A program made the position numbers and the translations under genes. From assembly GCA_020062745.1 (NCBI GenBank), contig JAGUVT010000002.1:1-50501 (forward strand): 50,501 nt of DNA, in the 5' to 3' direction. The notes beneath the pieces are model-generated. The model ran no database searches, was not told the origin of the DNA, and worked only from the letters and a program-made list of their open reading frames with translations. The DNA is from Deltaproteobacteria bacterium. Its GTDB lineage: Bacteria; Bacillota; Desulfotomaculia; Desulfotomaculales; JAGUVT01. This document shows positions 1 through 50,501 of this stretch, in pieces; position 1 is the first letter of the stretch, and every line of letters starts with the position of its first letter.

Positions 1-192
1 CATCAAGCCGAGGGCAGACAGGGTCAGCCACGGCCAGGCAAAAAGGTACGCCTCAAAGTTAGCCGAGTTTACCGGCGGGAGAGGGTAGCCGTAACGAATC
101 AGGTATGCCAGAAGATACCCAACATTGATAACAAGGAGGTCAACCAGCACGAGGGTTGCTTTAAAGAGTAAAGCCTTACTTCCGGTCGGCAA
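1..192 (-). CDS. N-terminus of a polyprenyl-phosphate sugar transferase (partial)
   Basis: Only the first 64 codons are in the window; the gene continues past base 1. The TTG start at 192 follows GGAGGTG with a six-base spacer. The peptide opens with a short basic stretch, then a hydrophobic segment (about residues 12-32) ending in AYLIRYG, a second segment starting near residue 50. This resembles the multi-spanning N-terminal region of WbaP/FlaA1-type proteins that start polysaccharide repeat units on undecaprenyl phosphate or modify nucleotide sugars. The catalytic domain is not visible, so the split between sugar transferase and dehydratase is open. It would be a second protein of this type next to the short transferase at 5254-5934. 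Confidence 0.6.
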   Translation of the reverse strand, partial: MPTGSKALLFKATLVLVDLLVINVGYLLAYLIRYGYPLPPVNSANFEAYLFAWPWLTLSALGLM

Positions 193-245
193 AGTTTAAC
201 ACCTCCGCCCAGATCTGCACTTGTGTTATTTCGGCAGAAAAAAAG

Positions 246-290
246 TTTTTCCTGCTTAAACCTACTCCAGAAGGTAGTTTATAGCAGTCT
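246..290 (-). terminator. Hairpin between the E1-beta-like gene and the left partial gene
   Basis: On the minus strand CTGCT and AGCAG (288-284 and 257-253) enclose AAACTAC pairing with GTAG(G)TTT across an eight-base loop. A run of seven T follows after seven further bases. The T-run is not directly against the stem, so this could be a weak terminator or a leader hairpin for the gene starting at 192. Confidence 0.35.
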
Positions 291-328
291 GAAAAAATAA
301 TTTTTTTCTTTTTTCTAATCCTGAGAAT

Positions 329-1168
329 TTAATTTTTAGTTCCGGGTAACGCCTTTTTTGTTATATCCGTGCCTGTAAGCTTAACTGCATTAACGATATC
401 AGCATAGTCGGGGAAATATGCCCTTTCCAATAGTGTGCTTGACGGCGCCGGCGCGTCGGGCAAAGTCACGCACTGGACGGGGCACTTCAAAATATCAAAC
501 GCTCTTCTCGATACCGTGGCCGCCACATGTTCGGAAAAGCCGCAGCAAGGCCAGTCGGGATCCGCCACCACCAGTCTGCCGGTTTTCTTTACCGAACTCA
601 CAATAAGATCGATGTCCAACGGTTTCAGCGTCCTCGGGTCGATGACCTCCGCGCTGATTCCCTCGGATGAAAGTACATCAGCGGCCTCCATCGCCTCCCT
701 GACCAAATAGGAAACAGCCACTATTGTTACATCCGAACCCTCCTTACGCACCCGCCCCTTCCCCAAAGGCACTTCGAACATTTCATCCGGCACTTCTTCT
801 TCAAGCGTATACAGCCAGCGGTCGTCAATATACAAGACCGGGTTATCGTCACGGACGGCGGAAACCAGCAACCCCTTTGCGTCATAAGGAAACGCCGGGC
901 AAACAACCTTTAAACCCGGAATGTGAACATACATCGCAAACGGACTTTGTGAATGCTGAGCGGCCTGTTCATTGCCCCTGTTTACAATTCCCCTGATCGT
1001 TACCGGCACATTTACCCGACCGCCGAACATGTAGTACCAGTGGGCGCAATGGTTGATTATCTGATCCATGGCCAGGTACATGAAGTCCATCCTCGGGTGA
1101 AAAACAATGGGGCGCATACCCGCCATGGCCGCGCCGATAGCGGCGCCGGTTACGCCAGCCTTAAACAC
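329..1168 (-). CDS. 5'-truncated E1-beta-like (2-oxo acid dehydrogenase / transketolase C-terminal) protein
   Basis: The 279 residues match the PdhB-type beta subunit of thiamine-diphosphate 2-oxo acid dehydrogenases: AAIGAAMAGMRP, the FMYLAMDQIINH helix, YDAKGLL, then a transketolase C-terminal domain (about 150-270). A usual E1-beta is about 325 residues. Here roughly the first 55-60 are missing, and the position of the Glu that activates the cofactor is Lys (FKAGVTG). A GTG start with GAGGT five bases upstream overlaps the stop of the preceding gene, so it may be translated, but a normal activity is doubtful. Base composition rises sharply relative to the transketolase genes next to it, so 1165-1172 looks like a recombination joint. 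No E1-alpha is present. Confidence 0.7.
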   Translation of the reverse strand: MFKAGVTGAAIGAAMAGMRPIVFHPRMDFMYLAMDQIINHCAHWYYMFGGRVNVPVTIRGIVNRGNEQAAQHSQSPFAMYVHIPGLKVVCPAFPYDAKGLLVSAVRDDNPVLYIDDRWLYTLEEEVPDEMFEVPLGKGRVRKEGSDVTIVAVSYLVREAMEAADVLSSEGISAEVIDPRTLKPLDIDLIVSSVKKTGRLVVADPDWPCCGFSEHVAATVSRRAFDILKCPVQCVTLPDAPAPSSTLLERAYFPDYADIVNAVKLTGTDITKKALPGTKN

Positions 1169-1171
1169 TAT

Positions 1172-2092
1172 TTACCTCAAAATATCATTCACTGCTTTAA
1201 CAATTGAATCGACATCTAAACCATACATACGCCTAAGATAATCTTGATCGCCAACAATACTAGAAAAGCAATCTTGCAAACCAATCATTTTTAATCGTGC
1301 TTTCGGTTGGGGCATCTGCGCTAAAATCTCAGCGACAGCACCACCCAACCCACCAATGACGCTATGCTCCTCAATAGTCACTATCAATCTGGTCCTTACT
1401 GCAACTCGCTCTATCATTTCACGATCAATGGGTTTCAGGGTGTGCATGCTATAAAGTCCGACACTTAAACCAATTGAACTCAACTTCTTTCTAGCTTCAA
1501 ACGCATTCTTTAAGATTCCACCTGTAGAAATTAAAACAACATCAACACCATCAAAAAGCTTAATCGCCTTACCTATCTTAAAATCAATATCTCCCTCGTG
1601 AACTTTTGGTTCCCCTCCACGACCAAGGCGCAGATAACAGGTGCCCGGAACTTCATAAATAGCACGAGTAGCGGCGGCAGTTTCTGTGGTATCGCCAGGG
1701 GCAATTACTGTAATATCGGGTAAAGCTCTCATTATGGCTAAATCTTCAGTCGCATGGTGGCTAACACCAAGCGAACCATAACAAAATCCACCACCAATGG
1801 CCACAATTTTTATGTTAGCTTGATGGTAACATGCATCATTCCTAATTTGTTCTAAACAACGCAACGTTGGAAAATTGGCGATGGAGTAAGTGTACACAAC
1901 TTTACCTTCAAGTGACATGCCGACTGCTAACCCGGTCATATTCTGTTCAGCAACCCCTGCGTTCAAAAATTGTTCAGGAAATTCCTTGGCAAAACGTGTC
2001 AGCACCCCAAAGCCAAGATCACCCGTTACAAGAATAACATTCCTGTCTTCCATAGCTATTTCAGTTAACGTCCGGACAAACTCATCTCTCAT
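1172..2092 (-). CDS. Transketolase, C-terminal (pyrimidine-binding) subunit
   Basis: About 306 residues forming the C-terminal half of a split transketolase: the pyrimidine-binding domain with the catalytic Glu in GVAEQNMTG, the GVSHHATED segment, then a transketolase C-terminal domain (about 190-300). With the gene upstream it should move a two-carbon ketol unit between sugar phosphates using thiamine diphosphate. Two starts are possible: TTG at 2098 or ATG at 2092. ATG at 2092 is eight bases from GGGAG and is preferred. It overlaps the upstream partner by 11 bases. Placement among polysaccharide genes suggests supply of an unusual sugar precursor instead of central metabolism (inference). 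AT-richer than the flanking genes. Confidence 0.85.
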   Translation of the reverse strand: MRDEFVRTLTEIAMEDRNVILVTGDLGFGVLTRFAKEFPEQFLNAGVAEQNMTGLAVGMSLEGKVVYTYSIANFPTLRCLEQIRNDACYHQANIKIVAIGGGFCYGSLGVSHHATEDLAIMRALPDITVIAPGDTTETAAATRAIYEVPGTCYLRLGRGGEPKVHEGDIDFKIGKAIKLFDGVDVVLISTGGILKNAFEARKKLSSIGLSVGLYSMHTLKPIDREMIERVAVRTRLIVTIEEHSVIGGLGGAVAEILAQMPQPKARLKMIGLQDCFSSIVGDQDYLRRMYGLDVDSIVKAVNDILR

Positions 2093-2900
2093 CTGCAAAT
2101 CTCCCTAATTCTTCCAAGGCCATCTCGTATTCTTCTCCCTGGGGGCTTCGATAATGCCATAGAACCGAATTTTCCATAAAAGAAACGCCTTTACCTTTTA
2201 CTGTATGAGCAACCACGCATAACGGTCTTTCACCATTAGAGGGATCAAGATTTAACACCTCACCCAACGCTTCATGCTCATGTCCATCAACCTCAATCAC
2301 ATCCCAACCAAAGGATTTCCACTTCGCGGAAAATGGCTCCAGACGGAGAGTCTCTTCAACTGTGGCAAGGCTTTGTAACTTGTTGTAATCAACGATTGCA
2401 ATCAAATTAGACAGTTTATGGTGTGAAGCAAATAAAGCAGCTTCCCAATTTGATCCCTCGTCGCATTCGCCATCGCCAACTAAAACATAAACACGATACC
2501 TTTTAGAATCAAGCTTTGCAGCAAATGCCATACCTACAGCCACGGGGAGTCCATGCCCTAATGAACCTGTTGAAAGTTCTACGCCGGGGATACCCCTATG
2601 CGAGACATGTCCAGATAGTCTGCTACCATTTGCATAATGCGTTTCGAGCTCATCAACAGAGAAATACCCTGTTTCCGCGAGAGCTGCATAAATCCCCGCC
2701 CCTGCATGCCCTTTACTAAGTATGAAACGGTCTCGTTCCGGCCACTTTGGTTCACTTGGAAGTTTATTCAATACCTGCCCGTACAATACAGCAATTATAT
2801 CGGCCATAGAAAGTACGGCAGCCACATGAGAACTTTTCCCTAAATGTGTCATCCGCACTGCGTGTCTACGAATTCTTAGTGCTAAATCATGAGTGTTCAT
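2082..2900 (-). CDS. Transketolase, N-terminal (diphosphate-binding) subunit
   Basis: About 272 residues with the thiamine-diphosphate motif: GDG (GDGECDEGSNWEA) and the closing Asn in VDYNKLQ about 25 residues later. KGHAGAGIYAAL and STGSLGHGLPVAVG are typical of the N-terminal half of split transketolases. ATG at 2900 lies eight bases after GGAG; the GTG two codons earlier would be only two bases from it. The start overlaps the end of the aminotransferase gene, and its own end overlaps the C-terminal subunit, so the three are likely translated in series. Lower GC than the upstream aminotransferase, as for its partner. Confidence 0.87.
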   Translation of the reverse strand: MNTHDLALRIRRHAVRMTHLGKSSHVAAVLSMADIIAVLYGQVLNKLPSEPKWPERDRFILSKGHAGAGIYAALAETGYFSVDELETHYANGSRLSGHVSHRGIPGVELSTGSLGHGLPVAVGMAFAAKLDSKRYRVYVLVGDGECDEGSNWEAALFASHHKLSNLIAIVDYNKLQSLATVEETLRLEPFSAKWKSFGWDVIEVDGHEHEALGEVLNLDPSNGERPLCVVAHTVKGKGVSFMENSVLWHYRSPQGEEYEMALEELGRFADER

Positions 2901-4087
2901 AGACACTGCTCCCTTGTAAATTCGGAAAGTTTATTAAGAGCTTCCTCAACCGCATACAAGGTTTCCCATTTTTTGCAGAAACAAAACCTGACCTGCGTCC
3001 TTCCTTTACCAGGATCGGAATAGAAAGACGATCCCGGCACCGTTGCCACACCGGTTACTTCAATTAGTTTGCGGCTGAAAGAAAAGTCATCGTCAACACC
3101 CAGCTTTCTCATTAACCCGCTTATGCCGGCAATGATATAGTACGCGCCTTGAGGCATCGAACATTGAAAACCAACTTTTTGGAGCAGGTCAAAAAGGAAC
3201 TTTCTTGCTTCGGCATAATGAGCCTGCAGACCAACGTAGTATTCGTCAGGAAACGACAGGGCGGCAGCGGCCGCGTGCTGAAAAGGAGTGGGCGCCCCCA
3301 CGGTCAGAAAATCATGCACCTTGCGAATCCGCCGGGTGATGAACTCATTTGCAATAGCCCAGCCCACCCGCCAACCCGTAACCGAGTAGGTTTTTGAGAT
3401 TGAATTGATGGTAACGGTCCGCACTTCCATGCCGGGTATCGTCGCCATTGATATATGCCGCGCGCCGTCGTACAGTATGTGTTCGTAAATCTCGTCCGTA
3501 ACCGCATAAGCATCCCACTTAACACATAACGCGGCTATTTCCTCCAGTTCCGCCCGCGAAAAAACCTTCCCGGTCGGGTTGTTCGGCGTATTGATAACTA
3601 TCGCCTTTGTCTTTTCATTAAACGCGCCGGCCAGCTCCTCAGAAGAAAACGACCAGTCAGGAGCGTACAACGTCACATAGCGCGGCGTCGCGCCGGAGAG
3701 AATACCGTCCGGACCATAGTTTTCGTAGAACGGCTCAAACACGATGATCTCGTCACCGGGATTGATGATTGCCTTGAGGGTGGCGATCATCGCCTCGGTG
3801 GCGCCGCATGTAACCGTAATATCTGTTTCCGGGCTGCATTTAATCCCGTTATAGTTCCACACTTTCTTGCTTATGGCCTCGCGCAGCTCCGGTTCCCCGT
3901 ACGTGACCGGGTACTGGTTCCATTCACCATCAATCGCCGCAATGGCAGCCTCCTTGATGGCCTTTGGGCTTTCGAAATCGGGAAATCCCTGGGAAAGATT
4001 GTACCCCCCCACAGCATCGCATATCCTTGTCATTTCGCGGATCACAGACTCCGAAAATGTTTCCGTTATCCTGGACAGTTCTTTCAT
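2897..4087 (-). CDS. Class I/II pyridoxal-phosphate aminotransferase (AspC-like)
   Basis: About 396 residues of fold-type I aminotransferase. NLSQGFPDF lies near the N-terminus, NNPTGK in the middle, the pyridoxal-phosphate lysine in SISKTYSVTGWRVGW (about residue 235), and the carboxylate-binding Arg in the TQVRFCF segment near the end. It transfers an amino group between an amino acid and a keto acid; the exact substrate cannot be read from the sequence. A TTG at 4108 also opens the frame but sits on the GGAGG itself; ATG at 4087 with AAGGA just upstream is a better start. It lies eight bases or so after the DegT gene and overlaps the transketolase gene, so it belongs to the same transcript. 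Confidence 0.85.
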   Translation of the reverse strand: MKELSRITETFSESVIREMTRICDAVGGYNLSQGFPDFESPKAIKEAAIAAIDGEWNQYPVTYGEPELREAISKKVWNYNGIKCSPETDITVTCGATEAMIATLKAIINPGDEIIVFEPFYENYGPDGILSGATPRYVTLYAPDWSFSSEELAGAFNEKTKAIVINTPNNPTGKVFSRAELEEIAALCVKWDAYAVTDEIYEHILYDGARHISMATIPGMEVRTVTINSISKTYSVTGWRVGWAIANEFITRRIRKVHDFLTVGAPTPFQHAAAAALSFPDEYYVGLQAHYAEARKFLFDLLQKVGFQCSMPQGAYYIIAGISGLMRKLGVDDDFSFSRKLIEVTGVATVPGSSFYSDPGKGRTQVRFCFCKKWETLYAVEEALNKLSEFTREQCL

Positions 4088-4116
4088 TTGTTCCTTGTAT
4101 TCCTCCAAAATATAAA

Positions 4117-5223
4117 TTAAAGTCCGTAGAAAGCCCTTACGACCGTGATCACATATTCTATTTCTTCATCGCTTATCTCAACATTCATCGGCAGTGAACA
4201 AACCTCGCGGCTGAGCGCCTCCGTCTCCGGGAACCCGCGATCCGCCAGTTTAAGGGCTTCGTGCTTATAATAGGGCTTGCGGAACTGGGTAAGGACTTCC
4301 ACGCCGTTCTTTTTCAGATACTCGGAGAAGTCATTGCCCTGTTTGGACCGCACCGTGTAATTCTGGTAGACGTGGTCGAATCCCGGTTTATCATAATGGG
4401 GAAGCAGCAGGTCGGGAATACCGGAAAGAGACTGCCGGTATCGCTCCGCAATCTGCTTTCTCCTGACAATCCACGCCGGGAGATGGCGCAGTTTCACATC
4501 CAGGAACGCAGCCTGCAGGTTGTCCAGCAAACAGGTAAAGCCGTGACCGTGGTATTCTCCGGTTTCGCGTTCCTCGCCGTTGTACCTCATGCGTGTTGCA
4601 AACAACGCCACGTCCGGATCGTCGGTGGTTATCGCTCCTCCGTCGCCGTATCCGCCCAGGATCTTAAAAGGATAGAAGCTCCAGCAACCCGTCAGCCCCC
4701 AGGACCCCGCCATTTCACCGTTAATACTCGATCCCAGGCTCTGGCAGGTGTCTTCGATGACCACCAGGTCGTGCTTTTCCGCAATCTTCATAATCCGTGG
4801 CATGTCCGCCATGTAACCGCTCAGGTGGACGGGAATGATCGCCCTCGTTCTCTCCGAAAGGGCTTCTTCAATCTTATCCACGTCTATGTTGAAGTCCTTT
4901 GTCACGTCAACCAGAACCGGCGCGGCGCCGGCATTCACCACTGCGGAACACGTTGCCACAAAAGTATGGGCAGGGACAATAACCTCGTCCCCCGGTCCTA
5001 TTCCTGCAGCCCGCAAAGACATATGGAGCGCGTCATAGCCGCTGTTCAGGCCCACCGCATATTTGGTTCCCACGAATTTAGCCAGGTTTTCTTCAAAGGA
5101 TTTCAACTGACCGCGGTCGATCAAGTCACCTTTGGATATCACTTCAAAATAGGCCCGGTCGATCTCATCCTTGATCATTTCATAATTCTTGGCCGGGTTG
5201 ACAAAACGCACCTTATAGCTCAT
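4117..5223 (-). CDS. DegT/DnrJ/EryC1/StrS-family sugar aminotransferase
   Basis: The 368 residues match nucleotide-sugar aminotransferases, which add an amino group to a keto sugar with pyridoxal phosphate. Visible marks are VGLNSGYDALHMSL, GDEVIVPAHTFVAT, the cofactor-stacking EDTCQSLGS where many relatives have EDAAQ, and the Schiff-base lysine in FYPFKILGGYGDGG (about residue 190). The keto sugar would plausibly come from the CapD-like dehydratase at 16560-18392 (inference). AAGGG lies eleven bases before the ATG. The gene sits between the initiating transferase and the class I aminotransferase on one transcript. A long open frame on the opposite strand is a composition shadow. Confidence 0.9.
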   Translation of the reverse strand: MSYKVRFVNPAKNYEMIKDEIDRAYFEVISKGDLIDRGQLKSFEENLAKFVGTKYAVGLNSGYDALHMSLRAAGIGPGDEVIVPAHTFVATCSAVVNAGAAPVLVDVTKDFNIDVDKIEEALSERTRAIIPVHLSGYMADMPRIMKIAEKHDLVVIEDTCQSLGSSINGEMAGSWGLTGCWSFYPFKILGGYGDGGAITTDDPDVALFATRMRYNGEERETGEYHGHGFTCLLDNLQAAFLDVKLRHLPAWIVRRKQIAERYRQSLSGIPDLLLPHYDKPGFDHVYQNYTVRSKQGNDFSEYLKKNGVEVLTQFRKPYYKHEALKLADRGFPETEALSREVCSLPMNVEISDEEIEYVITVVRAFYGL

Positions 5224-5253
5224 TATCGTTTTTTCCCTTCTTTATTTAATCAA

Positions 5254-5934
5254 TCATAACCCGTATTTGTCAGCCATACCGGATTGCGATATGTATGAAG
5301 GCCCTGGAACTCCGACCGGCCCGCCGCCCATGCGGGTTGATAAAATCGTGAGCAGGGTTGCGCATATAATCTTGATATCAATCCACAGGTTCCGCTCCCT
5401 CACATATTTGAGTTGAAGGCGCAATTTTTCAGGGCGAATCAGCCTGGCATAAGCCTCATCGGCATCCTCAATCCCGGACGCTTCTATGATTTCCCCCTCG
5501 TTGTGAAACTTGATAGAGGCCCAGTCCGTGATGCCGGGGCGCAGGGTCAGAATTGCCTTTTCCTCCTCCGTGTACAGGTCCACAAACTTTTGCACTTCCG
5601 GCCGGGGGCCGACAATGCCCATGTCCCCGATAAGCACGTTAATCAACTGGGAAAATTCATCCAGCTTAAACTTGCGGATAAAGCGCCCGCACCTGGTAAC
5701 GCGCATGTCCGAGGCGCCTGTTGACGACGCCCCCAACCGCTCGGCATCCTGTACCATGCTGCGGAACTTGAAAATTTTAAATGGCTTGCCATAACGCCCT
5801 ACCCTGACACCCCGGTAAAAAACCGGGCCTTTCGACTCCAGCTTTATTAAAATTGCCATCAGAAGAAACAAAGGGCTCAAAACAGTCAAGCCAAGAAAAG
5901 CAAAAACAGCATCAAACACACGTTTCACCATCAT
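5254..5934 (-). CDS. Initiating sugar transferase (undecaprenyl-phosphate sugar-1-phosphate transferase)
   Basis: The 226 residues form the short, single-domain type of bacterial sugar transferase. A hydrophobic N-terminal helix (residues 8-30) is followed by KIFKFRSM, LDEFSQLINVLIGDM and VGPRPE, the catalytic signature of the family. It loads the first sugar phosphate onto undecaprenyl phosphate at the inner face of the membrane, starting each repeat unit. GGAGG is seven bases before the first of two adjacent ATG codons. No N-terminal four-helix module is present, in contrast with the partial gene at base 192. Part of the polysaccharide transcript. Confidence 0.9.
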   Translation of the reverse strand: MMVKRVFDAVFAFLGLTVLSPLFLLMAILIKLESKGPVFYRGVRVGRYGKPFKIFKFRSMVQDAERLGASSTGASDMRVTRCGRFIRKFKLDEFSQLINVLIGDMGIVGPRPEVQKFVDLYTEEEKAILTLRPGITDWASIKFHNEGEIIEASGIEDADEAYARLIRPEKLRLQLKYVRERNLWIDIKIICATLLTILSTRMGGGPVGVPGPSYISQSGMADKYGL

Positions 5935-5979
5935 AACAAAGCCTCCCTCAGGCGATGCAATAAAAAAGACACTCTTCGA

Positions 5980-6792
5980 TTAACTTTTCTGCAAGGCGGC
6001 GACACAATATATTACCTTGTGTTTTCTATCCGGCTCCGAGGAAGATAATTCGGACGGCTCTATGTACGGCGCCATGCCCTCTTCTATTTCAGCAGGCATT
6101 TTGACCAACCGTCCGAAAACAAGCCTTTTAAAAAACTTTTTTCCATCCATTGACTTGGGCATCAAACCGGATTTCACCGCAAATTTCTTTATCGGGCGAA
6201 AGATTTTTTGACGCCATGACAAATCGTCAACAGGCGTGTTCCCGAAAAATTGCACCGTAAACCCATGTCTCTCAAACAAGTCCTTCAGCTCAATAACGCC
6301 ATAGTATTTGTAACTATGCGGGCTCGGATTAAAATCGTATAAATCCTTATTGGCTGTCACAACCAATACCCTGCCGCCGTTTCTTAAAACACGCCGGCAC
6401 TCGTTGACAAACCTTTCTGCCGAAGGCAGGTAATAGATAGCTTCAAAAATAATAATGACATCCATTGAATTATCAGCATGGGGCATGTCTTGCGCATCAA
6501 ATTGTCTCAACGAAATCCTATCGCCATAATACGCCCGGGCAACTTTTAAAATTTCTTCCGAACAATCGCCTGCGCTAAGGCTTTCGGCCAGTTTTGAAAG
6601 ATACCCCAAACCTTGCCCCGTACCACAAGCAACTTCTAAAACATCTTTACCGGCGCAATACTTGCCCGCCCAATAATATCGGTTACAGAGCCTGTCCACC
6701 TGCTCCTGAGAAACTTCATCACCTGACAATTCAGTTACTGCCAAGTAGTCAACCAATCTAACCACACCTTTACCGGTTTCGATAATTTTCAC
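5980..6792 (-). CDS. Class I SAM-dependent methyltransferase
   Basis: 270 residues with the SAM-binding loop VLEVACGTGQG (about residue 50), an acidic post-loop segment and the ECRRVLRNGGRVLVVT segment typical of UbiE/Methyltransf_11 proteins. It probably methylates a sugar of the polysaccharide or a lipid-linked intermediate; the acceptor is not identifiable. The GTG start lies inside the end of the upstream glycosyltransferase gene (23-base overlap), so translation is likely coupled; the ribosome site is weak. The second half, with basic segments, does not match anything I recognise. Confidence 0.8.
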   Translation of the reverse strand: MKIIETGKGVVRLVDYLAVTELSGDEVSQEQVDRLCNRYYWAGKYCAGKDVLEVACGTGQGLGYLSKLAESLSAGDCSEEILKVARAYYGDRISLRQFDAQDMPHADNSMDVIIIFEAIYYLPSAERFVNECRRVLRNGGRVLVVTANKDLYDFNPSPHSYKYYGVIELKDLFERHGFTVQFFGNTPVDDLSWRQKIFRPIKKFAVKSGLMPKSMDGKKFFKRLVFGRLVKMPAEIEEGMAPYIEPSELSSSEPDRKHKVIYCVAALQKS

Positions 6793-8035
6793 ATACTAAT
6801 TCCAAATGACTAATCATATTATTGTAAACTTTTTCAGCGATAAATTTTTCTTTATATAAAGCATGGGCATTTTCCGATATTTTTCTGAGTCGCTCGGGGT
6901 GATCGTATAAATTAACCAAAATAGATACTAAGTCATCAGAATTACCATTAGCATAGGTCACCCCACAGTCATAAGTAAATAATAAATCTCTCAAAACGCC
7001 ATTTAAACTTGAAACAACAGGTAAGCCGGCAGAAAGATACTCAAGTGGTTTATTTGGCAAATTCATAGTAAAATTTTGAACGCTTAAATAAGGAGCCAGC
7101 CCCACCGAGGCAATTCTCATCAGAGTCCATATTTCCGCCGCGCCAACCCAACCGGGGAAAACAACATTATCACAGTCTATTGCTAGATTTTTGTAATAAG
7201 CAAAATTATCACCGCTCCCACACAATATAAAACGGAAAGAACGATTTTGTTTTTTTAATTTACGAGCAGCTTCTATGATAGTTCCCAATTCAAATTGGCG
7301 ACCCATGGCGCCAAAAAAACAAGCAATAAACTCACTGTTATCTTTTCTTATCCCATGCTTCTCCCAAAACTTTTCCGCCTCCATGACATCTTTTTGATCA
7401 GGGGGCACTTCACAGTAACCCATTGAAAACTCCCGGTCTAAATCTGAACGCGCCCGGTTCGCATAATTTACGCCCCAATCAACAAAAGCCGGGGTAATAC
7501 CGGTAATCGCAGCAGCACCGGCACACGCTGCGCCGGCGGTCTTAAACATGGGCCTCAAGATCCATTTTACCAACCAACGCCCCCATGCAGGAACCATCTC
7601 CAGGAATATGTCCGGCCACAAGTCACGCACGTCGAGAACGACGGGGACACCTTTTTTCTTCCCATACTCCGTTGCAACCAAACTCAATTCTAATGTCGGC
7701 AGAGAGCATAAAATGATGTCGGGCTTCTGCTCTTGTTCTGCCATAATTGCAAATTTACGTGCTATTCCATAGTGATTTATAATACGGCGAAGCGAAACAT
7801 TTTTCTTGTATTCTACCGAATGCAACAAATTAATCCGAAAACGATTATTTATATCGATCGAAGTGTCAATATCAAACCTTTGTTTCTTCCTGGTATGATC
7901 AAAAGTGGAAGACCACCAAACTACTTCATGACCTTTTGCCACCAATAAGTTTGCCAATATACCTGTGCGAAGAAGCCTGTCACCGGCCTCATCTATCGGC
8001 AGCGGTTCTCCTACAGTAATCAACCAAACGCGCAT
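6770..8035 (-). CDS. Glycosyltransferase family 4, WbuB-like
   Basis: 421 residues with the GT-B architecture. The N-terminus (MRVWLITVGEPLPIDEAGDR, then LLRTGILANLL) is very close to the WbuB-type transferases that add an amino sugar in O-antigen and capsule pathways. The C-terminal half carries FFGAMGRQFE, the FILCGSGDN loop and NLPNKPLEYLSAGLPVV, which binds the nucleotide-sugar donor. GAGGTG precedes the ATG. Overlaps the methyltransferase that follows. The region is clearly AT-rich compared with the dehydrogenase gene upstream, which hints at separate origin. The linkage formed cannot be read from sequence. Confidence 0.88.
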   Translation of the reverse strand: MRVWLITVGEPLPIDEAGDRLLRTGILANLLVAKGHEVVWWSSTFDHTRKKQRFDIDTSIDINNRFRINLLHSVEYKKNVSLRRIINHYGIARKFAIMAEQEQKPDIILCSLPTLELSLVATEYGKKKGVPVVLDVRDLWPDIFLEMVPAWGRWLVKWILRPMFKTAGAACAGAAAITGITPAFVDWGVNYANRARSDLDREFSMGYCEVPPDQKDVMEAEKFWEKHGIRKDNSEFIACFFGAMGRQFELGTIIEAARKLKKQNRSFRFILCGSGDNFAYYKNLAIDCDNVVFPGWVGAAEIWTLMRIASVGLAPYLSVQNFTMNLPNKPLEYLSAGLPVVSSLNGVLRDLLFTYDCGVTYANGNSDDLVSILVNLYDHPERLRKISENAHALYKEKFIAEKVYNNMISHLELVCENYRNR

Positions 8036-8100
8036 GGCGCACCTCTTACAATATTTTCGCCGGACCTATAACTCCAAAAGGATATATAGAGCATATTAAG

Positions 8101-9423
8101 TTATGCTCCAACCACGTGCGCGCCCACGAGGCCCCTCTGTCGAAACGCGTTACGGCTGTCCACAATAAGCGAAGCCCCATTGTGGATCATCTCATACGGG
8201 AACATAGAATGGTCTGTTGCCACCAAAACAGCGTCGTATTTTTTAACAGAATCCTCAGTGAGCGGTACCGATTCCATCTCGAGTTCGTGGCGGCGCACAA
8301 TTGGGAGGCGCGGAAAGTAAGGGTCACTGTAATCCGCCCGGGCGCCCTTGGCCAGCAAAATTTCAAGGATTTCAAGGGAAGGAGACTCCCGGAGGTCACC
8401 GACATCTTTTTTATATGAAACCCCCAGCACCAGGATCTTAGCTCCTTTCACTGCCTTGCCGCGCTCATTGAGGGCGTCAGCCAGCCTCTGCACCACGTAG
8501 GCCGGCATGGCATGGTTGATCTCCCCGGCAAGCTCGATAAAACGGGTGGAAATCCCGTACTCCCGCGCTTTCCAGGTAAGATAAAAGGGGTCGATGGGAA
8601 TACAGTGGCCTCCAAGCCCTGGACCAGGGTAGAAAGGCTGGAACCCAAACGGTTTGGTCTTGGCAGCCTCAATAACTTCCCATATATCAATGCCCATACG
8701 GTCAAAGGTAACCTTTAATTCATTTACTAAAGCAACGTTAACGGAGCGATAAATATTTTCCAGGAGCTTCGCCGCTTCAGCCACCCGGGTGGACGAAACC
8801 GGAACCACCCGGTCGATGACCTGGCTGTACAGGGTGCATGCCAGTTCCCTGCACTCAGGGGTCACCCCGCCAACAACCTTTGGAACCTTTTCCAGGGTGT
8901 GTTGACTATTACCCGGATCTTCCCGTTCCGGTGAAAAGGCCAGGAAAAAATCCTCTCCCACCCGAAGTCCGCCGGCCGTAAAACGCGGCAGAAGAACCTC
9001 CTCGGTAGTGCCGGGGTAAGTGGTGCTCTCCAGGCACACCAACTGGCCGCACCGCAAAGTAAGAGCTATCGCATCAGCAGTCTTTTCCACATACTGGAGG
9101 TCCGGCTCCCGGTAGCGGGTCAAGGGCGTTGGAACGCAAATTATGAGGGCATCTGCTTCCCGCAACCTGTCAAAATCGGCTGTGGCCTCGAACCGCCCCG
9201 AACGCACCAAAGCCGACACCTGTTCTGAAGGGATATGATGGATGTAACTGCTTCCCTCATTTAATCTTCTTACCTTTTCCGCATCGACGTCAAATCCCAA
9301 AACCTTGAAACCCGCTTTTCCAAATCGTTTCGCAAGCGGCAGCCCAACGTAACCCAGGCCAATGATACCTACTTTGTAGTCACGACTGGCAACTTGCTTT
9401 TTTATAGTATCAAATATTTTCAT
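8101..9423 (-). CDS. Nucleotide-sugar 6-dehydrogenase (UDP-N-acetylglucosamine type)
   Basis: About 440 residues of the UDP-glucose/GDP-mannose dehydrogenase family. The NAD-binding GLGYVGLPLA lies near residue 25, the middle domain has EAAKLLENIYRSVNVALVNE, and the catalytic Cys is in GPGLGGHCIPIDPFYL. This form, with HCIPIDPFYL, is typical of WbpA-type enzymes that oxidise UDP-GlcNAc to the uronic acid; plain UDP-glucose dehydrogenases usually differ here. It would supply an acidic amino sugar to the polymer. Of TTG 9429 and ATG 9423, the ATG has AGG six bases upstream and is chosen. GC-richer than the glycosyltransferases on both sides. Confidence 0.88.
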   Translation of the reverse strand: MKIFDTIKKQVASRDYKVGIIGLGYVGLPLAKRFGKAGFKVLGFDVDAEKVRRLNEGSSYIHHIPSEQVSALVRSGRFEATADFDRLREADALIICVPTPLTRYREPDLQYVEKTADAIALTLRCGQLVCLESTTYPGTTEEVLLPRFTAGGLRVGEDFFLAFSPEREDPGNSQHTLEKVPKVVGGVTPECRELACTLYSQVIDRVVPVSSTRVAEAAKLLENIYRSVNVALVNELKVTFDRMGIDIWEVIEAAKTKPFGFQPFYPGPGLGGHCIPIDPFYLTWKAREYGISTRFIELAGEINHAMPAYVVQRLADALNERGKAVKGAKILVLGVSYKKDVGDLRESPSLEILEILLAKGARADYSDPYFPRLPIVRRHELEMESVPLTEDSVKKYDAVLVATDHSMFPYEMIHNGASLIVDSRNAFRQRGLVGAHVVGA

Positions 9424-9442
9424 ATACAACCTACCTTAACAA

Positions 9443-10585
9443 CTAAAAAAGTGATTTATATGCATTTTCAGTTTGAAGTGCAACTTCATCCCAGGAATAC
9501 TTTAAGGCAAAGTTTTTTGCTGAAACACTCATTCGTTTTCTACTGTCTGAATTTGTTGTTAACGAAGTTATTGCCGTAGCCAAGACCTGTGAATTCGCTG
9601 GAGGAACAAGTATTCCAGCATCATTGTTTTCAAGCAGGTCATTTAAGCCACCTACCGCACTCGCAATAACAGGCAATCCGCCCGCCATTGCTTCAAGGGC
9701 AGCAAGACTCGTGGCTTCTAACAAAGATGGGATAACGGCAAAATCCGAAGCGGCGTAAAAAATAGGCATTTTATCATATGGAATAGCGCCAACAAAACGC
9801 ACATGTTTTGTAACTTTGAGTGTTTCCGCAAGGTTTTTTAAATCAGACGCCATCGGCCCATCCCCCGCTACTACAAAGAGCGGCCGCTGATTTTCAGGCA
9901 CGTAAGGAATAGCCTTTAATAAGTAATGAACACCATTCTTCTGACAGAGTCTTCGCGGACAAGCAACAATGATACCCTCTTTAGGAAGACCTAGCGTCAG
10001 TCGTGCCTTTAATTTATCAGAAGGACTACCAAATGTCTTTAAATCAACGCCATTTGATATAAATATTGTGTTGACATGCTTAAATACAGATTTATATTTA
10101 TCGGCCAGTTCCACACTGGGAGCAATACAAATATCCGGTTTTGTCAAAAACACCTTGATGAATTTACACTTCAGTTTATTAGAAAAAAACTCTAAAAACA
10201 TAGAACTGTGGTTGGTAAAAACTAATTTTGCCGAGCTAATCCGTCGTGAATATGCTGCAAACGCACTGTCACTCCAAAGCCCATGCCAGTGGACAATATC
10301 GAACTCATTGTGCCGCATCAAAGACTTCATACTGTTAATACCCCTCGCCAGAAATTCCACATGACGTAATCCATACAAAATGCCCTGCTCAAACGTATGT
10401 GTTGGCACCAATAAGTTCTTAACACTTTCAAGCTCTGTACTGACCGGTTTATACCCATATGGAATCCTGGCCAATAAATGCACGCTATGACCCCGACGGG
10501 CAAGAGCACTGGAAAGCTTAATAACATGGTGACTTATTCCTCCAATGTATGGGAGAAAATCCTCTGAAATCATAAGAATACGCAC
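9443..10585 (-). CDS. Glycosyltransferase family 4
   Basis: 380 residues of GT-B fold. The N-terminus has MISEDFLPYIGGISHHV, the open donor-independent half; the C-terminal half has VACPRRLCQKNGVHYLLKAI, VVAGDGP and the EATSLAALEAMAGGLPV loop that binds the nucleotide sugar. It transfers a sugar from a nucleotide donor to a lipid-linked acceptor at the cytoplasmic face. GGAGG lies eight bases before the GTG start. AT-rich like the other transferases in 9443-14995. Donor and linkage unknown. Confidence 0.88.
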   Translation of the reverse strand: MRILMISEDFLPYIGGISHHVIKLSSALARRGHSVHLLARIPYGYKPVSTELESVKNLLVPTHTFEQGILYGLRHVEFLARGINSMKSLMRHNEFDIVHWHGLWSDSAFAAYSRRISSAKLVFTNHSSMFLEFFSNKLKCKFIKVFLTKPDICIAPSVELADKYKSVFKHVNTIFISNGVDLKTFGSPSDKLKARLTLGLPKEGIIVACPRRLCQKNGVHYLLKAIPYVPENQRPLFVVAGDGPMASDLKNLAETLKVTKHVRFVGAIPYDKMPIFYAASDFAVIPSLLEATSLAALEAMAGGLPVIASAVGGLNDLLENNDAGILVPPANSQVLATAITSLTTNSDSRKRMSVSAKNFALKYSWDEVALQTENAYKSLF

Positions 10586-10633
10586 TAGCTGTGCCTCCTA
10601 TGAGAAATTTAACAGGAACCAATGGGACTTTAT

Positions 10634-11434
10634 TTAAGAGTTAGACCTTTTAATTTCAGTGAAAGGAGTGTATTCCCGCCTTATCCCCGCACCGACGAGA
10701 AGCGCAAGTGACCGCAAAGGCACATACCAAACCATATGCGGCTGCCGCCGATCCCACGCAGCATGCATCCCTATAATTGGACTTAACAATAACCGTAATA
10801 TCCCACGTAGTTGAAAGCCAGCCGCTGCTCCATGTGTCATCTTGTTATACCATGTTTTAGTAGATGAAGCGTAGTAATGTCCAAAAGCGGCAGTCCCAAC
10901 CCACTTTTTCTGCCAGCCATTACCAAGCAGACGTTGAGCGAGTTCCCCGTCTTCACCCACGTTTAGATCGTCCCTAAATCCCCCTACGTCATCCAAAGCT
11001 TCTACTCGGAATATTGTCCCTCCTGCACCAATTGCACGTCTATAATTCCAATATTCGCAATCCATAGCTCCAAAAAGGCAACACCCAAGGGGTTTTTGTG
11101 CGCCGCCTACGAACGCTAATCTCTTATTTTCAGTGATCGCCCGATGCAGTGCTTCAAAATAACCGGGAGTGATCCGCATGTCCGCATCGACAAATACCAC
11201 ATAGGGCAAGTTTAGCTTCTTATAACCAACGTTTCGCAGTTTACCCCGATTACCACTCACCACTTCTATTAGCGGCGTATACTTCCGTGCAATTTCAGCC
11301 GTATTGTCATTCGTCCGGCTGTCCACGACAACTGAAACAGGAGCTGCGCCAACTGAACAAATACTTGCAAGGCAATCACCAATATTGTTTTCCTCGTCCC
11401 GTGCAATGATGACCACACCGAAATCTCTGTTCAT
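10634..11434 (-). CDS. Glycosyltransferase family 2
   Basis: About 266 residues of GT-A fold: GVVIIARDEENNIGDCL at the N-terminus, the nucleotide-binding VVVDSRTNDNT, the metal-binding DADMR (DxD), then GGFRDDLNVGEDGELAQRL, which holds the catalytic base region. One or two hydrophobic segments near the C-terminus could tether it to the membrane. An upstream TTG/GTG extension exists in frame to 11458, but ATG at 11434 has AGGGGG six bases before it and gives the normal N-terminus of the family. Likely adds one sugar of the repeat unit. Confidence 0.86.
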   Translation of the reverse strand: MNRDFGVVIIARDEENNIGDCLASICSVGAAPVSVVVDSRTNDNTAEIARKYTPLIEVVSGNRGKLRNVGYKKLNLPYVVFVDADMRITPGYFEALHRAITENKRLAFVGGAQKPLGCCLFGAMDCEYWNYRRAIGAGGTIFRVEALDDVGGFRDDLNVGEDGELAQRLLGNGWQKKWVGTAAFGHYYASSTKTWYNKMTHGAAAGFQLRGILRLLLSPIIGMHAAWDRRQPHMVWYVPLRSLALLVGAGIRREYTPFTEIKRSNS

Positions 11435-11469
11435 AATCATCCCCCTCTCTATAAACAAATTTTAAATTT

Positions 11470-12729
11470 TTATGCTTTTTTTTGCTTAATATAACGAGAC
11501 GCCAGGAGTGCAACTAGTGTTATTGTGATGGGATAGAATGAACTAGCTGCTATAAAATCAATGATAATTCCAGAAACCACTGTCCCCGCAAGTGCTATAT
11601 TGAATGTAGTCGGAGCTGCGCAGCTTAAACGTCGGGCTATTATAGCTATTCCTATCGCATAAATAAAATAAGCTACCAAACCAATTATACCTGTCTCGGC
11701 AAGAAAACCTAGTACCGTATTGTGCACTGACAGCCCCTCGTCAGTATAACCTTCCCTAAAACTGACCCCAGCTGCATCAAAATAAAAAAGCTGATTCCTA
11801 CCAAACGCACCAGACCCAATGCCCGTGACCGGATATAACTGAAAGGCAGAAAAAGCAGCTTGCCACAACACAAGCCGGACGCCAATTGTACCACTCATTG
11901 TAGAGATTTGCTCTATTCGATTGATCATCAGTGGCCATTGTAGCTCAACAAAACCAACTAAAATAAATACTATTATAGTTCCTAATATAATTATAAGCCT
12001 GTAAATACGGCGACCATGCTTCGGCATTAGCCAATAAACAACAAAAAGAGCTATTGCAAGTTGAAAAAACGCTGTTCTAAGAACCGTAACAATTACACCG
12101 AGCGTACCTAAGACAACTTTTAAGGAGTTCATGCCTCGAGAGCCTTCACCAGCACTTAAGCCAACAAGACCCCAAAGAGTTAAAAGGATTTGCAGTTCGT
12201 AAATTCCTCGACCACTTGCAAGACCCGTTCCAGCTTGAGTTCCTCCGCTTAATATTACCTGCGCAATTCCTGCAAATGTTTCAAAAAATGTTATCACAAC
12301 AAGCATCCAAACCACGATCCGCTCAAAAACTGTGGCTCGCAAGGCGATTAAGACCCATGTCAAAGCAAAAGCCTCAACAAATCTAAAAATTGACCAGAAC
12401 AGTTCAGGTGAAGCGTGCGGGGACAAAAGGACACTGATAAATCGTGTCAATACAATGAGAAAAAGACCTGCCAGAAGAATTAAGGAATCTGTACCAGGCA
12501 CCCTCCCCCGAATGAGCGCACGGATAAACGTTATGCATAGAAGTAAAATAACATACAAGTCAAATAATCTTAACAAGCCAAAGCTGGAAGAAAAGACCCC
12601 CTGAAATAGTGGCCAATATATCATTATGGCTGGGAAAAAGAGTCCCATAACTGCCCATAATAAATTTGCCAAGTTGCTTCTAGTTAAGATAATTCTCTTT
12701 GTTGAATAATTATGGTTTATAATTGCCAT
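11470..12729 (-). CDS. O-antigen polymerase/ligase-type membrane protein (Wzy-like)
   Basis: 419 residues with about eleven or twelve hydrophobic segments and a large extracytoplasmic loop between the late segments. The loop region contains GIGSGAFGRNQ and SVHNTVLGFLAETGIIGL, the sort of sequence seen in Wzy/WaaL family (PF04932) proteins, where a conserved His lies in the loop. It would join repeat units on the outer face of the membrane after export by the flippase. The ATG overlaps the end of the upstream glycosyltransferase. A second protein of this family with TPRs is at 20553-22934, so two polymerase or ligase activities may exist. Confidence 0.82.
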   Translation of the reverse strand: MAIINHNYSTKRIILTRSNLANLLWAVMGLFFPAIMIYWPLFQGVFSSSFGLLRLFDLYVILLLCITFIRALIRGRVPGTDSLILLAGLFLIVLTRFISVLLSPHASPELFWSIFRFVEAFALTWVLIALRATVFERIVVWMLVVITFFETFAGIAQVILSGGTQAGTGLASGRGIYELQILLTLWGLVGLSAGEGSRGMNSLKVVLGTLGVIVTVLRTAFFQLAIALFVVYWLMPKHGRRIYRLIIILGTIIVFILVGFVELQWPLMINRIEQISTMSGTIGVRLVLWQAAFSAFQLYPVTGIGSGAFGRNQLFYFDAAGVSFREGYTDEGLSVHNTVLGFLAETGIIGLVAYFIYAIGIAIIARRLSCAAPTTFNIALAGTVVSGIIIDFIAASSFYPITITLVALLASRYIKQKKA

Positions 12730-13676
12730 GGAGTATATCCCCTTACGTATAGCTGAATAGCATACACGTATGCGCGAAATTTGCTAACATGGTCACGACG
12801 AAAGCACACAGAAAACGAATGTAGAAAAACTTTGAGAAACAGTATTATCAGGATCAGTATTTTGTGCACTATTAGCCATAATTTCGAAGCGTGTTTTGAA
12901 AAATACCTAAGCTTCGAGTTGTACCGAATAGCAGTCTTTCTCCACTCCAGACTACCTGATGATCCACCCGAAGCGTGCCTTATTTTACATCTGGTATCGT
13001 ATATAAATCTATGTCCCAAATCTGCTAATCTTTTGTACAGATCGACTTCTTCATAGTAAAGAAAAAAATTTGCATCAAATTTTCCCGCCCTCACAAAAGC
13101 TTCCCGCCTCACAAAAATCGCAGATCCTTGCGCGTAGCCCAAAAAATAGTTACGATCTTTCGTTGTATTCATCGCAATATTGCTCTGATATCTATGATAT
13201 CTATGATCAGCCCATTGATTTATACCAAGCTCAGATAATGCATCGCTTAATACCGTAGGTAATGACCGAAGCGAATTGCATAAGCTACCTTGTTCAATGA
13301 TGCCTGGAGCTACTACTGCGCAATTAGCATCAAGCTCGAACGCAGCCCTTACGCACTCTACAGGTGAAATCAGTGTAACATCGGGGTTCATGAATAGTAG
13401 GATATCTCCGCTCGTATGCTCATATCCTATGTTGCAACCTCCTCCGTAACCCGAATTGGTGTGCGATCGTACAACCCTTACCTTGGGATGTGATTCAATA
13501 AGCGCAAGGGAGCCATCGGTAGATTGGTTGTCAACTACGACGATTTCATCTAAACTATATTCTACTTCGAGGTTCTGCAACAGCCCCTCAATGCATTCTC
13601 GCAAATGCAAACCGCTATTATAGTTCACAACGACTGCGGAAATTTTTAATTTTCTATTGACAAGATCATGTCCCAT
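12717..13676 (-). CDS. Glycosyltransferase family 2, rhamnosyltransferase-like
   Basis: 319 residues. The GT-A core shows SAVVVNYNSGLHL, EIVVVDNQSTDGS, NSGYGGGCNIG and the metal site in FMNPDVTL (the DxD is NPD here, as usual in this subgroup), followed by FFLYYEEVDLYKRL. A hydrophobic segment lies near residue 265-290. This arrangement is typical of dTDP-rhamnosyl transferases, but the donor is not proven. The ATG at 13676 has AGGAGG ten bases upstream; that site lies in the end of the small frame at 13666-13875. AT-rich. Confidence 0.86.
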   Translation of the reverse strand: MGHDLVNRKLKISAVVVNYNSGLHLRECIEGLLQNLEVEYSLDEIVVVDNQSTDGSLALIESHPKVRVVRSHTNSGYGGGCNIGYEHTSGDILLFMNPDVTLISPVECVRAAFELDANCAVVAPGIIEQGSLCNSLRSLPTVLSDALSELGINQWADHRYHRYQSNIAMNTTKDRNYFLGYAQGSAIFVRREAFVRAGKFDANFFLYYEEVDLYKRLADLGHRFIYDTRCKIRHASGGSSGSLEWRKTAIRYNSKLRYFSKHASKLWLIVHKILILIILFLKVFLHSFSVCFRRDHVSKFRAYVYAIQLYVRGYTPWQL

Positions 13677-13875
13677 TACATTTAATCCTCCTACGCCCCA
13701 TCACGGCTCCATAAAAAACCCTTGGTACCACCTCTATGGCACTAAAACATAATGCACTAAGTCTATCCATACTTAGTTTTAGTAATGCTTTTCTAATTAA
13801 TTTTTTCGAATACAATCGTATATCTACCTTTCTCAAACTACGAATTCCAAACTGTGCAAGAAATATTGCTTCCAT
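13666..13875 (-). CDS. Small uncharacterised basic ORF
   Basis: A 69-codon frame in the 266-base gap between the methyltransferase and glycosyltransferase genes. The peptide is rich in Lys and Arg and I do not recognise it. A TAG lies two codons before the ATG, so it cannot be extended, and the purine run next to the ATG is too close to be a good ribosome site. It overlaps the next gene by 11 bases. It may be a remnant of a lost gene, or chance. Confidence 0.3.
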   Translation of the reverse strand: MEAIFLAQFGIRSLRKVDIRLYSKKLIRKALLKLSMDRLSALCFSAIEVVPRVFYGAVMGRRRIKCNGT

Positions 13876-13942
13876 CCTCTACATCTTCAAGTCTTCATGC
13901 AATCTAATTACCCATATTTTGTAATCTCATAAGCTTCAGATT

Positions 13943-14995
13943 TCATAAATCGTCCATCGAACCATCTTTTCGAGCAATCAAAATTAACTCCTCGCCGCAA
14001 TGCGATCCTGCAAAAATAGACAGTGCCTCCTCTATAGCCCAAAAGACAAAACGTGCTGCTCCTACGAGGCCAGCTTTATTATCCGATCTTCCAGTATAGC
14101 GAATGGCAACACTTGGTGCCCACGTCCATCGAGCTGCCCTAGCAGTACTTCTTATTCGTACTGACGAAGGAAGCCCGGCCAACTTGGCAGCATTAGTCAA
14201 TGTTTTAGGGCTAAACAGATAAAGATGACGTGGCGGATCCAATTCACTCCAGTTCCGCTTAAATATCTTGTGACCTAAACTATCGGCATTCGGCGTTAAA
14301 ATCACCAATACTCCCCCAGGTGCAAGAAGCCGATAACATTCTTGCAGCAGCCTAACAGGGTTATGCACATGCTCAATAACGTGCCTGGCCGTAACAGCTT
14401 GGAATGAGTTTGCCGGGATATCTATCTCTTCCAGTCTACCAGGTTTAACGGGAATATTAAAATATTCTCTCGCAATTTCGGCGGCTATTTGGTCAGGCTC
14501 AACTCCAACTACATCCCACCCCAATTCTCGCATCTTAGCTAGAAATCGCCCCCCACCGCAGCCAACGTCCAAAAGCTTGCCCCTAAACCTTCCATTGAGC
14601 CACATGACGTTCGAGCCAACAATCTCCTTGAACGGAACAATTAGGCTAAAAACCTTACCAATCCATTTGAGACCTCGCTTTACATTAGCGCAATTATATC
14701 CAAAATTAGTCATGAGTATTGCATGTTCAATCTTCCCGCGCAAAGTGTCCAAGATCGGTTTTTGCTCATTCAGAGTATGGGTGCAATACGTTGTGGTATA
14801 AACCTTCCCAATATCATCAAAAGTAGGACTAGTATTCAACCATATAAGAGCACATGCTGAACAGCTATAAAATGACCATTTACCAGGTGCATTCGAAAGT
14901 TGATCATGCATCTCTCGGTAAAGCGGTACACCCTTTTCCCCGCATAACAAGCAATTCTCGATTTCCTCAACTTGAATATCAGCGTTAAATCTCAT
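13943..14995 (-). CDS. Class I SAM methyltransferase with N-terminal zinc-binding motif
   Basis: 350 residues. Four cysteines near the N-terminus (CLLCG and CSAC, about residues 15-50) form a likely zinc site. The SAM-binding domain follows, with LLDVGCGGGRFLAKM (about residue 140), VGVEPDQIA and GGVLVILTPNADS. This two-part layout is common in polysaccharide loci for methyltransferases acting on sugars or lipid-linked glycans. The ATG shares an ATGA with the flippase stop codon, and GGAG lies eight bases upstream, so the two are translationally coupled. Acceptor unknown. Confidence 0.84.
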   Translation of the reverse strand: MRFNADIQVEEIENCLLCGEKGVPLYREMHDQLSNAPGKWSFYSCSACALIWLNTSPTFDDIGKVYTTTYCTHTLNEQKPILDTLRGKIEHAILMTNFGYNCANVKRGLKWIGKVFSLIVPFKEIVGSNVMWLNGRFRGKLLDVGCGGGRFLAKMRELGWDVVGVEPDQIAAEIAREYFNIPVKPGRLEEIDIPANSFQAVTARHVIEHVHNPVRLLQECYRLLAPGGVLVILTPNADSLGHKIFKRNWSELDPPRHLYLFSPKTLTNAAKLAGLPSSVRIRSTARAARWTWAPSVAIRYTGRSDNKAGLVGAARFVFWAIEEALSIFAGSHCGEELILIARKDGSMDDL

Positions 14996-16536
14996 TTTAT
15001 TTTCTCCATTTCTGCAGTTGCCCGATTGAAAACGAAGCAGATATTCTGCTTTTCCATATCGTCAAGAATGTAATTCCATGTAAATAATGCAAAGGTAATC
15101 AATGTAAACAAAAGGAAAAACCCCTTCATGGTAAGGCCTATTGGTAAGGAAGCAAAAGCCAGAATAAACAGTGCCCCTCCTATGGCAAATATCATGCACC
15201 AAATAGTAGCTATACTGATTGTTAAAAATCGTTTTGCTATAGCAAATAGTAACAGCGTATCCAACGCCACGCGCACCATCCAGGCTATGGCCGCACCTAT
15301 AAGACCATAGCTGCCTACTAACAACCAGAAAGTGAGCAGATAAATTGGCAGTTCTATGAAATGAATCTTGGCAGTCAAATCAGGCCGGCCAGCACCATGC
15401 ACTAGCGCAAAGGCTATTTGGCCCAGACTATTGATAAACACACCGATTGCCAGCCATTGCAACACACAAGTGCTGTTTTGCGCAAACTCATTGCCAAGCC
15501 AGAGACCCAGAATCTCGCGCGCTAAAGTCACGATAAATAAAGTAATAGGGAACAAAGCCAAAAAAACGTATTTGACCCCCCGGCTAAAAAGCATTGCCGT
15601 GCGGCCACGGTCCTTCAAAAAGCTAAAAGAAAATGCGGGAAATAAGACTCCCGCCACTGAACCAGAAATAACCCATAGCTTGGTGACCATTTCATAGGGT
15701 GTGGCGTAATAGGCTACGGCTGCAGTAGAAATTAAGGCTCCAAGCAAAAAACGATCCATAGTAACCATGAGTGGACTAATGGTGTTGCTAACAGTCATCC
15801 AACTACCGAAACGCAATAATGGCACCAAAATCTTACGTTGTATTGCAATGCGGTGGCGTAGCACGGGCATTACATAAAGGCAAAGTAACAGATAAACTAG
15901 CCAAATGATTAGACTGCCCACCATCAAGACAAACACAACCGGAAAGAGGCTTTGAGAAAAGGGTAATATTAATAAGGGACCTACAAATGTATACACTTTC
16001 CCAGGAATGTGGACGGCAGCGATAAGGCCGAAACGCTGTTGCGCCTCCAGGACACCCCGTAAGCCCGCGGTGCTGATGACAACTGGTACAGATAGAGCGA
16101 GCAGGTAGAAAGCGTGTAGAGTTTCAGATTGCAATGCTTCTGGGATTTTGAGCGCATCCCGTACCAGCCAGGGGGAAAGCAGGCTTAACACCAGCGCCGC
16201 CACTAAGCCCAAGAGCAGCATAAGAAACAGGGCGGTCCAGACCAAAGCAGATATTTCTTGCTCCTGACCTTCTCCCAGCTTCTCCGCCACCAATTTTGTC
16301 AGGGCCCGACCCAGTCCTAAGTCAAATATGCTAAAATAACCGATCACCATCCACGCTAGGGTTAGTATACCAAAGCGATCCGTGCCCAGGCCCTTTATAA
16401 GAAACGGAATGGAAAATATAGCCACCAGCAGAGGCGCCCCTTGACCGATGAGGTTGTAAAGCGTGTTGCGTGCCAGCAAGCCACCGCTGGTAAATGTCGC
16501 ACTGTTATGATCCTGCAAACCTGGTGCACCGCTCAT
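14992..16536 (-). CDS. Polysaccharide flippase (Wzx-like, MATE/MOP superfamily)
   Basis: About 514 residues with twelve to fourteen hydrophobic helices. The N-terminus GLLARNTLYNLIGQGAPLLV and the following FGILTLAWMVIGYFSIFDLGL are typical of the oligosaccharide flippases that move the lipid-linked repeat unit to the outer leaflet. ATG at 16536 has AGGGG five bases upstream; a GTG at 16554 with AGG four bases upstream is an alternative that adds six residues. It follows the dehydratase gene by a few bases and overlaps the methyltransferase. Confidence 0.87.
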   Translation of the reverse strand: MSGAPGLQDHNSATFTSGGLLARNTLYNLIGQGAPLLVAIFSIPFLIKGLGTDRFGILTLAWMVIGYFSIFDLGLGRALTKLVAEKLGEGQEQEISALVWTALFLMLLLGLVAALVLSLLSPWLVRDALKIPEALQSETLHAFYLLALSVPVVISTAGLRGVLEAQQRFGLIAAVHIPGKVYTFVGPLLILPFSQSLFPVVFVLMVGSLIIWLVYLLLCLYVMPVLRHRIAIQRKILVPLLRFGSWMTVSNTISPLMVTMDRFLLGALISTAAVAYYATPYEMVTKLWVISGSVAGVLFPAFSFSFLKDRGRTAMLFSRGVKYVFLALFPITLFIVTLAREILGLWLGNEFAQNSTCVLQWLAIGVFINSLGQIAFALVHGAGRPDLTAKIHFIELPIYLLTFWLLVGSYGLIGAAIAWMVRVALDTLLLFAIAKRFLTISIATIWCMIFAIGGALFILAFASLPIGLTMKGFFLLFTLITFALFTWNYILDDMEKQNICFVFNRATAEMEKIK

Positions 16537-16559
16537 GCGCACCCCTCGCTCCACAAGTC

Positions 16560-18392
16560 CTACCCCGCCTTCTCCCGCCTGTACTTCTTGAAATCCGGCA
16601 CGATGTTGGCGAGGGCGCTGAAAATATCATCTGCCGTGCAGAACAGAGTGTTTCTTGCAAGTTTAATCATTTCAGACTCCAGGGCCGACATTTCCACCAG
16701 GGGTTGCCTGGCCGTGTAGATCCGCTTGTGGCGAGTGGCGGATGAGCCTTCCTCGGCTGTAAGGATTTCCTCAAAGAGCTTCTCTCCCGGCCGGATGCCG
16801 GTAAATTTGATCGCTATATCCCTGTCGGGCTCCAGCCCGGACAGCTTGATCATATCCCGCGCCAGGTCCACGATCCTGACCGGCTCTCCCATGTCCAGGA
16901 TAAAAACCTCGCCCCCTTTGGCCATAGCGCCGGCCTGGATGACCAACTGCACCGCCTCGGGGATGGTCATGAAATAGCGCTTCATCTCCGGGTGGGTGAC
17001 GGTGACGGGGCCGCCTTCCTCGATTTGCCGCTGGAAGATCGGCGCCACGCTGCCTCTGCTCCCCAGCACATTGCCGAAGCGAACGGCGGTGAACCTGGTT
17101 GTGCTGATCTGGCTCATTTGTTGAATAATCAATTCGGCCATCCGTTTGGTGGCGCCCATCACGCCGGATGGGTTGACCGCCTTGTCGGTGGAAATCATGA
17201 CGAATATCTTTGTCCCTGCCGCGGCGGCTGCTTCGGCCACGTTCCGGGCACCGAAAACGTTTGTCTTCACGGACTCATCAGGATGCATCTCCATGAAGAA
17301 TACGTGTTTATGAGCGGCTGCGTGAAAAACCACGGCCGGCCTGTGTTTTCCAAATATGTGCTCGACCTTGGGTCTGTCCCTGACGTCGGCGATTTCAATG
17401 TCGACCGGTAAGTGCGGATACTTCCCCAGAAGCTCCAGCCAGATGCCGTGGATGCTGTTCTCACCATGCCCGAAGAGGACCAGTTTGCCCGGCCCGAATG
17501 CGGCAACCTGCCGGCACAGCTCGGAGCCGATGGAACCGCCGGCGCCGGTGACGAGGACGGTTTCCCCCCGCAGGTAGCCGGCGATTTCATTTAGATCGAG
17601 CCGCACCGGCTCCCGGCGCAGGAGGTCCTCCAACTGTACCGGGCGCAGGTGGTTTACCGACACCTGTCCGTCAATAATCTGGTACACGCCGGGCAGTATT
17701 TTCAACTCCGCCCCGGCGCCCCGGCAGATTTCTACGATTTCCCGGATCACCGTATTGCCCACGGAGGGCATGGCGATGATGACCAAGTCCACGCCGCAGC
17801 GCCTCACCACGTCGGGGATCCGGGAGCGGCCGCCAAGCACAGGCAGGCCGAGCACGGTCAGGTCCTGCTTGTTCTTGTCGTCATCAATAAAGCCCACCGG
17901 CTGGTAGGCGCCGTTATGAGATTTCAACTCCCTAGCCACCATTGTCCCCGCGTCCCCGGCACCGATGATCAGTACCCGGCGGCCCAGCCGGCGGCCGCCT
18001 GCCTTCATGCGCTCGACGTACATTCGCCAGGCCATCCTGGAGCCGCCGATGAGAAAGATGGTAAAAGCCCACATCAGTGCGGCCACGCTGCGGGGCAGAG
18101 AATAGTGAAGGAAATAGGCCAGGGTAACAACACCTAAGCTGCCGAGGGTGGAAGACTGGACGATGGCCACCAGTTCTCCCAGGCTGGCGTAGGCCCAGTC
18201 CCTGTTATACAATTTATGAGTGTAGAATATAGCCAGAAAGATCAATGTGCTGTATGGAACAAGACCGATAAAGGGATTCAAGTAAAAAATTACTTCTTCC
18301 AAATTGTTGAACCGGACGGCGAAAGCCGCAAATACAGCCAGATTCACCAGCACGGCGTCGCAGCAAAGAAGGTAGATTTTTCGGCAGTTCAT
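16560..18392 (-). CDS. Membrane-anchored nucleotide-sugar dehydratase/epimerase (CapD/PglF/WbpM type)
   Basis: 610 residues. Four hydrophobic helices (about 1-115) are followed by a Rossmann-like region (RRVLIIGAGDAGTMVAREL, about 140) and the catalytic SDR domain, with VTGAGGSIGSELCRQ (about 290), ISTDKAVNPSGVMGATKR and RFGNVLGSRGSV. Relatives are UDP-GlcNAc 4,6-dehydratases that open the routes to bacillosamine, quinovosamine or fucosamine sugars. In this family a Met-Lys pair replaces the usual Tyr-Lys, and VMGATK fits. The 4-keto product is a likely substrate for the DegT aminotransferase. GGGTG is seven bases before the ATG. Confidence 0.9.
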   Translation of the reverse strand: MNCRKIYLLCCDAVLVNLAVFAAFAVRFNNLEEVIFYLNPFIGLVPYSTLIFLAIFYTHKLYNRDWAYASLGELVAIVQSSTLGSLGVVTLAYFLHYSLPRSVAALMWAFTIFLIGGSRMAWRMYVERMKAGGRRLGRRVLIIGAGDAGTMVARELKSHNGAYQPVGFIDDDKNKQDLTVLGLPVLGGRSRIPDVVRRCGVDLVIIAMPSVGNTVIREIVEICRGAGAELKILPGVYQIIDGQVSVNHLRPVQLEDLLRREPVRLDLNEIAGYLRGETVLVTGAGGSIGSELCRQVAAFGPGKLVLFGHGENSIHGIWLELLGKYPHLPVDIEIADVRDRPKVEHIFGKHRPAVVFHAAAHKHVFFMEMHPDESVKTNVFGARNVAEAAAAAGTKIFVMISTDKAVNPSGVMGATKRMAELIIQQMSQISTTRFTAVRFGNVLGSRGSVAPIFQRQIEEGGPVTVTHPEMKRYFMTIPEAVQLVIQAGAMAKGGEVFILDMGEPVRIVDLARDMIKLSGLEPDRDIAIKFTGIRPGEKLFEEILTAEEGSSATRHKRIYTARQPLVEMSALESEMIKLARNTLFCTADDIFSALANIVPDFKKYRREKAG

Positions 18393-18473
18393 ATACTTTC
18401 ACCCGTTTCTCACAACCAGCCGGCAGCGTTTCCGCAATACAAGCAGAGGTGACTTTGTTAAATTATTGCCCAG

Positions 18474-19202
18474 TCAAAGTATAACCTCTTTTGAAGACCT
18501 GTCCTTCCCTTCATAATAATAGTAATAGCGGGAGTCCTCGCCGTTCATCTTTACCTCGTTCAGTATTACGCCGATAATGCGGGCGCTGGCTTTTTCCAGT
18601 TGGGCTTTGGCGTCCCTGGCCATATCTATCCGGGTACTGCCGGACTTTACCACCAGCACCACGCCATCCACCACCGGAGCCAGCACGGCTGCGTCGGTGA
18701 CAGCAACAACCGGCGGCGCTTCGATCAGCACCCTGTCGTACTGCCCGGCAATTTCCCCCAAAAGAGACTTCATTTTTTGCGAGCCGAGCAGTTCAGACGG
18801 ATTGGGCGGGACAGGGCCGCTGGTCAAAACCCACAGGTTCTCCACACCGGTGGAGCAAACAACATCCGGCAACTCCAGATCCTGGGCCAGCAAATTGGTA
18901 AGACCGTGGTGGTTATCCACTTCAAAGTATCTGTGCAGAACCGGTTTCCTCAAGTCACAGTCTATAATGAGGACGCGACTGCCGGCCTGGGCCGTAACCA
19001 CGCCCAGGTTAGCCGTCACGGTAGACTTGCCGTCCCCGGGGCCGACGCTGGCTACCAGCAACGTCCGACAGGGCCGCTCCAGAGCGGCAAAAGTGATGTT
19101 GGTGCGCAGCGCCCGGAAAGATTCGGCAACCGGCGACTTCGGCTGGGTAAAGGCATAGAGATTTTCCTCTCTGTTTTTGTGCCTGCTTCTGGATAAATTC
19201 AT
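18474..19202 (-). CDS. CpsD/CapB-family bacterial tyrosine kinase
   Basis: 242 residues of BY-kinase. Walker A is VGPGDGKSTVTANL (about residue 55), Walker A' VLIIDCDLRKP, and Walker B VLIEAPPV. The C-terminus has five consecutive tyrosines (RYYYYYEG), the cluster that is autophosphorylated. The membrane activator is the separate Wzz-like protein encoded just upstream, the split arrangement usual in Gram-positive bacteria. The antagonist phosphatase would be the PHP-domain protein at 25821-26567. It regulates assembly or length of the polysaccharide. The second Walker A residue is Asp where many relatives have Glu. Confidence 0.9.
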   Translation of the reverse strand: MNLSRSRHKNREENLYAFTQPKSPVAESFRALRTNITFAALERPCRTLLVASVGPGDGKSTVTANLGVVTAQAGSRVLIIDCDLRKPVLHRYFEVDNHHGLTNLLAQDLELPDVVCSTGVENLWVLTSGPVPPNPSELLGSQKMKSLLGEIAGQYDRVLIEAPPVVAVTDAAVLAPVVDGVVLVVKSGSTRIDMARDAKAQLEKASARIIGVILNEVKMNGEDSRYYYYYEGKDRSSKEVIL

Positions 19203-19219
19203 TTACCTGCCTCGCTCCT

Positions 19220-20530
19220 TTAAAATTGCTTCGCGGCCGGTATAGTCCCCAGAACAGGTAACTCCAGGTGCCGGGCTACATCTTCGGGAGTCTTGATAGT
19301 GTTATCCAGGTACTCCAGGACAAAGGCCAGCATTACCGAAGCCATTAATCCCAGGACAAAAGCCATGGCCATATTCAGCTTTTTCTTGGGCCTCACCGGC
19401 TCAACCGGCGCCATTGCCGGAGAAACCACCACCAGGCTGGTGTTGCCCAGATCAATAGAACGGGCAATCTGAGTCTGGGTAGTCTTATCCGCCAGGAGAT
19501 TACGGGTGCCTTCCAGGCGCTTCACTTCGGCCTGGAGACGCTCCTGTCCGGCTCTCTTGGAGGCCAGCTCGGCCTGAATCTGATCCACCTGGTTTTTCAA
19601 GCCGGCCGCCACTTCTTGCGCCGCTGCCATCTGGGCCTCCTTTTCGGCCAGAGCCATCTTCTTCTCGTTAAGCTTTTCAGTCAGGGCGGTATAAGCCGGA
19701 TTAATTTCCTCACTCCGCACTACCTTGCCCTGAAGCTGGTCATACTTCTGCGTAGTGATGGTTTTCTGAGTAGCAGCCAGGCTTTCTTCCAGACTGGCCT
19801 TCGCCGCCAACATCTGCTGCATCTCCACCCGCCCCTGGCCCAACTCTGTCTGGTACCTGTTCAGATCCTGGGAACGGGCGGTGAACTCCTGCTCCAGGTA
19901 GGCAATACCCCGCGGTTCAGAGTTGAATTTTCTCAGTTCTTCAACCGCTTTACTTAAATCTTTTTCAGTAATTGCTTGCTGGTCCTGCATGAACTTGACG
20001 GACCGCTCCATCTGTTCCCTGTTTTTTTCCGAGATCAACTCCAGGAACTCACTGCTCAAGGTATTGGCAACATCTGCAGCCAGGTTGGGATCGCTACCGC
20101 TTACTATCACCTCGATCAGGTTGCTGTCCTTAGCCGTTGCAGCCCTGATCTGACCGGCCAGGGTGCGGGCGGTATAGCCCCGCTCACCAAGCTGCAATTT
20201 GTCGATAACCCGCTGCAGCAGAGCTTCGCTCTTGATCTGCCCTACATAGGTATTCATGGTCAGGACAGGAATACGGGATACGGTGTTAACTACCGAACCC
20301 GTATCGTTACCCTGGTTAACCACCTGTTGCTTGTCCGCCGCCTGAGTGACCAGCAGGAGAGTACCGGCTTCGTAGCCCGGAGGCAGGACGAAAAAGCTCA
20401 AAATACCGCCGGTCAGGAGAAAAAGCAGCGTTACCAGGATAATCAGCAAGCGCCGTTTGTGCAGAATTTTGAGATAGGAGCGCAGGTCGATGACCTGTTC
20501 TTCCGTTACTTCCGGGGTTTGTTTGTTCAC
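19220..20530 (-). CDS. Wzz/CpsC-like chain-length determinant and kinase adaptor
   Basis: 436 residues. A cytoplasmic N-terminus leads to helix 1 (about 30-52), a long extracytoplasmic part with heptad-rich coiled coil (about 190-345), then the proline-rich PAMAPVEPVRPKKK and helix 2 (about 385-405), with a short cytoplasmic tail ending near TPEDVARHLELPVLGTIP. No kinase domain is fused. These proteins set polymer length and activate the tyrosine kinase through the cytoplasmic tail. The kinase gene follows after 17 bases. GTG start with GAGG seven bases upstream. Confidence 0.9.
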   Translation of the reverse strand: MNKQTPEVTEEQVIDLRSYLKILHKRRLLIILVTLLFLLTGGILSFFVLPPGYEAGTLLLVTQAADKQQVVNQGNDTGSVVNTVSRIPVLTMNTYVGQIKSEALLQRVIDKLQLGERGYTARTLAGQIRAATAKDSNLIEVIVSGSDPNLAADVANTLSSEFLELISEKNREQMERSVKFMQDQQAITEKDLSKAVEELRKFNSEPRGIAYLEQEFTARSQDLNRYQTELGQGRVEMQQMLAAKASLEESLAATQKTITTQKYDQLQGKVVRSEEINPAYTALTEKLNEKKMALAEKEAQMAAAQEVAAGLKNQVDQIQAELASKRAGQERLQAEVKRLEGTRNLLADKTTQTQIARSIDLGNTSLVVVSPAMAPVEPVRPKKKLNMAMAFVLGLMASVMLAFVLEYLDNTIKTPEDVARHLELPVLGTIPAAKQF

Positions 20531-20552
20531 AGGTTGTCCTCTCCTTATATAC

Positions 20553-22934
20553 TTAAAAGATCGGCGGCAGAATCAGGAGTTCCTGATATGACTTCCTGAT
20601 ACCGGCGCTTTGTTTTTCCATCTCAGCAAGCAAAGCCTGCGCTTCCCGTCCCTCGCCTAACCGGTGGTAAGCGGCGGCCAACCAGAACTTCGCTTCGGCG
20701 CCTACTTTCTCATCACGGGAAGCATCCTGCAGCGACTGCCGGGCCTCGGCGTAGCGGCCGGAGAGGTACTGGGCCTGACCGGCAGCCAACTGCACCCCCG
20801 GGGTAAGAGGCGGAAGATCGCCCTTTGCATAGCGGCGGGAGCTTTTCTTCACCTCCGCGCTTTTTTCCGCCATTATCTGCGGTACCGCCATAGCCCGGTC
20901 CAGGTAGACCCTGGCCTGCTCCACCCTGGCCCGCTCCAGGTTCTGACGGGCGGCGGCTATGCAGACACGCCCCAGGATTTCGTAGTTGCCGGGCAGCAGG
21001 GGATTGGTTTGGAGCATCGCTTCGGCTTCCCGCGCCGCCAGGTCTGCTTCTTTCAGCAGCAGATAAACGTTGACCAGGTTGGCCCGCACCTGGGGGTTGT
21101 AGGGCTCGGCGAGAGCAGCTTTCTGAGCCTGGGCTAGGGCCCGAAAATGCTTTGCCGCATCATCCTTCTTTAAGGCCTGTACAGCGTAGACCTGAGCCAG
21201 GTCCGCCGGGTAGCTGGCCGTAAGGGGATCAAGGCGAACGGCCGCCATATAATAGCGCTCGGCAGCATCCAGGTCGCTCTTGAGCACGGCCCGGGCGCCC
21301 AGGGCGCCTTTAATCCCGGCGGCGTGCAGGGAAGCTGCCGGCACAAAGAGCAAAGCCGCCCCCAGGGTAGCCGCCACGGCGGTCAGGGCCAGTCGCCGCC
21401 CGGTAGGATAGGGAACACCCGTATCTCTTGAACCGGCGGTTCTTTTCGTCAGACCTTCGCCGGCCCGGACGGCCCCGAAAAGCGCCCACAGCAGGATGCC
21501 CAGGGCCGCAAAGGACAGATCAAAGTCGAAGGCGCTGTGCACGCCAAGAGTGAAGGCGGCCACTGCTGCAGCCCACAGGGAGATCCAGACGCCCCCCTCC
21601 CGGCCGGTACGGCGCCATAACCTGACTACCAGACAAACAAAACAGCCCCACAAGACCAGGACGGCCAGGAGCCCGAGAGTTCCGGCCTCAACCAGAGTCT
21701 GGGCAAAATAATTGTGCGCCTCGGTAGTCCAGTACAGGTCGGATTGGTACCGGTGATAGAGAGCGTTCCATCCGCCCCCGCCGGCGCCGGTAAGGGGATA
21801 GTCGGCTGCAATCTTCAGTGCGTCGCTGGTAATCACCAGCCGTTCCGGCAGGGAAGTGCTCTGGTTGACGATGGTTTCCGCCTGCTGGGCCACCCGGACG
21901 GGCAGTACCGCAAACAGAACTGACGGCAATGTGGAGGCAACATAGATCAGGTAAAAGGAGACTACCACAGCCAGGTACAAAAACCCACAGGCCGCGACCA
22001 AACGCCGGGTGCGATCTTCGATCCCGTCACGTCCCAACCAGAGGCCGAGGCGGTGGTACGCGTATTGCAAAACCGCCGTCACCGCTGCCAGAACCAGGAG
22101 ATACATCAAAGCCTCGCGGCCGTGTCCGGCCAGTACCCGGGGCAGAAACAGATAGGTGGCCGCCAGGCCGCAACCCAGGAAGATAATCAGATGATAAGCG
22201 GCCCGCCAGCGGTAGGCCCCGGGCAGGCCGGCAAAAAGGGTCGCAAGACCGAGGGGATAGACAATCCACCCGCCGCGAGAGAGGGTGCTCAGCAATACCA
22301 CCAGCAGGAGAAAGTTACCGACAGCGTAAAACACTTTTGGGAAAGCCCTTTCTGATTTCACCGAAAGGGCCAGACCCACTATACTGAACACTACCATATA
22401 GGCAGCCAAAGCATTCTCGTATTGGAAGGTGGAAGCAATTTCCGGCCCGCTGAAAACACCGGGGAACCTGGAGTAACCAGCAGCGGCAACCAGCCCGATG
22501 ACGGCTACGCCCGTGGCGGCGGCAAAGCAAACCGCCAGCAGGCGGTCGAGGTCTTTTTCTTTTTGTACCGCTCGAACAACAATCCAGTAAACCATGAAAT
22601 AGTTGATGACTTTTAAAAGCTCCCCCACCGCCGGGCGCAGGTGTACCGCCGTAAGAAGGGAAAGGGCATAGGCCGCGATAAGCGCAACCACAGCGTAGTC
22701 CAGGGGAAAACGCAGAAAAGAAATCTCCCGGCGCAGTACCTGGTCATACCAGGCCAGAGCAAACACCGCGGCGGTAAGCATGTGCGCTTCCAGCAGTTCC
22801 GGCTGGAAGAAAAGTCCGCGCAGGAACGGGGAAGCAAAAAGGAGTACGAAAAGGCCTCCCACAAAAAAGGGGCGCAGGTTCAGGTAAAGAATCGGATGTG
22901 GTTTGGTTTGAACAGTCGCAGTGGACAACAGCAA
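20553..22934 (-). CDS. O-antigen ligase-domain membrane protein with C-terminal TPR repeats
   Basis: 793 residues. About a dozen hydrophobic segments fill the first 500 residues; the extracytoplasmic loop contains GAGGGGWNALYHRYQ and TEAHNYFAQTLVEAGTLGL, matching the Wzy/WaaL-type (PF04932) signature. After residue 550 come several tetratricopeptide-like repeats (AAERYYMAAVRLDP, ARQSLQDASRDEK). Such proteins are common in Gram-positive genomes and may polymerise or transfer surface glycans; the TPR part suggests a partner. The TTG at 22934 lies three bases from GGGG; TTG at 22928 would be at better distance, so the first two codons are uncertain. First gene of the locus on this strand. Confidence 0.82.
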   Translation of the reverse strand: MLLSTATVQTKPHPILYLNLRPFFVGGLFVLLFASPFLRGLFFQPELLEAHMLTAAVFALAWYDQVLRREISFLRFPLDYAVVALIAAYALSLLTAVHLRPAVGELLKVINYFMVYWIVVRAVQKEKDLDRLLAVCFAAATGVAVIGLVAAAGYSRFPGVFSGPEIASTFQYENALAAYMVVFSIVGLALSVKSERAFPKVFYAVGNFLLLVVLLSTLSRGGWIVYPLGLATLFAGLPGAYRWRAAYHLIIFLGCGLAATYLFLPRVLAGHGREALMYLLVLAAVTAVLQYAYHRLGLWLGRDGIEDRTRRLVAACGFLYLAVVVSFYLIYVASTLPSVLFAVLPVRVAQQAETIVNQSTSLPERLVITSDALKIAADYPLTGAGGGGWNALYHRYQSDLYWTTEAHNYFAQTLVEAGTLGLLAVLVLWGCFVCLVVRLWRRTGREGGVWISLWAAAVAAFTLGVHSAFDFDLSFAALGILLWALFGAVRAGEGLTKRTAGSRDTGVPYPTGRRLALTAVAATLGAALLFVPAASLHAAGIKGALGARAVLKSDLDAAERYYMAAVRLDPLTASYPADLAQVYAVQALKKDDAAKHFRALAQAQKAALAEPYNPQVRANLVNVYLLLKEADLAAREAEAMLQTNPLLPGNYEILGRVCIAAARQNLERARVEQARVYLDRAMAVPQIMAEKSAEVKKSSRRYAKGDLPPLTPGVQLAAGQAQYLSGRYAEARQSLQDASRDEKVGAEAKFWLAAAYHRLGEGREAQALLAEMEKQSAGIRKSYQELLILPPIF

Positions 22935-23175
22935 TTACCCCGGTTATCATTTGATGAGAAAAAAGAAGTTATATTTTAACTCTGTTTCCATAACCGAACC
23001 ATTTAGACCATTCGACAAAAACAAACATATTCCTGTTTGTAATAATTAATTTCTTACCTGTTTCGATAATAAGTTTCGGAAAAAGAATTTTTTTTGGGGG
23101 GCACATTTAAAAATATTCTTCTTTTCTTTCTGCAGGAAGAAAAAGCACTTTCGGCGGCAAATTTTCACCCGGACA
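22935..23175 (-). other. Gene-free AT-rich leader upstream of the polysaccharide locus
   Basis: No convincing coding frame. On the minus strand this is the leader of the 20553-22934 gene. It holds an inverted repeat ACAAAC/GTTTGT with an eight-base spacer at 23021-23040, and a TAAAAT that could be a -10 box near 22980 but with no good -35. A promoter for the polysaccharide operon is expected here; I cannot place it firmly. Confidence 0.4.
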
Positions 23176-23211
23176 TAAAAACCCCCGCCGCCGTTAACCG
23201 GCAGCAGGGGC
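23176..23211 (-). terminator. Terminator after the DUF5615 gene (copy 1 of a duplicated hairpin)
   Basis: On the minus strand a GCCCCTGC/GCGGGGG stem with an inner GCCG/CGGC stem and a TTAA-containing loop is followed by TTTTT. It lies 27 bases after the DUF5615 stop. Its 30-base core (23182-23211) is identical to that at 23901-23930. Confidence 0.75.
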
Positions 23212-23237
23212 ATCGACTTCCGGGGCGTATTCAATTT

Positions 23238-23609
23238 TCATCGCCCGTTTTTCCCCCTTGAGCGTCCTGACCATACGCTTTTTACATTATCCCGCATGAT
23301 TACCAATAGTCCCGGCCATTCATCCACCGCAAATTGATTAATAGCCTGCATCACGCGATCATGAATTTTGCGTCTATTCGGCTGACGAAGACGCACGATT
23401 AAAATACCATAATGCTGTTCATTCCGACAGTTTGTAAATCCCTTGTCTGTAGTAGCCAGTAAGCACTTTTGGCGTTGAACTATTTTCCAAAGTTTATCGT
23501 CAGAGATACCCTCTTTTGGCGTGCCCCGGTTATCGAAAACAGTATGACCCATTTTTCGCAAGGCTTGAACGGTCATAAAAGGGATATTTTCATCTACATA
23601 AATATTCAT
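23238..23609 (-). CDS. DUF5615-family PIN-like toxin
   Basis: 123 residues. The acidic residues of a PIN-like nuclease are visible in MNIYVDENIP (Asp6, Glu7) and in ATTDKGF (about residue 54). Proteins of this family are predicted ribonuclease toxins paired with DUF433 antitoxins. The ATG shares an ATGA with the stop codon of the antitoxin gene, the usual antitoxin-first order. The C-terminus is basic. A terminator follows directly. Confidence 0.85.
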   Translation of the reverse strand: MNIYVDENIPFMTVQALRKMGHTVFDNRGTPKEGISDDKLWKIVQRQKCLLATTDKGFTNCRNEQHYGILIVRLRQPNRRKIHDRVMQAINQFAVDEWPGLLVIMRDNVKSVWSGRSRGKNGR

Positions 23610-23848
23610 GCTCTATCTATAACCTCAATCGGAGTAAGATTCTCTTCAGTAAGTAAAGCAGCATAGTCAAGACAGGCAAGAATATCCTCACGTTCGAGTG
23701 ACGGATATTCACATAGAAGTTCTTCAATGGTATCCCCATTAGCCAACATTCCGATGATTTGATGTACGGGGATACGGGTACCCTTAATACAGGCCTGCCC
23801 ATGACAAACAGCCGGATCAATCAAAATACGGTTAACCACCATCAACAC
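23606..23848 (-). CDS. DUF433-family antitoxin
   Basis: 80 residues with the family signature: RILIDPAVCHGQACIKGTRI, then the VHQIIGMLANGDTIEELL helix pair and YPSLEREDILACLDYA, a winged-helix DNA-binding fold. It should neutralise the DUF5615 protein and probably represses its own promoter. Start at 23848 follows GGAGGTG; an internal ATG two codons on is possible. The pair stands alone between two copies of the same terminator. Confidence 0.85.
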   Translation of the reverse strand: MLMVVNRILIDPAVCHGQACIKGTRIPVHQIIGMLANGDTIEELLCEYPSLEREDILACLDYAALLTEENLTPIEVIDRA

Positions 23849-23892
23849 CTCCTACCAGGATTATACCACAGCAAAATCTAGCTGCAAGAACA

Positions 23893-23935
23893 TTTAAAAG
23901 CCCCCGCCGCCGTTAACCGGCAGCAGGGGCTTTTC
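23893..23935 (-). terminator. Terminator after the SLH-protein gene (copy 2 of the duplicated hairpin)
   Basis: On the minus strand AAAAGCCCC pairs with GGGGCTTTT, with an inner GCCG/CGGC stem, giving a long stem ending in a T-rich tail (CTTTTAAAT). It lies about 25 bases after the SLH gene stop. The core is identical to 23182-23211. Confidence 0.85.
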
Positions 23936-23959
23936 TACCAACTGGATTTCGTATTTTGT

Positions 23960-25735
23960 TTACAGGACGCCGATGGCAGCCAGCAGCCGCTTGAGCATGA
24001 CCACGCCCTCGGCCCGGGTGGCGTTGGACGCCGGAACGTAGAGGTCTTCAGCCCGGCCCTGCACGATGCTTTCTTTCACGGCCAGCGCCGCGGCATCCCT
24101 GGCCCAGTCGCCGATTTCATCCGCATCGGAGAACCCGGCCAGGACGGCAGCTACTTCGGCCGGCGACAGGGCCGCCGCCTTGCCGCCAAAGGCCAGCGCA
24201 CGGGTCACCATGACGGCCATTTCCTGGCGGGTGATCAGTTGCCCCGGACGGAAGGCGCCGTCCTCATAACCCTTCACCAGACCGGCTTTGGCTGCAGCAG
24301 CCACCGCACCAGCAAACCAGTCGCCTTCCTGCACGTCGGCAAACCGCCCGGCGGCATTCCTATCCTCGGCAAGATTCAGGGCTCGCTGGATAAACGCCGC
24401 AAACTGCGCCCGGGTTATGTTCAAGTCCGGCCCGAAGGTGGTATCGGTAATGCCCCTGGCGATGTGCCTGGCGGCCATCAATTCCACGTCGGCTCTGGAC
24501 CAGTGCCCGGCAAGATCCGCAAAGGTTTTTTCGTAGGCCATCACGGCGTATTTGCTGAAGGAACTCAACGCCACGGTGACGGACTTGTTTGCCTTGTCCA
24601 CTTTACCGCCCACGTAGTCCCAGGCCCCGGCAGCTTCGTTGTAGCGGTAGACACCCAGCCTGTCCTCGGAGGAGCCGGCCAGCCCGGCCGGATCGTAAGG
24701 CAACTCAACCGTAACCGGTTTGTTAAAGCTGTGGATACCGCCCTTGTCCACACCGTCTGCCAGCACCCGAACGTTAATTTCGTAAACGGCGCCGGCGATC
24801 TTCAGCGCAGCGCCGGCGGCGCCGGAGAACCGGCTTTCGTCCACCCTGCTGATCTCGAACTTCACCGTAGCATTCTGCCCGGCAAAAGGCGCGAGATCAA
24901 GGGTTCCCGGCGCAAAGGTCAGCTCGACTCCGCCGAAGGACACAACCACGTCCTTACCGGCGGCAGAGATTTCAGCAAGCTGTTCCACGGCAACCAGGAC
25001 CTCCGCATTGTCGACACCGGCAGCAGCCGGCACGGCCAGTTCCACTTGCTTCACCTCCGGGTCGGCAAGAAGAACGTCAATCTTAGCCGGATCCACCTTC
25101 AAGGTGGAGGTGTCGCCCGCGGTGGTTACGGTGCCGGTATTGGTTTCGACAGTATCGGTAGTAGCAGGATATGGAGAGGGAGTTCCGCCACCGCCTCCAC
25201 CGCCGCCCTGGGGTGGCGGCGCCTCCAGGTCCAGGGTGATGGAAGCGAGCATATTGCTGTTGCTGTATATATTGAGAGTATAGTCGGCGGCGGCGCCCGT
25301 ATTCAGCCCCGCGCTGTAGACCCAGTGGTACACGAACTGATAGACATAATAGACGGTGCCGGAAACCTCGCCGTACACTTTGTAGACGGCGCTGGTGATA
25401 CCGGACGGGTCCAGGTTGCCGATACCCAGGATCTCCAGCACAATGTTATCGAAGCTGTCCGGTGTGAGCACCTGCACCGTGATGTCTACCGTATCCCCGG
25501 CTGCGTTGGTAACCAGTTTAGCCGTTCCGCCGTCTTTAACCCAGTTGCCGTCTTTGTCTTTTACGGCCGCCGGGTCGGCGAGGTCCACATGGGTTACCAG
25601 CGAGCTATCTTCTGTAGGAGTCACGGCCGCAGCGGTTCTGGGAAGTGCACCGAAGGTAAAGGTGGCGAGGAAGGTCAGAAACACCACTAAAGAGATGTTG
25701 CCGACCAGGGTGCGGTTTTTGTAAAGTAAGCCCAT
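23960..25735 (-). CDS. S-layer homology (SLH) domain surface protein
   Basis: 591 residues with a signal peptide: basic start, hydrophobic core about 12-30, cleavage likely after ALPRTAAA. A beta-rich N-terminal part (about 40-170) is followed by a Pro/Gly linker with eight consecutive glycines (about 175-190), a second beta-rich region, and three SLH domains at the C-terminus (about 405-455, 470-520, 535-588). FADLAGHWS, FADVQEGDWF and DEIGDWARDAA mark their starts. SLH repeats bind pyruvylated secondary cell-wall polymer and hold the protein on the cell surface. Own promoter upstream (25784-25813) and terminator downstream. GC-rich; the long frame on the other strand is a shadow. Confidence 0.92.
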   Translation of the reverse strand: MGLLYKNRTLVGNISLVVFLTFLATFTFGALPRTAAAVTPTEDSSLVTHVDLADPAAVKDKDGNWVKDGGTAKLVTNAAGDTVDITVQVLTPDSFDNIVLEILGIGNLDPSGITSAVYKVYGEVSGTVYYVYQFVYHWVYSAGLNTGAAADYTLNIYSNSNMLASITLDLEAPPPQGGGGGGGGTPSPYPATTDTVETNTGTVTTAGDTSTLKVDPAKIDVLLADPEVKQVELAVPAAAGVDNAEVLVAVEQLAEISAAGKDVVVSFGGVELTFAPGTLDLAPFAGQNATVKFEISRVDESRFSGAAGAALKIAGAVYEINVRVLADGVDKGGIHSFNKPVTVELPYDPAGLAGSSEDRLGVYRYNEAAGAWDYVGGKVDKANKSVTVALSSFSKYAVMAYEKTFADLAGHWSRADVELMAARHIARGITDTTFGPDLNITRAQFAAFIQRALNLAEDRNAAGRFADVQEGDWFAGAVAAAAKAGLVKGYEDGAFRPGQLITRQEMAVMVTRALAFGGKAAALSPAEVAAVLAGFSDADEIGDWARDAAALAVKESIVQGRAEDLYVPASNATRAEGVVMLKRLLAAIGVL

Positions 25736-25783
25736 TTCCTTGTTTCACCTCCTTCCCCGGCAGGATGTACAATCATCATAGAA

Positions 25784-25813
25784 ATTTTATCACTTTGAGG
25801 AAAGAGTTGACAA
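25784..25813 (-). promoter_or_regulatory. Probable sigma-A promoter of the SLH-protein gene
   Basis: On the minus strand TTGTCA (25813-25808), an 18-base spacer and TAAAAT (25789-25784) lie about 50 bases before the ATG, in the gap after the cpsB-like gene. Confidence 0.65.
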
Positions 25814-25820
25814 GAAAAAT

Positions 25821-26567
25821 TTATTTGAATAACAATCCGGCGGTTTCGATGCTTTCGCCCCGTATTGCCCGGCGCGGGTTGCCGCTCACCAGGCGGGCGG
25901 CTTTTTCCGGACTTAAAAAGCAGCCGGCTTTTTTCAGGGCGTCTGAAAGCACCGGCGCCCGCCCGCCGGCCGAATGGGCGTCCGAGGCCAGGAAGTGAAC
26001 GCAGCCGTGCTCCAGGAAGAGCCGGGCAGTCCTGGCCGCTCCGGAACCGAACACCCCGGTAAGGCTCCCGGCGGTAACCTGCACCAGCGCTCCCCGGAAT
26101 ACAAGGTCATACAACAACGAGGGCTCTTTCACCAGCATTGTATTCCTTTCCGGATGAGCGATAACAGGAGTAACCCCCCGTAAAAGCAGCTCGTAAAATA
26201 TTCTGCCGGCATACCGGGGCACGCAGGCTGAAGGCATTTCTACCAGCAGATACCGCCCGCTGTCATTCAAAGTCAGCAGTTCCCCCCGGGTCAGGCGCTC
26301 CGGCAGGTCCGGCTCCAGACGGTACTCCGCCCCCGGCAGAACTTCCAGGGGTATATCATTTTCCCGCAAAACAGAGTTAAACCGGCATACTGCGGTTAAA
26401 ATCGTCTCCCTGGCCGGATGATAAATACCGCTAATCACATGGGGCGTGGCGACAACAGCGCTGATTCCATCGCCGCAAGCGCAGCGGCTCATTTCAACTG
26501 CTTCATCCAGACTGCCCGCCCCGTCGTCAATCTCCGGCAGAATATGTACATGGATGTCTATCAACAC
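25821..26567 (-). CDS. CpsB/CapC-family PHP-domain tyrosine phosphatase
   Basis: 248 residues of the PHP metal-dependent phosphatase family. LIDIHVHILPEIDDGAGS at the N-terminus carries the first metal-binding His pair, ATPHV the next, IAHPERN the following His/Glu, and FLASDAHS the last Asp-His. Homologues (CpsB, YwqE) remove phosphate from the tyrosine cluster of the CpsD kinase, here at 18474-19202. The GTG start lies only three bases after the csrA stop and has a poor ribosome site, so translation is probably coupled to csrA. It is thus the last gene of the flagellar operon and not part of the polysaccharide transcript. Confidence 0.9.
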   Translation of the reverse strand: MLIDIHVHILPEIDDGAGSLDEAVEMSRCACGDGISAVVATPHVISGIYHPARETILTAVCRFNSVLRENDIPLEVLPGAEYRLEPDLPERLTRGELLTLNDSGRYLLVEMPSACVPRYAGRIFYELLLRGVTPVIAHPERNTMLVKEPSLLYDLVFRGALVQVTAGSLTGVFGSGAARTARLFLEHGCVHFLASDAHSAGGRAPVLSDALKKAGCFLSPEKAARLVSGNPRRAIRGESIETAGLLFK

Positions 26568-26570
26568 GGG

Positions 26571-26813
26571 TCATCTCTGTTCTTTATTTTCCTTCAGCAA
26601 GTCTTTTAAACCAGGCACCATGCCCCGCTTAGTGGCAATGGCCATGACATTTTCTTCTTTCACCGCCTGATAAAGCTCGCTGCGCAGAATAGTTACATCT
26701 TTTGGAGCTTCAATGCCAACCCTCACACCGTCATCGTAAATCTCCAGGATAACAATTCTGATGTCATTACCCAACATAATGCTTTCATTCTTTTTGCGGG
26801 TAAGGACTAACAA
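26571..26813 (-). CDS. csrA: CsrA translational regulator
   Basis: 80 residues beginning MLVLTRKKNESIMLGNDI, with VGIEAPKDVTILRSE. CsrA binds GGA motifs in mRNA leaders and in Gram-positive bacteria represses flagellin translation. TTG start with GGAGG seven bases upstream, overlapping the end of fliW by seven bases. The C-terminal extension beyond about residue 65 is a little longer than in Bacillus. Its immediate follower is the cpsB-like gene. Confidence 0.96.
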   Translation of the reverse strand: MLVLTRKKNESIMLGNDIRIVILEIYDDGVRVGIEAPKDVTILRSELYQAVKEENVMAIATKRGMVPGLKDLLKENKEQR

Positions 26814-27265
26814 AGAACTTCCTCCTTCTCACCGTCGTCCCGGCAGAAAAGACGGTGTTTTGTGGTAAAAGGCGAATTAACCTGCACCACCTGCCTGGCC
26901 AGTCCGAGACGGGTATTGATTACTACCGGAGCCAGGAGGTTGGCGGTTACCAGCCTGACATCGCTGCCGGGGATGGTAACAATTGTTAAAACCAGCGCTT
27001 CCTCTTTTTTTTCAAGCTCCAAAGCACAAACATCAGCTTCTCCCAACTCCAGGCTGTAATCACGGAAAAAAGCAAAGGGGTCGGTCAGGAGGAAAGCCAT
27101 TTCCGGTTCGTCCACCGACTGCAACCAGCAAAACTCCTCCATATCCTTCTCCGGCAAAAGGACAAACCTTTGCAACCCCTCAAATCCGGGGATTCCGGCA
27201 GGAAATGTGATTATCCTTTCCGCCTCGATTTCGATTTCCCCAAACCGACTGGTCAATACCCGCAC
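26807..27265 (-). CDS. fliW: FliW flagellar assembly factor
   Basis: 152 residues with FPAGIPGFEGLQRFVLL and the C-terminal ANLLAPVVINTRLGLARQVV, the hallmark segments of the family. FliW binds either flagellin or CsrA, and releases CsrA when flagellin accumulates in the cell. GTG start with GAGGTG five bases upstream. Lies between flgL and csrA, the standard arrangement. Confidence 0.95.
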   Translation of the reverse strand: MRVLTSRFGEIEIEAERIITFPAGIPGFEGLQRFVLLPEKDMEEFCWLQSVDEPEMAFLLTDPFAFFRDYSLELGEADVCALELEKKEEALVLTIVTIPGSDVRLVTANLLAPVVINTRLGLARQVVQVNSPFTTKHRLFCRDDGEKEEVLC

Positions 27266-27276
27266 CTGACCACCTC

Positions 27277-28194
27277 TTATCTCAAGAAATCAAGCAGGCT
27301 GAGATGAATCAACCGGGAACCGGCCGCCAGCGCAGATTCATAAGTCAGTCTTTGCTCGTTGAACTTAGCCACTACTTCTTCTATATCCGCATCCCCGAGA
27401 ACGCTGATCTGCTCTAAAAGCCGGACCTGCTGGTCGCGAAGGTGATTTCCGAGGTTCTCCAGCCTGTTTACTTTAGCGCCCGCGTTTGTCCTGTACTGGA
27501 TTAGTTCATTCATATTCGCATTAAGCTTGTCAATCTGGCTGCTGATACCGGCTACATCGTTACCGGCAAGCAGGGTTTTCAACTCATAGAGGTTGTCAAA
27601 CACTCCGCTGTCGCCAAAAATTTTGCCCCCGTTCAGGTCAAAACTGATCAAATCCCCCGGCGCTATCTCATTTATTATTTCATTCGTGTCCCCGTAATAG
27701 GCGACATTGCCGTAAAGCACACCGCCTCCCGGCGGAGTCCCACCATCCGGGATCACCACAAAGGGACAGGTGTCTACCTTATAGCCGGCAAAGATGTACT
27801 TATCTCCTACCATTACATTGCCGGCCGCCGCCGCTTCTCTAATCAAGCCGTCCACCTTTTCACTCAGCAAGGCCCTGTCGGACGCGGAAAGAGTCCCGTT
27901 GGCAGCCTGAACAGCTATGTCCCGGGCACTGCTCAGCGCGCCGAGCGCCCGTCCCAGGGCATCATCGGCCTCATTAAAAACGGTCACCAGGTTATCTATG
28001 GCGCGGATATATGTTTCCCGTCCGGACAGCGCGGACTGGAGTGTATTTATCCGGCGCAAACTTACCGGGTCGTCACTTAAACGGGTAACCTTTTTACCGG
28101 TAGCAATCTGCTCCTGAGCTTTATAAAGAGACTCCATCCCTTTCCGGATATTGGCCAGGAAGTTTGCTGTAATCATACTGTTGGTCACCCGCAT
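27277..28194 (-). CDS. flgL: Flagellar hook-associated protein FlgL
   Basis: About 305 residues. The N-terminus MRVTNSMI and the helix through IATGKKVTRLSDDPV match flagellin-type N-termini, and the last 60 residues form the matching C-terminal helices. It joins the hook to the filament. The frame opens at 28215, but ATG at 28194 has GGAGG eight bases upstream and is chosen. Between flgK and fliW in the operon. Confidence 0.94.
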   Translation of the reverse strand: MRVTNSMITANFLANIRKGMESLYKAQEQIATGKKVTRLSDDPVSLRRINTLQSALSGRETYIRAIDNLVTVFNEADDALGRALGALSSARDIAVQAANGTLSASDRALLSEKVDGLIREAAAAGNVMVGDKYIFAGYKVDTCPFVVIPDGGTPPGGGVLYGNVAYYGDTNEIINEIAPGDLISFDLNGGKIFGDSGVFDNLYELKTLLAGNDVAGISSQIDKLNANMNELIQYRTNAGAKVNRLENLGNHLRDQQVRLLEQISVLGDADIEEVVAKFNEQRLTYESALAAGSRLIHLSLLDFLR

Positions 28195-28222
28195 GGTTTT
28201 GTCCTCCAATGACATTGTTTAA

Positions 28223-29575
28223 CTACCGCAAGCGGTTGATTAAAGTATCCAGCATTTCATCGACGGTTCTGACCAGTTGGGCCGAAGCCTGATAGGCGTA
28301 CTGGTACTGCAACATTCTGGCCAGTTCTTCGTCCAGGGAAACCCCGCTGAACGACTGGCGCAGGGCGTTCAGTTCATTCCCCACCAGTTGCCTGCCGGAA
28401 AGCTGGCGAGCCGATTCGCGGCTGTCGCTCCCGACTTTTGCCAGCAAATCCCGGTAATACCCTTCAAATGTCGAGCCCAGGCCGGCAACAACCTTATCCC
28501 TCAGTTGGGCAATGGCAAGAGCATTCCTTCCATCGCCGGGCGCATCCGGGATTAAGGCGGCAGCAATATTTCCGGCATCCGCCAGAACTTCACTGCTTAA
28601 ACCCAGCAGATTTGCTCCCGGCGAAAAATCCGGCGCGCGGAAGAAAAGAACTCCTGTCGCCCCGCTTGCCGTAACCCCGTCCTGGTGCACGGCGTTAACC
28701 TCCTGCACCAGGGCGACGGCCAGATTTTCCAGGTCGGCGCGATAACCTTCCACTTTCTCCCGTGCCGCCAGCAGTCCGCCAACTATACCGCCGGAATCGG
28801 CGGCAAACCAGCCGCTTGTCGCCTGATTGGCGACTTCCCCTTCCACCAGGTACCGTCCACCGATCCTTACATGCAAAACCTCGCTGTTCGAAGCATCCTT
28901 TTCTACTTCTATTTTCACCAACTGCGACAACTGTTCCAGTATCTGATCACGCCTGTCCAGCAAAGAGTTATTATCCCCTTTTCCAAGCTTTCCGACGGCG
29001 CTGTTTACTTCCGCCAACTGGCCTGCCAGTTCGTTTATCGCCTGCACTCTTTGCTCCAGTTCTGCTTCCAGGCCGTCAAGGATACTTCCCAGTTCTCTAT
29101 AGGTAAGGTTTATTTCACCAGTTAAAGCGCTTGCTCTCTCCCGCACATTCAGCCTCAGTCCCATGTCCTGGGGATTCACGCTGAGTTCCTGCCAGCTATT
29201 CCAGAATTCCGTTAAAAGGCTTTGCAAACCATTCTCCGAAGGTTCCAGGAAGAGCGCTTCCACCCTGCTCAAAACAGTACTGCCGCTTTCCGAAAAACTT
29301 AATTCCGAAAGGTTGTTCCGGATCATACCTTCGATATACTCGTCCCGCATTCGCCTGATCTGGTCGACATCCACACCGGTGCCCAGGTAGGTAATCCTGT
29401 CTCCGCCATGCAGCATGGTGTACGAGAAGGCGTAAGACGTGTCAAACAGCACTTCCTGTCTGCTGTAACCGGGAGTGGCGGCATTGGCAATGTTGTTGCC
29501 GGTTACATTTATAGCCGCCTGATTGGCCTGCAAGCCGCGTTTTCCTATTTCTATACCCAAAAAAGAAATACTCAT
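28223..29575 (-). CDS. flgK: Flagellar hook-associated protein FlgK
   Basis: About 450 residues. The N-terminal rod-type motif GKRGLQANQAAINVTGNNIANA and the C-terminal YQYAYQASAQLVRTVDEMLD are diagnostic of FlgK. It sits between hook and FlgL. ATG at 29575 has GGTGG seven bases upstream; the TTG at 29581 is less likely. The start nearly overlaps the flgN stop (29578). Confidence 0.95.
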   Translation of the reverse strand: MSISFLGIEIGKRGLQANQAAINVTGNNIANAATPGYSRQEVLFDTSYAFSYTMLHGGDRITYLGTGVDVDQIRRMRDEYIEGMIRNNLSELSFSESGSTVLSRVEALFLEPSENGLQSLLTEFWNSWQELSVNPQDMGLRLNVRERASALTGEINLTYRELGSILDGLEAELEQRVQAINELAGQLAEVNSAVGKLGKGDNNSLLDRRDQILEQLSQLVKIEVEKDASNSEVLHVRIGGRYLVEGEVANQATSGWFAADSGGIVGGLLAAREKVEGYRADLENLAVALVQEVNAVHQDGVTASGATGVLFFRAPDFSPGANLLGLSSEVLADAGNIAAALIPDAPGDGRNALAIAQLRDKVVAGLGSTFEGYYRDLLAKVGSDSRESARQLSGRQLVGNELNALRQSFSGVSLDEELARMLQYQYAYQASAQLVRTVDEMLDTLINRLR

Positions 29576-29577
29576 AA

Positions 29578-30075
29578 TCAAACCACCTTATTCAAACGCA
29601 AAGACGCTGCTTCTCTCTTTTCTTTTAACTCTCCTTTGCCCTGATAAGTTACTTCCTTCCCTGCCGGCCCGACCATGCTCAAAACCCTGTTGGTGAATTG
29701 AAGGGCGTATAAGATAAGCACCCTGTTATCTTGATTAATTTCATGCAGTTTTCGCACCCTCTTGTTGAAGCAGATTAAAAATTCCTCTATCTCAGCCCGT
29801 ATTTCAGAACTAACAAAAGGTAAAAGACCGCTCAAGGTTACCCCCGCAGCCGGCCCGTATGCTTTCTCCAGACAGGCCTGCAGCTCCTGCCGGCTATATT
29901 CCAAACCGGCCAGTTGCAGTACAAGCTCCTCCTGCTTTTTAACAATATTAAAAAGGCCTTCCCCGTCGGCCTTCTTTAACATCTCCGTCTGCGTGCAAGC
30001 TAAAGAGATGATTTGCTCCATGATTTCCGGGTATTGTTTGAGCAGCGCCATAAGCCGGCGTAAAACATCATTCAT
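29578..30075 (-). CDS. flgN: FlgN-type flagellar export chaperone
   Basis: 165 residues, predicted almost wholly helical, with the ILEQIISLACTQTEML-like pattern near the N-terminus and a long central helix. FlgN proteins hold FlgK and FlgL for export. Assigned mainly by position between flgM and flgK and by length; sequence similarity across this family is weak. AGGGG lies seven bases before the ATG. Confidence 0.82.
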   Translation of the reverse strand: MNDVLRRLMALLKQYPEIMEQIISLACTQTEMLKKADGEGLFNIVKKQEELVLQLAGLEYSRQELQACLEKAYGPAAGVTLSGLLPFVSSEIRAEIEEFLICFNKRVRKLHEINQDNRVLILYALQFTNRVLSMVGPAGKEVTYQGKGELKEKREAASLRLNKVV

Positions 30076-30086
30076 TTTTCTTCCCC

Positions 30087-30380
30087 TTAAACCAGCTTAT
30101 CAAGTTTTACTTCTTTTATTATTCCCTGTCCGATTTCCGCACCGGCCGGCCGGTAAGAGCCGTCTTGCAGTTGTTTCTTCAAAGCACTCACCGCTTCTTC
30201 CCGAACATCCGGAAGATCTTTAAGGGCGGCCTGATAAAGCTGCATCTCTCTGGCTAGAGGAGAAATCTCCACCGAATCCCCTTTCAATTCCCCGGCAGCA
30301 GTTGTCTTCTCCACTGCTTTAACCTGTCCGGCCTTCTGCCAGTATACTTTCAGCACCTCGTAATTCTGGTCAATTCTCAT
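30087..30380 (-). CDS. flgM: Anti-sigma-28 factor FlgM
   Basis: About 97 residues with the FlgM layout: DSVEISPLAREMQLYQAAL followed by LPDVREEAVSALKKQLQDGSY, the part that grips sigma-28. It keeps sigma-28 inactive until the hook is complete and FlgM is exported. The frame opens at 30431, but ATG at 30380 gives the normal MRIDQN-type N-terminus; GGGAG is 12 bases upstream, so spacing is long. Confidence 0.9.
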   Translation of the reverse strand: MRIDQNYEVLKVYWQKAGQVKAVEKTTAAGELKGDSVEISPLAREMQLYQAALKDLPDVREEAVSALKKQLQDGSYRPAGAEIGQGIIKEVKLDKLV

Positions 30381-30437
30381 GCTCTTCGCACTCTCCCTTG
30401 TGGGTTTACTTATATATCGCCCAAAAATCAAATTTCT

Positions 30438-31493
30438 TTAGACCAGCCGGGTCATCTCACTCGCAATTTCCGGCAATGGAACTATCCGGTCAACCACCCC
30501 GGCTTCAATAGCGGCTTTCGGCATCCCGAAAACCACGCATGAACTTTCCGCCTCGGCTATGGTAATACCTTCTTTATCTTTAATAGCCGCCATCCCTTTT
30601 ACCCCGTCCCGGCCCATACCGGTAAGCAACACCCCCATCGAACGCCTGCCGTAAGTTTTAGCCGCCGCCGCCATTACCCCGTCCACCGAGGGCCGGAAGT
30701 CTCCATGCATTGGGCGGGAAGATTCTCCCCGTTCCAGGTTTACCTTTACCTTTTCGGCGGTTTTGCAAAAACCCATCTGAAACCCGGCCGGGGCCACTAA
30801 AACCCGGCCCGGCGCAACCGGCATGCCATCTTCCGCATGCTTAACCGGCAAGGCGCTTCTCCTGGCCAGACTATCGGCCAGCGACTGGCTGAAACCGGCA
30901 GAAATATGCTGAACTACCACAACCGCCGCCTCAAAGTCATGGGGGATGGCCGGTATAATTGTCTGCAGGGCTGCCGGACCGCCGGTAGACGCGCCGATTA
31001 CCACTATTTCCGTCCCCCTGCGGCATAACGGCCTATTACCCGGCGCGGCAGGAGGAACGGATTGCCTGAAAAGCAAACGCCTGACCAGTTTCCCCGGTGA
31101 AATGCCGGCAGCCGTTTTCACTTTATCCAGTAACTCACCGGCCATAGCATCCAATTCGCCGGCACGGGCGGGCTTGGCTACAAAGTCAACTGCGCCCAAA
31201 GACAGGGCCTCCATGGTCGCAGCGGCCCCCGCGGTAGTATGAGCGCTTAACATTACCACCGGCACAGGACATTTTCTCATTATCTGCTTCAAGGCGGAAA
31301 GGCCGTCCAGCCCGGGCATTTCCACATCCAGAGTAACTACGTCCGGCCGCAGGGATTTAATTTTTGTCAGCGCATCCAGGCCGTCTGTCGCCGTGCCAAC
31401 AACCTCAACCCCGGTATCAAGACTTAAAAGGCGTTTGACCACATTCCTCATTACCGCCGAATCATCTACCACTAAAACCCTAACTGGCGGCAT
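30438..31493 (-). CDS. cheB: Chemotaxis response regulator protein-glutamate methylesterase CheB
   Basis: 351 residues. Receiver domain: DD at 10-11, phospho-acceptor Asp56 in TLDVEMPG, Lys in VAKPA. After a linker the methylesterase domain shows the catalytic Ser in VIGASTGGP, His in VQHIS and Asp in GMGRDGVKGM. CheB removes methyl groups from receptors when phosphorylated by CheA. Its start lies inside cheA (14-base overlap). No cheR is in the window. Confidence 0.96.
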   Translation of the reverse strand: MPPVRVLVVDDSAVMRNVVKRLLSLDTGVEVVGTATDGLDALTKIKSLRPDVVTLDVEMPGLDGLSALKQIMRKCPVPVVMLSAHTTAGAAATMEALSLGAVDFVAKPARAGELDAMAGELLDKVKTAAGISPGKLVRRLLFRQSVPPAAPGNRPLCRRGTEIVVIGASTGGPAALQTIIPAIPHDFEAAVVVVQHISAGFSQSLADSLARRSALPVKHAEDGMPVAPGRVLVAPAGFQMGFCKTAEKVKVNLERGESSRPMHGDFRPSVDGVMAAAAKTYGRRSMGVLLTGMGRDGVKGMAAIKDKEGITIAEAESSCVVFGMPKAAIEAGVVDRIVPLPEIASEMTRLV

Positions 31494-33489
31494 AAACAGA
31501 ATCCTCTAAGCCGAATTCTTTAACCAAACTGCGTACATCTATGATCAGAGCCACTCTCCCATCACCCAGGATCGTGGCGCCGGACAGGCCGGCCACCCGC
31601 CCCAGATATTCTCCCAGCGATTTAATGACCACTTCCTGTTCCCCAAGCACGTTATCTACCATTACCCCGAGCTTTTTATCACCCATACCTAAAATTATAA
31701 CATATCCGCTATTATCAGGTAATACAGGACACTCAAAAAATTCCGCCAGCCGGATCAAGGACAGTACCTGCCCCCGCACAATAATTACTTCGCTGTTTTT
31801 AATTCGTTTGATTTCCGCTGATTTAATTATCTCCAGGACATTGGTAAGCGGCACGGCGTAAATCTGGTCTCTTAAAGTAATCATCAACGCCCTGATTATC
31901 GCCAGCGTCAAAGGAAGCATAATTATTACCGTACACCCCCGGCCGGGAGTAGTTTCCAGCTCAACCATACCGTTGATCTGCTCGATCTGGTTGCGCACGA
32001 TATCCATTCCCACCCCCCGCCCGGACAGATCGCTGACAGCAGCAGCAGTGGAAAAACCCGGCCTGAAAATAAGCTCAAGAGCCTCCCGGTCGCTGAGGCG
32101 CCCGGCTTCTTCCGCACTCAGAACGCCCTTTTCGACAGCCAGATGGCGCAAATAGCCGGGGTCCATTCCTTTCCCGTCATCCTGAATAGTAATTATAATC
32201 TGTCCTTCCCGGTAGGAAGCTTTGAGAATAATAGTGCCGCTGGGCGGCTTGCCGGCCTTTACTCTTTCTTCCGGATCCTCAATGCCGTGATCTATTGCAT
32301 TGCGAATCAGGTGGATTAAAGGGTCCCCGATAACTTCAATCAAATTACGATCCAGTTCGGTTTCCTGACCTTCTATAATGATGTCTACTTCCTTGCCCAG
32401 CTTTTGGGACAGGTCTCTGACCATCCGGGGAAAGCGGTTGAAAAGATAGGCTACCGGCAACATGCGGGCTTTCATCACCTGTTCTTGCAGATCCCCGGCC
32501 ACCTGCCCCAGGTGAACAGAAATTTCATTGAGATTGTCAATAAGATCGCTGGAACCAAAGCGACCGGTAAAAACCTCGGCAAACCGGTCCAGCCTGGTGC
32601 GGTCAATTACCAGTTCGCCTACCAAGTTCATCAGGATGTCCAGCTTCTCCACATCAATCCGTATCGTTTGGGCAGCTTTGCGTTCACTCAACTCAACTTT
32701 TTCAGCACCGCTATCTTCTTTTTCCTTTGCCGTTTCTCCATCTATATCATTGACCTGAACAGGCTCGACCACAACCGAACTGACTTCTGCCACGTTTGAA
32801 ACTAAATTATTGATTTGACCGGCTTCCTCTCCCGAGATTATGATCAGCTCAAAACCAGCTTCAAAACAGCCTTCCTGAATATCTTCAGCCGAAGGAACAC
32901 ATTTAATTATTTCTCCCAATCGTTTCAGTTCTTCAAATACCATAAAAGCCCTGACGGATTTCATCTGGCAACCGGGATCAATACCGATGAAAACCCGGTA
33001 AGCACTGTACCCTTTAACGGCAGCCTCCCTGATTACATCTTCTTCAATGTCGCTTATTTCTACCCGGTGCAGTACTCTATCCGGTAAAGCTGACGCCGGC
33101 AACGCTGTTGTCTCCTCAGTATAAAACGACTTGATTTTTTCAGCCAGGAGATCAACATTTACCTGCAGTTCACCTCCCTTTGCCTCTTCTTCCAACGCTA
33201 TAAGGGCGTCTACAGACTGCAGGAGAAGATCGATCAACGCCTTTGACACAGACAATTTACCACTACGTATTTCCTGAAAAACGTTTTCCATTTCATGAGT
33301 AAGAGAAGCGATCTTTTCAAAACCCATTACGGCGGACGAACCTTTTATAGTGTGGGCAGCCCGGAAAATCTCCTGGACGGCCTGCCGGCTGCCGCCATCT
33401 CTCTCTAAAATAAGAATGTTATCGCTCAAACACTGAATCTTTTCCTCCAGTTCATCAAAAAATACCCTTGTTTCAACCTCGGAAAACAA
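31480..33489 (-). CDS. cheA: Chemotaxis histidine kinase CheA
   Basis: 669 residues. HPt domain with His46 in RAAHTIKGSS; a region resembling a P2 response-regulator docking domain (about 150-245); the dimerisation helices (about 275-335); the ATP-binding domain with HLIRNAIDHGIE, DDGKGMD and GRGVGMDIV; and a CheW-like C-terminal domain (about 520-660). It phosphorylates CheB and, elsewhere, CheY in response to receptor signals. TTG start preceded by GGTGGTG. The whole chemotaxis set is in one direction with short gaps. Confidence 0.96.
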   Translation of the reverse strand: MFSEVETRVFFDELEEKIQCLSDNILILERDGGSRQAVQEIFRAAHTIKGSSAVMGFEKIASLTHEMENVFQEIRSGKLSVSKALIDLLLQSVDALIALEEEAKGGELQVNVDLLAEKIKSFYTEETTALPASALPDRVLHRVEISDIEEDVIREAAVKGYSAYRVFIGIDPGCQMKSVRAFMVFEELKRLGEIIKCVPSAEDIQEGCFEAGFELIIISGEEAGQINNLVSNVAEVSSVVVEPVQVNDIDGETAKEKEDSGAEKVELSERKAAQTIRIDVEKLDILMNLVGELVIDRTRLDRFAEVFTGRFGSSDLIDNLNEISVHLGQVAGDLQEQVMKARMLPVAYLFNRFPRMVRDLSQKLGKEVDIIIEGQETELDRNLIEVIGDPLIHLIRNAIDHGIEDPEERVKAGKPPSGTIILKASYREGQIIITIQDDGKGMDPGYLRHLAVEKGVLSAEEAGRLSDREALELIFRPGFSTAAAVSDLSGRGVGMDIVRNQIEQINGMVELETTPGRGCTVIIMLPLTLAIIRALMITLRDQIYAVPLTNVLEIIKSAEIKRIKNSEVIIVRGQVLSLIRLAEFFECPVLPDNSGYVIILGMGDKKLGVMVDNVLGEQEVVIKSLGEYLGRVAGLSGATILGDGRVALIIDVRSLVKEFGLEDSVYAAS

Positions 33490-33501
33490 TTTTCACCACC
33501 C

Positions 33502-33999
33502 CTATGCCGGTAGATCTGCAAGCTGATAAACCGGTTCCAGTTGTTCTTTCTCCCGTTCGTAGAGGGCCTTACCCAGATCAAATAAAATAATTAAACGGTC
33601 ATCCCATAAAGCTACCCCTCTAAGATAAACAGCCTCAATCCCATGTACCATCGGCGGAGGCGGTTCAATTTTGTCCCTCGGGATTCTCAGCACCTCTAAA
33701 ACCGCATCTACAACCATTCCAATCATATTACGATCAATCTCGACCACAATAATCCGACTGGTAGCGGTTTTTTCGGCTTTCTCCAGCCCGAACCGCCTGC
33801 GCAGGTCGATAACCGGGATGATTCTCCCCCTTAAATTAATTACACCTTCAATAAAGTCAGGGGTACGGGGGATCTTTGTAATTACTTCCATGCGAATAAT
33901 TTCATGAACCAGGGCAATATCAACACCGTAAACCTGGTCAAGCAACTGAAAAACTACTACCTGTTCCTCTGAAATAACATCTTTCCCCTCCATGTTCAC
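33502..33999 (-). CDS. cheW: Chemotaxis coupling protein CheW
   Basis: 165 residues: VVVFQLLDQVYGVDIALVHEI at the start, then IEGVINLRGRIIPVIDLRRRFG, the signature of CheW. It links receptors to CheA. GTG at 33999 has GGAGG seven bases upstream; the ATG two codons in is too far from it. Two bases or so over a dozen separate it from cheA. Confidence 0.95.
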   Translation of the reverse strand: MNMEGKDVISEEQVVVFQLLDQVYGVDIALVHEIIRMEVITKIPRTPDFIEGVINLRGRIIPVIDLRRRFGLEKAEKTATSRIIVVEIDRNMIGMVVDAVLEVLRIPRDKIEPPPPMVHGIEAVYLRGVALWDDRLIILFDLGKALYEREKEQLEPVYQLADLPA

Positions 34000-34067
34000 T
34001 TTACTGCCTCCTTTCTACTCTACTATCCCTGTGACTATTCATTTGATCAATGATGCCTCCCCTTTTT

Positions 34068-34835
34068 CTACTCAGGTAAAGAACCGCCCCCTTCCGGCAA
34101 GGCTTCCGAATACTCATATTTGCTCTTTAATACAACCAGGTCAACCCGCCGGTTTAGCTGGCGGTTTATCTCAGAATTGTTGGGCATGCGGGGCCGGTAT
34201 TCCCCATAACCGGTAGCCGAAAGGCGTTCCGGCGGAAAACCAATCCCTTTAATCAATTCCTGTACCACTCTGGTGGCCCGCGCCGACGAAAGCTCCCAGT
34301 TCGAAGGGTATTGGGCGGTATTGATCGGCAGGTTGTCGGTATGTCCTTCAACCCGGATATAGTTTCGGGTTTCCATTAAGATTTTCCCCATTTTACGGAT
34401 CATCACCGCCGCTGAAGGAACCAGGTCGGCCGAGCCCAAAGCAAAAAGAACCGGCGTTTGAAAACTCACCACCACTCCTCTTTCCTCCGAAATTACCGAT
34501 ACCTGAGCGGACAGATCATTCTCCTTGATAAAAGTTACCAGTTCTTGTTTGATCTGTTCCATTTGCTTTACCTCATCTATCCGTTCCTTAACAATATTTA
34601 CTTCACCTGACTGGCCGGGTACTATCGAAGGACCGGGACTGTTTAAAACCGCTCCCCCGCCGCCCCCCAGCGCTTTGCTCAGGGTTTCCGCTATGGCTTT
34701 GAATTTAGTGGCGTCCACATTGCTTAACGCATACATTACAACGAAAAAGATCATCAATAAGGTGATCAAGTCAGCATAAGTGAGCAACCATCGCTCCTGA
34801 CCGGCCTTGCCTCCATGATCAGTTTGTTGCCTCAA
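34068..34835 (-). CDS. motB: Flagellar stator protein MotB
   Basis: About 255 residues. One membrane helix carries the proton-path Asp in WLLTYADLITLLMIFF; the OmpA-like peptidoglycan-binding domain has VEGHTDNLPI and NRRVDLVV. A poly-Gly stretch and plug-like region follow the helix. TTG at 34835 has GAGGAGG six bases upstream and is preferred over GTG at 34862; it overlaps the motA end by 17 bases. With MotA it forms the torque-generating stator. Confidence 0.94.
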   Translation of the reverse strand: MRQQTDHGGKAGQERWLLTYADLITLLMIFFVVMYALSNVDATKFKAIAETLSKALGGGGGAVLNSPGPSIVPGQSGEVNIVKERIDEVKQMEQIKQELVTFIKENDLSAQVSVISEERGVVVSFQTPVLFALGSADLVPSAAVMIRKMGKILMETRNYIRVEGHTDNLPINTAQYPSNWELSSARATRVVQELIKGIGFPPERLSATGYGEYRPRMPNNSEINRQLNRRVDLVVLKSKYEYSEALPEGGGSLPE

Positions 34836-35622
34836 GCGGCTCCTCCTCACCAGTTGCACCACCTTCCTTCTTGGGCCGTCCGGGCCTCAAAAACGCAGTC
34901 AGCCGCTCCCGGATCAAAATCGGGCTGTTTCCAGCCTGGAGAGCCATTACTCCTTCCACAATCAAGTCCATTTGCTTTATTTCTTTTTTGCTCAGATTCT
35001 TCAGCTTTTCTGAAATTGGCAGCCAGAATATATTAGCCGACGAAACCCCGTAAAGAGTAGCCAGGAATGCCATGGCAATAGAAGGGCCCAGCCTATCCGG
35101 GTCGGAAAGATTGGCCAGCACGTGAACCAGCCCCATTACCGTGCCGATAATACCCATCGTCGGCGCGTAGCCGCCGGCAGTCTCAAAGATACCGGCCCCG
35201 AGGCGGTGGCGCTCCTGTACAGAGTAAACTTCAATTTCTAAAATACTCCTCACCATCTCCGCCGGAGTACCGTCTACCACAAGCTGGATTCCTTTGCGCA
35301 GAAACCGGTTTTCAATCTGATCTAATTGATTCTCCAGGTACAGCAGACCTTCCCGGCGGGCTTTCTCAGCCAGGTGAACAATCTGTTCGATAAGAATCGC
35401 TTCATCAGAAAACTTGGTAAAGAATATGATCCTGATCAATTGTGGAATTGTCTTCATTTCCTTCAGTGAAAAGCTGGTCAGAGTAGCGCCAATAGTTCCG
35501 CCAAAAACAATCAGGGCCGCCGTCGGCGCAAATAAGGCAGTAATATGACCGCCTTCAGCAACAAAGGCAATTACCAGCGACATTAAAGCCAACAGAATGC
35601 CTGTAATAGTAGATATTTCCAT
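34819..35622 (-). CDS. motA: Flagellar stator protein MotA
   Basis: About 267 residues with four hydrophobic helices, the cytoplasmic loop between helices 2 and 3, and the family segment GGYAPTMGIIGTVMGLVHVL. ATG at 35622 lies eight bases after GAGGAG. MotA with MotB forms the ion channel driving rotation. A 24-base gap separates it from the receptor gene upstream. Confidence 0.95.
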   Translation of the reverse strand: MEISTITGILLALMSLVIAFVAEGGHITALFAPTAALIVFGGTIGATLTSFSLKEMKTIPQLIRIIFFTKFSDEAILIEQIVHLAEKARREGLLYLENQLDQIENRFLRKGIQLVVDGTPAEMVRSILEIEVYSVQERHRLGAGIFETAGGYAPTMGIIGTVMGLVHVLANLSDPDRLGPSIAMAFLATLYGVSSANIFWLPISEKLKNLSKKEIKQMDLIVEGVMALQAGNSPILIRERLTAFLRPGRPKKEGGATGEEEPLEATN

Positions 35623-35646
35623 CAAGCCAGCTCCTCGTATGCTACG

Positions 35647-37209
35647 TTAAAATTTAATTTCCTTCACCGAATCCTGCAGTTCCTGAGCCATCATGGCCAG
35701 ATCTTGAGACGAACCGGCAATCTGCCCGATAGTACCGGTCAGTTGCTCTGAGGAAGCTGCCAGTTGCTGCGTGCTATGGTTTGACTCTTCTGCTCCGGCA
35801 GCAATTTGTTTAATAATTTCCACATTACCTTTAATCGTCGAAATAATCAAATCCAGTGATTTGCCGGCCCGGTCTACAATCAAAACCCCCTCATGCACCT
35901 CTGCCGCACCGGACTCCATTGCTGATACTGTTTGACCGGTTTTACTCTGGATCTCGGTAATGATAGCGGCAATTTCCTTGGTGGCCGACGCCGATTGTTC
36001 GGCCAGTTTACGAACTTCCTCGGCCACCACGGCAAAACCGCGGCCCTGTTCGCCGGCCCTGGCCGCCTCGATCGCCGCATTTAAAGCCAGCAGATTGGTC
36101 TGGTTGGCAATCCCGCTGATAATATCGATGATCTGCCCGATTTGTCTGGAACGTTCTCCCAGTTCCTTAACGGAAACACAGCTCATATCCACGGTCTTCT
36201 GGATTACACCCATTTTGCTGACGGTTTCCTTAACCGCATCATTACCATCCAGAGCCGCCCGTTCCATCTCTAAAGCCATCTCTACTGCTTTTGCCGAACG
36301 GACCGCACCTTCATCAGCAGCAGCGGCTATGTTGTCCATAGCATCAGTCATGGCCTGAATAGTGGCGCTGACTTCTTCATTGGAAGCAGACAACTCCTGG
36401 CTGTGGGCAGCCAGTTTGGTACCGCTTTCGCTGATCCGGCTTACCAGACGGCGCAAATTATCCGCCATCTGGTTGAAAGCCCGCCCTAATGCGCCGACTT
36501 CATCCTTGCTATTAATTTCCACCCTGCCGGTAAAGTCACCCGCTGCAATTCCGGCGGCACCGCCGGTAACAGCCTGGAGCGGCCTGACCACAGCCCGGCT
36601 GATCAACAAGCTGAGCACAACGGCAACCACCACAGCGGCAAATCCAAACAAGGCTATCAACCTCAGCACAGCAGCGCTTTCCGCTACGGAACGGGCACTG
36701 ACGCCGGTAATCTCACTCTCCCTTCTGCCGGCATACTGATCAGCATTGGCTTTTAACTCTTCAAACAGAGGAGCGCCATCTTTAGCCATTATTCTGGCCG
36801 CTTCCCGCGCCCTGCCACGGGTCACCAGGGGAAAAACTTTTTCTTTAACCAGCCCGGCATATTTTTCCTCCATACTGCTCATTTGCCCGGCAAAATCCTT
36901 ATTTTCCTGCTTTCTTGCTTCCCGAAGTAAATTCTCCTCCAGACTCCGGTTGAACGTGGAATAGTTGTCAAAATCATTGAGAAATTGTTTTTTGCCATAA
37001 GCAATATAACCGTCAACACTTGCCTGCTGCCTAACAAGGTTATACCGTATTTCTTCCGCCGTACGAATACGTTCCAGCAATATTACAACCTCATGATGCC
37101 CTTTGTTAAGAGCGTTGATCCTGACAATCGCAATCACTGCCACCAATATTATTAAAAGCAGCAATACCAGATAGCCTGCCACCAATTTCGCCCTTAAACC
37201 AAATACCAT
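35647..37209 (-). CDS. Methyl-accepting chemotaxis protein
   Basis: About 520 residues. Helix 1 (about 7-30), an extracellular four-helix-bundle-like sensor of about 150 residues, helix 2 (about 185-210), a HAMP domain ([20 protein letters not shown]), then the signalling domain with the hairpin tip [20 protein letters not shown] and [18 protein letters not shown]. It senses a small ligand outside the cell and controls CheA. The frame opens at 37254, but ATG 37209 has GGAGG eight bases upstream. It heads the chemotaxis/flagellar operon. Confidence 0.94.
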
Positions 37210-37277
37210 TCCCCCTACCTCCTTTAACAGCCTGATTATTAAATCGGCAGGCACGGAAAAAAAATAAACATCTCAAA

Positions 37278-37302
37278 TAAAAAAAGCCCCGGACAGGGGC
37301 TG
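37278..37302 (-). terminator. Strong intrinsic terminator after the DUF362 gene
   Basis: Minus strand: AGCCCC, loop TGTCC, GGGGCT, then seven T. It lies about 20 bases after the DUF362 stop and separates it from the chemotaxis operon. Confidence 0.92.
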
Positions 37303-37320
37303 GATCACCAATTACCAATC

Positions 37321-38421
37321 TTATATTTTCAACAGTTTATATGCCCTTTTGCCCAGGCCGATTTCCTCTCCGTAAGCCAGTTGGCGGCTCCAATCGACAG
37401 ACGGGCAAAGAGCCCGGAAAACATCACCGGCATTTTCCTGACCCGCCAGCCGGGAATTAGAAAGAATTTGCTCCTGGTTTACCAGGTCTACACAGGCCTG
37501 GTCTAAGGCAACCGGATCGCGGGAAGCAAGGATACCGACATCCTTAACCAGCGGCGCATCGCTCCAGCCGTAACAGTCGCAATCCGGAGAAACATCAGTA
37601 ACAAAAGCAATAAAAATAGTTTTACCGTTTTTATTTTTCAGCACTCCATCAGCATATTCCACAATCTTTTCCTGAATAACATCCGGCTGCGTGCGCCAGT
37701 TCACTGCTATGGCCCGGTAGGGGCAGGTAACGGTACACTCGCCGCAGCCGATACATTTCTGTTCGTCAATAACCGATTTTTTACCATCCATGTTGATAGC
37801 GCCGCTCGGGCACCACCGGCCGCATTTGGCACAACCCTGACACTTATCCTGATCAATTACCGGTAAAACATCCGAATGCATCATTTGCTTGCCGCTGCGG
37901 CAGCCCAACCCCATCCCGATATTCTTCAGCGTACCTCCGAAACCGGTGAGCTCATGCCCCTTAAAATGAGTAACGGCAATAAGAGCATCGGCGTGATAAC
38001 CGGCGCTGGCAATTTTAACTTCTTTAAAATGTTTGCGGTTTACTTCCACCGTCACATAATCTTTACCGTTAAGGCCGTCCGCAATGATCAGAGGAGCGTC
38101 CACCACCGCATAAGCAAAACCGTTTTCCACCGCCGTTTGCAAATGGTCGACAGCATTGGAGCGGCTGCCCACATAAAGGGTATTGGCATCGGTAAGAAAG
38201 GGCTTGCCGCCCAAACTTTTCACCCGATTGACCATGCGGCGTAAAAATTGGGGACGTACGTAAGCAGTATTGCCCCGTTCACCAAAATGAAGTTTAATGG
38301 CCACCAAGTCATCAGGCTCAATAACCTCCCGCAGTCCCGCCTTCTCCAAAAGCTTCCCCGTCTTGTCCAGCAGGCTCTGTCCCTGACCCGCCCGCATGTC
38401 GGTAAAATAAACTGCTGCCAT
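37321..38421 (-). CDS. DUF362 protein with two 4Fe-4S clusters
   Basis: 366 residues. The N-terminal DUF362 part (about 1-185) has KLHFGERGNTAYVRP and THFKGHELTGFGGTLKNIGMG. Two ferredoxin-type motifs follow: CQGCAKCGRWCP (about 195) and CIGCGECTVTCP (about 225). A DUF362 segment closes the protein (SRDPVALDQACVDL). The family is widespread in anaerobes; the biochemical role is not known. AGGAGG lies about ten bases before the ATG. Single-gene unit with its own terminator. Confidence 0.9.
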   Translation of the reverse strand: MAAVYFTDMRAGQGQSLLDKTGKLLEKAGLREVIEPDDLVAIKLHFGERGNTAYVRPQFLRRMVNRVKSLGGKPFLTDANTLYVGSRSNAVDHLQTAVENGFAYAVVDAPLIIADGLNGKDYVTVEVNRKHFKEVKIASAGYHADALIAVTHFKGHELTGFGGTLKNIGMGLGCRSGKQMMHSDVLPVIDQDKCQGCAKCGRWCPSGAINMDGKKSVIDEQKCIGCGECTVTCPYRAIAVNWRTQPDVIQEKIVEYADGVLKNKNGKTIFIAFVTDVSPDCDCYGWSDAPLVKDVGILASRDPVALDQACVDLVNQEQILSNSRLAGQENAGDVFRALCPSVDWSRQLAYGEEIGLGKRAYKLLKI

Positions 38422-38453
38422 TAAAAACTAAACCTCCTGACGTTTGCAACTCT

Positions 38454-38473
38454 AGACAGACAAAATTCTGTCT
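38454..38473. repeat. Short inverted repeat between clpB and the DUF362 gene
   Basis: AGACAGA and TCTGTCT with a six-base spacer. A T-run follows on the plus strand only, so it does not serve as a terminator for the minus-strand clpB; it could be an operator for the DUF362 gene. No terminator for clpB is visible in 38422-38560. Confidence 0.3.
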
Positions 38474-38560
38474 CCGATTTTTTAAACTTTCCATCCTGAA
38501 AATTACCCTTTCATGGGTGTCTGAATATAAATTTTCTATCTCAGATGCGGTTATTCCTGC

Positions 38561-41152
38561 TTACCTGTTACGGAAAGTCAGTTGACCGGTGCCGGCATCT
38601 ACATCTACTCGAATGTCCCCGCCCTTCTTTATCTTGCCTTCAAGGATATAAAGAGAAAGCGGGTTTTCCAGCCTTTTTTGAATTACTCTCTTCAACGGCC
38701 GGGCGCCGTAAACCGGGTCGAAGCCTTCCTCGGCCAGCAAAGCCCTGGCTTCCGGTGAAAGATTAATAGCCAGCCCCAGTTTTGCCAGCCGTTCCCGGAG
38801 CAGTCCCAGTTGAATGTCCACAATCTGTAAAATATCTTCTCTGGCGAGGCTGTTAAACACAACTATCTCATCGATCCGGTTAAGAAACTCGGGACGGAAA
38901 TTGTTCTGAAGTTCTTCCATCACCCGGTTCTCCAGCAATTCCCGGTCGGCCCCGGTCATTTCCCGGAACCAGTGACTGCCCAGGTTGGAAGTCATGATCA
39001 CCACCGTATTGCGAAAATCCACCGTCCGCCCGTGCCCGTCGGTGAGGCGGCCGTCATCCAGCAACTGCAAAAGAATGTTAAAGACATCCGGGTGGGCCTT
39101 CTCAATCTCGTCAAAGAGGATAACCGCATAAGGCCGGCGCCTCACCGCTTCAGTCAACTGGCCTCCCTCGTCGTAACCGACGTAACCGGGCGGCGCGCCG
39201 ATCAGGCGCGATACCGTATGCTTTTCCATATACTCGCTCATGTCAAAGCGCAGGATGGCCCGTTCATCATTGAAAAGCAGGTGCGCCAGGGTACGGGCCA
39301 GCTCGGTTTTGCCCACCCCGGTCGGTCCGAGGAAGATAAATGAACCCATGGGCCGGTTGGGATCGGATACGCCGGCCCGGGCCCGCCGGATCGCGTCGGC
39401 CACCACCTGCACCGCCCGTTCCTGTCCGACGACCCGCTCTTTCAAGTGCTCCTCCATGCGCAACAGCTTTTGGACCTCCCCCTCCAGCATCCGGGAAACC
39501 GGTATGCCGGTCCACTTGGCCACAACTTCGGCGACATCCTCCTCATCCACTTCTTCTTTCAGCATTTTCTGCGTTTCCTGCAGCTTCGCCAGTTGCTCGT
39601 TGCTCTGCTGCAACTGTTTCTGCAAATCCGTCATTACCCCGTAACGCAACTCGGCTACCCGGGCCAGGTCGGCGTCACGCTCGGCGGCCTGTTCAGCCAG
39701 CCGGGTTTCTTCAATTTTTTCCTTGATTTCTCGAATGTTCTTAATTATCTCTTTTTCTTTATGCCAGTGTTTTTTCATTTCCGCCATTTTATTTTTCAGC
39801 CTGTCCAGTTCTTCTTCCAGCCTGGCCAGGCGTTCCCGGCTGCCTTCATCCTGTTCCCTGGAAAGTACCTGCTTTTCAATTTCCAACTGCCTGACCCGCC
39901 GGTCAATTTCGTCGATCTCCGTCGGCATGCTGTCAATTTCTATGCGCAGCCGCGACGCCGCTTCATCAACCAGGTCAATAGCCTTATCCGGCAAAAACCG
40001 GTCGGTGATATAACGGTGGGACAACATCGCCGCCGCCACCAGAGCCGTATCTTTGATCCGCACGCCATGATGCACCTCGTATTTCTCCTTTAAGCCGCGC
40101 AAGATGGCGATGGTATCTTCTACGTTAGGCTCTCCTACATAAACCGGCTGAAAACGCCGCTCCAAAGCAGCATCTTTTTCAATGTGCTTGCGGTATTCAT
40201 CCAGGGTGGTGGCCCCCACGGCACGCAGTTCACCCCGGGCCAGAGCCGGTTTCAACATGTTGGCGGCATCAACCGCTCCCTCGGCCGCCCCTGCGCCGAC
40301 GAGAGTATGCAACTCGTCAATGAACAAAATAATTTCTCCCTGTGCTTCGGTTACTTCCTTAAGCACCGCCTTGAGCCGGTCTTCAAACTCGCCCCGGTAT
40401 TTAGACCCGGCTACCATAGCCCCGATATCCAGACCAAGCAGCCGTTTATTCTTTAAGCCTTCCGGCACGTCACCGCTCACAATACGCTGCGCCAGCCCCT
40501 CGACAATGGCTGTTTTCCCCACCCCCGGCTCACCGATCAGAACCGGGTTATTCTTGGTACGCCGCGAGAGTACCTGGATCACCCGCCGGATTTCTTCATC
40601 CCGGCCGATAACCGGGTCGAGTTTTCCTTTACGGGCCAGTTCGGTAAGATCCCGGCTGTAGCGGGTCAGGGACTGGTACTTGTCTTCCGGGTTGGGATCG
40701 GTCACCCGCTGTGTACCGCGAATCTCTACCAGCACCCTGTACACCCTGTCTTGAGATACGCCGGCCCGGCGCAAAATTCTTCCGGCCTCGCCGTCCTGCC
40801 TGATTACCAGTCCCAACAAAATATGTTCGGTGCTCAAATACTCATCCTTGAGCCGCTCGGCCTCTTTCCAGGCTAGGTCGATAGTTTCTTTCAGACCGGG
40901 CGATACATAAACTCCGCCGCCCGCACCGTGCACCCCGGGAAGCCTTTCCACCACAGCTTTAACCTGATCTGTTACTTTTGATAGATCAACTTCAAGCTTA
41001 TTTAAGATCCGATGTACTACTCCTTCTTCCTGTTCTAAAAGTCCCAGTAAGAGATGCTCACCCTCCATTTGTTGATGGCCGTAGGTAGACATCAGTTGCT
41101 GAGCTTTTTCAAAAGCCTCCTGGGTTTTTAACGTTAATTTATCCAACCGCAT
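38561..41152 (-). CDS. clpB: ClpB-type AAA+ disaggregase
   Basis: 863 residues. Clp N-domain (about 1-145), AAA+ module 1 with GEPGVGKTA and [14 protein letters not shown], a long coiled-coil middle domain (about 405-525) that distinguishes ClpB from ClpC and ClpA, and AAA+ module 2 with [13 protein letters not shown] and [11 protein letters not shown]. It works with the DnaK system to dissolve protein aggregates. AGGAGG precedes the ATG. It follows hsp20 but a terminator lies between them, so reading through or an unseen promoter must supply it. Confidence 0.95.
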
Positions 41153-41173
41153 GGTTTATCCTCCTATACATTT

Positions 41174-41202
41174 TAAAAAAGCGAGGGGGGTTTCCCCTCG
41201 CT
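41174..41202 (-). terminator. Terminator/attenuator between hsp20 and clpB
   Basis: Minus strand: AGCGAGGGG, five-base loop, CCCCTCGCT, then TTTTT. It lies 46 bases after the hsp20 stop and 20 bases before clpB, so hsp20 messages would mostly end here and less clpB would be made. Confidence 0.9.
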
Positions 41203-41248
41203 CTCCCTAATAAACACTGAAAACAACCCACCGGGAGAAAATAACTTT

Positions 41249-41698
41249 CTACTCACTAATCTCAATGTCAATCAATTTGGGTTTGGATTCCTCCGCCTTG
41301 GGCAGGTTTACTTCCAGGATCCCGTCACGGTAACTGGCTGTAATCTTATCCTGTTCCACCGGCACATCAATATTAAAGGAGCGATAAAAATTACCGTAAC
41401 TGCGCTCCACCCGCAAGAAACGGGCATTTTCTTCCCTGGCTTCCTTCTTCCGCTCTCCCTGAATAGAAAGGCGGCCGTCAGAGAAACTGATCTTAATATC
41501 TTCCCGCTTCAACCCGGGAACTTCCGCCTTCACCACCAGGCTGTCCCCCTTATCCTGAATATCGACCGGGAACATCAAGGAAGAAGGCAGTTCACCGCGC
41601 TCTTCGGGTAGTCTCAGAAAACGATCATCAAAAAGCCTGCCAATGGATTGCTGAATATTGAGCAGATCGCGAAACGGGTCCCATTTCATCAGCGACAT
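41249..41698 (-). CDS. Small heat-shock protein, Hsp20/alpha-crystallin family
   Basis: About 149 residues. The N-terminus MKWDPFRDLLNIQQSIGRLFD leads into the alpha-crystallin domain (about 45-135) with VKAEVPGLKREDIKI and YGNFYRSFNIDVPV, ending in a short C-terminal tail with the IEI motif. It binds unfolding proteins without ATP. ATG at 41698 lies eight bases from GGAGG; the GTG at 41707 is less likely. Between the hspR-like gene and clpB, which fits heat-shock control. Confidence 0.92.
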   Translation of the reverse strand: MSLMKWDPFRDLLNIQQSIGRLFDDRFLRLPEERGELPSSLMFPVDIQDKGDSLVVKAEVPGLKREDIKISFSDGRLSIQGERKKEAREENARFLRVERSYGNFYRSFNIDVPVEQDKITASYRDGILEVNLPKAEESKPKLIDIEISE

Positions 41699-41784
41699 AT
41701 AAAACACCTCCTCAATTTTTTAGTTTTTATTATTTCCATTTTTCTCTCGTTTTTTAATTCCCCCGGTAGGATTTTTAGCAAAAA

Positions 41785-42066
41785 TTAGTAACCTTTCTCC
41801 TCAATAACCGAAATTCCCAATCTTTTCTCCATTTCAAGAATAATTTTAATACCGGCGAGATTAACCCCCCTTTCCCGGGTAAGGTAGCGAATCTTTCGAA
41901 CGGTGGTAATATCACTTTCAGAATAAATTCTTGTATTGCCCTCCGTCCTGGCCGGAGCAATTAAACCAAAACTTTCGTAGATGCGCAATGTCCTTGGATG
42001 TGTCCCCGCCAGCCGGGCAGCAACGCTAATCATATAAACTGCGTCGTCATCCGTTCTTTTAACCAC
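41785..42066 (-). CDS. MerR-family transcriptional regulator, HspR-like
   Basis: About 93 residues. VYMISVAARLAGTHPRTLRIYESFGLI followed by RTEGNTRIYSESDI is the winged-helix of MerR proteins and is closest to HspR, the heat-shock repressor; GVNLAGIKIILEME is the usual next helix. GTG at 42066 lies seven bases after GGAGG; the TTG at 42081 is the weaker choice. I see no clear HspR operator (CTTGAGT-N7-ACTCAAG) in the promoter, so autoregulation is not proven. Confidence 0.88.
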   Translation of the reverse strand: MVKRTDDDAVYMISVAARLAGTHPRTLRIYESFGLIAPARTEGNTRIYSESDITTVRKIRYLTRERGVNLAGIKIILEMEKRLGISVIEEKGY

Positions 42067-42105
42067 ATTGCTGCCTCCCAAACTGGTGCAATCTATCTAA
42101 CAAGT

Positions 42106-42134
42106 AGTATATAATATGTAAATAATATTGTCAA
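42106..42134 (-). promoter_or_regulatory. Sigma-A promoter of the hspR-hsp20-clpB genes
   Basis: Minus strand: TTGACA (42134-42129), 17-base spacer, TATACT (42111-42106), about 40 bases before the hspR start. Confidence 0.8.
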
Positions 42135-42171
42135 GTTTTTTAACAACAAAATGTTTCATTTAAATATATTT

Positions 42172-42199
42172 TTTACAAAACAAACAAGAGTGATACAAT
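42172..42199 (+). promoter_or_regulatory. Probable sigma-A promoter for the small membrane protein gene
   Basis: TTTACA at 42172-42177, 16-base spacer, TACAAT at 42194-42199, about 30 bases before the TTG start. Divergent from the hspR promoter. Confidence 0.6.
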
Positions 42200-42229
42200 A
42201 AAAAAAACACAACAGGGAAGGTGAACATA

Positions 42230-42343
42230 TTGCTTTTAATTATCGGTTCAATCCTGATCCTTGGTTTTTTAATCGGCGTAGCCACTGTTCTTTACTTTCA
42301 AAACCGCCCGCCGCGCAAACCGGGACGAAAACGTCCCTGGTAA
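42230..42343 (+). CDS. 37-residue single-span membrane protein
   Basis: A complete small gene: TTG start with GGGAAGG eight bases before it, a promoter upstream and a terminator ten bases after the TAA. The peptide has one hydrophobic helix (residues 2-22, starting LLIIGSILILGFLIG) and a short, strongly basic tail (RPPRKPGRKRPW). I do not recognise it. Helix-plus-basic-tail is typical of small regulatory or stress membrane proteins, and of some spore membrane peptides; the coat genes lie next door. No function should be assigned. Confidence 0.65.
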   Translation: MLLIIGSILILGFLIGVATVLYFQNRPPRKPGRKRPW

Positions 42344-42352
42344 TAATGCCCG

Positions 42353-42383
42353 TAGGCCTTTACCCGGGCCTATTTTGTTTTTT
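42353..42383 (+). terminator. Intrinsic terminator after the small membrane protein gene
   Basis: TAGGCC, eight-base loop, GGCCTA, followed by TTTTGTTTTTT. Confidence 0.85.
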
Positions 42384-42443
42384 CATGGAATATTTTTTTT
42401 GCAAACGGCCAAACTAAAGAAAACCTGGAAGGAGGTGGTCTAA

Positions 42444-42653
42444 TTGCAACAGTTGACCGACATGGAACAGTTCCACATTGGAGAACAGTTGAAAGCCGAA
42501 GCATTTGCGGTATCCAAGTATACCAATTATGCCCGGCAGTCAACCGACCCGCACCTGCAGCAAATTTACGGAAGGATGGCAGAAAGGCACCGGGGACATT
42601 ACGAAACTCTATTCAGATATGCGCAAAATTTCGCTCCCCAAAGGCAATTTTAG
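42444..42653 (+). CDS. Small coat-associated protein (partner of CotF-like protein)
   Basis: 69 residues, helical, with an early GEQLKAEAFAVSKYTNYARQ followed by MAERHRGHYETLF. This resembles the short spore-coat or ferritin-like proteins often encoded directly before CotF in clostridia and bacilli. TTG start with GGAGG eight bases upstream. The 18-base gap to the next gene shows a two-gene operon. Role assigned from neighbour and general pattern only. Confidence 0.7.
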   Translation: MQQLTDMEQFHIGEQLKAEAFAVSKYTNYARQSTDPHLQQIYGRMAERHRGHYETLFRYAQNFAPQRQF

Positions 42654-42670
42654 ACAAGGAGGTGAATAAA

Positions 42671-43060
42671 GTGCTCGATGAAAAGGATAAACTAACGGAC
42701 TCTTTGATCTTGCAAAAGTACAAAAGCAACGCATACAACGTCGCCGCCACGGAATCCGCAAACAGCCAATTAATGGACGTTTTTATGGGCATCCTGCGCG
42801 ACGAACATCAAATTGGACACGAGATATTCTTAGAAATGAACAGCCGGGGCTGGTACCAGCCGAAAGCAGCCAACATGAACGAATTTAACCAGAACATGCA
42901 AAAATGGGGGCAAGATTTGCAGCGGCTGCAACAAAATATTCAGCATCAAGCCGGCTACCCTCATCATGGACAGCAGCAAACACACGTTTATCAACAGCCC
43001 GGGAATTTACCCCCTCACCAGCAAGCCATGTACCGGCCTCCCCAAAACCCTGTAATCTAA
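42671..43060 (+). CDS. CotF-domain spore coat protein
   Basis: About 129 residues. LTDSLILQKYKSNAYNVAATES and ILRDEHQIGHEIFLEMNSRGWY are the two helices of the Coat F domain. The C-terminal 40 residues are rich in Gln, Pro and His, fitting a cross-linked outer layer protein. GTG at 42671 lies eight bases from AGGAGG; a GTG at 42662 falls in the ribosome site and is rejected. Followed by a perfect terminator. Supports a spore-forming host. Confidence 0.88.
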   Translation: MLDEKDKLTDSLILQKYKSNAYNVAATESANSQLMDVFMGILRDEHQIGHEIFLEMNSRGWYQPKAANMNEFNQNMQKWGQDLQRLQQNIQHQAGYPHHGQQQTHVYQQPGNLPPHQQAMYRPPQNPVI

Positions 43061-43085
43061 AAACCCCCTCGAGGGGGTTTTCCTT
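43061..43085 (+). terminator. Intrinsic terminator after the coat protein genes
   Basis: A perfect 20-bp palindrome: AAACCCCCTC and GAGGGGGTTT, then T-rich bases. Confidence 0.93.
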
Positions 43086-43089
43086 TTCG

Positions 43090-43118
43090 TTGACAAAACA
43101 GCTAAAGAGTTGTATTTT
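43090..43118 (+). promoter_or_regulatory. Probable sigma-A promoter of the nitrilase-family gene
   Basis: TTGACA at 43090-43095, 17-base spacer, TATTTT at 43113-43118. It overlaps the possible upstream TTG start at 43110, which rules that start out. Confidence 0.65.
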
Positions 43119-43139
43119 AAGCAAAAGGGGGCGTTTTGG

Positions 43140-43955
43140 TTGGAAGGCCGGCTTAAAATCGGTATTTGCCAGATGACGGTTACAAATCAAAAAGAGGTGA
43201 ATATTGCCAGAGCCAGAGAGATGATTGAGGAAGCTACGGCAGCCGGAAGCAGAATAGTGATCCTGCCGGAAATGTTCAACTGCCCTTACAGCACAAACGC
43301 CTTTCCTGAATTTGCCGAGCAATACCCAACTGGTGAGACCATCCGGATGCTGAAAAAAACAGCTAAAGAAAAAGAGATTTATCTGGTAGGCGGTTCCATC
43401 CCCGAGAAGGAAGGAGAACAGGTTTTCAATACCAGCTTTATATTTAACCCGCTGGGAGAAATGATCGGCAAACACCGGAAAATTCATCTGTTTGATGTGG
43501 ACCTTCCATCCGGTCTTTCCTTCCGGGAGTCAAAAACACTAAGCCCGGGCGATCAAGCAACTGTTGTAAACACCCCCCTGGCTTCACTGGGAGTAGCTAT
43601 TTGCTACGACATCCGTTTCCCTGAACTCAGCCGGCTAATGACCTTAAAAGGCGCGCAGATCCTTATCTTCCCGGCCGCATTCAACATGACTACCGGACCG
43701 GCGCATTGGGAAATGCTGTTCAAAACACGGGCGGTAGACAACCAGGTCTTTACGGTCGGCGCTTCTTCCGCCCGAAACTACAACGCGCCATATGTCAGTT
43801 ACGGCAACTCAATGGTGGTGGACCCGTGGGGAAATATTACAGCCAGAGCCGATGAACAGGAAAGAATTATTTATGCTGAAATAGATCTCGAATACATTGC
43901 CAAAATCCGCCGGGAGTTGCCTCTCTTAGAACACCGGCGGGTAGATTTATATTAA
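43140..43955 (+). CDS. Carbon-nitrogen hydrolase (nitrilase superfamily, omega-amidase-like)
   Basis: About 271 residues with the Glu-Lys-Cys triad: Glu in VILPEMFNCPY, Lys in HRKIHLFDVD and Cys in GVAICYDIRFPE. MVVDPWGNI and the C-terminal LPLLEHRRVDLY match the Nit2 omega-amidase branch, which hydrolyses alpha-ketoglutaramate and related amides. TTG at 43140 has AAGGGGG eight bases upstream; the longer frame from 43110 would start inside the promoter. Single-gene transcript. The substrate is inferred from family. Confidence 0.9.
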   Translation: MEGRLKIGICQMTVTNQKEVNIARAREMIEEATAAGSRIVILPEMFNCPYSTNAFPEFAEQYPTGETIRMLKKTAKEKEIYLVGGSIPEKEGEQVFNTSFIFNPLGEMIGKHRKIHLFDVDLPSGLSFRESKTLSPGDQATVVNTPLASLGVAICYDIRFPELSRLMTLKGAQILIFPAAFNMTTGPAHWEMLFKTRAVDNQVFTVGASSARNYNAPYVSYGNSMVVDPWGNITARADEQERIIYAEIDLEYIAKIRRELPLLEHRRVDLY

Positions 43956-43959
43956 ACAG

Positions 43960-44003
43960 CTAAAAAATAAACAAGCGCCCGGCAAAGCTCCAGGCGCTCG
44001 TTT
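43960..44003 (-). terminator. Terminator after the NifU-like gene
   Basis: Minus strand: AAACGAGCGCC pairs with GGCGCTTGTTT over 11 bp (one G-T pair), followed by ATTTTTT. It lies just after the NifU-like stop codon, and may also act weakly for the nitrilase gene on the plus strand. Confidence 0.8.
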
Positions 44004-44010
44004 CCATATG

Positions 44011-44232
44011 TTAAACCGAAACCACTTCTTTTACCTCGGGAATTTCTTGCTTGAGCACCCGCTCAATGCCCTGCTTGAGGGTTATAACAGCACCCATTCA
44101 CCCGCCGCAGGCTCCCGTCAGGCGCACTTTGACCACTCCATCCGGTTCAACATCAACCAGTTCAACACCGCCGCCATCCCTCTGCAACATGGGACGGATT
44201 TTATTCAAAGCCGCTTCTACTTTTTCCTTCAT
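44011..44232 (-). CDS. NifU-like (Nfu) iron-sulfur scaffold protein with in-frame UGA at the second CxxC cysteine (candidate selenoprotein)
   Basis: A 74-codon frame broken only by TGA at 44100-44098. Read through, it is a complete 73-residue NifU C-terminal domain: [20 protein letters not shown], then [22 protein letters not shown], and [17 protein letters not shown] to a normal TAA. In this family the motif is CxxC, binding or transferring a 4Fe-4S cluster; the UGA sits exactly on the second cysteine. All 28 codons after it are conserved in frame. A stem-loop placed as a bacterial SECIS follows. AAAGGGGG precedes the ATG at 11 bases. Alternatives: a point mutation TGC to TGA, a sequencing error, or a split protein re-starting at the ATG right after the UGA. 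Confidence 0.8.
44059..44081 (-). promoter_or_regulatory. Candidate bacterial SECIS stem-loop
   Basis: Minus strand: CUCAA (44079-44075) pairs with UUGAG (44066-44062), extended by two further C-G pairs past a one-base bulge. The eight-base loop GCAGGGCA starts 24 bases after the UGA and begins with G. Known bacterial SECIS rules ask for a small loop 16-37 bases after the UGA with a G in its first two positions; both are met. Confidence 0.6.
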
Positions 44233-44256
44233 TATTTATAAAACCCCCTTTCCTGT

Positions 44257-44294
44257 ATTATAGCTGCGATAAGACATTTTTATGTGCCGGCACA
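44257..44294 (-). promoter_or_regulatory. Putative promoter and palindromic operator of the NifU-like gene
   Basis: A perfect -10 box TATAAT (minus strand, 44262-44257) lies 24 bases before the ATG. There is no good -35. Twenty bases upstream is a perfect 12-bp palindrome, TGTGCCGGCACA (44283-44294), covering the -35 region, where an activator or repressor could bind. Confidence 0.5.
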
Positions 44295-44344
44295 GAACCC
44301 ATAACCTAACCTTATTCTACCTGTTCCGGGCACTAAAGGCAAGG

Positions 44345-45484
44345 TTATTCTAAATAAATTTTAATTGTGGCAAACCGAATTTGATCAACTAAATTATTCA
44401 CGGATTCTTCACTGCTTTTAATTTCACTTCTGACTTTAGCGAGCTGGCCTTCAGCTCCTTGAACATCATCCGCTGTTCCGGCACTATTTATAACAGCAAG
44501 CAAGTGTTGCTCCTCGACAGTCAGATTTCTCAGCCTGGCTTTTAAATCATAATAGTCATCAGTGACATCGACCTCACTGATACTTTGCACCGCGGCCCCC
44601 ATTCCCTGCAAAGAACCGATAGTCTGAGAAAGTTTTTTACTCGGAATCCGCATGGTAACAATTTTCCCGCCTGGTTCATCACTTACATATCCGCCACTGT
44701 TCCTTGCCAGTACAGCCAGTTCATTGGTGGAAACTCCTGCTGCAAACTTGAGAACTGCCTTGCTTAGCAGTTTAGGGGAACCATCTTCCAATATCGTACT
44801 GCTTTCCTGCGGTACCGTCTCAACCATCATCGCCGTATTTTTTCGACTGGTTTCCGGGCTCTCCGCCGCCTGCTCCGTCAGATCAGAACGAGCTCCGGAA
44901 ACTTCCTTGCTTTTATTGTCACTCTTAGAAGTTAAAGCCTGACGATCACGACTGGAAACAGGGGTTTCGGAATCATTCGAGGCGGCCCTTTCCACCGGCG
45001 TATTCCCGGCATCCTGAGTCCGACTATCTTTATCTGAAGCAAGAGGAACAGGCTCATCCTTTTGCCTGTCAAGTCCATTGCCGGCCACGACGGCAGGCTC
45101 CTTTACCGCAAAACCCGGCAGGAAACTCCTTAAACTCCGGTGACCGCCCGCGCCGTACGCCAGCGCCGTCAATCCCACCACCAGCACAACCGCTGCCGCA
45201 AAAGCAACCCAACGATTCCTCGAACTTTGCCTGACTATCCCATTCCGTTTCCAAACTGCCTGCTGCATATGATTAAGCTCGTTCCTGACACCGGAGCTTA
45301 AATTGGCCGGGGGAACCATTTCCGGCAAAGCCTTTAATGAATTTACGGCTTCCATCAAGTCATACCATTCTTTCCGGCAATCAGTACAAACAGCCAGATG
45401 GGCAGACACCCCCTGCTCCTGAAGGTCTTCCAACATCCCATCTAAAAAAGGGGACAGCAGTTCCTGCACTTCCTGACACTGCAT
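44345..45484 (-). CDS. Membrane anti-sigma factor with zinc-finger (zf-HC2) and DUF4349-like domain
   Basis: 379 residues. The N-terminal anti-sigma zinc motif reads Cys3, then HLAVCTDC (about 30-37). One membrane helix (about 92-112) leads to a long polar, low-complexity outer linker (about 130-240) and a C-terminal domain with KIVTMRIPSKKLSQTIGSL and DVTDDYYDLKARLRNL, like DUF4349. It should hold the ECF sigma factor encoded immediately upstream; the outer domain would sense an envelope signal. The ATG follows the sigma stop directly with the ribosome site inside that gene. Confidence 0.88.
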   Translation of the reverse strand: MQCQEVQELLSPFLDGMLEDLQEQGVSAHLAVCTDCRKEWYDLMEAVNSLKALPEMVPPANLSSGVRNELNHMQQAVWKRNGIVRQSSRNRWVAFAAAVVLVVGLTALAYGAGGHRSLRSFLPGFAVKEPAVVAGNGLDRQKDEPVPLASDKDSRTQDAGNTPVERAASNDSETPVSSRDRQALTSKSDNKSKEVSGARSDLTEQAAESPETSRKNTAMMVETVPQESSTILEDGSPKLLSKAVLKFAAGVSTNELAVLARNSGGYVSDEPGGKIVTMRIPSKKLSQTIGSLQGMGAAVQSISEVDVTDDYYDLKARLRNLTVEEQHLLAVINSAGTADDVQGAEGQLAKVRSEIKSSEESVNNLVDQIRFATIKIYLE

Positions 45485-46081
45485 TTAAATCCCTCCTTTT
45501 TTTATTAGACGGGTTTCTTGCTCAAAAAGTTCCTTTGCTTCGATAATTTTTTCCTTAAATACTTTGCGGGCACGGTTAAGGCGCGATTTTACAGTGCCCA
45601 GGGAATTGTTCAAGGCTTCAGCTATTTCATCATACGAAAGGCCCTGAATATCACGCATTATTAATACTAAACGATGCTCTTCAGAAAGAGCATCAAGACA
45701 CTTTTGCACCATATCTGTAAATTCCTGTTTCTCTACCGCTTCCTCAGGTAAAACAGCCTTATCCGGCAACTGCAAAATACTACACCCCGTCGGATTACCA
45801 TCCAAGGAAAAATTGTTATACCTTCTCCTCCGGCGCGTCTCATCACGGCAAACATTAGCTATAATCCGGTAAAACCAGGTCATGAAGTCAGAGTCTCCCC
45901 GAAACTGCGGCAAGGATTGATAAAGCCGCAAAAACGCTTCCTGCGCCACATCACAGGCATCATCATAATTACCCGTAAAACGGAAACCCAAGTTAAAAAC
46001 TTTATTTTCATAACGGCGTACCAACTGTTCAAAGGCATTGAGGTCTCCCTTTTTACTTCTTTCAATTAAATTTTTATCCAT
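45485..46081 (-). CDS. ECF-type RNA polymerase sigma factor (SigW-like)
   Basis: 198 residues. Region 2 includes FEQLVRRYENKVFNLGFR and the -10-recognition stretch DACDVAQEAFLRLY; region 4 has LSYDEIAEALNNSLGTVKSRLNRAR, the helix-turn-helix that reads the -35. A short linker joins them. Paired with the zinc-finger anti-sigma factor that follows without a gap. GGAGG lies seven bases before the ATG. It probably directs an envelope-stress regulon and its own promoter, which I could not locate with confidence. Confidence 0.93.
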   Translation of the reverse strand: MDKNLIERSKKGDLNAFEQLVRRYENKVFNLGFRFTGNYDDACDVAQEAFLRLYQSLPQFRGDSDFMTWFYRIIANVCRDETRRRRRYNNFSLDGNPTGCSILQLPDKAVLPEEAVEKQEFTDMVQKCLDALSEEHRLVLIMRDIQGLSYDEIAEALNNSLGTVKSRLNRARKVFKEKIIEAKELFEQETRLIKKGGI

Positions 46082-46316
46082 GACCCACCCTCCGACAGAA
46101 ACTCACCGGGCCAACTGGAAAACAATTAAAAATATGCGTCTTTGCTAATTATTAGATTACTCAACATTAGCTAATTTCGACAGTATCTTTTATAAATCCT
46201 CCCTGGAATACTTTAACTTGCCAATCTTGAAACAAAATATTTGTCCCCTGGAAAGGAAACTGATATTGTATAATGTATAATGACAAATAAAACAAAAAGG
46301 AGCTGGCAGTTTCATC
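46082..46316. other. Divergent intergenic region between the ECF sigma gene and the epimerase gene
   Basis: No gene. Plus strand: two overlapping TATAAT boxes at 46269-46274 and 46276-46281 without a good -35, framed by an 8-bp inverted repeat TATTTGTC/GACAAATA (46238-46245 and 46282-46289). Minus strand: GCTAAT/ATTAGC inverted repeat upstream of the sigma gene. Regulatory role plausible, unproven. Confidence 0.4.
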
Positions 46317-47231
46317 ATGAAAAACATATTGATCATCGGGGGAAGCTACTTTATCGGCAAAGTTTTTGTGCTGGAATTATTAAACAAGGAAGGATATTCT
46401 ATTCACGTCCTGAACCGGGGGCATAACCCTTTCAGCCGGCCGGAAATCACCGAGTATGTTTGTGACCGGCACAATATCGCCCACCTGAAACGGGTAGTCC
46501 CCTCCCTTAAGTGGGATGTGGTTGTCGACTTCTGCGCCTTTGTTCCTGATGACGTTAAAAGCATGATCAATAACCTGCCCGGCACAATCGAACAATATAT
46601 CTATATCAGCACCTGCACCGTTTATGAAATAACCGACGATTTTCCAAAGTACGAAGACTCGCCGAAACTTTCCGGACCCCTTCCCGGACCGAATGGGGAC
46701 TATGGGTACAACAAATGGCTTACGGAAATCGAATTGGTAAATCAATGCCATGAGAAAAGGATCCCTTATACCATATTGCGGCCGGCCTTTGTCTACGGAC
46801 AATTCAATTATGCGCCCAGAGAAACGTACTTCTTCGATCTGATCCTGTCCAATAAAGATGTGCCGGTTCCCAGCGACTCCCTGGCTTTATTTCAGTTTGT
46901 CTTCGTAAGAGACGTAGCCAGAATTTGCATCGAATGCCTGGGCAACAACAAAGTCTACAACAATGCCTATAATTTATCGGCGGAAGAACTCGTCTCCTAC
47001 AAAAAACTAATCAAAGTATTTGAGGAAATATCCGGTACCGGCGTAAAAACAAAAAAATACACCGTTAAGGAAATTCTACGCAGCAACATACCTCTGCCCT
47101 ACCCCCTGGATCAACATGAACTTTATTCAGGCTCATTGATCGCCGATACTTTGAATCTTCAATATACCCCTTTCGCAAAGGGCATGAAGGAAGCTTTAGA
47201 ATTTTATAAGAAATACGTGTTTCAACCTTAA
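46317..47231 (+). CDS. NAD-dependent epimerase/dehydratase (extended SDR)
   Basis: 304 residues. The NAD-binding motif is ILIIGGSYFIGK at the N-terminus; the catalytic Tyr-Lys pair is YGYNK with YISTCTVYE before it; ILRPAFVYG and FVFVRDVARI follow. Family members act on nucleotide sugars, but some bind RNA or have other roles; the GGSYFIG variant resembles the CSP41/isoflavone-reductase-like branch. The AAGGAG is 14 bases from the ATG, which is long. Single-gene unit, terminator after it. Confidence 0.85.
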   Translation: MKNILIIGGSYFIGKVFVLELLNKEGYSIHVLNRGHNPFSRPEITEYVCDRHNIAHLKRVVPSLKWDVVVDFCAFVPDDVKSMINNLPGTIEQYIYISTCTVYEITDDFPKYEDSPKLSGPLPGPNGDYGYNKWLTEIELVNQCHEKRIPYTILRPAFVYGQFNYAPRETYFFDLILSNKDVPVPSDSLALFQFVFVRDVARICIECLGNNKVYNNAYNLSAEELVSYKKLIKVFEEISGTGVKTKKYTVKEILRSNIPLPYPLDQHELYSGSLIADTLNLQYTPFAKGMKEALEFYKKYVFQP

Positions 47232-47239
47232 AACATAAA

Positions 47240-47258
47240 GCCTTCCATAAAGGAAGGC
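47240..47258 (-). terminator. Hairpin between the epimerase gene and the integrated element
   Basis: GCCTTCC, five-base loop, GGAAGGC. On the minus strand TTTATGTTTT follows, so it could stop transcripts leaving the element. Confidence 0.5.
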
Positions 47259-47275
47259 CAATAAAAACCTGTACT

Positions 47276-47306
47276 CCACCACGGATAAGCTGGTGGTTTT
47301 TATTTT
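47276..47306 (+). terminator. Intrinsic terminator after the epimerase gene
   Basis: CCACCA, nine-base loop, TGGTGG, then TTTTTATTTT. Confidence 0.8.
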
Positions 47307-47380
47307 CCGCTGCATCGCCAGGTCACTGTCAAATCCTGTTTTGTCCTAATCTCTTAAAACCCGCAAACCCTTGATTTTAT

Positions 47381-47425
47381 TGGTGGGCACGGCTGGTTTC
47401 GAACCAGCGACCTCTTGAATGTGAG
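47381..47425 (-). other. 3' fragment of tRNA-Val(CAC), probable att site
   Basis: Read on the minus strand the 45 bases give the anticodon loop CTCACAT (anticodon CAC), the 3' side of the anticodon stem TCAAG, variable loop AGGTC, a perfect T arm GCTGG-TTCGAAA-CCAGC, the acceptor strand CGTGCCC, discriminator A and CCA. The 5' half is absent: the bases before the loop (TGTAA) do not pair with TCAAG. Similarity thus begins exactly at the anticodon loop, the usual limit of tRNA attachment sites. The element lies to the right and a full tRNA should end it there. Confidence 0.8.
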
Positions 47426-47437
47426 TTACAAGGCGGG

Positions 47438-47669
47438 TCATGAAACATTTACCTGCACTTCAGCAATTTCAACGTCACTTTCAGGAACCGGCTTGCCAAT
47501 AATTTTTAACGCCTCAATAAATCCTTCTATGGCCTCCTGTGCCCTCTCTACCGCTTCTCCCCTGGTATCCCCCCCCCTGGGTGATACAACCCGGCAAGGC
47601 CGGCACAGTAACGGTGTATCCTCCTCCTTCTTCATTCCATTCCAGGACAATCTTAAACCTGCGCTGCAT
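47438..47669 (-). pseudogene. hicB antitoxin gene, frameshifted in a G9 run
   Basis: Starting at ATG 47669 (AGGTGGG seven bases upstream) the frame gives MQRRFKIVLEWNEEGGYTVT and VPALPGCITQG, a normal HicB N-terminus. At a run of nine G (minus strand, near 47570-47578) it shifts; the rest, RGEAVERAQEAIEGFIEALK to VQVNVS, continues in another frame to TGA at 47438. One G fewer restores a 76-residue HicB. No hicA accompanies it. It ends 12 bases before the tRNA fragment. It is a broken gene, a phase-variable one, or a sequencing error. Confidence 0.75.
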
Positions 47670-47864
47670 AATCAATCCCACCTTTCCTTTTTGCGTGAAT
47701 TAACCTTCGTTTGGCTTCCGACTGACATTTCGTCGAACAATATATCGCTTTGAGGTTTCCCTTCAAGGGGAATAACTGACCACACACGCCGCAATAATTG
47801 GTAAATAAGCCGAATAGTTATCTGAACCCTGTTCAATTACCGCAAGGTATTTCATTTTAATCAT
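47653..47864 (-). pseudogene. Fused remnants: hicB N-terminus and a zinc-ribbon protein
   Basis: From ATG 47855 or 47864 the frame reads MKYLAVIEQGSDNYSAYLP, the start of another HicB subfamily, and then diverges to a TGA at 47763. From about 47802 a different frame, without a start codon, encodes TNYCGVCGQLFPLKG and IYCSTKCQSEAKRR: two CxxC/CxxxC pairs of a small zinc ribbon, ending at 47653. The two remnants overlap, so a deletion probably joined them. Confidence 0.55.
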
Positions 47865-47878
47865 GGCCTTCTTTAATA

Positions 47879-48119
47879 TTAACACAGTAATTTTTTAAAT
47901 TCATCTAATGGAAGGCCGGCAGTCCGGAGAATTTCATTAAGTGTACCTGCCGGGATATTTTTTTCCGCTATGGACGGCAACAGTAGCATATCTTGTCGCA
48001 TCGTCTGGATGACTTAGAAACCTGTGGCTTCCACTTTTTCTAACGACAACAAAACCAGCTCTCTTTAAAGCGGCAATTACTTCCTTGCCTGTTACACGTG
48101 GGAGCCTCAAGGACATCAT
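47879..48119 (-). pseudogene. hicA toxin gene, frameshifted in an A7 run
   Basis: The N-terminal part has LRLPRVTGKEVIAALKRAGF and VVRKSGSH with the catalytic His of the dsRBD-like HicA fold, and TVAVHSGK. At seven A (minus strand, near 47963-47969) the frame breaks. One A fewer gives the standard ending IPAGTLNEILRTAGLPLDEF to a TAA at 47879. The start shares bases with the stop of the hicB gene upstream, so this was a hicBA operon. As read, the toxin lacks its last 20 residues. Confidence 0.75.
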
Positions 48120-48346
48120 GCGGGAACCACTACCTCAGCAATACTCACGTCAACATCGCTTTCAGGTATTGGCTGCCCGGTGGCGGCAAGCCCTTCCAGT
48201 GTAACTTTAATAGCATCCTCAGCCATGACAATGGCTTCCTCTTTGGTATCGCCAAAGGTAGAGCAGCCGGGAATAGCGGGCACGGAGGCAACATAAACCT
48301 TATCCTCTTTATCCCACGTCAGGACGACTTTAAATCTACGCTGCAC
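48116..48346 (-). CDS. HicB-family antitoxin
   Basis: 76 residues, intact: MQRRFKVVLTWDKEDKVYVA, SVPAIPGCSTFGDTKEEAI, then PESDVDVSIAEVVV. This is the partial RNase H-like fold of HicB that blocks the HicA mRNA interferase. It comes before hicA, the less usual but well-known order, and overlaps it. A strong promoter lies 150 bases upstream (48524-48496); the gap between holds no other gene. Confidence 0.88.
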   Translation of the reverse strand: MQRRFKVVLTWDKEDKVYVASVPAIPGCSTFGDTKEEAIVMAEDAIKVTLEGLAATGQPIPESDVDVSIAEVVVPA

Positions 48347-48495
48347 CTGAAGGCTTCCTCCTCTCTAATTCGGCGAATTTTATATGCCTTCCAGGGTTTC
48401 TTGACCCAAAGCCACCCGGCTTTGAGCCAAAAACCAGGCCGGGAATGTTTTCTTTCTGTTGTGGGTATTGAGTGAATATCCTGGTTTACATATTT

Positions 48496-48524
48496 ACTAT
48501 AAACGTAAAATAACGGCAAGTCAA
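48496..48524 (-). promoter_or_regulatory. Strong sigma-A promoter of the hicBA pair
   Basis: Minus strand: TTGACT (48524-48519), 17-base spacer, TATAGT (48501-48496). Back to back with a plus-strand promoter only 13 bases away. Confidence 0.78.
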
Positions 48525-48537
48525 ATGCTTTTAAGGG

Positions 48538-48566
48538 TTGACAGCCAGAGTATGGTATTGTAAAAT
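48538..48566 (+). promoter_or_regulatory. Strong sigma-A promoter reading into the structured RNA
   Basis: TTGACA (48538-48543), 17-base spacer, TAAAAT (48561-48566). Transcription should begin near 48573. Confidence 0.8.
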
Positions 48567-48572
48567 TTAGCC

Positions 48573-48760
48573 GTGGGGTAATGTACCTGTTCCCCTAGGG
48601 AGTCTCGTTTAGGCAGGCGGGAGTACCCCTTGTGTTATAGGCTGCCGAACAGAATATCGGGCTAGCGTACCAGACCCAAAGGTACAAGGATAATCTGTGG
48701 CGCAAACCAGTCTTACGAGGTTGTTAGCCTCTAAGTTGTGTTTGCGTCTTTTGGTTTTTT
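48573..48760 (+). ncRNA. Candidate structured noncoding RNA of unknown class, about 190 nt
   Basis: No coding frame with a start signal fills this stretch, yet it has its own promoter and a terminator-like end. Stems visible: GGGG/CCCC (48575-48578, 48592-48595); GGCAG/CTGCC (48612-48616, 48642-48646) around an inner GGG-AGTA-CCC; GTACC/GGTAC (48667-48671, 48681-48685); and a closing CGCAAAC/GTTTGCG (48701-48707, 48740-48746) that encloses GAGG/CCTC and is followed by TCTTTTGGTTTTTT. A longer alternative stem, TGTTAGCCTC/GAGGCTAACA (48722-48731, 48774-48783), would break the terminator, as in an attenuator for the excisionase-like gene. It matches no riboswitch or RNA family I can name. Confidence 0.5.
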
Positions 48761-48825
48761 GTGGGGGGTTTTCGAGGCTAACAGCCTTGGAAATCCCCCA
48801 TTTTTATTTGGATAGGAGGGCAAAA

Positions 48826-49332
48826 ATGGAAAATCGTAAACTCGAAAACTTACCCGACATTCTGGAATTGACCGATTTAGCAGCATTCTTACACTGCGGC
48901 TACCGGACGGCGCTTGTGCTGGTTCACCGGAAAGACTTCCCGGCGCTATAGGTGGGGCGGCGCTGGAAGGTGAGCAAAAGCGCATTAGTCCAGTGGCTTA
49001 CAACGGGAAAGAAGTTAAAACAAAACCCCCCGGCCGGCCGCCGGGGGGGAAAGTGGGTGAAAACTGTGCTTGCTAAAAGTATAGCACAAAGTAGTGTTTT
49101 TGATAATGCTAAAAACGTTGCAATTGAAATGGTATGCGAGCGCTACTTAAATCTTACACTGCGCTTAAGCGGCAGAAACTTAGTTGCAAAGTGTCCGTTT
49201 CACGAAGACCGGCGGCCCTCTTTCGTGGTCTGGCCGGCTTCGGGGCGGTGGAAGTGTTTCGGGTGTGGTGCTGCCGGCGGAGCCGTTGCCGGCGGAGCTT
49301 ATCCCTGCCCCGCTCCGACCCTGGGCGGTTGA
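48826..49332 (+). pseudogene. Excisionase-like HTH and CHC2 zinc-finger (primase-like) gene with an internal amber codon
   Basis: ATG at 48826 has AGGAGGG upstream. The frame encodes LPDILELTDLAAFLHCGY and VHRKDFPAL, then TAG (48949-48951), then VGRRWKVSKSALVQWL: together a helix-turn-helix of the excisionase/MerR-like type, with the stop at a position usually Lys or Arg. Further on in the same frame is a CHC2 zinc finger (CPFHEDRRPSF, KCFGCGAAGG, about residues 120-150), as in DnaG-type primases. The frame ends at 49332 inside sequence that codes for DUF3987 in another frame. Probably two genes joined by decay. Confidence 0.65.
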
Positions 49333-49825
49333 CGTGGCGGAGCGGATGCAATGCCCGTTTGAGTTTGCGGCGGTAGCAGCTATGGTTATAGCCGCTGCAG
49401 TTATCGGCGCCGGCTGTGGGATCAAACCGAAACAGAAAGACGACTGGCTTGTAGTCCCCAACTTGTGGGGCGGCATCGTGGCCCGACCCTCTATGCTGAA
49501 AACCCCGCTACTTGCAGAGATGATGAAGCCCCTAGCCCGGCTAGAGCTGGCGGCAAAAGGAAGGCCAAAAAACGGCATACCGGCCCCGCGCATGGAGGAT
49601 GTGAAACAGCGTTATTTAGACCTCGAAGAGCCGGAAGCACTCGTGCGCAGGCGGTTCAAAACGAACGATTCAACAATCGAAAAACTGGGTGAGTTGATGA
49701 ACGAAAACCCCAGGGGGGTCTTACTGTTTCGGGATGAGCTTATCGGCCTGCTCTGTTCATGGGACCGGGAAGACCGCAGCTTCTATCTTGAAGCGTGGAA
49801 ACGGATTCCGGGCGTTTTCGTTTGA
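49268..49825 (+). pseudogene. DUF3987-family gene, truncated at both ends
   Basis: From about 49268 the frame reads LPAELIPAPLRPWAVDVAER, MQCPFEFAAVAAMV, DDWLVVPNLWGGIVARPSML and VLLFRDELIGLLCSW, the N-terminal part of DUF3987 replication-type proteins found on phages and plasmids. A full protein is about 450 residues or more; here the match stops at SFYLEAWK and a TGA follows at 49825. The GTG at 49184 opens the frame but its first 28 residues are the CHC2 region in the wrong frame. The ATPase-like motif region is partly kept. Confidence 0.7.
49272..49298 (+). repeat. Tandem 15-bp repeat at the primase/DUF3987 joint
   Basis: TGCCGGCGGAGC occurs at 49272-49283 and again at 49287-49298. It lies where the zinc-finger frame gives way to the DUF3987 frame, so it may mark a deletion or a slippage duplication. 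Confidence 0.75.
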
Positions 49826-49964
49826 ATTTGCCCCATTTCTGTGCGTCTGAGGGGAAAACCAGGTATAGCCCCTTTTAAATGCGCCTTAAATTTATTCCAC
49901 AAAGAATAAAAATAATGCTTGGCTACCTCCCTCCTTTTTTGTAATTATAATTATTTATATTATA

Positions 49965-50004
49965 TTGACATTGTGAATAAAATTTAATATAGTATGCATA
50001 TACT
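49965..50004 (+). promoter_or_regulatory. Promoter and operator of the RelB/YoeB pair
   Basis: TTGACA (49965-49970), 17-base spacer, TATAGT (49988-49993). An inverted repeat AGTAT-GCAT-ATACT (49991-50004) overlaps the -10 box and start site, where the antitoxin would bind. The preceding stretch 49826-49964 holds no gene I can support. Confidence 0.75.
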
Positions 50005-50026
50005 AATAGTGAAAGGAGTTGTTATT

Positions 50027-50314
50027 ATGGCACAATCTGTTAATGTAAATATCCGTATGGACAAAGATTTAAAAAAACAAGCTGAACAGCTTTTTGCAGA
50101 GTTTGGAATGAATATGACAACAGCATTTACTATATTCGCAAAAGCCGTTGTTAGGGAAAGAAAAATACCTTTTGAAATATCCGCTCATGCTGATGATTTT
50201 TACAATGAATATAATCAAGCAAGACTTAAAAAGGCTATTGACGCACTCAACGAAGGTAAGGGGAAATTTATAACAAAAACAATGGAAGAATTGGAGAACA
50301 TGGAAAATGAATAA
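50027..50314 (+). CDS. RelB/DinJ-family antitoxin
   Basis: 95 residues. The ribbon-helix-helix N-terminus reads VNVNIRMDKDLKKQAEQLF and EFGMNMTTAFTIFAKAVV, typical of RelB/DinJ. The C-terminal half, which wraps the toxin, is acidic. ATG at 50027 has AAAGGAG eight bases upstream; the frame opens at 49994 but that lies in the operator. Markedly AT-rich compared with the DUF3987 gene, so probably acquired separately. Confidence 0.9.
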   Translation: MAQSVNVNIRMDKDLKKQAEQLFAEFGMNMTTAFTIFAKAVVRERKIPFEISAHADDFYNEYNQARLKKAIDALNEGKGKFITKTMEELENMENE

Positions 50315-50501
50315 TATTTCTTTTCTCCAAGAAGCATGGGAAGATTACCTATATTGGCAAACTCAAGACAAAAAGACTTTAAAACGCATAAATCAATTAC
50401 TGAAAGATATTATTCGCAATCCTTATGACGGTATCGGCAAACCAGAGCCTTTAGGAGAAAATCTATCGGGCTTTTGGAGCAGACGAATTGACGAAAAGAA
50501 C
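50307..50501 (+). CDS. YoeB/Txe-family toxin (partial)
   Basis: The first 65 codons are in the window; the gene runs off its right edge. The ATG overlaps the end of the antitoxin gene by eight bases. ISFLQEAWEDYLYWQTQDKK, IRNPYDGIGKPEPLG and LSGFWSRRID are the family signature of YoeB, a ribosome-dependent mRNA interferase. The catalytic His-Tyr end (usually HRLVY) would be just outside. Confidence 0.9.
   Translation, partial: MNNISFLQEAWEDYLYWQTQDKKTLKRINQLLKDIIRNPYDGIGKPEPLGENLSGFWSRRIDEKN

Follow-up and report, generated by a model that had tools for sequence, protein, structure and literature searches.

The gene-free segment that separates a strong promoter from the first regulatory gene in what is left of a small integrative element, near position 48573 of the window (the whole 50,501-nucleotide stretch analysed, which is also the whole of contig C42 of a Bacillota-type genome in 148 contigs), appears from its sequence to be an attenuation-type leader, a reading to which a probability of roughly 55% can be given. 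Such a leader would hold the element's regulatory and replication operon off until the terminators are read through. It would form the 5' end of an HTH_17-CHC2-DUF3987 operon carried by a small, phage-satellite-like element of the kind that integrates at tRNA sites. The features of the leader are as follows.

48538 to 48566, forward strand: sigma-70-type promoter, TTGACA-17-TAAAAT, 11/12; transcript start expected near 48573
48573 to 48698, forward strand: upstream leader RNA, with possible hairpins at 48575-48629 and 48644-48701
48697 to 48951, forward strand: frame with a GTG start that runs through T1 and T2 without a stop and is in phase with HTH_17; AAGGA at 48686-48690
48699 to 48748, forward strand: terminator hairpin T1, -25.6 kcal/mol, z -5.2, with a U-rich tail at 48749-48760
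48716 to 48731, forward strand: 5' strand of an alternative stem of 16 consecutive pairs, within T1
48761 to 48801, forward strand: terminator hairpin T2, 19 pairs, -31.9 kcal/mol, z -6.1, followed by TTTTATTT
48774 to 48789, forward strand: 3' strand of the same 16 consecutive pairs, within T2
48826 to 48951, forward strand: start of the HTH_17 (excisionase-like) gene, with an in-frame TAG at 48949-48951, codon 42

The arrangement is that of a transcription attenuator, with an intrinsic terminator between the promoter and the first gene. An earlier note on this DNA had described a near-consensus promoter followed by a stretch without genes, and both descriptions hold, the promoter at 11 of 12 positions and the stretch because none of the frames of 48573-48800 matches Pfam or PHROG, which also counts against a coding relic within the leader. 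The several nested stems seen by that note fare less well, as the upstream 126 nt (48573-48698) fold no better than their dinucleotide shuffles (z +0.16); the hairpin 48644-48702 taken alone reaches z -1.9 and the segment 48573-48632 z -0.9, and the strong structure lies elsewhere, in T1 and T2. Of the 7-bp closing stem and T-rich run proposed there, the U-rich end after a hairpin stands, but the hairpin, T1, is actually about 50 nt long, and T2, which is stronger than T1, is an addition. Two GTACC segments and one GGTAC are present as described, but these are mere 5-mers and their competition would be weak. A 9-nt sequence, GACCCAAAG, occurs both in the D2 loop (48673-48681) and in the HicB leader region (48403-48411), within chance; the divergent HicB transcript would carry the complement of GACCCAAAG. 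Direct repeats in the leader do not exceed chance and the gene downstream is HTH_17, so that the leader does not fit a type III toxin-antitoxin RNA with its tandem repeats, terminator and toxin gene.

T1 and T2 are complementary beyond chance, and the alternative stem connects their apices. An equally good stem arose once among 2000 shuffles of T1, once among 300 shuffles of the entire leader and never among 960 neighbouring window segments. The 10-bp alternative stem of the earlier note is thus real and longer, at 16 bp, but it never beats the terminators in free RNA. At every transcript length tested, computed energies favour T1 first and T2 after it; at 48790 the 16-bp stem is about 4.5 kcal/mol worse, and with T2 complete it is worse by at least 25 kcal/mol. 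As a mutually exclusive antiterminator, the stem is favoured only with the 5' arm of T1 (48698-48712) blocked: when this arm is kept unpaired and polymerase stands at 48790, the stem becomes the best fold (-29.4 kcal/mol), yet with T2 complete T2 still wins at equilibrium (-38.4). The palindromes in the leader might instead act at the level of DNA, the two copies of GAGGYTNNNAGCCTY being operator, recombination or origin sites. The pattern GAGGYTNNNANCCTY is indeed matched at 3 places in the window, 2 of them in the leader, where 0.04 were expected, a count that is biased because the pattern was derived from this same sequence. That each palindrome falls exactly within a hairpin apex, with a T run after the hairpin, and that the GAGGYTNNNAGCCTY-type pattern is not seen in related leaders, makes a role as DNA very improbable.

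Under the attenuation reading, RNA polymerase would start near 48573 and in vivo would normally be released at T1 or T2, as far as the sequence can indicate, so that the product would be a short transcript, about 190-235 nt long, and the operon would stay off. T2 ends 25 nt ahead of the HTH_17 start codon, before the ribosome-binding site, which leaves no space for a separate promoter, so that transcription from 48538 would arrive only via both terminators and expression of the operon would require their read-through. By computed energies the 16-bp stem would couple T1 and T2, both terminators winning in undisturbed RNA. A ribosome, protein or RNA on the 5' arm of T1 would block T1, and the strand of T1 thereby freed could, from the same energies, capture the emerging 5' part of T2 and delay its formation; a single event at this arm could in this way weaken T1 and T2 together. 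Since T2 wins at equilibrium once complete, the effect of the stem would be kinetic. One possible trigger is a ribosome on the GTG frame at 48697, a frame that could be open by chance and is estimated to stay so over this length about once in eight cases, which leaves the ribosome as a candidate. In having a terminator ahead of the ribosome-binding site and an alternative stem that uses its strands, the leader resembles classical attenuators; it differs in its two serial terminators, in a stem that spans both and needs an outside trigger, and in having no credible leader peptide with regulatory codons, the short open reading frames present being free of codon runs.

The earlier note had offered a choice between a stand-alone RNA and a switch, of which the switch is the better reading, given that the gene would be reached from 48538 only through two terminators and that the order of promoter, leader, terminator and gene recurs in independent elements. 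The two are not exclusive, for a switch of this kind would also yield an RNA that stops at T1. Taken by itself, a small RNA that acts in trans, about 190 nt long, stopping at T1 with T2 as a back-up and pairing with targets such as the T2 of a full-length leader, is unlikely, if deserving of serious attention. It would have its own promoter and terminator, the T1 RNA could form a duplex with T2 in trans (-31 kcal/mol, computed), and the P4 CI RNA and IsrK provide precedents (PMC4825925). Set against these points are the enclosure of the complementary parts within stable hairpins, an upstream 126 nt neither conserved nor structured beyond chance, and the lack of a match in Rfam.

Comparison with known RNA families leads in the same direction as the earlier note, which could name no family for the segment: Rfam covariance models, searched at gathering thresholds and at E up to 10, returned chance matches alone, mostly to eukaryotic families. 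Homologues of the leader were sought by blastn and single-sequence covariance in up to about 650 genomes, and in Rfam, phages and plasmids. The blastn comparison with 200 relatives, phages and plasmids yielded no homologue and two genome matches of 20-22 nt, one of them inside a transposase gene (L003), and a covariance model of 48573-48702 built from the single sequence, and so of limited reach, recovered only itself among 249 relatives, 399 genomes of the phylum and 46 other loci. Exact patterns from D2 and T1 are absent from the viral contigs, and the genome itself holds no second copy of the leader. With no homologue and an upstream part no better than shuffles, the sequence gives no support to a conserved family of structured RNA; the missing homologues count against such a family but say nothing against a leader that diverges fast. 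A riboswitch for a metabolite, or another RNA of known family, would account for aptamer-like hairpins followed by a terminator ahead of the ribosome-binding site. Since Rfam offers no match at gathering and no credible one up to E 10, homologues were not found and the upstream hairpins do not surpass shuffles, this explanation is scarcely plausible. A related genome carries a match to the abiF RNA (RF03085) above gathering (L017:477-513, reverse strand).

The element to which the leader belongs occupies the window from about 47.4 kb onward, in the order tRNA 3'-end fragment and HicB/HicA-type genes (both on the reverse strand), leader, HTH_17, CHC2 fragment, DUF3987 fragment and RelB/YoeB. 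Its features outside the leader are these.

47384 to 47432, reverse strand: 3'-half fragment of a tRNA gene (T arm and acceptor end), 79% match to a tRNA-Val gene of the same genome
47438 to 47681, reverse strand: second HicB-like frame, broken
48346 to 47937, reverse strand: HicB/HicA-type pair
48496 to 48524, reverse strand: divergent promoter-like site facing the HicB/HicA genes, 10/12
48952 to 49332, forward strand: frame with the remainder of HTH_17 and a truncated CHC2 primase zinc finger (PF01807, E 4.9e-15)
49184 to 49825, forward strand: DUF3987 relic, truncated and frame-shifted (PF13148, E 3.7e-24)

The tRNA fragment at 47384-47432 is a probable attachment-site remnant. Beyond its TAG the HTH_17 frame runs on to about 49089, and the gene matches PF12728 (E 1.3e-9) when the stop is read through, and the PHROG excisionase (E 2.8e-5); no close relatives of the protein were found in viral and GTDB contigs. 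This stop at codon 42, together with CHC2 and DUF3987 fragments that are both truncated and out of frame, indicates that the element is decaying, and with its first gene broken and its replication genes reduced to relics the leader, or switch, is probably a remnant in this genome. No integrase for the element was seen on contig C42. Contig C147 of the same genome matches segment 47431-47692 of the window at 93% identity. At the other end, a RelB/YoeB toxin-antitoxin pair (50027-50501) runs off the contig; the final 99 bases of the window recur at the end of contig C105 and the final 17 bases of the window open contig C147, an assembly repeat. Another element of the same genome (L047, G000:C148, 496-1507) has an uninterrupted CHC2 gene that is 88% identical to window 49017-49279, in an operon that opens with a small open reading frame and a different HTH_17 gene and lacks such a leader.

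A more interesting result than the window leader is the recurrence of its layout in unrelated elements. Relatives were reached via the HTH_17 protein and the CHC2 primase, and both strands were scanned for a promoter-like site (at least 10/12) with a strong terminator (below -20 kcal/mol) within 50-250 nt and then a ribosome-binding site and open reading frame. Element-related loci amounting to 683 kb contained 201 promoter-like sites, of which 11 rows had the strong terminator and 7 the ribosome-binding site and frame as well. These 7 rows represent 4 independent places, the window, G013 (L050:3750), G031 (L092:1006) and G195 (L112:845), in each case where the HTH_17 gene of an HTH_17-CHC2 element begins. 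In 103 viral contigs (916 kb), which were chosen by an unrelated 14-mer, TTAGTGAGCCAGAG from the G195 leader, and served only as control, the layout followed 0 of 327 promoter-like sites. A further 80 CHC2 loci (451 kb) added 1 case among 140 sites, on a viral contig (L277:2322-2688), where the promoter scores 12/12, the leader measures about 80 nt and the strong terminator is followed by an XRE-type first gene directly before CHC2. Across 1.13 Mb of element-related loci, then, all 5 independent layouts stand where a CHC2-primase operon has its first regulatory gene.

The per-promoter comparison is modest by Fisher's test (p 0.02; p 0.06 with the added loci), and because the element loci were picked by homology to the HTH_17 and CHC2 genes themselves, features near these genes are favoured in counts that are small. 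The positional argument, that all 5 fall within a few per cent of the searched sequence, is stronger, and was framed after the first cases. This evidence bears on the view that the two terminators merely insulate the operon from upstream transcription, with the promoter match and alternative stem incidental in decaying DNA. The operon has decayed, gene borders commonly carry strong terminators and the stem is not favoured energetically on its own, all as insulation would have it. Insulation would leave aside the strong promoter that lies upstream of T1 and T2 with no gene between, the failure to find a promoter between T2 and the HTH_17 start, and an order that is recurrent at these operons and rare elsewhere (none of the 327 control sites), and it is accordingly rather doubtful.

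The closest relative, in G013 (UBA2203, L050), has a tRNA fragment, promoter, gene-free leader, 19-bp terminator with U tract, ribosome-binding site, HTH_17, CHC2 and DUF3987, and its far end carries tRNA-Lys. In G031 and G195 the HTH_17 gene and an integrase adjoin the CHC2 gene, and the G031 element terminates at tRNA-Pro; the layout therefore occurs also in apparently intact elements, not in relics alone. In G062 the operon's first gene stands behind a 12/12 promoter and two weaker terminators in tandem. What the leaders of these elements have in common with that of the window is the layout; they are unrelated in sequence, and most are without a comparable alternative stem. No match to an HTH_3 repressor was found within the window, G013, G031 and G195 elements; weak HTH_3 matches in G057 and G062 lie at the gene preceding HTH_17.

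The immunity leader of phage P4 and IsrK offer functional parallels. In P4, the CI RNA pairs with seqA and seqC, causing premature termination and turning the satellite replication operon off (PMC4825925), and translation of eta across the terminator prevents termination (PMC10111431), much as a ribosome on the GTG frame might do in the window. The leader in the window would share with P4 a constitutive promoter, a short untranslated RNA, premature termination and complementary leader segments (PMC4825925, PMC10111431). It differs in having two intrinsic terminators directly before the first gene, and in placing the complementary segments inside the terminators, where pairing would oppose rather than cause termination. 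The Rfam profiles for RNAs of the P4-immunity type are C4 and isrK (PMC10111431), and neither matches the window or related loci at gathering; the layout would thus work like P4 immunity without being a member of that group. IsrK of Gifsy-1 has short and read-through isoforms, one promoter giving a terminated RNA and a read-through mRNA with complementary segments (PMC4825925), as would hold for the leader in the window; IsrK has no sequence or Rfam match here and different genes lie downstream.

In gene content the closest parallel is with PICMIs and PICIs (int, alpA, primase). The PICMI model comprises an integrase, PF05930/PF12728 (AlpA/HTH_17) and a DUF3987/DUF5906 primase (PMC10803314). 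These too are small integrative elements with HTH_17 followed by CHC2/DUF3987 replication genes, of which the window has HTH_17, CHC2 and DUF3987 relics with no integrase seen on its contig; the Bacillota elements lie at tRNA genes, as opposed to fis for the Vibrio elements, and have no known helper. How helpers activate the early (alpA-primase) genes of PICMIs is stated to be an open question (PMC10803314), and a promoter with strong terminators before an operon of the alpA-primase type, in elements with no detectable HTH_3 repressor, offers a concrete candidate for control by read-through. Should the short RNAs prove to act in trans, this would be immunity by RNA in elements that do not belong to the P4 group. 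It may even be conjectured, as a decidedly improbable generalization, that a group of small satellite-like elements of Bacillota does without a protein repressor and controls its excision and replication operon through serial terminators in a leader RNA that diverges fast, while the RNA released at them provides element-specific immunity in trans.

Some leaders have features of their own. Those of G195 (L112:931-993) and G508 (L152:1464-1557) have in common repeats of about 39 nt (GAGCCAGAG..GAGCC), which flank a hairpin that differs in sequence with its pairing kept. In G508 a small zinc-ribbon-like open reading frame precedes the repeats and an XRE gene follows the terminator; leaders of this kind need not, therefore, all be purely non-coding. 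Upstream of position 1501 in L026, a strong terminator (-26.4) lies about 190 nt ahead of an HTH_17 match, and CCTGTGGCC, farther upstream, is complementary to the 5' arm of that terminator, a possible further antiterminator.
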